In this document: positions 1-40,778 of the stretch, piece by piece
Layout: each line of letters opens with the position of its first letter
Numbering within the stretch: position 1 is the stretch's first letter
IMG/VR virus record: IMGVR_UViG_3300033233_000080
Span: 1-40,778 of that record
Strand: one strand, 5' to 3'
DNA from: a virus
DNA length: 40,778 nucleotides
The notes under the pieces: generated by a model
What the model saw: only the letters and a program-made list of their open reading frames with translations
The model's database searches: none
Told to the model about the DNA's origin: nothing
Translations under genes and position numbers: made by a program

Positions 1-245
1 ACTATCACTATAAACTCCAACTTGAACAGTTGTTCCAGAAGCAGCAGTTGATACTGTAATCCCTATTGTGGTTATAGTCTTACTAACAGATAAGACAAAT
101 GGAATAGCATAAATCCTGTTTGCTGTAAGAGCTACAGTTGAAGTAGCAGTAAATAATGGAGCTACAAAATAATAGTTTGCTGACAGAGGGGAAGGTATAC
201 TTGCTCCACCAGCAACAGATGAAGGAGCAAGCTTTACATTCCCAC
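1..245. repeat. Left copy of 245-bp terminal redundancy (circular joint)
   Basis: These bases recur at the far end of the window (40534-40778) with one difference, G at 118 against A at 40651. The gene that covers the repeat reads through the joint in frame, so the window is a circular or circularly permuted molecule opened inside a tail gene. The mismatch is synonymous (Asn AAC/AAT), which fits strain variation in the sample better than a sequencing error. Confidence 0.93.
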
Positions 246-357
246 TTGCTGTGCCAATATATAATTCATTTGTATCGGAACAAAAACCAAGTTCACCAAC
301 ATTAAGAGTAGGTAAACTTGATTTAGTTCCTCTTTTTACTTTTATCAGGTTGGACAT
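1..357 (-). CDS. Receptor-binding-type tail protein, N-terminal part (continues at 40533 down to 40219)
   Basis: This is the N-terminal 119 residues of a 223-residue protein whose remainder lies at the other end of the window (40219-40533 on the circle). Joining the two pieces leaves an open frame of exactly 224 codons. The start is the ATG at 355-357; it overlaps the end of the upstream coiled-coil gene by 35 bp and has only a weak ribosome site. Residues 1-40 (IKVKRGTKSSLPTLNVGELG and following) resemble the short N-terminal anchoring module of phage tail fibres with the pattern 'GEL.F.TDT..LYIG'. The rest is a Ser/Thr/Ala-rich beta domain with the pattern 'YAIPFVLS...GITVS' common in tail-fibre heads. 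I infer that it binds the host surface. Family recognition is by pattern only. Confidence 0.8.
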   Translation of the reverse strand, partial: MSNLIKVKRGTKSSLPTLNVGELGFCSDTNELYIGTASGNVKLAPSSVAGGASIPSPLSANYYFVAPLFTATSTVALTANRIYAIPFVLSVSKTITTIGITVSTAASGTTVQVGVYSDS

Positions 358-796
358 TGATGCTCACTTCTTCAAGTTTCTTTTTTAATTCTTCAACTTC
401 TCGTTTTAATTCATCTCTCTCTTTAGCAATCTGATAAGCCGTTTGTTCAAGCTGATTATTATAAGCCTGTTTGCTGTCTATTTGCTTTTTTAATTCTTCA
501 ATCTCTTTTTTTAATTCATCTCTTTCTTTAGCTACTTGATAAGATGCTTGTTCAACTTGACTAATGTAGTTTTGCCTACTTTCTATCTGATGTCTTAAAG
601 CATCAATAGTTGCTGTTTGTTCTGAGAGCAATCTTTTGTTGTTTTCTATTTCTGCTTTTAGAGATGAAATTTCTGAGACTGCTTTTTCTGCTTCATTTTG
701 TAAATTAGCCATCTGGTCTTCTTTACTTCTATTGTCCAAGTATAACTCTCCAATATACCTCAGAAGGTCATCAGAATTTAAAGTTAAATTAATCAT
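323..796 (-). CDS. Coiled-coil tail-associated protein
   Basis: A 157-residue protein that is almost entirely predicted coiled coil. The start chosen is the ATG at 794-796, which overlaps the TGA of the upstream tail fibre gene (TGATG) and has a GGGGGA ribosome site 8 bases upstream. About 35 residues occur twice in tandem, each ending in KERDELK followed by an E/K-rich heptad stretch; the two copies begin QIESRQ and QIDSKQ. The C-terminus is basic (DKSKKRN). It lies between two fibre genes, so it may be a fibre stalk, trimerisation element or fibre chaperone. No enzymatic motif is visible and I do not recognise a named family. Confidence 0.75.
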   Translation of the reverse strand: MINLTLNSDDLLRYIGELYLDNRSKEDQMANLQNEAEKAVSEISSLKAEIENNKRLLSEQTATIDALRHQIESRQNYISQVEQASYQVAKERDELKKEIEELKKQIDSKQAYNNQLEQTAYQIAKERDELKREVEELKKKLEEVSINVQPDKSKKRN

Positions 797-2154
797 CACC
801 AAGTTCCCCCATCAATAATAGAATTATCAGTTAAAATAGTTCCAGATAAATCAGGCACAGTAAGAGTTCTATCAGCTGTCACCGTCCCAACAATAGTAGA
901 AGAATAGCCATTACTGTTGTTATATACTTTATGAGATATTGCACCAATAGCAGCATATGCACTATCTGCATTGTCTCTAACTACCAATACACCGCTGACT
1001 GATTTTACTTTTACTCCGCCAGTTCCAAAATAAAATGTAGTGCTTGAAGTTCCAGCATCAGTATTTTGAGTATGTAATCTACTATCATTACCCTGACAAG
1101 CTGTCCCAGCAGTTGTGCCATAAACTACATTAACACCATTAGTATCAACAGAAATACCCGTTCCTGCCTTTACGGTCAAAGCAGACCCATTTCCACCAGT
1201 CAAACCATTGCCAGCCACATCACTACCAAGTTTAGCAGCAGTTACAGATGTGGCAGCTAATTGGGTTGTCCCTACAGCACCCGCAGAAATATTAGAAGAA
1301 CCAATAGTTCCAACCTTGACACCATTGGCATCAACAGAGATGGTGGTATCAGCAGCCTTTACAGCCAGAACAGAGCCATTACCACCCTGTAATCCATTAC
1401 CAGCAACCGCTCCAAGGGCAGCAGCACCAACGCACTGGCTGCCTAAATTACTACTACCAATAACCCCAACTTTAACACCAGAAGCACTGACATTTATTGT
1501 GCTATCAGCAGCCAATACACTAACTGTATTACCTGAAAGCTGGAGACCATTACCAATAGTATAATTACCAACCTCACTAAAAACTGTAAATGATATGTTA
1601 TCTGTTCCAATATTGATAGCCCCAGATTTACCTGCTGCTGTAGCAACAAAACCTTTACCACCATTAGTTGAACCTTCTTCAACAAAAGTAAAAGCTCCCC
1701 AACTTGCTGTGCCTGTGTTAAAATCAGCAGCTCTTGACCAAGCACCTGTAGAAACCACATAAATTCCATTTTGTGTGGCATCAGTCTGGTCTTTTACCAG
1801 AACCCTATCACCAGTAACACAGGAAATACCATCAATAGTTTGTTCACCAGATAATGTAATATTTCCTGTAGTAGCAGCTTTTACGCTTGCTTTAATATCA
1901 AGACCAGCGGCTACATTATCAACATAGTTTTTAGTAGCTGCGTGCATTGGGTTCGTTGGGTCAGCGTGTAAAGTTAAATACCCAGTTAATGTGCCACCAG
2001 CGGTGGTTAGCATATTTTTAGAACCAATCTTCTGAACAGTTGAACCATCACCAGCAAACAGTTCTCCTGTATCGGTTCTAAAAGCTAACTCACCAGCAGC
2101 CAAAGAAGTAGGATTACTTCCTGATTTCCTTTTAATTTGAATTGTTACAGCCAT
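796..2154 (-). CDS. Tail fibre protein with internal beta repeats
   Basis: A 452-residue tail fibre. Residues 1-40 carry the anchoring pattern IQIKRKSG...LAAGELAFRTDTGELFAGDG, like the N-terminal module of Mtd-type and other phage fibres. Residues about 75-150 match a segment widespread in fibres (MHAATKNYVD, then GDRVLVKDQT and NGIYVV). From about residue 199 to 358 there are three diverged repeats of roughly 50-60 residues, each starting GNGL and containing 'GVKVG.IGSSN' or a close variant; this suggests a repeated beta shaft. The C-terminus has TADRTLTVPDLSGTI, a motif often seen at fibre ends. A GGAGTAAACT ribosome site precedes the ATG. It presumably forms part of the host-attachment fibre. 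Confidence 0.88.
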   Translation of the reverse strand: MAVTIQIKRKSGSNPTSLAAGELAFRTDTGELFAGDGSTVQKIGSKNMLTTAGGTLTGYLTLHADPTNPMHAATKNYVDNVAAGLDIKASVKAATTGNITLSGEQTIDGISCVTGDRVLVKDQTDATQNGIYVVSTGAWSRAADFNTGTASWGAFTFVEEGSTNGGKGFVATAAGKSGAINIGTDNISFTVFSEVGNYTIGNGLQLSGNTVSVLAADSTINVSASGVKVGVIGSSNLGSQCVGAAALGAVAGNGLQGGNGSVLAVKAADTTISVDANGVKVGTIGSSNISAGAVGTTQLAATSVTAAKLGSDVAGNGLTGGNGSALTVKAGTGISVDTNGVNVVYGTTAGTACQGNDSRLHTQNTDAGTSSTTFYFGTGGVKVKSVSGVLVVRDNADSAYAAIGAISHKVYNNSNGYSSTIVGTVTADRTLTVPDLSGTILTDNSIIDGGTW

Positions 2155-2164
2155 AGTTTACTCC

Positions 2165-2374
2165 TTAACTATATTCTCCACAATCAATATTATTAATAGT
2201 AATTGGTTGTTTTTGTTGTGTCCAAGTATTATTATATTTAATATAAATAGTATTAGTTGTTGTATCTATCCAAATACTTTCATTAGCACCCTCATTATCT
2301 TTAGGCGGACGAGTAGAAAAAATAATATTCTTTTTTAAATCTTTTATAATATCTAAAGTTTTCTTATTGCTCAT
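2165..2374 (-). CDS. Small hypothetical tail-region protein
   Basis: A 69-residue protein starting at the ATG 2372-2374, which overlaps the stop of the upstream gene (ATGA), so translation is probably coupled. The middle carries 'STRPPKDNEGANESIWIDT', then TNTIYIKYNNTWTQ. This is the 'W.D..t..lY....g.W' pattern of small phage baseplate or fibre-attachment modules. A longer reading frame upstream of this ATG only shadows the neighbouring gene. The role in tail or fibre assembly is inferred from position. Confidence 0.65.
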   Translation of the reverse strand: MSNKKTLDIIKDLKKNIIFSTRPPKDNEGANESIWIDTTTNTIYIKYNNTWTQQKQPITINNIDCGEYS

Positions 2375-2651
2375 TGAGAGTATTCTCCACCCACTGTGAC
2401 CAAGTAGTTCCATAATAAGCAAAATTCTCTCCAGCAATATAAGGTTGGAAATACCATCTTCCACCTTCATCAAGCTCATTTGTAATTGTATAGGTAATTG
2501 CTCTATTTGCTACATCAATATCTGCTACCCAATACCCAGTTGCTCCAGACGGTTTTTTATAATAAATTCTGGCTTCAGTTACATTACTAATGTCCTTATT
2601 TAAATAATTGATTATTGTAATACCAGCACTTTTAGCATAAATTCTACCCAT
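2364..2651 (-). CDS. Small Ig-like / BppU-N-like tail protein
   Basis: A 95-residue protein; the ATG at 2649-2651 has a GAGGA ribosome site. The sequence runs as alternating beta strands: IYAKSAGITI, then VTEARIYYKKPSG, then W.ADI and ITYTI, then GRWYFQPYI. This resembles the small immunoglobulin-like domain at the N-terminus of baseplate upper proteins and in stand-alone tail proteins of many phages. It sits between the DUF2341 protein and the main tail fibre, which supports a structural role in the adsorption apparatus. The fold assignment is an inference from strand pattern and context. Confidence 0.65.
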   Translation of the reverse strand: MGRIYAKSAGITIINYLNKDISNVTEARIYYKKPSGATGYWVADIDVANRAITYTITNELDEGGRWYFQPYIAGENFAYYGTTWSQWVENTLNEQ

Positions 2652-2666
2652 TTTATTCCTCAAAAA

Positions 2667-3890
2667 TTATTCTATTATTCTGGACTTTCCAACAATAGTA
2701 GTAGATATAGAGCTTTCTTTTTTTAAATATACTCGTTTTATTCTTTTAGTAAACAAAGATAAAATAATTGTTTGCATTATATCTATAATACCAAAATTTT
2801 CCTTCCTTCCAGCAGAAGCTGTGCTGTGAATAGAAGAAATGTTAATTATTCCTTTTCCACCCTTCTTCCCAAAATTAGAAATAATTTGAGAAGTTGCCAT
2901 TATTTCAATAGAACTTCTTCCACCCTTTTGTCCAGAAGTATTAGTTGTTTGAGTATGCCCAAAAGAAATTGTTCCGTGAGAAAAAACTTTGCCAAAAGTC
3001 AGTGTAAATTGCCCATACCAGCTTGCGGAGATAAAATCACAATGTGCGTCGGTGTCGCCAGCGAAAATGTGGGCGTCATCAAAGTAGAGAGATGAAGAGG
3101 CGGCAAAACCTCTAATAATTGTAAATATTAAATTAGATGTCCCCTCTGGTAATGACCCAGAATAACGGGCTGAATATAAGGAAAAAACATCAGATAAAAC
3201 AATCAATTTAGAATTGCCGCTCCAATCCTGATTGGTGAAGTTATAATAAACATCATTTGACCCAACCTTTGCAAGCAGAGCAAGATAAGCACTTTTATCA
3301 ACAGTAGAAGCTTTTCCCTTAAGTAATATTAAATACTTTTTACCAGCTATAAATTTAGACCAGATGGATTGATTAATAGCAACTCCGTTATTACTTGCAT
3401 CAACATCAAGCCTAACTGCATAATTTCCCCTCGTTTTCTGCGTGCTTTCTTGATTTACTATAGATGAACCTTGTTGCCATTCATCCCAATTTGTCAAATT
3501 CGTGCTGGAATTCCACTGTTCAAAATCGCCGTCTATCAAAATATCAGGATTGACCGAAGCATTTGAAACATTAGAAGCCGAGCTATTGCCATACATAATA
3601 TATATTGTTTTTCCACTCTGACTTATACTCGGCAGAAGAACCCAGAATTCACCGCTCGCCTGTCCGTTTGAAACAGAAAAAGAAAGCCTGTATTGAGAAA
3701 GTTCCGTCCCGCTATCATCACAAAATCTTATATCATAACCATCAGCCCTACAAATCGCTCCGATGTCTGCGTCGTTGGTAAATCTGACCATAACAGGCAC
3801 ATTAGTAATCCCACCCGCTGGCACATAAGTTCCTGGGATTGTAATTTCTTTTGCCCGACGCCAGTTGGGAAAATTATCAAATATTGACAT
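2667..3890 (-). CDS. DUF2341-containing tail/adhesion protein
   Basis: A 407-residue protein with a GGAGAGG ribosome site before the ATG. Residues about 10-105 show the DUF2341 pattern (Pfam PF10102): an opening 'W.RAKEITI', then 'YDIRFCDDSGTEL', then 'FWVLLPSIS...IYIMYGNS'. This beta-sandwich domain is found in surface and carbohydrate-associated proteins. Residues about 120-285 (DGDFEQWNSSTNLTNWDEW onward) look like a second carbohydrate-binding-type sandwich ('YFDDAHIFAG'). The C-terminal 120 residues are Ser/Gly/Ile-rich and end in a basic tail. In this context it is probably a receptor- or polysaccharide-binding tail component. No catalytic motif is seen. Confidence 0.78.
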   Translation of the reverse strand: MSIFDNFPNWRRAKEITIPGTYVPAGGITNVPVMVRFTNDADIGAICRADGYDIRFCDDSGTELSQYRLSFSVSNGQASGEFWVLLPSISQSGKTIYIMYGNSSASNVSNASVNPDILIDGDFEQWNSSTNLTNWDEWQQGSSIVNQESTQKTRGNYAVRLDVDASNNGVAINQSIWSKFIAGKKYLILLKGKASTVDKSAYLALLAKVGSNDVYYNFTNQDWSGNSKLIVLSDVFSLYSARYSGSLPEGTSNLIFTIIRGFAASSSLYFDDAHIFAGDTDAHCDFISASWYGQFTLTFGKVFSHGTISFGHTQTTNTSGQKGGRSSIEIMATSQIISNFGKKGGKGIINISSIHSTASAGRKENFGIIDIMQTIILSLFTKRIKRVYLKKESSISTTIVGKSRIIE

Positions 3891-3902
3891 TATCCTCTCC
3901 GT

Positions 3903-3924
3903 TTGGTGCTTTTATTTGCACCAA
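3903..3924 (-). other. Intercistronic hairpin
   Basis: A perfect 7-bp inverted repeat (TTGGTGC / GCACCAA) with an 8-base A/T loop lies in the gap between two tail genes, just upstream of the ribosome site of the DUF2341 gene. No T-run follows, so it is more likely an RNA-processing or stability element than a terminator. Confidence 0.4.
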
Positions 3925-3935
3925 TAACAATCATT

Positions 3936-4286
3936 TTAAGTTAGGCTGATTGTTCCAGAAGTTATGATATAAGTTCCTTGTCCTGTATAGGTTTCATTTG
4001 TAACCGCAACAGAACCATAAAAAGTTCCACCTGTTGGTGCTGACCATAAGCCAACATATTTTACAGTTGTTCCAGCAGGAATATCAAATACAGGCTGATT
4101 TGTAATAGACACTGAGCCATTGCTTGGTGTTCCCCAAGTCAAACTCTTCCGAGCATAAGCAGGAGAACCACCAGATATTTCATTAGCACCAGTTTCTCCT
4201 GGGTCATTATTATGAATTGAAGCATAAACAGCCTGACTGATAATGCTTGACAACATAGCATTTTTTGCAGTAGTATTAAGTCCCAT
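3936..4286 (-). CDS. Small phage tail protein (SLHTADPG-type beta protein)
   Basis: A 116-residue protein. It has a signature shared by many small tail or fibre-associated proteins: 'ASIHNNDPGETGANEISGG', then 'YARKSLTW', then 'FDIPAGTTVKYVGLWSAPTG'. The pattern is of an all-beta protein without signal peptide or cysteines. It lies directly after the tail tube protein gene and before the DUF2341 protein, with a 2-bp gap to the upstream gene, so it is co-translated with tail components. It is probably a decoration or adhesin-connecting element of the tail. The precise role is unknown. Confidence 0.72.
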   Translation of the reverse strand: MGLNTTAKNAMLSSIISQAVYASIHNNDPGETGANEISGGSPAYARKSLTWGTPSNGSVSITNQPVFDIPAGTTVKYVGLWSAPTGGTFYGSVAVTNETYTGQGTYIITSGTISLT

Positions 4287-4288
4287 TG

Positions 4289-6166
4289 TTACACTCCATA
4301 TTCTCTAACACCCTTTCCTCTGTAATACAGAGTTAAGGAGTTTAAAATAAAATCATTTGATAATTCACCCTTAATAATGTATTTAAAAAGTCTTCCTGTT
4401 AATCCCGCATCTGTTCCTTTTTCGTCTATTAAATTTGCTCCACCACCACAATAGACCAAACTACAATAAGCATTAGGGTCTCCACAATAAACAGCTTCTG
4501 TTCCCTTCAAATAATAGCTGTATTTCTTTGGATTAAAGTCAACCATAAAAGAAAGAGATATATTATCTTTTCCACCAGTGTAATAATTACATCTAAAATA
4601 CCTCAGTAAAAAGCACATATTCTCTGGTTTTCTAAAATTAAACCAACCACTTTCTATTTCAATAGGAATAGGATAACCTTCATCTGTATCCCCATTATCT
4701 AAAAGATAAACATAACCATCAACACCACCAGCTATAATCCTGGTTTCCCCTTCTTCATCAATATATCTTCCTAAACATTTAAAATTATGATGTGGATAAA
4801 TATTTACCGTCCAAGCAAAATATCCTGCAACAGCGGTAACAGGCATAGGTTCAAAATAATTAATTGTTGGAAGAATAAAGGTAGCCACATATTCTCTCGT
4901 CTCTAATCCAGGAGCAACAATTAAATACCTAATCTGATTTTTAGTTGGATATAGAACACCAGTTACTCCACTCTGATTATACGGAGAAATATACCCATCA
5001 GCAATTAGTTTGTCTGCAATAGTTTTAGAAACGGGATATAGGTTCTCACCATCAAATGCATACCAGCCATTTTCGGATAAAAACACAACCTGCTTACCAA
5101 CCCTAACAATTGAATTCGGAGCAATACAGCCAACCTGATAATCAGAAACTTCAAGTCTCTTTAACTCAAAGTCTCCTGTTATAGTGAAGATTTTATTCTT
5201 TTTAAATACAACTAAATAATCTGGCAAAGAAGCAATACCAGTTATTTCCTCACCATCACCTTTGCCAAAATACTCATAGTTCAACGGCGGAACAGCATCG
5301 CCATTATTTATTTTTGAATAAACAACTAAGCTTTCTCCATCCTCTTCATCTGGACAATTAGCATAAAATAATCTATTTTTATACTCTACTATAAATTTAG
5401 CTGTCGGCGGAGCATAGTTATCAAATTCAACAGCTGCTCCTAAATCATTATCAGAACTTGTGTCAATATAATAACCATCTGCATTATCAACTTCAGCAAC
5501 TAAATAGAAATTAACTGGTTCTTCCCCTGGCTGTAAGCTATAGGTTCTATAAATCCTAATCTTATCAACTTGAGGGTCATCACTCTTCAAATATTCAACT
5601 TTTATTCCTTCATTAGAAGGAGAAATAATATCTGATGCTGGAGAAGGATTGCTTTCTATATTAAACAGCGAAGAATAATAAGTATAAACATAAGCATAGT
5701 TACCAGTTAATGTCCCAGCAACTTTAGACACAATCGGTTTAGACGGAGATGGAGCAATGCCTATGTCATAGCTATTATTATTTAAAACCTTAAAATTATC
5801 ATCATAACCATTAACAATATAGCAAACATCATTCAAAATAGCAAAGCTTAACCGTTTGATTTGAGATAAACCATCTCTTACTACTTCCCATCCCTGTGTG
5901 GTATGTCTCCATAAAGAACCATTGCAAAGAGCTAATATGTAATTTCCATTAGAAGAATAATAATTTATTACATCAGTTACAGGAGCATCTGCAATCTTTT
6001 CAGAAAATAGCTTTGTTACACCTTTCCTTTTTGCCAAACCCCTTTTAGGAGTAAGCTCTATATTAGTAGCTTTAATTAAAGAACGAATATCCAGAGTAGT
6101 TTCAGAACTTGTTAGGTCTAAACCTAAAGACCAATCTTTAAGCTCAAAAAATCCTTGAATATTCAT
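4289..6166 (-). CDS. Tail tubular protein B-like (T7 gp12 / P22 gp10-like) tail nozzle protein
   Basis: A 625-residue protein next to a gp11-like adaptor, which is the usual order in podoviruses. The N-terminus 'WSLGLDLTSSET' followed by 'NIELTPKRGLAKRKGVTKL' matches the opening of tail stabilisation/nozzle proteins, in which rings are built from beta-propeller-like repeats. Repeated strand motifs (ILALCNGSLWRHT, LVVFKKNKIFTITGD, VVFLSENGWYAFDGENLYPV) support a propeller-type structure. The start ATG overlaps the stop of the adaptor gene (TAATG). It is expected to form the hexameric tail tube below the adaptor ring. The family level is confident; the exact homolog is not known. Confidence 0.85.
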   Translation of the reverse strand: MNIQGFFELKDWSLGLDLTSSETTLDIRSLIKATNIELTPKRGLAKRKGVTKLFSEKIADAPVTDVINYYSSNGNYILALCNGSLWRHTTQGWEVVRDGLSQIKRLSFAILNDVCYIVNGYDDNFKVLNNNSYDIGIAPSPSKPIVSKVAGTLTGNYAYVYTYYSSLFNIESNPSPASDIISPSNEGIKVEYLKSDDPQVDKIRIYRTYSLQPGEEPVNFYLVAEVDNADGYYIDTSSDNDLGAAVEFDNYAPPTAKFIVEYKNRLFYANCPDEEDGESLVVYSKINNGDAVPPLNYEYFGKGDGEEITGIASLPDYLVVFKKNKIFTITGDFELKRLEVSDYQVGCIAPNSIVRVGKQVVFLSENGWYAFDGENLYPVSKTIADKLIADGYISPYNQSGVTGVLYPTKNQIRYLIVAPGLETREYVATFILPTINYFEPMPVTAVAGYFAWTVNIYPHHNFKCLGRYIDEEGETRIIAGGVDGYVYLLDNGDTDEGYPIPIEIESGWFNFRKPENMCFLLRYFRCNYYTGGKDNISLSFMVDFNPKKYSYYLKGTEAVYCGDPNAYCSLVYCGGGANLIDEKGTDAGLTGRLFKYIIKGELSNDFILNSLTLYYRGKGVREYGV

Positions 6167-6753
6167 TAATCCATTATCTCTTCATTTTGTAGCTGTTTTT
6201 TAGCTAAATTTCTAACAGCATCATTATAAAATTGTTGCTGAAGAACTAATAAATATTGCGGAATATTTTCATCCTTTACCTTTGCCTGAATAACAACTTC
6301 TACCGCAAGCAATGGATGCAACTCTTCTGGAACATCTTCTAAATCTTGAAATTTAGGCAAATATTTAAGTTTAAAATAATTCTGTTTGCTTTCCGTTGGT
6401 GTTGGATAAATCCTTATCTTACCACCCTCAAAACGCCATCCTTCTAAATTATTCTCCTCATAATAATCAAGCATATTGTCTGGAATATATGGAAATATTT
6501 TACTTGGGTCAGAAGCTACTTTTAAATAGACTACTCGTGAGCAGTCTTCTGGCAATGGAATATATGGAGAACCTGCAGTAGTTGATAAGTAAGTTGTAAC
6601 AGAATAAACAGGCACAAGCAATGACCAGAACCGTCCTAAAACATTAATCAAAGCTACTTCTAAATAAGTATCTATTTCAGCATCAGTCCAGTAAGATGCC
6701 TGTGGTTCTGCCAGCAATGACCTAACATAAGAACGGAAAGTCGTAATATCCAT
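6166..6753 (-). CDS. Head-tail adaptor / tail tubular protein A-like (T7 gp11-like)
   Basis: A 195-residue protein with the typical start of adaptor proteins: 'VRSLLAEPQASYWTDAEIDTYL', split here as helix 1 and the W-T-D-A-E-I turn, then 'YIPLPEDCSRVVYL' and a C-terminal helical domain rich in Q and K (VIQAKVKDENIPQYL). This pattern is common to T7 gp11 and related gp6/gp15-type connectors. It probably forms the ring that docks on the portal and carries the tail tube. Its position between capsid genes and the nozzle protein agrees. The start abuts the neighbouring stop with no gap. Confidence 0.85.
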   Translation of the reverse strand: MDITTFRSYVRSLLAEPQASYWTDAEIDTYLEVALINVLGRFWSLLVPVYSVTTYLSTTAGSPYIPLPEDCSRVVYLKVASDPSKIFPYIPDNMLDYYEENNLEGWRFEGGKIRIYPTPTESKQNYFKLKYLPKFQDLEDVPEELHPLLAVEVVIQAKVKDENIPQYLLVLQQQFYNDAVRNLAKKQLQNEEIMD

Positions 6754-7164
6754 TTATTTACTCCATACTCTTGTCATAGCATTATAGCCAATTTTAACAG
6801 CATCTCTAATAATCTCTTCTTCTTCCTGCTCTGCCTTCTGCACCAACTCAGCATTAGCATCATCAATTTCTTTTAAAATTTTATGAACAGGTCTTTCTGT
6901 AAATTTCTTTGCTTTCTTCAATGAATAAATAACTCTCTGGTCTAACGGATGATAACCAATATCTTTTCCATTATCATCCTCATATTTAACAACCATAATC
7001 AACACACTGTTCTTTATAATATTATCCCAATCACCCTTGCTCCAGATAGTTGGTTTAGTCAACCATCTGCGGATTTGCCAACGATGTTTTCTTCCATCCC
7101 AAACTACAAAATATTCTGGGTCAATATAAGATAGCTCTTTTTCAAACCATTTAGGTGCAATCAT
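6754..7164 (-). CDS. Conserved phage structural-region protein of unknown function
   Basis: A 136-residue protein. The N-terminus 'PKWFEKELSYIDPEYFVVWD' followed by 'HRWQIRRW' resembles small proteins found next to adaptor genes in several phages. The C-terminal half is a long charged helix (residues about 90-125, rich in E, A and K). It lies between the capsid and adaptor genes in the late unit, so a role in head completion or as an assembly helper is plausible. No catalytic motif is seen. Confidence 0.65.
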   Translation of the reverse strand: MIAPKWFEKELSYIDPEYFVVWDGRKHRWQIRRWLTKPTIWSKGDWDNIIKNSVLIMVVKYEDDNGKDIGYHPLDQRVIYSLKKAKKFTERPVHKILKEIDDANAELVQKAEQEEEEIIRDAVKIGYNAMTRVWSK

Positions 7165-7166
7165 TT

Positions 7167-7370
7167 TTACACCCTTTTTAACTTAATCATTGTTTCTTTT
7201 TCTCTATTTTTTATATTAACTGAAAATTCTTTTCCTGTCCTTGTTACAATTTTAAACTCAGCCTCAGGAACTTTTAAAACAATATCATTTAATTCAAATT
7301 CATCTAAAACTTCAAACATAACTATTTTAAGCCTATTAAGTTCTTCAGAAGTAATCGTTGTTTCTTTCAT
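7167..7370 (-). CDS. Small hypothetical late protein
   Basis: A 67-residue, mixed alpha/beta protein with a basic C-terminus. It lies between the major capsid gene and the 136-residue protein, two bases from the latter. The ATG at 7368-7370 is preceded by a GGAG ribosome site. It may be a minor head protein (for example decoration or completion), but nothing in the sequence shows this directly. Confidence 0.55.
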   Translation of the reverse strand: MKETTITSEELNRLKIVMFEVLDEFELNDIVLKVPEAEFKIVTRTGKEFSVNIKNREKETMIKLKRV

Positions 7371-7396
7371 TTTAGCTCCAATGTAAAAAGTGATAA

Positions 7397-7417
7397 GGGG
7401 GGACTAATCGTCCCCCC
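7397..7417 (-). terminator. G/C hairpin after the major capsid gene (attenuator or terminator)
   Basis: An 8-bp perfect stem (GGGGGGAC / GTCCCCCC) with a 5-base loop lies 14 bases past the stop of the major capsid gene. In the minus-strand transcript it is followed by TTATCACTTTTTA, a weak U-tract. It could partly stop transcription so that capsid mRNA exceeds downstream tail mRNA, or protect the 3' end of the capsid message. Confidence 0.6.
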
Positions 7418-7431
7418 CTCTCACTCAAATT

Positions 7432-8661
7432 TTATGAAACAGTTACACCAGTTAACACGCCGTGAGCGTTCCTGCAATCAGTGCCGTAGTTGGTATAAAT
7501 CTTGAACCACGCTTCATAAGCATCCTTGCCAGCAACTGGTTTGATGACTCCACCGCCTTTGTCATCCCAAGTAAGTGGCAGCATTTCATATCTCTTGATA
7601 TGCGGGCTGGAGATGAAATACATATAACCATTGAACATACGAGGATGAGCAATAATCGGAAGTTCAATATTGCCACCAACATACTTAATGGCTTTCCAAC
7701 CAGCGGTGAATTCCTGCGTATTAACCAACTGCCGCAAGGACTGCATCATAGAAATTAGCTTATTGCGAATTGCATAAGTCGTCCAAATCTGGTCAACGGG
7801 TTCACCATCGGTTCTCTGTTCAATTGCATCCAGAGTTTCCTGAATAAGCGTTTCAGACAAAGCTCCAGCATTGGTCTTTACATAAGCCTGCCACAAAGGT
7901 TCGGCGGTAGCATCAATACCCTGAAAAGTGCTGCCAAGGTTTCCATTGCTAACAATAGCACCAATACCAACTACTTCACCAATATCTTCAACAGCGGAAG
8001 CATATACACCATAACGATAAATAGCATCACCAGCAGCAGCAACAGAAATGTTGGGAGTAACATAAATTTTATTATTAGTAGCATCAACAGAAGTAATCTG
8101 ACCAATATATTCTTGAGTGGCATTGGGTATATAAATCTTCATACCCTTCCTGAAAAATTTAGTTGCAGGAGTATCACCAGCCACACCAGCGGGGTCTTTT
8201 ACCACAATATAGTCTTGAGACGAAGAAATCGCAGTATTAACTTTACCAAGGACACCCGTTCCAAAACAAATGGTCTGTCTGTCCATATCAATAGCAAAGG
8301 CGTTGGTGACACCCTTAATTTCATTAGTCAGGACATCAATCCAACCACCCTTACCTTTTGAAGCCTCAATAGAAAAACCATCAACCATCACACGACCATA
8401 AATTCTCTTGATTTTAATATAGGTCTGGTCGTAGAGGTTTCTTTGAGCTTCAGGCAGGTCGTAAACATTGGAAGCAGCACCACCAACCGCTTCGCTGAAC
8501 GCCAGCTGAACAGGAATTACTAACTGCTTACCAGCAAAATCAACGCTCTTTTTCTCAAAAATTGCCCAAGCGGGAACTTTCTTGGGCATCTGGTTTACAA
8601 TTGCAGGAGCGTAAACTTCCTTTAAAATTTTCTGAATATATTGATATTCTTGCATAGCCAT
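7432..8661 (-). CDS. Major capsid protein
   Basis: A 409-residue protein directly after a scaffold-like gene and before the tail adaptor, which is the expected place of the coat protein. The sequence has the look of an HK97-fold coat: an N-terminal helical arm (IQKILKEVYAPAIVNQMP), then beta-rich 'GKQLVIPVQLAFSEAVGG', then a long spine-helix region ('GWIDVLTNEIKGVTNAFAIDMD'), then 'LWQAYVKTNAG' and a C-terminal domain with 'WTTYAIRNKLISMMQSLRQ'. The ATG has a perfect GGAGAA ribosome site 9 bases upstream. No protease gene is seen, so maturation cleavage is not expected. Assigned by position, length and fold pattern. Confidence 0.88.
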   Translation of the reverse strand: MAMQEYQYIQKILKEVYAPAIVNQMPKKVPAWAIFEKKSVDFAGKQLVIPVQLAFSEAVGGAASNVYDLPEAQRNLYDQTYIKIKRIYGRVMVDGFSIEASKGKGGWIDVLTNEIKGVTNAFAIDMDRQTICFGTGVLGKVNTAISSSQDYIVVKDPAGVAGDTPATKFFRKGMKIYIPNATQEYIGQITSVDATNNKIYVTPNISVAAAGDAIYRYGVYASAVEDIGEVVGIGAIVSNGNLGSTFQGIDATAEPLWQAYVKTNAGALSETLIQETLDAIEQRTDGEPVDQIWTTYAIRNKLISMMQSLRQLVNTQEFTAGWKAIKYVGGNIELPIIAHPRMFNGYMYFISSPHIKRYEMLPLTWDDKGGGVIKPVAGKDAYEAWFKIYTNYGTDCRNAHGVLTGVTVS

Positions 8662-8664
8662 AGC

Positions 8665-9726
8665 TTATTCTCCTAATTTCATTTGCTCTACATATGCTTT
8701 ATAGAGCTTTTTAGCATATTCGGAGGCATTATCCAGAGTGATTGTTGCTTTTTCTGGAGTAGATACAACCACTTTTTTAGTTTCGCCAGAAGTTTTTGAT
8801 ACAGGAGTAGTCTTTTTAGCTTTAGCTTGTTTAGCTAAATATTCCTTAATAAGTTCTCCCATTACTTGCTGCTTAATTTCAGGATTTGATGCAAAAATTC
8901 TCTTAACAAAATCAACAGAACCGTAGTATTTCTGCGAAGCTTCCATAATCTTTTGCACAGGGACTTGACCACCCGTCAAGAAATGAACAGCCAAAACTTC
9001 TTCTATATTAGCAAGTGGGTAGTCTTCCCTGTATTTCTCAATCTCCTGCATCAAGGCTGCTGATTGTTTTTCAACTTCTTTTTGGGCTTGAGCAGCAGTT
9101 AATTCTGCTACTTGAGCCTTAAGTTTTTTTAGAGAGTTCTTTAAAGCTCTGGTCACATCATCATCAAAGTCGGTTATTTCTAAAGCCTCATCAGGAATTT
9201 CTTCAGCCTTTTGGGCTAAAGACTCCTTCTGAGCTTCAGAAAGCCCACCTTTCTGATGCTGTGCCAGCTTTAAAGCGTCCTCTAACATTTTTTCTTTAGC
9301 AGCCAATTCTTCTGCTCTTCTGGCGTTTTCTTCCATCGCTTGATAAAACCGAAGACCTTTCTGCAATAAAGCAACAAGTTCCTCTGGAGTAAAGTCTCCG
9401 ACCTTTACCTCTAAACCCTTTGATTTAAGGGTTGTATCTTCTTTAATTAGCTCTTTTATTCTCTTAATAGCCTCATTTTCTACTTTTTCATCCTTTTCTA
9501 CTTTTTCTTCGTTTTCTTCATTTTTTACTTCTACTTTTTCTTCCCCTTCTTCAACGGGTTCTTCTTCTACTTCTTCTTCCTCTACCTCTCCTTCTGTTTC
9601 CTCTTCATCAGGCAATTCGTCAATCTCATCAATCATTGACTTAATTGTTGTATCAACATCAACATCATCAAGATTGATGTCTTCTTCAAATTCTTTTTCT
9701 TCGTTTTCTAATTTTTCATTTTCCAT
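8665..9726 (-). CDS. Scaffold-like protein
   Basis: A 353-residue, very charged protein. Residues 1-95 are extremely acidic (runs of E and D), followed by coiled-coil segments (about 130-225) rich in A, E, K and Q, and a more basic C-terminal third. Such composition and the portal-scaffold-coat order are typical of podovirus scaffolds, which guide coat assembly and leave before packaging. The ATG overlaps the stop of the portal gene at a single base (TAATG). The call rests on position and composition, not on sequence family. Confidence 0.82.
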   Translation of the reverse strand: MENEKLENEEKEFEEDINLDDVDVDTTIKSMIDEIDELPDEEETEGEVEEEEVEEEPVEEGEEKVEVKNEENEEKVEKDEKVENEAIKRIKELIKEDTTLKSKGLEVKVGDFTPEELVALLQKGLRFYQAMEENARRAEELAAKEKMLEDALKLAQHQKGGLSEAQKESLAQKAEEIPDEALEITDFDDDVTRALKNSLKKLKAQVAELTAAQAQKEVEKQSAALMQEIEKYREDYPLANIEEVLAVHFLTGGQVPVQKIMEASQKYYGSVDFVKRIFASNPEIKQQVMGELIKEYLAKQAKAKKTTPVSKTSGETKKVVVSTPEKATITLDNASEYAKKLYKAYVEQMKLGE

Positions 9727-11744
9727 TAAATTTCTCCTACTATGTTCCCTTCAGTGGGGGTTTCAGATTGCCCAATGGATGGGGTCTGTCCCCCAGCTTC
9801 TTCGGGAGTTGATTTCGGATTAGCTTGCTGCAACAGTTGTTGCTGCTGTTGCATAGCTTGCTGTATATATTGCAAATGCTCTTGAATATGGTCTTCAAGA
9901 GCCTGTTTTTGTGAGTCTGTAAGCCGAGAATATTGTTCAGATAACCTCAGTCTCAAATGTATTCTCAAATGAATTTCGTGGTCATCAAGTTGATAGATAA
10001 ATTTCTTTTCTTCTTGAGGCAGAATAGCTGGGTTCTTTTCAATATCGTTATTTTCCCTTAAGGCTTTCTTTTCGTGCATTAATTCTGTTTCATACAGCTG
10101 CTTTGCTCCGCCGAACTCAAGCAATTCAAGAATAAGCTTGGGGTCTTTAATCAAGCCAAGCTGAGCTAAACGAATAATCCATTCTGAACGCATTATCCTG
10201 CTCTTTGGCAAGGATACATTTGTGGTTACCAGCACATCTGTATTATTTCTCAAATCTGCACCAGCAAATGCAAAGACACTATCCTGCTTATCTCTGCCAA
10301 CAAGCTTCAATAACCTTGGCAAAACATAATTTTTCTGAACAATCTCAAGAGCATAAGACCACGCCCTTGAGAAAACCGCATCTACTTCTTTTATGATTGG
10401 GTCAAGAACACTGTCATCCTGCTCAAGCAACAAATTGACCAACACACCAGAAGCGTGAGAAGCACGCTCTGGCAACCTTCCAAAGCTAACTTCGTGAACC
10501 CCACTAATATTTTCTAAATCTCTTTCCAATTCCTGCTTATAAGGAATAGTTAATGGCGGCAAAGTATCAAGCTTTAATTGATGTGGTTCACCAAGTTGAG
10601 CAGCATAATCAATCACTGTTAAGCCGCTCTCATCATAAACCTGGTTCTTATTCAGAAGAGCATTTAGTGGAGCAAGAACTTTTATTTTTGATGCCCGCTC
10701 AATAGCGAGGCTAATTAGTGTCATTTGCCTGTTATATTCGTGTTGAGCAGGAATTAAATCTTTAAAAATGCTATCATTAAAAGCTACTTCTTTCTCATAA
10801 TTACCAATAGGAATAGTCATATCTTCATAAGCAAAGAAAGGAATTACTCCATCAACATTTACACCATAATCAAGAATTTTTCCGCCACCAATAATGAAAT
10901 ACATATTTTTTGTCCAGAGTTCATACCTGATAGTAGTATCTTCATCAAGTGAAGAAGTCAAAGCAGGATAAAAATCAAGGTCTTCCTGTCCTTTTGAAAA
11001 AACAGCTGGACTAATTATGCCCTGTGCCAGAGATTTTTCCTGCTTCAATTCATCTACATCAACACCATAAGCATCTGCTAACTCTTCTCTATCAACCAGC
11101 TCTCCATATAAGAACCATCTCCATTTATCTGGAGAAGAATAAAGTGGGTCGTGACGATAATTAAAGGGAGATATAACTTCCATATTTACATCTCCCTTTT
11201 CTTTAACAGCTACCCTAATCGGTTCTTTTGTTTCTTCATCTATAATTGTCTCATAACCAATAATTCCTTCTTTTGTTTCATCCCAAAAAACCCTGACACA
11301 AGCCCGATTAGTTAAAAGCAACCAAGCAAAAAATTCTTTTCTAATCTTTTCAAAATTAACTTTATCTGCTAATGCTTCTAATAGTAAGTCACCAATTGTA
11401 GCAGCCTGAATATCTTCATATTCTCTTGTATTTGGAACAACACCAAACTGCGGCTGAATGCCACGAAGCTTTCCAAGCATTGTCCGCAGAATTGGTTTTA
11501 ATCTATTGATAAAAACTCTTCTTCCTTTGAATTTAACTGGTTCAAGCTCTTTTTTGAATAAGTTGTAATCAATGTTCTGATGACCAGCTACCCAGGCTAA
11601 AACTTTATTCCAGCGAGGAAATCTAACAACAACATCAGGATGATTGTTCCAGTAAAATTCAACCCTCTTTTTGACAAAGTCCAAATCAGCATCAGAGAGC
11701 TTGTCTCCATTTAATAGCTTCTTTTCTATTTGATAAAAAGACAT
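9726..11744 (-). CDS. Portal protein (P22-like)
   Basis: A 672-residue protein located between terminase and scaffold, where the portal belongs. The N-terminal part (residues 1-100) is helical with 'RVFINRLKPILRTMLGKLRGIQPQF', like the start of P22-type portals. The middle has wing and clip elements ('VISPFNYRHDPLYSS'), then a region with 'NISGVHEVSFGRLPERASHASG', typical of the stem/clip part of portals in podoviruses. The C-terminus is Gln-rich (runs of Q around residues 625-640), suggesting a barrel or disordered tail. It would form the dodecameric DNA entry ring at one capsid vertex. A lone transmembrane protein separates it from terminase. Confidence 0.88.
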   Translation of the reverse strand: MSFYQIEKKLLNGDKLSDADLDFVKKRVEFYWNNHPDVVVRFPRWNKVLAWVAGHQNIDYNLFKKELEPVKFKGRRVFINRLKPILRTMLGKLRGIQPQFGVVPNTREYEDIQAATIGDLLLEALADKVNFEKIRKEFFAWLLLTNRACVRVFWDETKEGIIGYETIIDEETKEPIRVAVKEKGDVNMEVISPFNYRHDPLYSSPDKWRWFLYGELVDREELADAYGVDVDELKQEKSLAQGIISPAVFSKGQEDLDFYPALTSSLDEDTTIRYELWTKNMYFIIGGGKILDYGVNVDGVIPFFAYEDMTIPIGNYEKEVAFNDSIFKDLIPAQHEYNRQMTLISLAIERASKIKVLAPLNALLNKNQVYDESGLTVIDYAAQLGEPHQLKLDTLPPLTIPYKQELERDLENISGVHEVSFGRLPERASHASGVLVNLLLEQDDSVLDPIIKEVDAVFSRAWSYALEIVQKNYVLPRLLKLVGRDKQDSVFAFAGADLRNNTDVLVTTNVSLPKSRIMRSEWIIRLAQLGLIKDPKLILELLEFGGAKQLYETELMHEKKALRENNDIEKNPAILPQEEKKFIYQLDDHEIHLRIHLRLRLSEQYSRLTDSQKQALEDHIQEHLQYIQQAMQQQQQLLQQANPKSTPEEAGGQTPSIGQSETPTEGNIVGEI

Positions 11745-11745
11745 T

Positions 11746-11982
11746 TTACTTCTCCTCTGCTATTTCACTCCAGTCTTCTTCAAATGCTTTTAAATCAATT
11801 TTTGGCGTTTCTTCTTCTGTTTCTTCGTTCTTTTTCTCTTCCTTTTTAATCGGTTGCTCAAATAGTTTGTATTCTGTAAAATTTTTTGCCATTATTCTAT
11901 TAAGCAAATCTTTTTCTTTTTTCCAATGCAAATATTCTAAACCACCAATTAAAATTATTAAACTTACACAAATTATTGTCAT
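11746..11982 (-). CDS. Small membrane-anchored acidic protein
   Basis: A 78-residue protein with one N-terminal hydrophobic segment (residues about 2-15), then a basic helix and a very acidic C-terminal half (EEKKNEETEEE and EEDWSEIAEEK). The predicted topology is a single membrane anchor. It is placed between the terminase and portal genes, 1 bp from the portal start. AAGGA lies upstream of its ATG. The function is unknown; a role in lysis timing or in anchoring packaging to the membrane would be speculation. Confidence 0.6.
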   Translation of the reverse strand: MTIICVSLIILIGGLEYLHWKKEKDLLNRIMAKNFTEYKLFEQPIKKEEKKNEETEEETPKIDLKAFEEDWSEIAEEK

Positions 11983-11993
11983 AGCTAAATCCT

Positions 11994-13619
11994 TTAATAT
12001 AAATCATCACCTAATAAATTTGTCGTTTTATTCCATTCTTCATTTTCCCAAAAGTTTTTCTCGCTTTCGGCAAATGTATTAGATGCATATGAAGTTATAT
12101 ATTGCTTTTTAGGTTCATTTGGAGTAGGAAAGACCACACAATCAAGAATATATGCTAAAGCATCTATCGTATCATCGTATCTCGTTCTACCAAAGAAAAG
12201 TATTTCATTTAACAATTCTTCATAACCAATTGGGGGAAGAAAAATTTTTCCGCTTTCAAACCAACCAGTTAAATTTTTTATTCGTAATTCTTTTGGTCTG
12301 TTCTTATGCCTCAATGGAAATAAGATGTTTGGTATGCACTTAGCATAAGCATCGCTTCCCTTAGGAAGCTTCCCCTGTCGCAGCAATTGAGGTAACAAGA
12401 AAGAACACAAGTCTCTATAAACTTCATATTTTGTCTCTTCTACGCCAATATAAACTGGCTGATACAATGAAGCAATTTCTATCATTCGCTCTACAGCTTT
12501 TAAATCTGTTTCTTTATTACTTTTAGCATAAACTACATATAAGTTCTTATCTGCTCCAGCATCAACGACAACCATACCTGTTTTATCGCTTCCAGCGGTC
12601 TCTTTACCAGATGGGTCAATAAGCATATAAGTAGTTCTTATCTCTGGCAACTCACCACGACGCCAGTGCTGTATCCAGTTTCTTTTAAAAATCGCTGTAG
12701 AGTCAGAAATTGGGTCATTTAAATACTGCCCAAAGAAAAACTCCGCCTGTTGTTCTTTTATCTTCTTCAGCTTGCTCTCTGGGAATAGCGTCGGAAATGT
12801 TGAACCTTTTTCATTTACTGGGTCTGCCCAGCAAGAAATTCGCAAATAATGATAATTATCTTTATGAAGCTCAACTATTGGCTTGCTTCTATGCTCATTA
12901 TAAGTCTCTACAGTAAAGCCAAAAAATTGATTTAAAAGATAACCATATAAATCATCAGTATCATAACGAGTTCCAATGATAATTTCTGTTCCTCTGCTTT
13001 CAAGCAGGGAACGAGATAACTTCCACCAGTCAATAGTCTTATTAATCTGGTCTGGAGTAGAGCAGTTCTCTTTGTTAACTAAGTCATCATTGATTAACAT
13101 AGAGTAATGCTTTGACACCAAGTTTCCTTCTACTGAACCAGTTTCAACCAGAGTATTTTTAAGCTCTATCTCTTCCAGCGTCCAGCGACCAGCCTGCTTC
13201 TCTGGGTCTCTTGGAATTTCTGGGAATAAGTTTCTCAATAATTCGTTATGCTCAAAATTATACTTAATTTTCTTTAAGAACATTTTAGCGTTGGCTAAAG
13301 TAGCATTGGATAGAAGAATTGTCTCACCCTTTCTGTTTGGATTAACTAACCCGTTCAAAATAATTTGAGTAATAAATCCAACACTGATAATATAGCTCTT
13401 CAGCCAACCTCTTGGACAAAGCACAATCAAGCTCTGTTCTGGAAGAGTTCCATACTTCTGAACAAAATCCGTAATTGTCTTATGCGTCGGCTTATACATA
13501 TCCTTGAACCCAGGAGTTGGGTCTTCCAGAGTTTGCAGAACAACCCTACACAAAAAATACAAATCAGTAAGGCACTTTTCTCTCCAGAAATCAACTTTCT
13601 TTAAATCTTTTATAGCCAT
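11994..13619 (-). CDS. terL: Terminase large subunit (ATPase-nuclease packaging motor)
   Basis: A 541-residue large terminase. Residues about 68-75 (CPRGWLKS) give the Walker A-like P-loop with Lys74. Residues about 171-176 (LINDDL) fit Walker B. The C-terminal RNase H-like nuclease carries 'TYMLIDPSGKETAGSDKTG' (about 327-345, first metal-binding Asp), 'YIGVEETK' (Glu) and 'RYDDTIDALAY' (about 480-490, final Asp pair). It pumps genome DNA into the procapsid at the portal. Its ATG lies at the stop of the preceding 70-residue gene (TAATG). The family level is confident; the packaging mode (headful or otherwise) cannot be read here. Confidence 0.95.
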   Translation of the reverse strand: MAIKDLKKVDFWREKCLTDLYFLCRVVLQTLEDPTPGFKDMYKPTHKTITDFVQKYGTLPEQSLIVLCPRGWLKSYIISVGFITQIILNGLVNPNRKGETILLSNATLANAKMFLKKIKYNFEHNELLRNLFPEIPRDPEKQAGRWTLEEIELKNTLVETGSVEGNLVSKHYSMLINDDLVNKENCSTPDQINKTIDWWKLSRSLLESRGTEIIIGTRYDTDDLYGYLLNQFFGFTVETYNEHRSKPIVELHKDNYHYLRISCWADPVNEKGSTFPTLFPESKLKKIKEQQAEFFFGQYLNDPISDSTAIFKRNWIQHWRRGELPEIRTTYMLIDPSGKETAGSDKTGMVVVDAGADKNLYVVYAKSNKETDLKAVERMIEIASLYQPVYIGVEETKYEVYRDLCSFLLPQLLRQGKLPKGSDAYAKCIPNILFPLRHKNRPKELRIKNLTGWFESGKIFLPPIGYEELLNEILFFGRTRYDDTIDALAYILDCVVFPTPNEPKKQYITSYASNTFAESEKNFWENEEWNKTTNLLGDDLY

Positions 13620-13831
13620 TAGCCCATCCGAGCTTCTTTCAATGACCTTTTAGCTCTGTTCCTTAATTTCCGCAATGTCAAAGCTAATCTCGCACGGCGA
13701 CCAAGTGTTCCACCCTTTTTAGCGGCTGCTTCAAGTTTTGATAAAGGGATTTTTTCTCCCTTCTTTACACCAAGCTGCTTACGCAAAGCACCCTTATGTT
13801 TGATTGCTTTTTGTATCCAATTGTCCGCCAT
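13619..13831 (-). CDS. Small basic protein between small and large terminase
   Basis: A 70-residue, strongly basic protein (K/R-rich, with 'ADNWIQKAIKHKGALRKQLG' and 'GGTLGRRARLALTLRK'). The start is taken at the second ATG (13829-13831), which is at the right distance from an AAAGGAG ribosome site; an earlier ATG lies two codons upstream. The 'WIQKAIKHKGALRKQLGV' signature is widely seen in small phage proteins near terminase and capsid genes. Basic composition suggests DNA or RNA contact, perhaps in packaging. The function is unknown. Confidence 0.75.
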   Translation of the reverse strand: MADNWIQKAIKHKGALRKQLGVKKGEKIPLSKLEAAAKKGGTLGRRARLALTLRKLRNRAKRSLKEARMG

Positions 13832-14333
13832 TTTCATTCTCCTTTTGTTCTGGGAGCATTTTTATCTCTTCCGCATCTATCACCTCAGCATCAACTAATC
13901 CCTTCGCTAATTCTGGTGTAATAACCAGAACAATCTCTCTTTGTGTATGAACTTCTTTTGTCTCTGTATCATATGCCCCAGAAACCTTCAAAACTTTGTC
14001 TAAATATTGTCCCCTCGTAAAATAATCTGGTTCGTTCTCTTGCACAACCTTGCCCTTTGAATTATATTTTTTAGGGTAGGTTGCCTCTAATCCTTCTTTT
14101 AATTTCTGAGCAATGTAACCGCTGTTTATGCCAGCCTTCTCCATCGCCTCTAAAATAGCTTGCCTGATATGCTCTCTTTTTAAAAGCGTAGAACCATACT
14201 CACGATTGGCGTAGCCCGCTGCCAAGGCAGCTTTGCCAATCTGCTCGTATTCCAGAACCTTTTTTACAAATTTCTTTTCTCTGGCAGTTAAAGGAATTTT
14301 ATTTTTAACTGCCAAGCTCTTCGCTCTCCTCAC
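13794..14333 (-). CDS. terS: Terminase small subunit
   Basis: A 179-residue protein just upstream of the large terminase. Residues about 15-60 form a helix-turn-helix of the Terminase_2 type: 'LTAREKKFVKKVLE', then 'GKAALAAGYA', then 'GSTLLKREHIRQAI'. The middle contains an oligomerisation region ('EPDYFTRGQYLDKVLKVSGAY') and the C-terminus is acidic. It would recognise packaging DNA and load the motor. The start is the GTG at 14331-14333, with GGAG 6 bases upstream; a TTG at 14315 with GGAG upstream is an alternative. It overlaps genes on both sides. Confidence 0.88.
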   Translation of the reverse strand: MRRAKSLAVKNKIPLTAREKKFVKKVLEYEQIGKAALAAGYANREYGSTLLKREHIRQAILEAMEKAGINSGYIAQKLKEGLEATYPKKYNSKGKVVQENEPDYFTRGQYLDKVLKVSGAYDTETKEVHTQREIVLVITPELAKGLVDAEVIDAEEIKMLPEQKENENGGQLDTKSNQT

Positions 14334-14610
14334 TGTTTACTCCAAACCTCGCTTCTTGTAAACTTTGCTTAACTTTCTTTTTTAATTTCTTTTCCTTATA
14401 TTCTCGCTCTATTTCTTGTAGAAGAGCTAATCTATACTGCAATTCATCTACATCAGTCTCATCAGCTTCCCAATTACCCTTCATTGCTTCTTTAATCTTT
14501 TTGTGAACTTTTAACTGTTCAGCTTTAACATCATCCAAAGTTGGAAACTGCTCCATTAATTTCTGTTTGTCTTCTTCTCTTTTCTTTTTTTCTTCTTCGG
14601 TATAGTCCAT
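14305..14610 (-). CDS. Charged helical hypothetical protein
   Basis: A 101-residue protein, nearly all charged residues, predicted helical and coiled-coil forming. A GGAGTAAAAA ribosome site precedes the ATG. It overlaps the small terminase start by 29 bp, so the two are probably translated together. Short motif: 'ELQYRLALLQEIEREYKEKK'. It could be a packaging accessory, but no family is recognised. Confidence 0.65.
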   Translation of the reverse strand: MDYTEEEKKKREEDKQKLMEQFPTLDDVKAEQLKVHKKIKEAMKGNWEADETDVDELQYRLALLQEIEREYKEKKLKKKVKQSLQEARFGVNSEESEELGS

Positions 14611-14620
14611 TTTTTACTCC

Positions 14621-15223
14621 TTATTTTGTAAAAACACAAATAGCAGCAAGAGCTGCCAAGGCAATTAAATCTATTTTTGCCATAAAGTTTGTTGATTTAT
14701 TTGTGTTATAAATTTCTCTAAATGCGGCTTCTAATCTCAACCTTGAAGCCAACTCAAGTTCATACTTGTTCTTATACTGATTTGTTAAATCCAATTGGAC
14801 ATTATATTGCTTGGTCAAATTAAAAATAATCTCATCCTTATTAGCCAATTCTTTTTGAGCAAGACTGAATTTTTCTTTCCAAAGTTTTACCTGCTCCTGA
14901 AGGTTAGCAATCATTGCATCTTTATCAGTCAATTCTGCAAACTGTTTTTCCAATTGGTCGGCTTTTTTGTCAAGTTCTGTTTGCTGTTGAGATAATTCTT
15001 TTGATTTTTCTTCAAGCTCTTTTTGCTGAGTTTTATATTTCTCCAAAATTTCTTCTTTTTCTTTGATAACTTTGTCAGCCTCTTCTCTTGCTCTCACTTC
15101 TGCTTCTTTAACTTCAACTAATTCTTTTTTTAACTTCACAATCTGATTTTGTAAATAGACAACATATCCAGAGAAAGCTAATGATAAGCAAAGAAAAATT
15201 ATCAGGACAGTTTTTAATTTCAT
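14621..15223 (-). CDS. Membrane-anchored coiled-coil protein (spanin-like candidate)
   Basis: A 200-residue protein with an N-terminal signal-anchor (residues about 4-24, 'TVLIIFLCLSLAFSGYVVY'), a long coiled coil (about 28-150, K/E/Q heptads) and a second hydrophobic stretch at the C-terminus (about 182-198, 'IDLIALAALAAICVF'). An N-anchor with a long periplasmic coiled coil is the shape of an inner-membrane spanin (Rz-like), but spanins normally lack a C-terminal hydrophobic end. The ATG overlaps or closely follows a 27-residue hydrophobic peptide gene. It lies between lysis and packaging genes. Lysis function is an inference. Confidence 0.68.
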   Translation of the reverse strand: MKLKTVLIIFLCLSLAFSGYVVYLQNQIVKLKKELVEVKEAEVRAREEADKVIKEKEEILEKYKTQQKELEEKSKELSQQQTELDKKADQLEKQFAELTDKDAMIANLQEQVKLWKEKFSLAQKELANKDEIIFNLTKQYNVQLDLTNQYKNKYELELASRLRLEAAFREIYNTNKSTNFMAKIDLIALAALAAICVFTK

Positions 15224-15224
15224 T

Positions 15225-15308
15225 TCAAAAATTCCTTAGCAGCATTGTTAATGCCATTGGAGATACAGCAAAAAGTGAAAATAATAAGACAAAAGTAAAA
15301 TTTTTCAT
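15225..15308 (-). CDS. 27-residue hydrophobic peptide
   Basis: A short ORF beginning MKNFTFVLLFSLFAV, with one hydrophobic helix (residues about 4-22) and a basic end. AAGG lies 8 bases before the ATG. It ends 1 base before the next gene, so the two can be translationally coupled. It could be a small holin or antiholin-like peptide, or just a leader peptide. Evidence is limited to length, hydrophobicity and ribosome site. Confidence 0.5.
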   Translation of the reverse strand: MKNFTFVLLFSLFAVSPMALTMLLRNF

Positions 15309-15320
15309 AAAATGCCTTAA

Positions 15321-15366
15321 AAATAGTGGCTGACCCCCACCCCTGTCATAAATAATGCCACTATAT
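15321..15366 (-). promoter_or_regulatory. Nested hairpin in the leader of the packaging genes
   Basis: Outer stem 15323-15330 with 15357-15364 (ATAGTGGC / GCCACTAT) encloses an inner stem TGAC/GTCA (15331-15334 with 15345-15348) and a G-rich loop. In the minus-strand RNA the outer stem is followed by five U, then AAGG of the next ribosome site. It lies between the promoter at 15403-15431 and the 27-residue gene. It could act as an attenuator or block translation start. Structure assigned by eye. Confidence 0.5.
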
Positions 15367-15402
15367 TTACCCACAATGACCCTCTTCTCCCATTATACTT
15401 AC

Positions 15403-15431
15403 ATTATATCACATTTCTTTGTATTTGTCAA
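15403..15431 (-). promoter_or_regulatory. Sigma70-type promoter inside late unit
   Basis: TTGACA (15426-15431), 17-bp spacer, TATAAT (15403-15408) with TG two positions upstream of the -10. It lies within the end of the 59-residue gene and points toward terminase and structural genes. It would allow packaging and structural genes to be expressed separately from endolysin. Confidence 0.75.
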
Positions 15432-15588
15432 GTCCTTCTTCATCAACAGCTATGTTTAGTTTCACAAGAAGTTTAGCAAGGTCTTCTATAGTTGCGGCAT
15501 AATAGGTTTTATCCTGATTAATTTGCAATAACCAACCGTTCTCAATTTGAAGAATTAAAGCTTGTTTAATTTTATTAATCTTGCTCAT
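15409..15588 (-). CDS. Small hypothetical late protein (59 aa)
   Basis: A 59-residue protein that starts MSKINKIKQALILQIENGW. Its ATG overlaps the stop of the upstream gene by 4 bases (ATGA), and it ends inside the promoter that starts the packaging segment. No cysteine or membrane segment is present. Composition is like its neighbours and nothing points to a known family. Confidence 0.65.
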   Translation of the reverse strand: MSKINKIKQALILQIENGWLLQINQDKTYYAATIEDLAKLLVKLNIAVDEEGLDKYKEM

Positions 15589-15779
15589 TTTAACTCCATC
15601 TTAATTTCTTCCAAGATTGCTATAATTTTATCCAGCTTCTCATTAAGCTTGTGAAGCTCCTCAGTAATGGTAGTTTCTTTTTTGCCTACAGGATAATTTG
15701 TGGCATATTGAGGATATACTGGGATATACTCAATTTCAGCCGTAGAAATTCCAGAATTGTCAAAATATTCTTTTGCCAT
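15585..15779 (-). CDS. Small coiled-coil late protein
   Basis: A 64-residue protein. The first 30 residues are Tyr/Pro-rich ('EIEYIPVYPQYATNYPVGKK'), and the last 30 are a short coiled coil ('ELHKLNEKLDKIIAILEEI'). It directly follows the holin candidate and is coupled to the next gene by an ATGA overlap. It may be a lysis accessory, but no family is recognised. Confidence 0.62.
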   Translation of the reverse strand: MAKEYFDNSGISTAEIEYIPVYPQYATNYPVGKKETTITEELHKLNEKLDKIIAILEEIKMELK

Positions 15780-15781
15780 AA

Positions 15782-16150
15782 TTATTGCTCATTTGATACA
15801 GTTTTTCTGGTAGCCTTCATCAAGAATGGAACTATAACAGCCAGCACAGAAGCAAGCACAGAAATCAAATCCTGAGAAATAGTAACATTAAAAGCATTCA
15901 GCACAGGAAGAATAACAGAAGTAATTAAAGCTACCCAGAATGCTGGGTCGCCCCACTTATTCCACTGCTTGACATTGTTCAGAAAATCTTCTTTATCCTT
16001 TTTGAATTCGGTGAATATCCACGCCGAAAGAATTAGAATAGCACCGATAATGTTTGCTGGGTCAATTTGGGAGACCAAATGAAGTCTTACACCAAATAAC
16101 CCAAACAAAGCAATCAGTGCAGTAATGATGGCACTTAAAACTTTTCTCAT
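15782..16150 (-). CDS. Holin-like membrane protein
   Basis: A 122-residue protein with up to four hydrophobic segments (about 4-24, 32-49, 70-88 and 93-112) and charged ends ('MRK' and 'KATRKTVSNEQ'). A charged loop 'FKKDKEDFLNNVKQWNKWGD' lies between segments two and three. Multi-span small proteins next to endolysin are typical holins, which open the inner membrane to release the muramidase. The gene overlaps the zinc-ribbon gene by four bases. Holin function is inferred from context and membrane topology. Confidence 0.7.
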   Translation of the reverse strand: MRKVLSAIITALIALFGLFGVRLHLVSQIDPANIIGAILILSAWIFTEFKKDKEDFLNNVKQWNKWGDPAFWVALITSVILPVLNAFNVTISQDLISVLASVLAVIVPFLMKATRKTVSNEQ

Positions 16151-16323
16151 TGATTTACTCCTTTTACTCCGACAAATTTTATAAGCACATTTTTTGTGCT
16201 AAAAATTTTTTCAAAAGTCTTCTGTCCACACTTAGGACAGATTATAGTGTTTTCCAGTGGCTTATCGGAGTGCTTATCACGCTCCTCATAGCCGCAATTC
16301 TTGCACTTAAAATCATAAATCAT
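16147..16323 (-). CDS. FmdB-type zinc ribbon protein
   Basis: A 58-residue protein with two CxxC pairs: 'YDFKCKNCGYEE' and 'IICPKCGQKTF'. This is the small FmdB-family zinc ribbon pattern. The ATG at 16321-16323 with a GGAGAG ribosome site is preferred over an upstream TTG in the same frame. It probably binds zinc; what it regulates is not known. It lies between the endolysin-linked gene and the holin candidate. Confidence 0.75.
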   Translation of the reverse strand: MIYDFKCKNCGYEERDKHSDKPLENTIICPKCGQKTFEKIFSTKNVLIKFVGVKGVNQ

Positions 16324-16337
16324 TTTTCTCTCCAAAA

Positions 16338-16562
16338 TTAATAATAAAAATTTTTAAGTCCTTCTTCTTTCTTCCAAAAGAAATTATAGCTAATTAATTT
16401 ATTAATATCTTCTTCAGAATATTCTTCAAGAATAAATTCAATATATTTTCCTTCATTAGAGACCCACTCGGTTCTTCTGATAGCATTTTTAAACCTTTCT
16501 CTGAACCCATCTTCACTTTTAGCAGGAACTAAGACTCTTATGATAGCTACTGGAACAGTCAT
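16338..16562 (-). CDS. Small hypothetical late protein (74 aa)
   Basis: A 74-residue alpha/beta protein with a strand-rich N-terminus ('MTVPVAIIRVLVPAK') and a charged helical middle. AGGT lies before the ATG. It sits directly after endolysin, 7 bp away. No family recognised. Confidence 0.6.
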   Translation of the reverse strand: MTVPVAIIRVLVPAKSEDGFRERFKNAIRRTEWVSNEGKYIEFILEEYSEEDINKLISYNFFWKKEEGLKNFYY

Positions 16563-16569
16563 TTTTACC

Positions 16570-17031
16570 TCACATATTGTCTTTGCCAGGTTCTGATAGA
16601 AATAATTCTTTCTCTGCTTTTCTTCTGTTTATCAATCCCTGCATTGGCTTCTCATTGACATATATCCATCTATCAAATTCCTTAGCAACTTCTTCTAATG
16701 GAGAACCGTCATTTAGTTTTTTCAAAAAAGTTGAATGACTAAATCTAAAAATCCCAATGTTATAAGCAAAGCTTAAAATAGCTACCCATTGATTTTCATT
16801 AAGCTCTCTTTTTATCAGAGGCTCTATTTGGTGAAAGAGATAGATAACATCTTTTCTCAATAAATTCTCCGCTTGCTCTTTTGTAATCTTCTTGAAGTCT
16901 TCATAATCTGTCACGAGATGTCCATAGCCAATTGTAGGAAGACCAGCAAGGTCTGTATAGATTTTCTCACTAAATCCTTCAACTTTTTTTAAAAACTCTA
17001 TTGCCATATCAATAATTAGCTTTTTGTCCAT
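16570..17031 (-). CDS. Endolysin, GH24 (T4-type) muramidase
   Basis: A 153-residue lysozyme of glycoside hydrolase family 24. Residues (from the chosen start) include the catalytic Glu18 in 'KKVEGF', Asp27 and Thr33 in 'YTDLAGLPTIGYGHL', the helix 'QWVAILSFAYNIG', and the family end 'GLINRRKAEKELFL'. It cuts the MurNAc-GlcNAc bond of peptidoglycan. There is no signal peptide, so a holin is needed for release. Start at the second of two ATGs (17029-17031), which is best spaced from GGAG; the other ATG is at 17034. It is the first gene of the late unit, placed 20-50 bases from the promoter. Confidence 0.94.
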   Translation of the reverse strand: MDKKLIIDMAIEFLKKVEGFSEKIYTDLAGLPTIGYGHLVTDYEDFKKITKEQAENLLRKDVIYLFHQIEPLIKRELNENQWVAILSFAYNIGIFRFSHSTFLKKLNDGSPLEEVAKEFDRWIYVNEKPMQGLINRRKAEKELFLSEPGKDNM

Positions 17032-17050
17032 CATCTATCTCCATATTATC

Positions 17051-17080
17051 ATTATAGCATATTAGATATGGCTTTGTCAA
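17051..17080 (-). promoter_or_regulatory. Main late promoter
   Basis: TTGACA (17075-17080), 18-bp spacer and TATAAT (17051-17056) with the extended -10 TGC. It points into endolysin and the whole leftward unit. The transcript would start at about 17044, leaving a leader of roughly 12 bases that holds the GGAG ribosome site. It matches consensus as well as the early promoters do, so late timing would need a repressor, supercoiling or replication coupling. Confidence 0.8.
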
Positions 17081-17279
17081 GTATTAGTAATATATATTTT
17101 TTTAACTCATAAAATACAAAAATTATTTTGATGCAGTATATAACATAAAATTATAACATAAATTATAATTTGCATTATAACTTTAGTCCGATGCTAATAC
17201 ATAATCCGACCTATCTATCTACACCCCCCTATATCCCCCCTCTCCTTCCTTCCCTATAGAAAAATTATGCTCCATATGT

Positions 17280-17344
17280 CTGCGAACATTCCGCCGTTCC
17301 CGCCGCTGCGAGCGGGTCATCGGGTGATGCCGTCCTTGGCAATC
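17280..17344. other. GC-rich island with two adjacent hairpins
   Basis: A roughly 65-base GC-rich block in an otherwise A/T-rich region. Hairpin 1 is CCCGC (17299-17303) with GCGGG (17312-17316). Hairpin 2 is CATC (17318-17321) with GATG (17326-17329), extended by GG/CC with one bulge. Such paired hairpins could be single-strand initiation, primosome or packaging-site signals. The function is unknown. Confidence 0.55.
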
Positions 17345-17410
17345 AGAGAAAAAATACTATTAAACTTATCGGATTAATCAGATAAAAAACAAAACTGAGC
17401 TTAGCAAGTA

Positions 17411-17521
17411 AAAGCCGATTAATTTTATCGGATTTAATCCCGATTATTTTACTCGGAATTAATCCCGATTAAAAAACTCGGATTTAATTTAATGGCAATC
17501 CCTATTAATTTACTCGGATTT
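17411..17521. repeat. 25-bp iterons (four units)
   Basis: Units at 17411-17435, 17436-17460 and 17461-17485 are contiguous; a fourth lies at 17497-17521 after an 11-base spacer. The common form is AATCCCGATTA then TTTACTCGGATTT. Each unit contains a gapped dyad (CCGA and TCGG), consistent with binding of a dimeric protein. A related sequence (TTATCGGATTAATC) lies at 17367-17380 and a further one (TTATCGG) near 17759. Confidence 0.8.
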
Positions 17522-17618
17522 AAAATTTTTCAGAGCTTTAAAATTGAGTTATGATTTAATTATAGCTAAAATTTTTATATTATGATTGAATAGCGGACTT
17601 TAACGGTGAGCTTCTATG

Positions 17619-17663
17619 TTATCAATAAAAATATTATCAATAAAAATATTATCAATAAAAGCT
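17619..17663. repeat. 15-bp A/T-rich tandem repeat
   Basis: Three copies of TTATCAATAAAAATA, the third diverged at its end. They lie in a nearly pure A/T stretch beside the iterons and are a likely site of easy strand opening. Confidence 0.8.
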
Positions 17664-17793
17664 CTGCTATTAATAAAAATATTTAATTAATAAAATTATT
17701 ATTAATAAGCTCTGAGCTTGCTAATTAAATTATATTTAATAATAAATCTTATTAATCTTATCGGTTCAATAAGATTTAAAAATAAATAAAAAA

Positions 17794-17826
17794 AAAAGAC
17801 GGTGAGCAAACTGCTCACCGTCTTTT
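17794..17826 (-). terminator. Strong intrinsic terminator of leftward early unit
   Basis: A perfect 11-bp stem (17798-17808 with 17812-17822; GACGGTGAGCA) with a 3-base loop, extended by A/T pairs, and a run of at least ten T on the minus strand. It ends the leftward early transcript just past the 58-residue gene and keeps it out of the putative origin. The reverse strand has four T only, so it may act mainly leftward. Confidence 0.88.
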
Positions 17827-17846
17827 AAAGACTTGCTCTGATTTAA

Positions 17847-18023
17847 TTAAAATTCATCATCTGAGAAAAGACTATTTAAAAGCTCTGCTTCAACCGTAAA
17901 GCCATTAATTTCATCATTGAGCAGGTCTTCAATTGAAACAAAACTAATTAAATCATCATCATCAGAGCAGTCTTTAAAGTCTTCAAAGTCTTCAAATTCT
18001 TTTAATAATTCTTTGTCTTTCAT
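17847..18023 (-). CDS. Very acidic 58-residue early protein
   Basis: A 58-residue protein starting MKDKELLKEFEDFEDFKD, with a DDDD run and a high share of D and E throughout; there are only a few lysines near the start. An AAAGGAG ribosome site precedes the ATG. It is the last gene of the short leftward early unit. Small highly acidic early phage proteins are sometimes DNA mimics that block host defence or DNA-binding proteins. That is speculation here; no family is recognised. Confidence 0.72.
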   Translation of the reverse strand: MKDKELLKEFEDFEDFKDCSDDDDLISFVSIEDLLNDEINGFTVEAELLNSLFSDDEF

Positions 18024-18046
18024 CTTAAAGCTCCTTTCATTAAAGT

Positions 18047-18298
18047 TTATAATACGGTCAGAGTAAATATTTTTTCTATTTGCTCTAATCTTTCAAATAA
18101 TTCTTTCTCAGTAAGACTTTTCTGCTCTGATAAATACGGTTCAATAATTTTAAATGTTTCAAAGTCCATACTTAAAGGAGCAATCAACCTGTTTCCTTTA
18201 ATGTGTAACACATTATTTGACCGTTCGCCAAGTAATACTCTTACCGTAAGACCAGAATTAGCAAACTTTTTAATAAAGTTTTTTTCTTTCTCTTTCAT
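18047..18298 (-). CDS. Small hypothetical early protein (83 aa)
   Basis: An 83-residue protein starting MKEKEKNFIKKFANSG. The ATG at 18296-18298 with a GAAAGGAG ribosome site is chosen; the in-frame upstream extension overlaps that site. The middle holds strands ('LTVRVLLGERSNNVLHIKGN') and the end is helical. It could be a small regulator; no motif identifies it. Confidence 0.65.
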   Translation of the reverse strand: MKEKEKNFIKKFANSGLTVRVLLGERSNNVLHIKGNRLIAPLSMDFETFKIIEPYLSEQKSLTEKELFERLEQIEKIFTLTVL

Positions 18299-18312
18299 TT
18301 TTTCTTCTCCTT

Positions 18313-18615
18313 TCAAATTAAATTTTTTTCTTTTAAAAAATTGTAATTTGCTGCTCTTCTTTTAAGCCAAGGATAATTCTTTAAGACTTCTTCAATTTTA
18401 CTTTCTCTAAAAATTACATAATCATTAGCACCGTGACAAAAGGAGCAAGTATCTGGCAACCGTAATTCATCTGCTTTCTCTAATTCTTCTCTAATTTCTT
18501 TCTCAGTCAAGACAAACTCACCGCCGCCATAATAAAAGTCTTCTTCAATTACAAAGAGCCGTCCGCCAATATCACACGGACAGCCAAGCCAGAAGCCATA
18601 AAGTTTGTCTTTCAT
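18313..18615 (-). CDS. Small Cys-containing early protein (100 aa)
   Basis: A 100-residue protein. Features are 'GFWLGCPCDIGGRLFVIEED' near the N-terminus, then 'DTCSFCHGANDYVIF' with a CxxC pair, and a basic end. The two cysteine pairs could bind zinc. The AAAGGAG ribosome site is good. It lies in the leftward early unit. The function is unknown. Confidence 0.65.
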   Translation of the reverse strand: MKDKLYGFWLGCPCDIGGRLFVIEEDFYYGGGEFVLTEKEIREELEKADELRLPDTCSFCHGANDYVIFRESKIEEVLKNYPWLKRRAANYNFLKEKNLI

Positions 18616-18638
18616 TTTTAAACTCCTTTCATTAAAAT

Positions 18639-18746
18639 TTAAATTATTTCCATAAGATAAAGCCAGCCAGCAAGCAAGCTTAATAAAAATAAAATAATTA
18701 TTTCAATTAAGCTTGCTCGCCGTCTTTCTCTTTTTCTTTCTTTCAT
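18639..18746 (-). CDS. 35-residue single-span membrane protein
   Basis: A short ORF starting MKERKRERRRASLIEIIILF, followed by LLSLLAGWLYLMEII. A very basic N-terminus followed by one hydrophobic helix predicts an inner-membrane protein with N-in topology. GGAG lies 8 bases before the ATG, and a promoter is present 35-60 bases upstream. It may be an early membrane effector, for example superinfection exclusion. No family recognised. Confidence 0.62.
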   Translation of the reverse strand: MKERKRERRRASLIEIIILFLLSLLAGWLYLMEII

Positions 18747-18778
18747 CTTAAAGCTCCTTCTTTCTTTTTCCATTATAC

Positions 18779-18807
18779 CATATAGCACATTTTAACCTGT
18801 TTGTCAA
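18779..18807 (-). promoter_or_regulatory. Promoter for small leftward early genes
   Basis: TTGACA (18802-18807), 17-bp spacer and TATATG (18779-18784) with upstream TGC. It lies just downstream of the terminator of the 296-residue gene and serves the four small genes from 18746 to 17847. Confidence 0.6.
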
Positions 18808-18903
18808 GAGTTTTTTTAAAATTTTATTTTATTTATTATCAATAATTTATAAAAAAATTTAAATCCTATTAATCCTATAAGTTTAGTAAGATTTAAATTA
18901 AAT

Positions 18904-18945
18904 AAAAAAATTGCTGGTAAGTTTTTTACTTACCAGCAATTTTAT
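18904..18945 (-). terminator. Intrinsic terminator after the 296-residue early gene
   Basis: A 12-bp perfect stem (18911-18922 with 18928-18939, TTGCTGGTAAGT) and a 5-base loop, followed on the minus strand by a run of seven T. It starts 8 bases after the stop of the 296-residue gene. Confidence 0.88.
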
Positions 18946-18952
18946 TAATCAA

Positions 18953-19843
18953 TCAATCAGCAGTATTTCCTGCCGTCCAAGACCTGACCGCCGTATTTTT
19001 CAGCATCTGATACCATATATTTTTCTTTAAATGTAATACATAATGCTCACCCATTGAATGTTTGACAGTTCCTTGACAAAAGACTATACCGTCTTTTAAT
19101 ACAATTATTTTACTTGGCTGATGATGTGAGTTTGAAATAAAAGCTTGCCATTCTGGAAAAGCCATTTGCTCAACAGCATAAGTTTTTAATGATTTAATTT
19201 TGTTTCCCGTCAAAAGTTTATCTGAAAACTTTTCATTGATTAATTTTTTTAACATATTTGAGTTCCCTATTTCCTTAAAAAAATAATCTCCTTGACGGTA
19301 AAAGTTTATGCTTCTTTCTGTTTCTGGTATCGGATTAAGTAAGCTCAGAGCTTCTCTTACTGTATTTGCTTTATTTGGCAATTCACATATAAAGTCTTTG
19401 GAGTAAGTCTTTAGCGTTTTATCAATTCCATAAAGAAAGAAAAACTCGCCTTCAATGTTTCTATTTGCTGAAAGTAAAATGTAAAACTCTGGTAAATAAT
19501 TAGCATAATCATCATTATAAACTTTTAAAACATCTAAAACTTTTATGTTCTCAGGATAAATACCTGCTGAGTATAATAAAGGAAAGTCAAGCTCTAAATA
19601 GTTTTTCCCGTTAGTATATAATAAATATCTCAAAGAGCTTTTATGCACGGATGTGGTATGGCTATAACGGTGACTATTTACTAAAAATAAATTGTCTTTT
19701 TTTATATAAACTCCTATAGCAGCAGAGTAAGAGTATAGTATAATATAATCATCATAATTCTGAATGGTCAGGTTATTTGCTCTAATCCTGTTTTTACTTA
19801 ATTGACCGTTAACAAACATTCTAATTAATTGCCAGTTTGTCAT
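18953..19843 (-). CDS. Conserved phage early protein of unknown function (296 aa)
   Basis: A 296-residue protein transcribed away from the replication genes by its own consensus promoter. The ATG at 19841-19843 with GGAGAA upstream is chosen, as the longer frame would be translated from the promoter itself. Visible features are 'GVYIKKDNLFLVNSHRYSHT' around residue 45-65, 'RQGDYFF' around 205, and at the C-terminus 'GTVKHSMGEHYVLHL' with 'W..MLKNTAVRSW'. The 'RQGDYF' and 'G...H..EH..L.L..W....N' pattern appears in many phage and plasmid proteins without assigned function. No helix-turn-helix is evident, so it is not clearly a repressor. Confidence 0.75.
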   Translation of the reverse strand: MTNWQLIRMFVNGQLSKNRIRANNLTIQNYDDYIILYSYSAAIGVYIKKDNLFLVNSHRYSHTTSVHKSSLRYLLYTNGKNYLELDFPLLYSAGIYPENIKVLDVLKVYNDDYANYLPEFYILLSANRNIEGEFFFLYGIDKTLKTYSKDFICELPNKANTVREALSLLNPIPETERSINFYRQGDYFFKEIGNSNMLKKLINEKFSDKLLTGNKIKSLKTYAVEQMAFPEWQAFISNSHHQPSKIIVLKDGIVFCQGTVKHSMGEHYVLHLKKNIWYQMLKNTAVRSWTAGNTAD

Positions 19844-19877
19844 AGTTTTTTCTCCTTTCCTTAAATTTTTCAATGGA

Positions 19878-19906
19878 ATTATAGCATAAAGCTTTTTAAT
19901 TGTCAA
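19878..19906 (-). promoter_or_regulatory. Leftward early promoter
   Basis: TTGACA (19901-19906), 17-bp spacer, TATAAT (19878-19883) with extended -10 TGC. Its -35 box lies only 3 bases from the -35 box of the opposing promoter at 19910, so one bound RNA polymerase could exclude the other. Confidence 0.85.
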
Positions 19907-19909
19907 GTC

Positions 19910-19938
19910 TTGATAATAAAATTTTTCTATGCTATAAT
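19910..19938 (+). promoter_or_regulatory. Rightward early promoter 1
   Basis: TTGATA (19910-19915), 17-bp spacer, TATAAT (19933-19938), with TGC before the -10. It is back-to-back with the leftward early promoter and reads toward the replication genes. Confidence 0.7.
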
Positions 19939-19972
19939 TAGCTAAAATGTTAAGAAAAATTAACAGCAGGAC

Positions 19973-20001
19973 TTGACAAAGACAAACTTTTATGCTATAA
20001 T
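19973..20001 (+). promoter_or_regulatory. Rightward early promoter 2
   Basis: TTGACA (19973-19978), 17-bp spacer, TATAAT (19996-20001) with TGC before the -10. It is a full consensus promoter, and the stretch TTTATGCTATAATTA is nearly identical in the promoters at 20628 and 19878. Confidence 0.9.
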
Positions 20002-20047
20002 TAAGCCGAAAATGAAAATGAAAAATAAAATGAAAGGAGAAAGAAAA

Positions 20048-20407
20048 ATGAAAGAAAGAGAAAATGAAAAGGAAAAACGGTATACTTTAAAAGGCGAAAC
20101 GGTGGTAAGTTTCTGGGGTGGCGGGACAGGTGCAGGAAAACTGCAGATTGAAACAGATGAAAGCGGATTAGAAAGAATAAAGAAAGAACCTTTGCAGGAC
20201 TATACCAGCTTTGGCGTTGAAAGTGTGGATTATGTTTGCTTTAAGGTTTACCTTACTGAGATTGAAAGGAAAAATGATATGATTATCAGCACTGAATACC
20301 TTAAGCCAGTGAGCGAGATAAAAGCTGGTAAGCTTACTCCAAGAGTTAGAAGGGTTCTTAATAGACTTAAAAAAGATGAACCTGAGCCTATTATGATTTT
20401 TTACTAA
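20048..20407 (+). CDS. First rightward early protein, unknown function (119 aa)
   Basis: A 119-residue protein with a very charged N-terminus (MKERENEKEKRY). The ATG at 20048 with AAAGGAGA is preferred, because the longer frame would begin inside promoter 2. The core has strands: 'LKGETVVSFWGGGTGAGKLQ' (a Gly-rich stretch that is not a P-loop) and 'DYVCFKVYLTEIERK'. A strong terminator follows the stop, so this first early gene may be made in excess. The family is not recognised. Confidence 0.7.
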   Translation: MKERENEKEKRYTLKGETVVSFWGGGTGAGKLQIETDESGLERIKKEPLQDYTSFGVESVDYVCFKVYLTEIERKNDMIISTEYLKPVSEIKAGKLTPRVRRVLNRLKKDEPEPIMIFY

Positions 20408-20436
20408 AGGGGGGATGATAATTCCCCCCTTTTATT
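20406..20436 (+). terminator. Terminator after first rightward gene
   Basis: Stem AAAGGGGGG (20406-20414) with CCCCCCTTT (20424-20432), 9-base loop and a T-rich tail. The next gene is preceded by a G-rich ribosome site, and the promoter at 20628 restarts transcription, so the early unit is segmented. Confidence 0.85.
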
Positions 20437-20455
20437 TTATTTAAGGGGGTAAAAA

Positions 20456-20641
20456 ATGAAATTGCCAGACGGTGCTAAAATTATTTCTGAAAAAACATTT
20501 TTATCTGGCGAGTTAAAGGAAATTATTTATGAATTGAACGGGAAATTTTATTTGACTGATGACTGGTCTTGGACTAAACCTCAGGAAATCTCCAAAGAGT
20601 TTGTTGAACAGTATATCGGAAAGAAACTTGACAAAGATTAA
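20456..20641 (+). CDS. Small hypothetical early protein (61 aa)
   Basis: A 61-residue protein starting MKLPDGAKIISEKTF, with GGGGG 7 bases before the ATG. The sequence has alternating strands ('LKEIIYELNGKFYLTDDWSW') and a helical end. Its 3' end carries the -35 box of the next promoter. No family recognised. Confidence 0.65.
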   Translation: MKLPDGAKIISEKTFLSGELKEIIYELNGKFYLTDDWSWTKPQEISKEFVEQYIGKKLDKD

Positions 20642-20656
20642 ATTTTATGCTATAAT
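20628..20656 (+). promoter_or_regulatory. Early promoter 3
   Basis: TTGACA (20628-20633), 17-bp spacer, TATAAT (20651-20656), TGC before the -10. It overlaps the end of the 61-residue gene and serves the 146-residue gene. Confidence 0.87.
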
Positions 20657-20703
20657 TATGGCACGATGAAAAATAAAATTTTTAAATGAAAGGAGATTAA
20701 AAA

Positions 20704-21144
20704 ATGAAGTATGATGTGTTATTTAACCTTGAAATTAATGAAAATGAAAAAGACTATGATTATGGAAGGTTCTTACCAGATGAAAGCTTTAACTTAATGA
20801 AAACAGATGATGAAGTTGAAGAATATGATGATGGCTTTAGCATAAGAAGTATAAAGTTTATAGGAACTCTTGATGAAGAAAAGACTAAAGAATTCATTGA
20901 GGAATATGGCGGATATGCACGAGTTGAACCTGTTTTAGCAGATGTTATAGGGATGCCAAGTTATTTCCCGTCTATTTGTCCAGCACTTGTTATAATAGAT
21001 GAATTGCCTGAGCCGCCAATATACAGTTGTTCAATTTTTATAACGCCAGTTGATGAAAATGAAGAAGAATTTAATACTTTAAAATCTTTAATTGAAAAAA
21101 GTGAGAAAGATTTAATTAATTATATTTCTAATAGACTATTATAA
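20704..21144 (+). CDS. Acidic early protein of unknown function (146 aa)
   Basis: A 146-residue acidic protein beginning MKYDVLFNLEINENEKDYDY, with alternating strands and an EEEFNTLKSLIEKSEKDLIN helix at the end. An AAAGGAG ribosome site precedes the ATG. No membrane segment or cysteine cluster is present (one Cys pair only, far apart). Nothing identifies a family. Confidence 0.68.
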   Translation: MKYDVLFNLEINENEKDYDYGRFLPDESFNLMKTDDEVEEYDDGFSIRSIKFIGTLDEEKTKEFIEEYGGYARVEPVLADVIGMPSYFPSICPALVIIDELPEPPIYSCSIFITPVDENEEEFNTLKSLIEKSEKDLINYISNRLL

Positions 21145-21207
21145 TTAAATTTAACTATATTAATATTATTCAAAGTAAGAATAGAATTTATTCAAAAGGA
21201 GAATAAA

Positions 21208-21378
21208 ATGAAAAGAAAAAGCAGAATAATAAAATGTCCTTACTGTCATTCCATTAATGTTGTTAGAAAAAATAGCACTTTCTGTTTAAACTGTGGAGAA
21301 GATTTAGCATTGCTTATTGGATTAGAGGAAAAGAAAAGGAAAAGATTTAGAAGTATTTACAAAGCAAAAGAAAATTGA
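21208..21378 (+). CDS. Small zinc-ribbon protein (56 aa)
   Basis: A 56-residue basic protein with two CxxC knuckles: 'IKCPYCHSIN' and 'FCLNCGEDLA', then a Lys/Arg-rich tail. An AAAAGGAG ribosome site precedes the ATG. A zinc ribbon with a basic tail suggests nucleic-acid or protein contact, perhaps as an early host-takeover factor. Its 3' end overlaps the next promoter. Confidence 0.75.
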   Translation: MKRKSRIIKCPYCHSINVVRKNSTFCLNCGEDLALLIGLEEKKRKRFRSIYKAKEN

Positions 21379-21384
21379 TATAAT
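21356..21384 (+). promoter_or_regulatory. Early promoter 4
   Basis: TTTACA (21356-21361), 17-bp spacer, TATAAT (21379-21384) with TGA before the -10. It overlaps the end of the zinc-ribbon gene and serves the membrane coiled-coil gene at 21403. Confidence 0.65.
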
Positions 21385-21402
21385 ATTATTATGGAGTTAA
21401 AA

Positions 21403-21573
21403 ATGAAAGAAGACCTTATATTAATAGCATTTCTATTCTTTTCAATTGGATTACTTATTGGATTTCTTGTTGCAAAGGTTAAGGATATTGATATTGAATT
21501 AGAAAACTCTAAACTTAAAAAGCAAATTACGGAACTTAAATTTCAATTAAATCTTTTAAGGGGGAAAAAATAA
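21403..21573 (+). CDS. Single-span membrane protein with coiled coil (56 aa)
   Basis: A 56-residue protein: membrane helix at residues about 5-23 ('LILIAFLFFSIGLLIGFLV'), then a coiled-coil tail ('IELENSKLKKQITELKFQL'). The ATG at 21403 has GGAG 6 bases upstream; a start at 21391 would lie in front of that site. Stop and next start overlap (TAATG). It may be an inner-membrane early protein such as an exclusion factor. Confidence 0.68.
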   Translation: MKEDLILIAFLFFSIGLLIGFLVAKVKDIDIELENSKLKKQITELKFQLNLLRGKK

Positions 21574-21848
21574 TGATTGATAACATTCTTGTCCATAACA
21601 TTAAAGATGTTGAGCTTGCTTGTCCGAGTGATTGTCCAAGGCTTGAAGAATTGGAAGAAAGGTATGAAGAGATGATTGCTGAATGGGAAACTGAGCGGGA
21701 TGCATTTAAGAAAAATTATCCTGATGAGGAACTTCCAGAAGAGTTAAAAGAACCGCCGTTCTTTCCCGAATGTGACGGATGTGAGTATGAGTGGCTTAAA
21801 TATGAAGAAGAACAAATTGCAAAAGCGAGGTTCTTTGACAATGATTGA
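21573..21848 (+). CDS. Acidic Cys-containing early protein (91 aa)
   Basis: A 91-residue acidic protein. 'LACPSDCPRLEELEERYEEM' near the N-terminus and 'FFPECDGCEYEW' near the C-terminus supply two cysteine pairs that may bind one zinc ion across a helical hairpin. It is translationally coupled to the upstream gene and overlaps the downstream zinc-ribbon gene by 8 bases. The function is unknown. Confidence 0.68.
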   Translation: MIDNILVHNIKDVELACPSDCPRLEELEERYEEMIAEWETERDAFKKNYPDEELPEELKEPPFFPECDGCEYEWLKYEEEQIAKARFFDND

Positions 21849-22050
21849 AAGAGCAATAAGGTTCATTGCATTAATTGCTGGCTGTCCAAGGTGTGGAAGC
21901 AAGAGTTTAAAGATTGAACAAATGCTTTATATACCAAATTTGATGACAACAAAGATAACGATTAGCTGCAGCCAGTGCAGTAATAGGTATAGATTAGCAG
22001 TTAGAGATGAGGTTTTATGGAAAGCCTTGACAAATGATTATACATTGTGA
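21841..22050 (+). CDS. Small zinc-ribbon protein (69 aa)
   Basis: A 69-residue protein starting MIERAIRFIALIAGCPRCG, with a second knuckle at 'SCSQCSNRYRL'. The pattern CxxC-x~28-CxxC suggests one zinc ribbon. The ATG at 21841 is chosen because the longer frame lies inside the upstream gene. GAGG lies 10 bases upstream. It ends inside the promoter of the lipoprotein gene. Confidence 0.7.
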   Translation: MIERAIRFIALIAGCPRCGSKSLKIEQMLYIPNLMTTKITISCSQCSNRYRLAVRDEVLWKALTNDYTL

Positions 22051-22056
22051 TATAAT
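22027..22056 (+). promoter_or_regulatory. Promoter of the lipoprotein gene
   Basis: TTGACA (22027-22032), 18-bp spacer, TATAAT (22051-22056) with TGA before the -10. It gives the lipoprotein its own transcription start. Confidence 0.78.
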
Positions 22057-22083
22057 GTTATTATCGTTTGAAAGGAGCAAAAA

Positions 22084-22791
22084 ATGAAAAAACTTTTTAT
22101 CTTTCTCTTGATTGTGTTTATTTTAGCTGGCTGCTATTATAAAGCACCAATAACTTTACCAAAGGAAAAGCAGGAAGAACTAAAAGCTTTTGTGGAAAAG
22201 CACGAAATATTAATGACTTATATCATTGTGCCAAAAGAAATTGTGATGCTAACTTATAACAAAAATAAAGAAATGAGTGAGTATAATTACTTTAGAAAGT
22301 TACCAGCTGAGCTTCAATTGAAGTATGTGGAACTTTATTGGAAAATACGAAATGACTTTTTAAAAAAAGAGTATGAAGATAGAATTGCAATTGCCAATCA
22401 ACTGTTTAAGCACGAAAGATTACATAATGCTTATAATACTGATAGGGGATGGATATTAGTAATCTGTGGCTTTCCCGATTATGTTGACACTTATAAAATT
22501 GATAACAGAGGAGATATGACCTATACTTTTGAAGATGATTTATTATGGGAAGACCCTAATGTTTCTGTTTTTCAAATTTGGAGATATTGGTATTATCCCT
22601 CTGGGCTTCGTAATCACTTAATCATTTTTAGATTTGACTATAATTTTGCTCAAAGAACTTGGAGAATTAATGAACAATTGCTTGGAGCAGAACAGATACG
22701 GTTCATATATCATAAGGCTGAGTATTTTGCTCCCCTGGAATGGGATATATGGAAAGAAGTCTTGACCAAATATAAAGGTCTTGACAAATGA
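22084..22791 (+). CDS. GWxTD-domain-like lipoprotein (235 aa)
   Basis: A 235-residue predicted lipoprotein. Residues 1-17 are a type II signal peptide ending in the lipobox LAGC, with Cys17 as the lipidated residue. The central part 'NAYNTDRGWILVICGFPDYV' (about 118-137) followed by a W-rich stretch 'FQIWRYWYYPSG' and 'LIIFRFDYN' matches the GWxTD-domain pattern (tDRG, yi.yG.P, iW.Y, f.F.D). That domain is known from surface or periplasmic proteins of several bacterial lineages. The gene has its own promoter and the next gene another, so it is moron-like. I infer a role in changing the host envelope, such as superinfection exclusion. The match is by eye. Confidence 0.75.
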   Translation: MKKLFIFLLIVFILAGCYYKAPITLPKEKQEELKAFVEKHEILMTYIIVPKEIVMLTYNKNKEMSEYNYFRKLPAELQLKYVELYWKIRNDFLKKEYEDRIAIANQLFKHERLHNAYNTDRGWILVICGFPDYVDTYKIDNRGDMTYTFEDDLLWEDPNVSVFQIWRYWYYPSGLRNHLIIFRFDYNFAQRTWRINEQLLGAEQIRFIYHKAEYFAPLEWDIWKEVLTKYKGLDK

Positions 22792-22810
22792 TGGGCTTTT
22801 GTGGTATGAT
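22781..22810 (+). promoter_or_regulatory. Promoter for the paralog pair
   Basis: TTGACA (22781-22786), 18-bp spacer, TATGAT (22805-22810) with TGG before the -10. It begins within the last codons of the lipoprotein gene and reads into the duplicated small genes and replication genes. Confidence 0.68.
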
Positions 22811-22839
22811 ATTAGTATCATATGAAAGGAGAAAAAGCG

Positions 22840-23067
22840 ATGATTAATAAGCTTTATTTCAGTCTGGAAGAAATGGGTTTTGATTATGCTTTAGCGGAAT
22901 TACGAGAAAAAGAAAAAGAGTTAACTGTTTATGATGTTCTGCACTCTTTTAGGGAGAAGATTGTAAATAGGGTTAAGAATGATGTTGATTTTGAGTTGAC
23001 CAGCGACGACATAGAAGATGTTAACTCTGGAATAGAATTAGCACTTGCAGAATATTTTCTTCTATAG
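22840..23067 (+). CDS. Small early protein, copy A of tandem pair (75 aa)
   Basis: A 75-residue protein starting MINKLYFSLEEMGFDYAL. It aligns end to end with the following gene (38 of 74 positions identical by eye), so the two arose by tandem duplication. The ATG at 22840 follows AAAGGAG; the longer frame starts before that site. Mostly helical, acidic, no cysteines. The function is unknown. Confidence 0.72.
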   Translation: MINKLYFSLEEMGFDYALAELREKEKELTVYDVLHSFREKIVNRVKNDVDFELTSDDIEDVNSGIELALAEYFLL

Positions 23068-23114
23068 AAGGAAAGAATATTAGAATATTTTCTTCTGTGG
23101 AAGGAAAAATATTA
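23049..23114 (+). repeat. Two tandem 33-bp direct repeats
   Basis: Units 23049-23081 and 23082-23114 begin AGAATATTTTCTTCT and continue with a GAAGGAAA segment. The first unit covers the last codons of copy A and the sequence after it; the second lies just before the ribosome site of copy B. It looks like a remnant of the duplication that produced the paralog pair. Confidence 0.8.
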
Positions 23115-23125
23115 AGGAGAAAATG

Positions 23126-23350
23126 ATGAATAAACATTATGAAAGTTTAGAGAAAATGGCTTTTGATTATGCTCTTGAGGAATTAAGAGAAAATGGAAAA
23201 GAAATTGTTGTGTATGATGTTGTGGATAATGTTAGCAGTAAAGTTGTTGAAAGAATTAAAGAAGAAGTAGATTTTGCATTGAGTGATAATAATATTGCAG
23301 AAATTAACTGTGGTGTAGAAGAAGCCATAGCTTTTTATTTATTTTCATAA
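23126..23350 (+). CDS. Small early protein, copy B of tandem pair (74 aa)
   Basis: A paralog of the preceding gene: 'SLEKMAFDYALEELRE' matches 'SLEEMGFDYALAELRE'. The second of two adjacent ATGs (23126) is chosen because it is better spaced from AAGGAG; the other is at 23123. The C-terminal half diverges more than the N-terminal half, suggesting different partners. The function is unknown. Confidence 0.72.
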   Translation: MNKHYESLEKMAFDYALEELRENGKEIVVYDVVDNVSSKVVERIKEEVDFALSDNNIAEINCGVEEAIAFYLFS

Positions 23351-23363
23351 AAGGAGAAATAAT

Positions 23364-23543
23364 ATGGCAAAAACTTTGACTCAGATATTAGAAGAAGCTT
23401 TAGAAATTGCTCAGGGTTTAGAAGATGTATTGGCAGATTATGAAGAACTGATTTCTGAGCTTGATGAGAAGATAACTTTGCAGCAGGAAGAAATTGGAAG
23501 ATTGCTTGAAGAAATAGAGCAATTAAAAAAGAAAAGAAAATAA
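23364..23543 (+). CDS. Small coiled-coil protein (59 aa)
   Basis: A 59-residue, acidic, almost fully helical protein starting MAKTLTQILEEALEIAQG and ending in a heptad coiled coil with a basic tip (KKKRK). AAGGAG lies upstream of the ATG. It precedes the SSB-like gene, so it may act in replication or be a regulator. No family is recognised. Confidence 0.7.
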   Translation: MAKTLTQILEEALEIAQGLEDVLADYEELISELDEKITLQQEEIGRLLEEIEQLKKKRK

Positions 23544-23567
23544 TTTATTTTAGAAAGGAGAATAAAA

Positions 23568-24059
23568 ATGGCTAAAAAATCTACAAAGGCTGCAAAAAAG
23601 CAACCAAAAAACAATGAGAAAGAAAGCGGCTTAACTTCTATTAGTGTAGTCGCTATTTGGAAGAATTGGTCAGATAAGCTGAAAAAGAATTACTGGACAT
23701 TTGTCCTTGAGGACAACTCCAGGTTAGCGTGCTTTGACCCTAAGGTTTTAGAAGAATTGAACCTTGATTTAAAGGAGAAAGTGATAAGATTTGATTTTCC
23801 TCAGAAGATTGAAGTAAAAGTGAATGGGAATTACATTGTGTCAACAAAAGAAGGACAGCCAATTCAAGAACCAGCAAGCTCTTCAAAAAGCTTTACGCAA
23901 AGGTTCTCTGGTAAATCAAACAATGCTAACATTGATAGGATGAGCGTGTTGAGAACAGCCGTGATGTTTCTGGAACATCAGAAAGATAAAAGCCTTAAGA
24001 GCCTTCAGGAAATTACAGCAATATTTGAAAAGTATGTCCAAAGCGGAAAGTGGGAATAA
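23568..24059 (+). CDS. SSB-like / OB-fold replication accessory protein
   Basis: A 163-residue protein at the head of the replication genes. After a basic, Lys-rich N-terminus, residues about 23-95 show an OB-fold-like strand pattern ('YWTFVLEDNSRLACFDPKVL'). A Ser-rich linker (about 105-118) leads to a C-terminal helical segment ('DRMSVLRTAVMFLEHQ'). This layout is seen in phage single-strand-binding-like proteins encoded next to Cas4-like nucleases and primases. It would protect single-stranded DNA during copying. The call is an inference from fold pattern and context; the acidic tail of cellular SSB is absent. Confidence 0.6.
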   Translation: MAKKSTKAAKKQPKNNEKESGLTSISVVAIWKNWSDKLKKNYWTFVLEDNSRLACFDPKVLEELNLDLKEKVIRFDFPQKIEVKVNGNYIVSTKEGQPIQEPASSSKSFTQRFSGKSNNANIDRMSVLRTAVMFLEHQKDKSLKSLQEITAIFEKYVQSGKWE

Positions 24060-24064
24060 GGGAG

Positions 24065-24811
24065 ATGCTGATAGGAATTAAGTGTCCGAGGACTAAAAAG
24101 CTGGCTAATTGCCAGAAGTGTAAATCTCCCTGCCTGCCTGTTCCGCTGATGATGTCTTTGCTTTCAGATAAAGAATTTAAGCCTAATGAATATCATTTGA
24201 CTGAATTGTCTAACCCGCTCCGCATTGCTTACCTTCAGCGGAAATATGATTATATGGTGGAAATTCCAGATGTAGAAAATGTTTGGATAGGAACAGCAAT
24301 TCACTATTACATTTCACAATTCAAGCATACAGATTATATTGCCGACCCCGACACCGCTGGAAGAGTGGAAGTTGCCAAAGGTATTTTTATTACCCTTACT
24401 CCAGACCTATATGACATTAAGCGGAAGGTTCTTTATGATTTTAAAGTGGTTAAAACTTACGAGATTGAGAAAATAAAAAAAGATGGGTTAGACCAGAAAT
24501 ACCTCTATCAATTAAATGGTTACAGAGAATTTAAATTTCCTGAAGCTAAAAAGCTGGTTCTTGTATTTATTTTAAAAGATTACACAATTAGAACAAAATA
24601 TGAAAAAGAAATAGAAAGTCCATTTATTGAAGTGGAAGTGCCAATTGTTCCGAATATAAAAGAAGAACTGATTAACAGAGCTAAAGCATTGCACAAAGCT
24701 TTGATGAAAGATAAACCGCCAGCAAAATGCAGTCCTGAGGAAAATTGGGATGGCAAACGATGTGATTTTTATTGTTCTGTAAATAAATTTTGCAGGGAGT
24801 TAGAGAAATGA
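24065..24811 (+). CDS. Cas4/RecB-like PD-(D/E)XK nuclease with Cys cluster
   Basis: A 248-residue nuclease. Motifs: 'WIGTAIHYYI' (active-site His), 'LTPDLYDIKR' (Asp), 'LYDFKVVK' (Asp-x-Lys catalytic pair) and 'YLYQLNGYREF' (motif IV Q..xY). Cysteines near the N-terminus (C7, C16, C19, C23) and four at the C-terminus ('KCSPEENWDGKRC', 'FYCSVNKFC') suggest an iron-sulphur cluster, as in Cas4. The start is uncertain: ATG 24065 or GTG 24050; both include the motifs. It probably trims ends or processes replication and recombination intermediates. No CRISPR array or cas genes are present, so it is not an adaptation protein here. Confidence 0.85.
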   Translation: MLIGIKCPRTKKLANCQKCKSPCLPVPLMMSLLSDKEFKPNEYHLTELSNPLRIAYLQRKYDYMVEIPDVENVWIGTAIHYYISQFKHTDYIADPDTAGRVEVAKGIFITLTPDLYDIKRKVLYDFKVVKTYEIEKIKKDGLDQKYLYQLNGYREFKFPEAKKLVLVFILKDYTIRTKYEKEIESPFIEVEVPIVPNIKEELINRAKALHKALMKDKPPAKCSPEENWDGKRCDFYCSVNKFCRELEK

Positions 24812-25029
24812 AAGAACTTAAGTATTTAATTGAAAGTAAACAAATAATTAAATTTTGTCAGCGTTGTCCACATCGTTCTTTTCAATGCAGGAGAACCTGT
24901 CCTTTGTTTACTTTCTTTAATGCTTTTGAGTTGGCTAAATCTAAAAATATTCCTTTTGGTGTCGCTATTAAACTAATGACACGAAAGGATAATGACAATG
25001 TTAAAAGAACTGAAAAAATATCTAAATAA
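24808..25029 (+). CDS. Small Cys-rich protein (73 aa)
   Basis: A 73-residue basic protein with 'FCQRCPHRSFQCRRTCPLF', four cysteines in a compact cluster that is likely zinc-binding. Its ATG overlaps the nuclease stop by four bases, and its end overlaps the start of the primase-helicase, so all three are translated as a group. A role as replication or nuclease accessory is inferred from position. Confidence 0.68.
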   Translation: MKELKYLIESKQIIKFCQRCPHRSFQCRRTCPLFTFFNAFELAKSKNIPFGVAIKLMTRKDNDNVKRTEKISK

Positions 25030-26542
25030 AGGATGGTCTCTTATTCCAATTGGTATTAATACTAAAAAACCGCTTGTTGATTGGAAGATATATCAGACTA
25101 AACATCCGACAGAAGAAGAACTAAATAAATGGTTTACAGATAAACGAAATGTTGCTGTAGTTACTGGGCAGATTTCTGGGATTACTGTAGTTGATTGCGA
25201 TAGTCAGCAGGCATTTGATAGAATAAAACCTATAATTCCGATAGAAAAAGTAGGAATTGTTCAAACTCCAAGGGGTGGTTATCACATTTATTTTGCTTAT
25301 ACTCCAGCATTAAAGACGAGCAGTAACCAACAGTTAAAAATTGATGTTAGAAATGATGGTGGTTATGTTTTAATTCCACCATCTGAGCTTGGAACAGCTA
25401 AATATCAATGGCTGCAATTTCCAAAAACATTTGCTCCTGTTCCTGAAGCTTTAATCTCAATGCTAAATACAAACAATCCTGTATTTTTTACTGAGGCTAA
25501 TCTGCAGCTTGGTGGACGGGATGAAGGGCTTTTTCATTTGGCTTACACACTGGCAAAGGGTGGAATGCGTTATGAGGAGATTTATAATGTCCTTCGTCCA
25601 TACGCTCAGATGTGCAAACCGCCCTTCCCTGATAAGGATTTACGGATTAAAATAGAAAGTGCCATTAAGCGTGTTGGAAGCAGAGAAATAAGCTTGGCTG
25701 ATGAAGTGAGGGAGTATGTTAATTCAGCAACTGGGCAATTTTCATTCAGAAATGTTTGTAATGATTTGAACATTTACACTTTAGCAGATAAGAAAAATGT
25801 GTCAAAGATATTAAATGAGTTAGTTGAAGAAGGGGTTCTGGAGAAAAGTGGAAGGTGGAATGCTGTTTATAGAAAGAAAGTAAGCGACCTGCAGAAGATT
25901 GATTTGAACAAAATAGAAATTCCAAAGCCATTAGATTTAAAATTTCCATTTGAACTTGAGAAGCTTGTAGATATTTATCCTAAAAATATTATTGTTCTTG
26001 CTGGAACACAAAATATGGGTAAGACTTTATTTATGCTTAATTTTATTAAGAACAATATGAATAAATATACTATTCATTATTTTAATAGTGAGATGTCTGA
26101 GGAAGAGCTGGCTTTGAGATTAAAACAGTTTAAAGTTAAGAAATGGAATTTTAATGCTTATTGCCGAACAAGCAGGTTTGAGGATGTTATTTTCCCCGAT
26201 GACATTAATGTTATAGATTACTTGGAAGTTACTGATGAATTCTGGAAGGTCGGTCAAATTTTATCAAGAATTCACGACAGGCTAAACAAAGGCATAGCAC
26301 TTATTGGTATTCAAAAATCAAGCCAGAGCCTGCTTGGAAGGGGAGCAAGCTTTGGTTTAGAAAAGCCTCGTTTATACCTTTCAATGGATAGAAATCAGCT
26401 TGTAATTGTAAAGGCTAAAAATTGGCATTCAGAAATAAACCCAAATTTTAAGGTAATTAATTTTGAGATTAAAGGAACTGAATTTAAAACTGATGGAGTA
26501 TGGTATGACTATACTCCACCAGAAGAAAGAAATAAAAGATAA
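24998..26542 (+). CDS. Primase-polymerase / helicase fusion protein
   Basis: A 514-residue protein combining primer synthesis and helicase. Residues about 1-160 form a PrimPol (PF09250-type) domain: 'GWSLIPIGINTKKPLVDW', metal-binding 'VVDCDS', 'TPRGGYHIYF' and 'DVRNDGGYVLIPPS'. Residues about 165-225 match a primase C-terminal helical domain ('GGRDEGLFHLAYTLAKGG'). A winged-helix-like linker follows. Residues about 320-510 are a RecA-like ATPase with Walker A 'LAGTQNMGKT', 'FNSEMSEEEL' and Walker B-like 'NVIDYLEV', ending with 'GIQKSSQSLLGRGASFG'. It would prime and unwind DNA at the fork. The ATG at 24998 with AAGGA is preferred over 24992. Confidence 0.9.
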   Translation: MLKELKKYLNKGWSLIPIGINTKKPLVDWKIYQTKHPTEEELNKWFTDKRNVAVVTGQISGITVVDCDSQQAFDRIKPIIPIEKVGIVQTPRGGYHIYFAYTPALKTSSNQQLKIDVRNDGGYVLIPPSELGTAKYQWLQFPKTFAPVPEALISMLNTNNPVFFTEANLQLGGRDEGLFHLAYTLAKGGMRYEEIYNVLRPYAQMCKPPFPDKDLRIKIESAIKRVGSREISLADEVREYVNSATGQFSFRNVCNDLNIYTLADKKNVSKILNELVEEGVLEKSGRWNAVYRKKVSDLQKIDLNKIEIPKPLDLKFPFELEKLVDIYPKNIIVLAGTQNMGKTLFMLNFIKNNMNKYTIHYFNSEMSEEELALRLKQFKVKKWNFNAYCRTSRFEDVIFPDDINVIDYLEVTDEFWKVGQILSRIHDRLNKGIALIGIQKSSQSLLGRGASFGLEKPRLYLSMDRNQLVIVKAKNWHSEINPNFKVINFEIKGTEFKTDGVWYDYTPPEERNKR

Positions 26543-26553
26543 AGGAGAGAGGG

Positions 26554-27231
26554 ATGAAAGCTCCTGTAAGAAAGTTAAAAAAAGATGAAATTATTTGGTT
26601 AGCTGAGCATTATTGTAAACATTCTATGCCTTATCTGGAACATTATAATTGTTATCTGAACGAATGTCCAGAGAAGGCTAAAGAAAAAATTGGCTTTCTT
26701 GATATAGAGACAACTGGGTTCTATGCTGATTATGATTTTATGTTGTCATACTGTATTTTAGATGATGAGACCGATACAATTTATAGCGGACTGATTACAC
26801 CAAAAGAAATTAGAAAGTTAGTTTTTGATAAAAGATTAGTAAGTGATTTAGTCAAAGATATGCGACAGTTTGACCGCTTAGTTGTCTATAATGGAGTGGA
26901 TTATAGGTTTGACATTCCATTTGCCAGAACCAGGGCTTTGAGATGGGGGTTAGACTTCCCTTCCTACAAAGAAATTTTTGTAAATGATGTTTATGGAACA
27001 GTAAAACAAAAGCTTCGTTTATCAAGGAACAAGTTAGCAAACGCTTGTGAACTTTTAGATATTCCTGTTAAGCAACATCCTGGAGACCCGAACATTTGGA
27101 TGAAGGCTGCTGTTGGCGATAAAGAAGCGTTAGAGTATGTTATGATACATAACATTGAGGATGTTAAATCTCTAAAAGAACTTTATCATAGAGTAGAAAA
27201 ATTTATGCTAATTGGTAAAAGGAGTATTTGA
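26554..27231 (+). CDS. RNase H-like 3'-5' exonuclease (YprB/RNase_H_2 type)
   Basis: A 225-residue DEDD-superfamily nuclease. After an N-terminal Cys/His segment ('CKHSMPYLEHYNCYLNECP'), the exonuclease motifs follow: 'IGFLDIETTG' (Asp, Glu), 'YNGVDYRFDIPFARTRA' (Asp) and 'HNIEDVKSLKELYHR' (Asp). The N-terminal Cys/His residues could hold a metal. It is placed between primase-helicase and polymerase, so repair, recombination or primer removal at the fork is likely. GGAG precedes the ATG. The superfamily is sure; the substrate is not. Confidence 0.88.
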   Translation: MKAPVRKLKKDEIIWLAEHYCKHSMPYLEHYNCYLNECPEKAKEKIGFLDIETTGFYADYDFMLSYCILDDETDTIYSGLITPKEIRKLVFDKRLVSDLVKDMRQFDRLVVYNGVDYRFDIPFARTRALRWGLDFPSYKEIFVNDVYGTVKQKLRLSRNKLANACELLDIPVKQHPGDPNIWMKAAVGDKEALEYVMIHNIEDVKSLKELYHRVEKFMLIGKRSI

Positions 27232-27234
27232 CAT

Positions 27235-27351
27235 ATGGTGACTATAACTCATTGTTTTTCAGTTAGTTACAAAATTTTTTCTAAAGAAGCATTTGACAAT
27301 TACTTATTGCATCATTTGACATTTAATGCATTTTGTGCTAAAATATATTAA
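27235..27351 (+). CDS. Possible 38-residue protein
   Basis: An open frame starting MVTITHCFSVSYKIFSKEAF, with AAGGAG 10 bases upstream. It overlaps the promoter at 27316-27344 at its 3' end. Support is limited to length, ribosome site and the lack of another gene; it could be chance. Confidence 0.35.
   Translation: MVTITHCFSVSYKIFSKEAFDNYLLHHLTFNAFCAKIY
27316..27344 (+). promoter_or_regulatory. Middle promoter before nucleotide-metabolism genes
   Basis: TTGACA (27316-27321), 17-bp spacer, TAAAAT (27339-27344) with TGC before the -10. It restarts transcription for the genes from 27365 to the DNA polymerase. Confidence 0.72.
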
Positions 27352-27364
27352 AAGGAGAAAAAAG

Positions 27365-27637
27365 ATGCCATACATAGCCAAAGAAAAAAGAGCATTTTGG
27401 TTTGATGGATTGGATATAATAATGGATAAACTTGCTGATAATGCTCCAGTAAGTGCTGGTGTTATTAATTACTTAATTACAGAATTGATATTGTTTTATA
27501 TAAAGACTATTGGAGAAGATTATGAAGCTTATAACACTGCAATTGGAATTTTGGAATGTGTAAAACAGGAACTTTATAGGCGAGCTGTTGCTCCCTATGA
27601 AGATAAAAAAATCCAAGAAAACGGAGATATATACTAA
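27365..27637 (+). CDS. Small hypothetical protein (90 aa)
   Basis: A 90-residue, mainly helical protein starting MPYIAKEKRAFWFDGLD. The ATG at 27365 is chosen, as the longer frame begins inside the promoter. The 'MPYI..EKR.' start and two-helix layout ('ADNAPVSAGVINYLITELI') are like small proteins near phage nucleotide genes. AAAGGAG is upstream. The function is unknown. Confidence 0.7.
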   Translation: MPYIAKEKRAFWFDGLDIIMDKLADNAPVSAGVINYLITELILFYIKTIGEDYEAYNTAIGILECVKQELYRRAVAPYEDKKIQENGDIY

Positions 27638-27638
27638 A

Positions 27639-28268
27639 ATGTGTCTGCAAATTTCATCAACAAATGCTAATGAATTTGTGTTTAAATATGCTGGGTTTTA
27701 TTGGGGATGGAAGGAGTTTTTACTTATGTATGATGGCAAAAATGATAATTATCAACTATTGCCATCTATGGTGCAGGGTAAAAAATACTATGTTCATCAA
27801 GTTGCAGATGGATTATTAATTTATCCAAGAGAAAATGCTATTCAACCTGTTCAGTTTCTTTTTAATGTTGTGCCAGAAGGTCTTACTACTTTTAGAGATA
27901 GGCATTTTAAAGTAGCAGTAGGAATAATTGGGATGAACCTTGGATGCCATATTTCAAAACTGAGTATGAATAACTTATCTGATTTTAATGTGCCAGTTAT
28001 TGAAAAATTTGATTATTTAGAAGATAATCCTGAACTTCCTGCTCGTTTTCATTTTTCTTCTTTTACCTGCTTTGGTGATTTGCACATCCAAATGGTTGGA
28101 GATTATGATGTTGTTGTTGCTAAATGTCTTCTTCCAAAACCTGAGCTATTAGACAATTTTATTATGGATGTTTTTAATGAATTTTTGATAATTAATGGTA
28201 AATCAGAATTAAATTATAGCAAAGAAGCATATGAAAATATTTATAATAAAATAATGAAAGGAGAATAA
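27639..28268 (+). CDS. Hypothetical protein (209 aa)
   Basis: A 209-residue protein with a probable start at the ATG 27639, one base after the preceding stop; a longer frame reading back into the upstream gene is less likely. The sequence is beta-rich: 'VFKYAGFYWGWKEFLLMYDG', then 'YYVHQVADGLLIYPRENA', then 'FHFSSFTCFGDLHIQMVGDY'. No catalytic or membrane motif is visible. It lies before nucleotide-metabolism genes. I do not recognise it. Confidence 0.65.
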   Translation: MCLQISSTNANEFVFKYAGFYWGWKEFLLMYDGKNDNYQLLPSMVQGKKYYVHQVADGLLIYPRENAIQPVQFLFNVVPEGLTTFRDRHFKVAVGIIGMNLGCHISKLSMNNLSDFNVPVIEKFDYLEDNPELPARFHFSSFTCFGDLHIQMVGDYDVVVAKCLLPKPELLDNFIMDVFNEFLIINGKSELNYSKEAYENIYNKIMKGE

Positions 28269-28271
28269 AAG

Positions 28272-28664
28272 ATGAACATTAAAGACGCTATTGAAAAAGT
28301 TAGAGAAATGACTGAAAAAGATATTCAAGTAATGATTAGCAAAGGACACGACTATTCTGGGGAACAAGACACCTTAGCTAATTTGAGAGACTTTGGTATT
28401 GAAGGGATTGTTGTAAGGCTTGGTGATAAATATCATCGCTTACGCAGATTTGTCCAGAGCGGTCTTCTAAAAGTAAAAGACGAGAGCATAAACGACACTT
28501 TGATGGATATTTGCAATTATACCAGACTTGGTCAGCTTATGTTAGAGGAAGATAATAGTCTGCGTCCAGCAGTTAAGCAAGCAATTAGAGAGTTGCTTGT
28601 TGGTATGCGATTGGATGCATATTTTATTTTAATGGAATACAATAAAAAGGAGAATAAGCAATGA
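28272..28664 (+). CDS. DUF1599 / Nmad1-like nucleotide-modification-associated protein
   Basis: A 130-residue helical protein with the DUF1599 pattern (PF07659, nucleotide modification-associated domain 1): 'SKGHDYSGEQDTLANLRDFG', then 'VVRLGDKYHRLRRFVQSG' and 'VKDESINDTLMDICNYTRLG'. The Asp/Glu residues of these helices resemble MazG-like nucleotide pyrophosphatase folds. It may hydrolyse or divert nucleotides before replication. Its stop overlaps the start of the DUF4406-like gene. AAAGGAG lies upstream of the ATG. Confidence 0.8.
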   Translation: MNIKDAIEKVREMTEKDIQVMISKGHDYSGEQDTLANLRDFGIEGIVVRLGDKYHRLRRFVQSGLLKVKDESINDTLMDICNYTRLGQLMLEEDNSLRPAVKQAIRELLVGMRLDAYFILMEYNKKENKQ

Positions 28665-29020
28665 GAAAAAGAGTTTATATTGCTGGAGCTATCTCTCCAA
28701 CATCTAAAAATAAGCACCCAGTTTTAGAATATTGTAGCAATGTCGCTTCTTTTTTATCGGTTGGAACTGCTTTATACAGACGAGGTTTTGCTCCTTATAT
28801 TCCAGCTCTTGATATGCTAATAGTTATCTGGGGTTGGGGAAACTTTAAACCAGAAGATTTTTATGAAACAAGCTTGGCTTATTTAGCAGTTGCAGATGCT
28901 ATGTTAGTGTTGCCTGGATATGAGAATTCTGTTGGAACAAAAAAAGAGTTAGAATATGCTAAAGAACACAAAATTCCAATCTTTTATGACATTGATGATT
29001 TAATAGAATATTTTAAATGA
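28661..29020 (+). CDS. DUF4406 / nucleoside deoxyribosyltransferase-like protein
   Basis: A 119-residue protein matching the nucleoside 2-deoxyribosyltransferase superfamily (DUF4406 type): 'RVYIAGAISP' at the N-terminus, 'EDFYETSLAYLAVADAMLVLP' in the middle and 'GYENSVGTKKELEYAKEHKI' near the end. These place the nucleotide-binding loop and the ring of conserved Gly/Ser/Glu. It is coupled to the DUF1599-like gene by a 4-base overlap, so both likely act on the nucleotide pool or on modified bases. The exact reaction is unknown. Confidence 0.82.
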   Translation: MRKRVYIAGAISPTSKNKHPVLEYCSNVASFLSVGTALYRRGFAPYIPALDMLIVIWGWGNFKPEDFYETSLAYLAVADAMLVLPGYENSVGTKKELEYAKEHKIPIFYDIDDLIEYFK

Positions 29021-29033
29021 CAGGAGTTTAACA

Positions 29034-29333
29034 ATGTCTAAGGAAAGGTATTGCCGTTATTGCGGTAAAAAACTTGACTCTTTACATTACTTTTTCTGTA
29101 ACAACGATTGTATGGAAAAATTCGCTAATTCTTATACTTCTCTTGAGGACATTGATGCAGCCCAAGAAATTATTTCAACTTGGACAGCTGATATTGATAG
29201 TTTTGCAAAAAAGAATAAGGTTCTTCCCAAATGTGAAGAATGCAAAAATGATTGTAAAATTAAAGTAAGCCAAGAAGATTTAGATACTTTAATTTCTTTT
29301 GAATGTGTAAATTTTATTAGAAAGGAGAACTAA
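29034..29333 (+). CDS. Cys-rich zinc-binding protein (99 aa)
   Basis: A 99-residue protein with 'RYCRYCGKKLDSLHYFFC', then 'NNDCMEKF', a CxxC-x~12-CxxxC zinc ribbon. A second cluster 'CEECKNDCKIKV' lies near the C-terminus. An AGGAG ribosome site precedes the ATG. Possible roles are DNA contact or an early regulatory function. No specific family. Confidence 0.72.
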   Translation: MSKERYCRYCGKKLDSLHYFFCNNDCMEKFANSYTSLEDIDAAQEIISTWTADIDSFAKKNKVLPKCEECKNDCKIKVSQEDLDTLISFECVNFIRKEN

Positions 29334-29334
29334 C

Positions 29335-29550
29335 TTGGAATTTATTGGATTAACTTTACCAGAGCTTGATGGCAAGATGGCTTTAATTATTGACTACAAA
29401 AATGAAGAAATTTATTTGATTGTTGAAGAAGAGAACTTAGTGATGACTGGCAAGGAAGCGGCTTTTGTTTTAGAAAGTTTGGAAGGCGTATTTCAGCACT
29501 TACTGAATAACTTCAAGCCATTAAAAGAGCAAAAATCAACTGTTAACTAA
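29335..29550 (+). CDS. Small hypothetical protein with TTG start (71 aa)
   Basis: A 71-residue, acidic protein starting at TTG 29335, with AAAGGAG 7 bases upstream and no ATG nearby. The pattern is two strands ('MALIIDYKNEEIYLIVEEEN') followed by helices ('KEAAFVLESLEGVFQHLL'). It is followed by an overlapping start (TAATG). Unknown. Confidence 0.68.
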   Translation: MEFIGLTLPELDGKMALIIDYKNEEIYLIVEEENLVMTGKEAAFVLESLEGVFQHLLNNFKPLKEQKSTVN

Positions 29551-29792
29551 TGACAAAGAAAGTAATTCAGGTTCATCACATCAGCTACGACCCAGAAGAA
29601 ACTGTGGTTATTACAAAAGGCGAGCATTTCATACTCACAAGGATGCAGTGGCTAAAAACCCCATCAAAGGGGTTTATTAAAGCATTAAAGGCTTATATTG
29701 CTCTTAATGAAGATAAAGCTATAGAGTTAAAGAAAGATGATAAACAAAAGAATAAAAGACAAACTAAAAAAAGCAAAAATAATAGCAATTGA
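29550..29792 (+). CDS. HNH-like small protein
   Basis: An 80-residue basic protein. The N-terminal half 'QVHHISYDPEETVVITKGEH' resembles the beta-beta-alpha metal motif of HNH proteins (a His pair and a later E-H), but the usual Asn and the zinc-binding Cys are missing. The C-terminus is Lys-rich and hydrophilic. It overlaps the DNA polymerase start by 56 bp. It may be a degenerate HNH nuclease or a small DNA-binding protein. Confidence 0.6.
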   Translation: MTKKVIQVHHISYDPEETVVITKGEHFILTRMQWLKTPSKGFIKALKAYIALNEDKAIELKKDDKQKNKRQTKKSKNNSN

Positions 29793-31464
29793 TACAGAAA
29801 CAACTGGTATATCCTTTAATGATAGCCTTGTTGGGGTTTCTGTTGCTATAAGTCCAAACGAAGGATTTTATTTTACAACAAAAGATAATCTACAGGAACT
29901 GTTTGATATTATTAATCCAAAGCTAAAAATTTTCCATCATTTTGTCTTTGACTGCCTGCAGTTAAAGAAAATTGGCATAGAAATTACTGGAGATTACGAA
30001 GACACAAAAATAATGGCTTATCTTCTTGACCCAGAGCAGAATAACAGCCTTGGAAGTTTGGGTTTGAAGTATAAATGTAAAAACAAAAAGCAGGATATAA
30101 AGGAACTTCTGGGGAAAGGAAAGAACAAAATTACCTTTGACAAGGTAGATATAAAGAAAGCAGCAGCATATTCAGTTACTGATGCTAAATTAACATATGA
30201 ACTTTATACCATTTTGCACAAAGAAATAAGTAAAAATCAAAAATTATTCAAATGGTATAAGACTATAGAGCTTCCTTTAGCAAAATTATTAGTAGAAATG
30301 ATATTTACTGGGATTAAAGTAGATGTGGAGAAGATTAAAAAGCTCTCAGAAAGACTTGGTAAAGAGTGCGAAAGGTTAGAAAAGCAGATTTATTCTTATG
30401 CTGGAGAAAAAATTAATATAAATTCTCCAAAGCAATTAAGTATTTTGCTGTTTAAAAAGCTTGGATTAAAGCCAATTTCACTAACAAAGACGGGTTCGTT
30501 CTCAACAGATACAGAGACCTTAGAAGAATTAAAAGGACAACATCCTATTGTGGATGCTCTTTTGGAATACAGAAAACTATTTAAGTTAAAATCAACCTAT
30601 TTAGATGCTCTACCTAAAAAGGTAGATAGTGATAATAGGCTTCATACCTTCTTCCACCAAACAAATACAGCCTCTGGGAGATTAGCTTCATCTGACCCAA
30701 ACCTTCAGAATATTCCGAAAAAGGGAGATTTAGGTAAAGAAATTCGTTCTTACTTTATTGCTAAAGATGGTTACAAGTTTATCATTGCAGATTATTCTCA
30801 AATTGAATTAAGAATAGCAGCATTCTTGTCTGGGGAAAGTAAAATGTATGATGCTTTTAAGAACGGAATAGATATTCACGGACAAACTGCTCAAGAGTTT
30901 TTTAAGAACCAGCCAGATGGTAGAGACAGAGCTAAAACGATTAATTTTGGCATTCTATACGGTATGGGTGTTAAAGCTTTATCCAAACAGCTTAATTGTT
31001 CTTTATATCAAGCAGGGAAAATATTAAAGAAATATTTTAGAGTTTATTCCAGACTTGGTGATTATAAAAATGAAATAGTGCAGGAAGGCTTATATAATGG
31101 CTATGTATCCACAATTGGTGGAAGGATTAGGTATGTTCCTCAGTTGAAAAGCTTAAATGAAGCGGAGAAAAGCTTTGGTGAACGCATTGCTATGAATACA
31201 CCAATTCAGGGTTCAGCTGCAGATATAATCAAAATAGCAATGCTTCAAGTTGATAAAGAATTAAAAGAGAATAATATAGATGGTAAAATACTTTTACAAA
31301 TTCACGATGAATTAATCATTGAAGTCAATGAAAAAGATGTTGATAAAGCAAAAGAAATTGTAAATAGAGCAATGACTAAAATGTATATATTTCCAGTATC
31401 TAAAAAGTTAGAAGACATACTGGAGATAAATTTATTTGTAAACAAAGCCTGGATTAAGGATTAA
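29737..31464 (+). CDS. polA: Family A DNA polymerase with 3'-5' exonuclease
   Basis: A 575-residue replicative polymerase. The N-terminal exonuclease has motif I 'AIDTETTG' (Asp19, Glu21), 'FHHFVFDCLQLKK' with an Asp, 'EDTKIMAYLLDP' and motif III 'YSVTDAKLTYEL'. The polymerase palm has motif A 'ADYSQIELR' (Asp352), motif B 'RDRAKTINFGILYGMG' and motif C 'QIHDELIIEV' (Asp524). Position 404, equivalent to E. coli Pol I Phe762, is Phe. The size is typical of T7-like and other phage PolA. No 5'-3' exonuclease domain is present. The ATG at 29737 overlaps the upstream HNH-like gene. It is the last gene of the rightward unit. Confidence 0.95.
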   Translation: MINKRIKDKLKKAKIIAIDTETTGISFNDSLVGVSVAISPNEGFYFTTKDNLQELFDIINPKLKIFHHFVFDCLQLKKIGIEITGDYEDTKIMAYLLDPEQNNSLGSLGLKYKCKNKKQDIKELLGKGKNKITFDKVDIKKAAAYSVTDAKLTYELYTILHKEISKNQKLFKWYKTIELPLAKLLVEMIFTGIKVDVEKIKKLSERLGKECERLEKQIYSYAGEKININSPKQLSILLFKKLGLKPISLTKTGSFSTDTETLEELKGQHPIVDALLEYRKLFKLKSTYLDALPKKVDSDNRLHTFFHQTNTASGRLASSDPNLQNIPKKGDLGKEIRSYFIAKDGYKFIIADYSQIELRIAAFLSGESKMYDAFKNGIDIHGQTAQEFFKNQPDGRDRAKTINFGILYGMGVKALSKQLNCSLYQAGKILKKYFRVYSRLGDYKNEIVQEGLYNGYVSTIGGRIRYVPQLKSLNEAEKSFGERIAMNTPIQGSAADIIKIAMLQVDKELKENNIDGKILLQIHDELIIEVNEKDVDKAKEIVNRAMTKMYIFPVSKKLEDILEINLFVNKAWIKD

Positions 31465-31638
31465 TTACCAGTTTTTAACTGCTTTTCTTGCCTCTCTTTC
31501 TAATAGTGACCTTTTACTGAAGATTTTATCATATTTTCCACTATTCAGCATTGCGTGATAAATCTGTTTTGCTTTTTTCTCTCCATACTCCTTTACTAAA
31601 TTAGCATATAATTTTTTCTCTTTTACACTGTAAGGCAT
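31465..31638 (-). CDS. Small conserved-looking basic protein (57 aa)
   Basis: A 57-residue protein starting MPYSVKEKKLYANLVKEYG, with 'KKAKQIYHAMLNSGKYDKIF' in the middle and a basic C-terminus. Small proteins of the form 'MPYs.KeK.Ly..L.keYG..ka..IY.Am..sG' are common in environmental phages. AGAGG lies upstream of the ATG. Its stop directly abuts the stop of the polymerase gene on the opposite strand. The function is unknown. Confidence 0.75.
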   Translation of the reverse strand: MPYSVKEKKLYANLVKEYGEKKAKQIYHAMLNSGKYDKIFSKRSLLEREARKAVKNW

Positions 31639-31641
31639 AAT

Positions 31642-31851
31642 TTACCTCTTAATAATAAATTGAACTACTAAGGAAACTAAAATTGAGATAATGCCACCCA
31701 GAACTATCTTTAATAATAGCCAGATATGAGCAAGTTCATTATCAATGATGTCCTTAATCAAATACTCCAAAATTGTTAATCGTTCTTCAACGGTTTTGGT
31801 TAAGCGAGGGTTATCACCCAATTCTCTTAAAACTTTTTCAGATTTCTTCAT
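31642..31851 (-). CDS. XhlA-like membrane protein (holin/lysis accessory)
   Basis: A 69-residue protein with an N-terminal helical, coiled-coil-forming half ('TKTVEERLTILEYLIKDI') and a C-terminal hydrophobic segment (about 45-66, 'LLLKIVLGGIISILVSLV'). This is the shape of haemolysin XhlA-like proteins, which work with holin and amidase in some phages. It overlaps the giant protein's stop by one base. It lies at the far end of the late unit from the endolysin. The lysis role is inferred. Confidence 0.65.
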   Translation of the reverse strand: MKKSEKVLRELGDNPRLTKTVEERLTILEYLIKDIIDNELAHIWLLLKIVLGGIISILVSLVVQFIIKR

Positions 31852-34800
31852 TAGTATCCCCCACTAAGACCAAGTAATTCTTGCAATAAACTCCTTGTTT
31901 CCTCATCCGCATTGGTATCTTCCATTTTGACACCAAGGAACGCTTGCCACCAACTCATACCATTGTTTATTCTTCTTATCATCTTTTCAGCCTGAGCCGC
32001 ACCAGTAATTCCTGCTAATTTAGCAAATGCTGCATAGTCTTCCAGCCTTAGTTCGGAGAACCTTCTCGTTCCCAGAAGCCTATTGGTAGCAGTTCCAACA
32101 TCAATTAAAGTTTGCACAGCTGCGGGTAGAGGAATTTTATAAGGAGTTCCATATTTAAGTGTTGCACCAAATACAGGCACTTGCTCACCCAATTCCCTTA
32201 TCGCCTTTGCGGCAGACAAGAAGACATCTTCTGTTTCAGCATATTTACGGCGGAATTCTCTAATTGGCGTTGGGAATGGAGAACGCATATGCATAATATC
32301 CTCATAGAAATAGTTCCAAGCCATTGTCCAGAATAAAAATCTTCCTGCCTGCACAAAGTCGTCAAATGTGATTGGTTCATTTTTCTTTATTTTCATAACT
32401 GGTGAAAACAACATCTGCTTCATTATGTTCCATTCATTGATAGTAAAGGTCTGGAAAATGGTTAAAAATCTTCCTTCAGCTATTCTCTGTATCTTGGCTA
32501 TATCCTCAGGGTTAGCTGAAGCCTGTGTCCTTACGACAACATCATCAGCATAGTTTATAAGCTTCTTCCCAGTGTATCCAAGTCGTTGTCCTTTTAAATA
32601 GGCGGCATACCAGGTTAATTCCGAAGTAAATAAATCCAGCATTTTTAATGGATAAATACCAGCTTGAGTTATCTTATTCTGCCATAAAATAAATTTTCTC
32701 CAAAACTCTCCAAGTCTTTTAGCTGATGTAGTTTTTTCAAGGTCTTCCTTTAACCATTCAAACATTACATCCATTGACCTTGAAGCAATGTGTTCGCTAT
32801 TTTCTCTGATAAATTTCAACACTTCTTTTGCTCGTGATGGAGACCTGCCCATATCTCTCAAAGCAAGCAAAAAGTCCTTGGCGGTAAGGTCTCTCATTGC
32901 GTTCCGAAAAGCCGCTGGCTGAATGGCTGCACTTCTGGCATTGAAAGACAGAATAGAGGAAGAAACAGACTTCATAATATAAGACATTACTCTGGCAATT
33001 TTAGGCTTATTTTCTATATACCTCAACAAAGAAGGAACTTCACCAACACTGACATAATTTATCCAATGCATAAGTTCTTTACTTATAATTGGTAGATTTT
33101 CTGCCATACTCCAAGCAAAAAGCTTATCTCCAACAGTAAAGCGTATAGGACTTAAGAACAACCTGCCTTCAGCTTTAAGCGGTGCTGTTGCAATCCATCT
33201 GCCGTGCTTACTCATATAAATTTTATAAGTATTAACAAAATCTAATTTAAGTGGCTGTTTATTTGGAACTCTTTCAATGTTAAATGGGTCAAAAACACTT
33301 CTCAAGAAATTACTTACTTTAAGTGGGTTCTTCTCTGAGAAGATTTCAGCATATTCTGGATTTTCTACATATTCTCTAATGGCAGGGAAATAAAATGGGT
33401 TGTCTTTTGAAAGTGGTTCAATACCCAATATTGCCCTGGCTTCATTAGTTTTATCAAACCAGAACCCAGACAGCTCTTTCTGAACATACTCATAAAGTCT
33501 TTTAGCATTTTCAGAAAGCTCTGGGGGTTTTGTAATGCCATAAACTTCTTTTAATGTTGGTCGTAGGTCTTCCTGTTGCCAATAAGCAAGTAAAGCTAAA
33601 TTATGACTATCTTCTTTAGTAATGTTTAGCTCTTTGCATAGCTTATTAAATTCATTTATTTTAGCCTGAACAGTTTTAGCCATAAAGTCAGATGCTTCTC
33701 GTGCTTTGTAATAAAGTCGCTTAAGCGGTTCAGGAAGGTATTGCTCAAAGAAATGAATAGATGGAGTTAAAGCTGTTGTCCAGGCTTTTATATCCTGAGC
33801 CTTCATTAACTTCTTCAACTCGCCGACAGTAAGCTGTGTTACTTTTCCATCAGCAAGACTTCCCTGAATAGCAATTGTAGCATTATCTGGCAGGTAATCT
33901 AAGACTTTTTCAATCGGTGTATCAGCCTCTGGACGAAGACCAGAAACAAGCACTTCTCCCTTTCCGTTGAGAAAAACTTGAACACCATTAGGATGCTCTT
34001 CTAATAATTTTAAATTTAAAGATTTTGCAATGTCCTCAGGTGTAGTAAGAAGACCCATATCTTTCAGGAATTGCTCCATAAAGGATGGGTCATCAAAATT
34101 ATAGGCATTGGTAAAAGTCTTTACAAATTCTTTTAAATCACCAGCTTTTATATCAGATAGAAGTTTTCTCTGAGCTATTGCTACATCAGTTAAATCTTTT
34201 CCACAATGACTGCATTTAACTTGTGGATTATCATCAATAGTAATCTTACCACAATCAGGGCAACGGAATAAGTGTCCATCAAGTATAATTCGTAATTGCT
34301 GTTCTATTGGGAAAGAATTGAGAATTTCTCTTACTTCTTCTACTGAATTTAATGGTCTTTCTTCTTTTAATGTAGGAACTTTATCAACTATATCCTGGGT
34401 TCTATAAGGAACTCCTTTTACATAATCAGTAGGCTTAAATGAAGCAGTTACCCTTGTTGCCCTTATAGGAGTATATAGCTGAATTCCCTTTCCAGGAATA
34501 TATACCCCAACTTTATCATATTTGAATACAATGTCTTCTGGGGTTGGCAATGGAGATGTTCCATCCCAAATATATAAGTCGTTTTTGTTTAGCTTAATTT
34601 CATATAAGGCGTGACCATAATGCTGCTCCATATCAACAGTAGTATCTGGGGTATAAACAGTAATAAAAGGCAACTGTCCTTTCTTGAGCATCTTTTTGGG
34701 ATTGTTTTCTTCAAATATTGAATATGCATCTTTTCCAACAGATAATGGAGAAATCCACGCAGAAGGAGTATTAACTTTATCAGAAAAATAATATCCAGTT

Positions 34801-37106
34801 ATATCGGGTTCTCCAGGAGAATAGGTTCTATCCTGAATTTTTCCAAGCGGAGCATCACTTGTTCCTTCAACTTTGATTTCTACCAAATCTTTAAGATAAA
34901 AAATAGCTTCCTGTTTAGCTCTTCTACCATACTCTAAAGCCTTTTCTCTATCTTTGACAACAACTACAATATCTAAATAGTTTGATGTTCCCTTTTTTCT
35001 CCAAGTTCCAATGTTATAGAATGGGTTGGACAGAAGGTCTGCATTTCTATTTATGAAGTCAATAATATCTTCTTTAGTAATAGGTCTGTCCTTGATAACC
35101 AAGCTGCGTTCAGGGAAAATAGAGACAGCATAAGCATCTTCTCCGACTCTATTTCCTTTATACAAACTAAAAGTTGCACCATCATATTCATTGTGAACTT
35201 TAGCAATTTCTGGAGCTAATCTTGCTGCTTTTACTTTGAAGTAAGTCAGCAATGGGACTTCTTCTGGTTTAGGACTTCCAAGCTCGTTTCTAAATCGTTC
35301 TTCTGTCCAGTATAGTTCTTTTTCTTTTGGTGTATCTCCAATGTATTGACCAACCTTGGTGGTTTTAATATAACGCTCAAAGTTTGTTTGGTCGTCTATA
35401 AATGGGTCGGGATATTTTTCAATTACAAGTCCTTCTGGCGTTTTAAGTAAACGACCATTTCTCAATCCACGCTTAATCCAAGCTAATGTTCCAAATTTAG
35501 GTTCTTTAATTCTACCCAGTTCATCTTTTTCTGGATATGGAACTGTTTCTGGTGACTCATAATGGTTTATTAGTAGAATACTTTCGTTAATTCTTTTCTC
35601 TAACTGGTCATAGAAGAACCCTTCTGGCATCTCTTTTGGCTTCTCTTCGTTTGTTTGTCTCCATCTGTTTATGTCTCCATAAGCAGCATTTATAACTTTC
35701 TTTATAGCTTGTAGCTCAGTCAAAGGAATTCTTTGTCCTTCTTTAGCACTCTCCACAAAGCTCTTTAGAGCCTCTAATCTGGCTAATGGGTTCTTGGCTT
35801 TCCTTATCTTCTCCATAGTTTCTTGCCACTCTGGAGAAGGCATTGGATTATTATTAATATCATCTATAACACGCTTAACCCATTCTCTTAATTCATCTTC
35901 TGGTTTTCCTTCTTCCTCTTCTATTCTTCTAAGTTCTTCATCAATTTGAGATTTTAATGCTCTGGCTAATACTGCCTGTGGAACAAATTTAGTGTTATAT
36001 CCAAAATAAGCAGCAATACCTGCAGAATAAATAACATCTACTAAATCTCTGTCCTCAATCCCATTTAATAGCATATCAGCAGCTGCAGCTGCACCAGCTT
36101 TAGCAACATTAAAAAGAAGTGGAGTTTTTAAAGGAGTAATAAAGCTTAAAGTCCTTGCTTTTGGTTTAGCAAAAAGAAATGTAGCAAGCTCTGGGCTTAA
36201 TACTCCAATAACATTATATATAGAAGAAATTTCAGCACCGTGAGCAAAGTTTTTGAGACGATTAGATAAATCTTCTGGTAATGATTTTCCAAGCGGTGTT
36301 TGTAAAGCAAAAACAGTTCCTAAAGTTAATCCCTCAGCAAATGTCTTTTTACCCCAAGCAACAGCGGCAGCAGCAGCTCTATTGAAAAATTTTCCCTCAC
36401 CATAAATGGTTTTAAGAGTAGTTTCAGGAATAATGGCATCAGCAACTGCAGACATACCTTTAGCAATAAATGGGAATAAAGGAGAAGCAATATTTCCAGC
36501 AATTGACGATAAACCAGATGCTATTTTTTCTGCCTTTGTTTCTGGTTCATAAGTAAATAAATCTTTATGTGTAGCCCTTCCATAAAGTTCGGCGGCTAAT
36601 CTTGGCACAAAAAGAGTAAGAGCATCAAATGATGCTGTTCCTGCAGCAGTTATTAACCCAGATAGAGGGTCATAACCAACCTTTCCTTCTGGTGTTACAT
36701 ATTTTCCTGTTGGAATAGGAAGACCATAGTATTTCTTCACCTCATACCTGTTTTCTGGCGGTGTTATGCCTGTCATTGCCATATATCTGGCATTGGCAAG
36801 CTCACTCTGAAACTGCGTTTTTTCTGGTTCAAGAGTCATTTGTTGTTGCTGCTGAGGAACAATACCATAGAGTTCTTTATTCATAAACTCATCAACGCTT
36901 TTTATCAGCTCGTCTACAGATTGATTGGTAGCTGTTGGTTGCTGTGGTGTAGGAACAGAAGTAGGAGTCGGAGCTGGAGTAGGAGCAGGAGTTGGTGTAG
37001 GAGTAGTGCTGGCTTTACTTAATGAAAAGCCAAGGTCTTTTTCTAAAAATTTATCAACATCATTAATAAGTTCTTTTTCCTTTTTTTCCTGTTCATTATC
37101 AATCAT
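31851..37106 (-). CDS. Giant polyvalent/ejection-type internal virion protein (1751 aa)
   Basis: A 1751-residue protein with a modular layout. Residues about 35-65 are a Pro/Thr-rich linker (repeated PTPAP units). Residues about 170-390 contain several Ala-rich hydrophobic segments. Residues about 500-760 hold a region with 'ERSLVIKDRPITKEDIIDFI' and 'LDIVVVVKDREKALEYG', resembling parts of large polyvalent phage proteins. A zinc ribbon ('HLFRCPDCGKITID' and 'QVKCSHCGKDLTDV') lies around 945-972. The C-terminal 370 residues ('FNARSAAIQPAAFRNAMRDL', 'TIFQTFTINEWNIMKQML') look like the helical domain seen at the ends of such proteins. As in podoviruses, it probably goes into the cell with the DNA or forms a trans-envelope channel. 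No transglycosylase motif is evident. Confidence 0.8.
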   Translation of the reverse strand: MIDNEQEKKEKELINDVDKFLEKDLGFSLSKASTTPTPTPAPTPAPTPTSVPTPQQPTATNQSVDELIKSVDEFMNKELYGIVPQQQQQMTLEPEKTQFQSELANARYMAMTGITPPENRYEVKKYYGLPIPTGKYVTPEGKVGYDPLSGLITAAGTASFDALTLFVPRLAAELYGRATHKDLFTYEPETKAEKIASGLSSIAGNIASPLFPFIAKGMSAVADAIIPETTLKTIYGEGKFFNRAAAAAVAWGKKTFAEGLTLGTVFALQTPLGKSLPEDLSNRLKNFAHGAEISSIYNVIGVLSPELATFLFAKPKARTLSFITPLKTPLLFNVAKAGAAAAADMLLNGIEDRDLVDVIYSAGIAAYFGYNTKFVPQAVLARALKSQIDEELRRIEEEEGKPEDELREWVKRVIDDINNNPMPSPEWQETMEKIRKAKNPLARLEALKSFVESAKEGQRIPLTELQAIKKVINAAYGDINRWRQTNEEKPKEMPEGFFYDQLEKRINESILLINHYESPETVPYPEKDELGRIKEPKFGTLAWIKRGLRNGRLLKTPEGLVIEKYPDPFIDDQTNFERYIKTTKVGQYIGDTPKEKELYWTEERFRNELGSPKPEEVPLLTYFKVKAARLAPEIAKVHNEYDGATFSLYKGNRVGEDAYAVSIFPERSLVIKDRPITKEDIIDFINRNADLLSNPFYNIGTWRKKGTSNYLDIVVVVKDREKALEYGRRAKQEAIFYLKDLVEIKVEGTSDAPLGKIQDRTYSPGEPDITGYYFSDKVNTPSAWISPLSVGKDAYSIFEENNPKKMLKKGQLPFITVYTPDTTVDMEQHYGHALYEIKLNKNDLYIWDGTSPLPTPEDIVFKYDKVGVYIPGKGIQLYTPIRATRVTASFKPTDYVKGVPYRTQDIVDKVPTLKEERPLNSVEEVREILNSFPIEQQLRIILDGHLFRCPDCGKITIDDNPQVKCSHCGKDLTDVAIAQRKLLSDIKAGDLKEFVKTFTNAYNFDDPSFMEQFLKDMGLLTTPEDIAKSLNLKLLEEHPNGVQVFLNGKGEVLVSGLRPEADTPIEKVLDYLPDNATIAIQGSLADGKVTQLTVGELKKLMKAQDIKAWTTALTPSIHFFEQYLPEPLKRLYYKAREASDFMAKTVQAKINEFNKLCKELNITKEDSHNLALLAYWQQEDLRPTLKEVYGITKPPELSENAKRLYEYVQKELSGFWFDKTNEARAILGIEPLSKDNPFYFPAIREYVENPEYAEIFSEKNPLKVSNFLRSVFDPFNIERVPNKQPLKLDFVNTYKIYMSKHGRWIATAPLKAEGRLFLSPIRFTVGDKLFAWSMAENLPIISKELMHWINYVSVGEVPSLLRYIENKPKIARVMSYIMKSVSSSILSFNARSAAIQPAAFRNAMRDLTAKDFLLALRDMGRSPSRAKEVLKFIRENSEHIASRSMDVMFEWLKEDLEKTTSAKRLGEFWRKFILWQNKITQAGIYPLKMLDLFTSELTWYAAYLKGQRLGYTGKKLINYADDVVVRTQASANPEDIAKIQRIAEGRFLTIFQTFTINEWNIMKQMLFSPVMKIKKNEPITFDDFVQAGRFLFWTMAWNYFYEDIMHMRSPFPTPIREFRRKYAETEDVFLSAAKAIRELGEQVPVFGATLKYGTPYKIPLPAAVQTLIDVGTATNRLLGTRRFSELRLEDYAAFAKLAGITGAAQAEKMIRRINNGMSWWQAFLGVKMEDTNADEETRSLLQELLGLSGGY

Positions 37107-37118
37107 AGCTTTAACCCA

Positions 37119-38225
37119 TTATTTATTCTTTTTCTTTGCTGCTTTTTCTTCTCTTTCTCTTGCGTTCTTTAAAATTTCAGCATATTGTGGATTTCCTGCA
37201 GCAATTTTATCTTCTAAATATTTCCAATATTTTTCTTTAATTAATTGGTTCTTCTCCAAATCAGTCAATTCGTTCCAGTTAGGAATAGCTTTAGAAAGAG
37301 TTTCAGCTATTCTATTTAATATTATTCTTTCACTGTCAGAATAGTAACTTCCTTCTGGTTCTGATTTTCTTAATGCACTATTCATTTCAGCTTCAATTCG
37401 TTGTTCTGATGGGATAGAACCATACTTGGCATAAAAATTATACAAATTTGATGCAGGTTGCTGTATTGTCAACTGGTCTTTAAGTCTATCCCGTTCTTCT
37501 TCTGCTAATTTTAAAGCTGCTACTAATTGTTCATAATTTTGCTGTGCGTTCTCAATCCTCTTCTTTTGGTCAGCAGCACTACCTTGTCTATTAACTTGAG
37601 CAGCATCTAATGCTTTCTTTGCTGACATTACTTGTCTTTCTAATGAAGCAACTCTTCTTTCTGCAGCAGCAAGATTAGCCCTTAATTGCCTTGTTTCTTC
37701 TGCAATAGGATTAGCAACAGGAGTGGCTTTTTCTCTGGCTTCTTCAGCTGCTTCTTTGAGCTGAATATTAAACTGTGCTTGTCCATATAAGCCATACAAA
37801 GGAGGAGCTATTTCCTTTAATCTTTTCTCTGCTTGTTCTGGGACTTCCTGTCCTAAAGCAGCCTGTCCAAGCATAGTATAATACAATCCAATCGCTTCTT
37901 TAGCTATAGGGTCTCCTTCGTTAGCTTTTCTTCTATACTCTTCTTCAACAGAAAGATTAGCTTCCTGAACCTTCCTTGCGGCTTCAGCTCGTTTATTTTC
38001 AGCTTCTTCTATTAATTTTGTCCGTTCTAATTCTGATTGTCTATTTAATTCTCCCTGCTGTGCTTCCGCAGCCAATCGTTGCTGCAGCAGCTGTGCCTGC
38101 GAAGCCAACTGCAACTGTAATTGCTTTATCTGCTCATCATTTAAGTATTTACGAAGAAGCACATCTGATACATCTTGTCCAGCTTTTTGCAAATAAGCTG
38201 CAAATGTCCTTAAATCCATAGCCAT
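37119..38225 (-). CDS. Coiled-coil internal virion protein
   Basis: A 368-residue, highly charged and Ala/Gln-rich protein. Long coiled-coil stretches cover about residues 30-110 and 165-260, with a more ordered C-terminal part ('NLYNFYAKYGSIPSEQRIEA'). The position between the giant ejection-type protein and two smaller virion proteins is where podoviruses keep internal core proteins. A AAAGGAGAA ribosome site precedes the ATG. It probably contributes to the internal core or ejection tube. The family is not recognised. Confidence 0.75.
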   Translation of the reverse strand: MAMDLRTFAAYLQKAGQDVSDVLLRKYLNDEQIKQLQLQLASQAQLLQQRLAAEAQQGELNRQSELERTKLIEEAENKRAEAARKVQEANLSVEEEYRRKANEGDPIAKEAIGLYYTMLGQAALGQEVPEQAEKRLKEIAPPLYGLYGQAQFNIQLKEAAEEAREKATPVANPIAEETRQLRANLAAAERRVASLERQVMSAKKALDAAQVNRQGSAADQKKRIENAQQNYEQLVAALKLAEEERDRLKDQLTIQQPASNLYNFYAKYGSIPSEQRIEAEMNSALRKSEPEGSYYSDSERIILNRIAETLSKAIPNWNELTDLEKNQLIKEKYWKYLEDKIAAGNPQYAEILKNAREREEKAAKKKNK

Positions 38226-38237
38226 TGGAGTTCTCCT

Positions 38238-38795
38238 TTATCCACCATAAATGGTAGCCAAGGCACTCCAGTATGGAGAATATCTGGCTAATTGTGCCTG
38301 TTGTTCACCACTATAAAGATTTTGCAGCAAGTTCAAAAATGCCATTAGCTTATTAAAATTAAACTGCTGAGGAAATTGCTCTAATCCAGCAGCTTGTTGT
38401 AAAGCTTCAGCAGCGTTTCTCATACCAAATGAAGCCTGCTGTGCCATTTCTGGCAATAACTGATTAATCAAGCCTAAATTTTGTGTAGTGATGTTTCCAA
38501 TAGTTTGACTTAATGCTGATTGTCCTTGTCTAATTACATCCTGCATAGCCCTATCCGCAATGCCCGACTGCCCAGGTAAAAATCCTCTTGACCCAGCCAT
38601 CCTCTGAGCTTCTTGAAGACCAGCTTTTGTCTGTCCTAATATATTTGCTCTGACTGTATTTATTTGAGCCTGTGGGTTCTGTAAAGTAGATATTTGCTGC
38701 TTAAATAAATCTTCATAAGGACTTTTAAACCAGTCTTGAGCTAAAAGGCTCTTTTTTAAATTTTCTAACTCTGGACTATAAAAATTGGTTGCCAT
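38238..38795 (-). CDS. Internal virion / ejection-type protein (185 aa)
   Basis: A 185-residue, Gln/Ala-rich helical protein: 'FYSPELENLKKSLLAQDWF', then 'AGLQEAQRMAGSRGFLPGQS', then 'NAAEALQQAAGLEQFPQQFN'. The Gln-rich helical pattern and 'GSRGFLPGQSG' turn are typical of small podovirus ejection proteins. The start is the ATG at 38793-38795; GAGGAG lies 8 bases upstream and is inside an earlier ATG frame. It is not a membrane protein. Confidence 0.72.
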   Translation of the reverse strand: MATNFYSPELENLKKSLLAQDWFKSPYEDLFKQQISTLQNPQAQINTVRANILGQTKAGLQEAQRMAGSRGFLPGQSGIADRAMQDVIRQGQSALSQTIGNITTQNLGLINQLLPEMAQQASFGMRNAAEALQQAAGLEQFPQQFNFNKLMAFLNLLQNLYSGEQQAQLARYSPYWSALATIYGG

Positions 38796-38806
38796 TGCCA
38801 CTCTCC

Positions 38807-39220
38807 TCATTTAAAAGGATAATTGTATTTCTGCAAAAGAACATTATATGGTGAAGAACTGGTTGGTGTTTGATTTAACATAGAAAGTAAAGCATTGAAG
38901 TTTATTCCCCAATTAGCTGATTGAGGAAGTTCCTGCTGCAATGCACCAATTAGAGAATTTTGCAATAGCCTCTGGAGATATGGAAGAGTAGAAAAAGTTT
39001 CATAATATGGTGTTTTTGGTTGAGTAGCAGATTTTAGTTCTTTTGCTGCCTTTCCTTTTCCTATCCCCGCTAATAGTCCAGACAATAAATTTGTTCCACC
39101 AGAAATTAAAGACGATAATACTAATGGGTCTATCATTTTACTCCCCCCAGCAAGATATTTTTGATAAATCTCACTACCTCTTGTTGAATAAGGCAGTGGC
39201 ATTAATGGAATGTCACTCAT
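38807..39220 (-). CDS. Small virion protein with hydrophobic segment (137 aa)
   Basis: A 137-residue protein. Residues about 30-55 are hydrophobic ('DPLVLSSLISGGTNLLSGLL') and could insert in a membrane, like ejection proteins that form a channel. The remainder is helical with Gln-rich parts. AAGGAG precedes the ATG. Order and size agree with a set of three ejection proteins together with its two downstream neighbours. Confidence 0.68.
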   Translation of the reverse strand: MSDIPLMPLPYSTRGSEIYQKYLAGGSKMIDPLVLSSLISGGTNLLSGLLAGIGKGKAAKELKSATQPKTPYYETFSTLPYLQRLLQNSLIGALQQELPQSANWGINFNALLSMLNQTPTSSSPYNVLLQKYNYPFK

Positions 39221-39230
39221 TCCTATCTCC

Positions 39231-40202
39231 TTATGACATATTCAATGCTGTCTGATTGTATAATGGAATTCCAGCAATGTCTATATTATTTATCTTAACA
39301 AAAGCCCTGTCATAATAAAGTCTAAAGTTCATAACATAACAGGTTTGCCCTTGAGAACTAACTATTCCCCAAACCTGGAACTTGGTATTCGTTGGTAAAT
39401 TCTGCCTTGCTGACATTGTATAAGAAAATGTCTGATAGCTTGTATTAGTAATAGTAATGTAATTGCTTATTCTAACATCATCAATAGCAAAATAAATAGT
39501 TGCCTGTTGACCAGCATTAACTTTAGCGTCTATTTTAAAAGTTAAGTCGCCATAAGAGCTTTCATTTAAAACAAATTCTTTCCACTTCGTATAGGATGTG
39601 TAATTTTGATAAGAGATTTCTGTATCTTTAGAATTTCTTAAGTTTGAAGAAGACATAATGCCCTGTATAAACATCTCATCAACAGAAACCAGTTTCTTCC
39701 AGCTACCATCTTTTCCAATGTATAATTCTCCATTATACAACACTATTCTACCATTTGTAACTGTCTCTGGCAACGAAGTTACAGCCTCAACAATAAAATT
39801 AGATATAGCATTATTAAATGTCCAATTACCAGAAATTGTCCAGTTGCCAGAAATAGTTTCATTTGCATCTTTATAAGCAAGATTAGTAGGCAGATTTGAT
39901 GCTAAGTTTTGCTTAGTGATTAAATTCACAATATTAATTTTACTTTCTGCAATAGAATTATCTGGAACTATTGGAAAATTAGCGAACTCAAAATTTCCTG
40001 TGATTTTATTTGCTCCTGTATAATTTCTATTGCTAATGAGAATTTTAGAGGCAGCAGCTATATTATCTTCTGAAATACCAACCTGGTTAGGATTAAACAT
40101 ATTATAAAGTCTATCCCAGTTTTCATTCAACCTTTCGGCAGTAATCTTACCAGCATCAACCTGCCCATCTACAAAAGTATGAAATTTAGTTGGAATAGCC
40201 AT
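39231..40202 (-). CDS. Tail fibre / tail-spike accessory protein (323 aa)
   Basis: A 323-residue protein, beginning MAIPTKFHTFVDGQVD. The ATG at 40200-40202 with AAGGAG 7 bases upstream is chosen; a TTG further upstream lies before that site. The first 90 residues have the fibre-type pattern 'ITAERLNENWDRLYNMF' and 'ISEDNIAAASKI'; the middle has 'ETISGNWTISGNWTFNNA', a repeat common in fibres. The C-terminal 120 residues form a beta sandwich ('FVLNESSYGDLTFKIDA') with 'GQQATIYFAID'. It probably is a receptor-binding or fibre-connecting structural protein. It lies 16 bp from the receptor-binding gene. Confidence 0.78.
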   Translation of the reverse strand: MAIPTKFHTFVDGQVDAGKITAERLNENWDRLYNMFNPNQVGISEDNIAAASKILISNRNYTGANKITGNFEFANFPIVPDNSIAESKINIVNLITKQNLASNLPTNLAYKDANETISGNWTISGNWTFNNAISNFIVEAVTSLPETVTNGRIVLYNGELYIGKDGSWKKLVSVDEMFIQGIMSSSNLRNSKDTEISYQNYTSYTKWKEFVLNESSYGDLTFKIDAKVNAGQQATIYFAIDDVRISNYITITNTSYQTFSYTMSARQNLPTNTKFQVWGIVSSQGQTCYVMNFRLYYDRAFVKINNIDIAGIPLYNQTALNMS

Positions 40203-40218
40203 TTTAGTCTCCTTATAC

Positions 40219-40778
40219 TTAATAGCCAAATACAGCTATTGGCATTGCCGCAGTAGTTGGTGTCCAGCTTACTCCAGATAATGAAGAAGGCAAGCCATAA
40301 GAAGCAGCTGAATAATATATTCCATTTTGTCTTGCAAAAGTTGTTCCAGAGCAATAAACTAAATTACTAACTGGCGTAATAGCTCCAACAGTAGGCGTTC
40401 CATTACTTTGAATAGCTAACCAATAAGTAGCCCCAGCACTTAAAGACCAAGACTGATTTGTATAGGTTTTAAATCCTGTCGTTCCACTATCTAAACTACT
40501 TGTGCTATAAAGTAAAGCATTTGGACTTCCATCACTATCACTATAAACTCCAACTTGAACAGTTGTTCCAGAAGCAGCAGTTGATACTGTAATCCCTATT
40601 GTGGTTATAGTCTTACTAACAGATAAGACAAATGGAATAGCATAAATCCTATTTGCTGTAAGAGCTACAGTTGAAGTAGCAGTAAATAATGGAGCTACAA
40701 AATAATAGTTTGCTGACAGAGGGGAAGGTATACTTGCTCCACCAGCAACAGATGAAGGAGCAAGCTTTACATTCCCAC
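40219..40778 (-). CDS. Receptor-binding-type tail protein, C-terminal part (continues from 357 down to 1)
   Basis: This piece carries residues 120-223 of the 223-residue protein in 40219-40533, plus the repeated residues 39-119 in the redundant end (40534-40778). The C-terminal domain has strands 'VGVYSDSDGSPNALLYS', then 'TYWLAIQSNGTPTVG' and ends 'PIAVFGY'. A pattern of 'giY.d..G.P...l', 'G..YWla' and 'Y..a' is seen in jelly-roll-like fibre heads. The stop is TAA at 40219-40221. The protein is likely a surface-exposed host-range determinant. Confidence 0.8.
   Translation of the reverse strand, partial: GNVKLAPSSVAGGASIPSPLSANYYFVAPLFTATSTVALTANRIYAIPFVLSVSKTITTIGITVSTAASGTTVQVGVYSDSDGSPNALLYSTSSLDSGTTGFKTYTNQSWSLSAGATYWLAIQSNGTPTVGAITPVSNLVYCSGTTFARQNGIYYSAASYGLPSSLSGVSWTPTTAAMPIAVFGY
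40534..40778. repeat. Right copy of 245-bp terminal redundancy
   Basis: Matches 1-245 with one substitution (40651 A against 118 G). It lies inside one coding sequence that is continuous on the circle. It marks the closing overlap of a circular assembly rather than a recognised packaging repeat. Confidence 0.93.

Follow-up and report, generated by a model that had tools for sequence, protein, structure and literature searches.

A GWxTD-type lipoprotein encoded by a tailed phage and its likely origin in Aminicenantia

The phage and its lipoprotein gene

The DNA considered here, called the window below, is a 40.8-kb virus record of IMG/VR (IMGVR_UViG_3300033233_000080, 40,778 nucleotides), taken over its whole length. 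By annotation searches the contig codes for a P22-like portal, a terminase and a major head protein, and also for a family A DNA polymerase (PolA), a primase-polymerase/helicase protein, an exonuclease and a lysozyme. Since portal, terminase, head and replication genes occur together, the window is from a tailed phage, and the view of a preliminary description that the lipoprotein gene discussed here is phage-encoded is borne out by the portal, terminase, capsid, PolA and primase genes with which it shares the contig. Two close relatives in IMG/VR are a sister phage of 41.7 kb (G001, 3300005573_000152, with lipoprotein locus L002) and one of 38.9 kb (L150/L153, 3300031749_000015). Several fragments are further relatives; the source of one of them, 3300031463, is LCB019, a hot spring in Yellowstone for which incubation was at the in situ 55 C (PMC10033731). 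A thermal estimate of 47 C derived from amino-acid composition was discarded as too rough. The features of interest are these:

18773..18860, minus strand: phage promoter (18773-18808) with AT-rich upstream element, resembling Aminicenantia dnaK promoters
21841..22050, plus strand: upstream small CxxC (zinc-ribbon-like) gene
22021..22082, plus strand: promoter and ribosome-binding site cassette, 5′ copy of a 62-nt direct repeat
22027..22056, plus strand: sigma70-type promoter with extended -10, a perfect TTGACA-18-TATAAT, inside the 3′ end of the upstream gene
22071..22077, plus strand: ribosome-binding site AAAGGAG, from the sequence
22084..22791, plus strand: GWxTD lipoprotein gene, ATG start, 235 amino acids, TIGR04514 match
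22084..22134, plus strand: predicted signal peptide, residues 1-16, and lipidation Cys17 (lipobox L14-A15-G16-C17)
22276..22587, plus strand: GWxTD core, residues 65-168, by TIGR04514 match
22429..22449, plus strand: motif AYNTDRG, residues 116-122, counterpart of GWxTDRG in an alignment of 48 domains
22775..22836, plus strand: promoter and ribosome-binding site cassette, 3′ copy of the repeat, kept in L002 and L150

What makes the product a predicted lipoprotein of the GWxTD type? Its N-terminus, MKKLFIFLLIVFILAGC, has n-region, hydrophobic core and lipobox all present, so that the LAGC at residues 14-17 noted from the sequence stands, with the Pfam model LPAM_1 near its cut-off (18.5 bits, slightly below the 20 called for). 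Profile search likewise upholds the domain assignment, NCBIfam TIGR04514 giving 41.8 bits (E 1.2e-10) for the window protein and 42.4 bits for that of the sister phage, with a cut-off of 28. That the literal GWxTD is absent, AY replacing GW in both the AYNTDRG of the window and the AYKTDRG of the sister, and that the window copy at 21.5 bits (E 2e-4) misses the Pfam PF20094 cut-off of 26.9, might be taken to mean a chance resemblance to something that is not GWxTD at all. Against this, TIGR04514 is far above cut-off in both phages, the sister with 28.6 bits passes the Pfam cut-off also, and an independent HMM, made from 66 bacterial GWxTD domains with the phage rows left out, scores the phage pair at 34.4 and 39.9 bits, while 1000 shuffled copies reach at most 11.9. 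As residues 66-231 moreover match cellular lipoproteins of the same layout, chance is now scarcely credible as an explanation and can be regarded as largely refuted. In the 48-row alignment T-D-R-G, G.P, W.Y and F are kept in the phages, the exceptions being the G-W pair together with the next residue. AlphaFold2 on that alignment yielded a mean pLDDT of 70.4, the ten-residue blocks over mature-chain residues 61-180 averaging 73-93 except for 64 at 151-160. The phage lipoprotein has no sequence match in solved structures, and its model has no fold match in the PDB and none among the viral structures of BFVD.

The window and sister lipoproteins are 78% identical, with a dN/dS of 0.156 and a synonymous distance close to that of core genes. 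Judged by this pattern of substitution, the gene is a real protein-coding gene under purifying selection, and probably was already in the common ancestor of the two phages and kept functional since. Its base composition is the phage's own, so capture, if there was any, is old.

Are there other such proteins in viruses? Two DNA-pattern scans of IMG/VR (GWKTDRG, and an AT-rich GWxTDRG) returned about 70 stretches, chance hits with no real domain, and a profile-guided scan of the same collection returned 13 stretches, again with no real GWxTD domain. In bacterial genomes a similar pattern, among the matches listed, found mostly real GWxTD domains. INPHARED, queried with the phage or an Ignavibacteriota protein, had no other viral GWxTD protein, and PHROGs and BFVD had none. 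Within these searches, which were targeted rather than exhaustive and whose scan patterns would miss motifs like AYNTD, the proteins described here are the sole virus-encoded GWxTD kind found. No paper mentioning GWxTD domains was found in the literature searched.

Other parts of the genome merit a brief mention. At 2667-3890 on the minus strand is a tail-region protein with a DUF2341 match, about 30% identical to its G001 counterpart over the C-terminal part and with no match in L150, though its neighbours are about 90% identical; on that pattern it is a candidate receptor-binding protein. A 1751-residue protein (31851-37106, minus strand), whose sole hit is a weak zinc-ribbon, adjoins virion genes and is probably a large virion protein. 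Just beyond the lipoprotein gene two small related plus-strand genes in tandem (22840-23067 and 23123-23350), 71% identical over 160 nt, both match one single gene in G001, and likewise in L150.

Promoters and accessory status

Both promoters that had been proposed were found, the one at 22027-22056 perfect and the other, at 22781-22810, matching the consensus at 11 of 12 positions. Perfect sites number 6 in the window, whereas 100 dinucleotide shuffles have 0.09 on average and never more than 1. The two 62-nt repeats, each a promoter plus ribosome-binding site, are 76% identical and flank the lipoprotein gene; the 3′ cassette spans its last codons and stop, and drives the next gene. In T4-like phages, repeated early-promoter cassettes between genes are likely sites of gene exchange. 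The repeated promoter segments of the window are alike in kind, but there are only two copies, flanking a gene, and exchange through them is putative.

Do these promoters isolate the gene as a moron with its own transcription? No terminator-like site occurs between 22084 and 22840, that is, before the next gene, and in the sister the 5′ promoter is absent, the homologue of the upstream CxxC gene there overlapping the lipoprotein start as ATGA. The proposed isolation as a separate unit is thus not confirmed, and the gene's own promoter, a perfect site in the window, is a feature of the window only, with read-in from upstream also probable. The term moron fits the gene loosely, in that it is absent at the same place in L150; a terminator of its own is lacking and the promoter is not conserved. 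Around the gene are small genes of the plus strand, with the replication genes downstream, and from this gene order and the host-type promoters we infer early expression. At the switch from minus- to plus-strand genes (19878-20001), perfect promoters stand back to back (19906 minus, 19973 plus), and there the GC skew changes sign as well.

As the preliminary description's moron would have it, the gene is indeed accessory: the third related phage, L150, is without it, while G001 has it at the same place. In L150 the upstream gene continues in frame into a remnant of the lipoprotein's last codons (KGLDK), and a ribosome-binding-site-like GAAAGGAG is left before the gap. Two stretches of 10-11 kb show 93-95% identity between L150 and G001, with the window as outgroup at 84-88%. 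With those two phages closest to each other, loss in L150 is the simplest history and likelier than gain, and so clean a deletion would fit a dispensable, accessory gene. A separate observation in L150 (6250-6555) concerns the adjoining coiled-coil gene, which is extended in frame at its N-terminus by a sequence that includes a hydrophobic stretch and FVGC, similar to a lipobox; considered as a replacement GWxTD protein, this sequence was rejected, being just an extension of that gene.

Cellular relatives and the likely host

GWxTD domains are common in Acidobacteriota and in Bacteroidota-related phyla, so from which of them might the phage domain have come? A two-row phage profile was run identically against samples of several bacterial groups. 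In the Aminicenantia sample (142 genomes from the class of Ca. Aminicenantes JdFR-80, the label being that of this centre genome) 69 genomes matched at 1e-4 or better, the best at 6.9e-13 over residues 66-231 of the profile. Bacteroidota in the wide sense (296 genomes, 18 of them matching at 1e-3 or better) gave a best E of 3.3e-7 over part of the domain only, and Bacteroidota/Ignavibacteriota were set aside as donor. Among 297 genomes from the phylum to which a Blastocatellia genome belongs there were 8 matches at or below 1e-6, all also returned by the Aminicenantia search, and the other Acidobacteriota sampled had none at 1e-6 beyond the genomes shared with that search. Cloacimonadota, KSB1, Calditrichota and others were sampled by one or a few genomes each, so a closer source among these is possible.

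The best Aminicenantia matches are a family of single-domain GWxTD lipoproteins of about 215 residues, present in at least 38 of the 142 genomes; the three members tested are called GWxTD by NCBIfam, and across the family the motif is mostly PWNTD. In size and layout these otherwise unnamed TIGR04514 members (for example L251, L252, L254, L255) are like the phage protein: a lipobox signal and then one GWxTD domain to the end, a C-terminal helix, often N as the x of the motif (NTDR), and loss of the DPxPgTxxNE loop of long members. Nearly all have a hydrophobic signal with Cys (L283 and L284 are without the Cys), as do many long homologues, in keeping with the lipoprotein nature that had been put forward and unlike the purely cytoplasmic homologues, free of a lipobox, that would have contradicted it. 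The long GWxTD proteins of Bacteroidota, Ignavibacteriota and Acidobacteriota (PF20094/TIGR04514), many of them predicted lipoproteins, share domain and core residues with the phage protein but differ in being 350-800 residues long with other domains and a weaker match, the domain often being C-terminal in Bacteroidota.

Identity of the phage lipoprotein to the short family is nevertheless at most 26%, its motif is AYNTDRG rather than PWNTDR[AG], and 26 of 44 family-conserved positions are changed in it, including most of the N-terminal WYxxHY block, which is not kept. W86, N118, D120, R121, G129, P131, W166, Y168, F184 and W193 are common to both, which suggests a working domain. A first tree, from which the short Aminicenantia family was left out, had the phages on a long branch of unclear place; in a quick tree that includes it, the short family and the phage proteins form one clade (SH-aLRT 95, with two long stems), in which the phages branch beside the family as its sister and not from inside it. 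The expectation that the domain would point to a lineage is therefore supported, that lineage being Aminicenantia by best match and by common clade with bacterial homologues.

Is there independent evidence for the host? In six Aminicenantia genomes the sequence preceding the dnaK promoter is 83-89% identical, over 44-55 bp, to the upstream element of the minus-strand promoter at 18773-18808, and this element also resembles sequence upstream of a ribonucleotide-reductase-like and a gyrB-like gene (names read from N-termini). At E at or below 1e-4 it was found in 29 of the 142 Aminicenantia genomes (best 1.2e-13) versus 7 of the 296 Bacteroidota genomes (best 2.7e-7). Possibly, then, the phage uses a host-type strong promoter here, and the element, being AT-rich, gives support for the host short of proof. 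Parts of the window set against 20 GWxTD-bearing, 294 Ignavibacterium-class and 142 Aminicenantia genomes gave no convincing CRISPR-spacer-like DNA; what that search returned was PolA-coding, low-complexity and promoter-element matches. On these sequence comparisons Aminicenantia is likely both the donor and the host lineage. Obsidian Pool in Yellowstone is where this candidate phylum, then OP8 and now Aminicenantes, was discovered (PMC3956909); its reported links to viruses are two contigs in IMG/VR v2 (PMC6323928) and, from a study of hot-spring mats, a single CRISPR link (PMC7490370).

What the protein may do at the envelope

With sequence as the basis for domain, lipobox, purifying selection, accessory status and relatedness to Aminicenantia, the phage gene would be an envelope gene of host origin and code for a phage form of the short, single-domain GWxTD lipoproteins made by that class. 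Host-type promoters probably drive its expression early in infection; the host would then export the product and attach a lipid at Cys17, anchoring it most likely to the outer membrane on the periplasmic side. We guess that it there occupies the partner site of a resident GWxTD lipoprotein, altering the surface of the infected cell, and that it might keep related phages out by jamming, or simply binding, an outer-membrane protein that phages use as receptor or as a way in. Action at the outer membrane is favoured because of the accessory status, the likely early expression, the lipid anchor and the altered host-type envelope domain.

The model for such exclusion is Llp of T5, an outer-membrane phage lipoprotein that jams the receptor FhuA from the periplasm (PMC9586334). 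Llp and Cor (PMC9586334) are, like the present protein, phage-encoded lipoproteins aimed at the outer membrane, but they are much smaller, no homology to them was detected, and their exclusion is experimental where here it is a guess. The Ltp-type lipoproteins of Streptococcus phages (PMC3952083) are also phage lipoproteins at the host envelope, though of temperate phages in Gram-positive hosts and again with no homology detected. No match to known exclusion lipoproteins came from PHROGs, PADLOC or INPHARED. By this analogy, superinfection exclusion in the manner of Llp, the kind of role that the preliminary description had in mind, would be the likeliest single benefit, held tentatively and with somewhat more doubt than belief; the loss in L150 is also what a gene with little value would be expected to undergo.

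Might the gene instead help the host envelope along? It could be an auxiliary envelope gene that supplements or tunes the host's GWxTD function, in envelope assembly, transport or stress, so that the infected cell stays productive without any exclusion. The kept core residues of the domain, the wide spread of the host family in Aminicenantia and purifying selection all agree with that, but with 26 of the 44 family-conserved positions altered it is no plain functional copy, and we consider this reading conceivable though unlikely. The combination of host-like architecture with changed family-specific positions would suit a dominant-negative copy too, one that displaces the host GWxTD lipoprotein and stops its envelope function, as takeover rather than exclusion. 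The gene neighbours of the host short family, which tell against this rather improbable course, are mixed housekeeping genes with no constant partner; in some genomes an outer-membrane beta-barrel receptor is among them. Observed separately, the short GWxTD gene is often beside two longer ones (L256:763-3740, also L258, L273, L278), of about 300-340 and about 700 residues, the long one in L256 with TPR at its C-terminus; this arrangement hints at a GWxTD system made up of several proteins.

Since the host is probably didermic, a phage lipoprotein also brings to mind lysis, and an outer-membrane spanin type of subunit. Those are usually much smaller, however, and the gene lies in the replication-side plus-strand cluster, distant from the lysozyme (16570-17034) and a transmembrane coiled-coil gene on the minus strand, and a close relative, L150, is without it, all of which makes such a role very improbable.

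Returning to exclusion, one may speculate that GWxTD lipoproteins are part of an outer-membrane complex which Aminicenantia phages must pass, and that the captured and altered phage copy jams that complex; we put this forward as an idea with much more against its being right than for it. If true, the phage protein would be the first of the GWxTD kind known from a virus, and could serve as a natural probe of what a widespread domain does. That a phage took, kept and altered a GWxTD domain under purifying selection would mean that the domain is useful at the envelope during infection, and the phage copy offers a small single-domain version for study. The data also suggest that these phages form a group infecting Aminicenantia, for which few links to viruses are on record.
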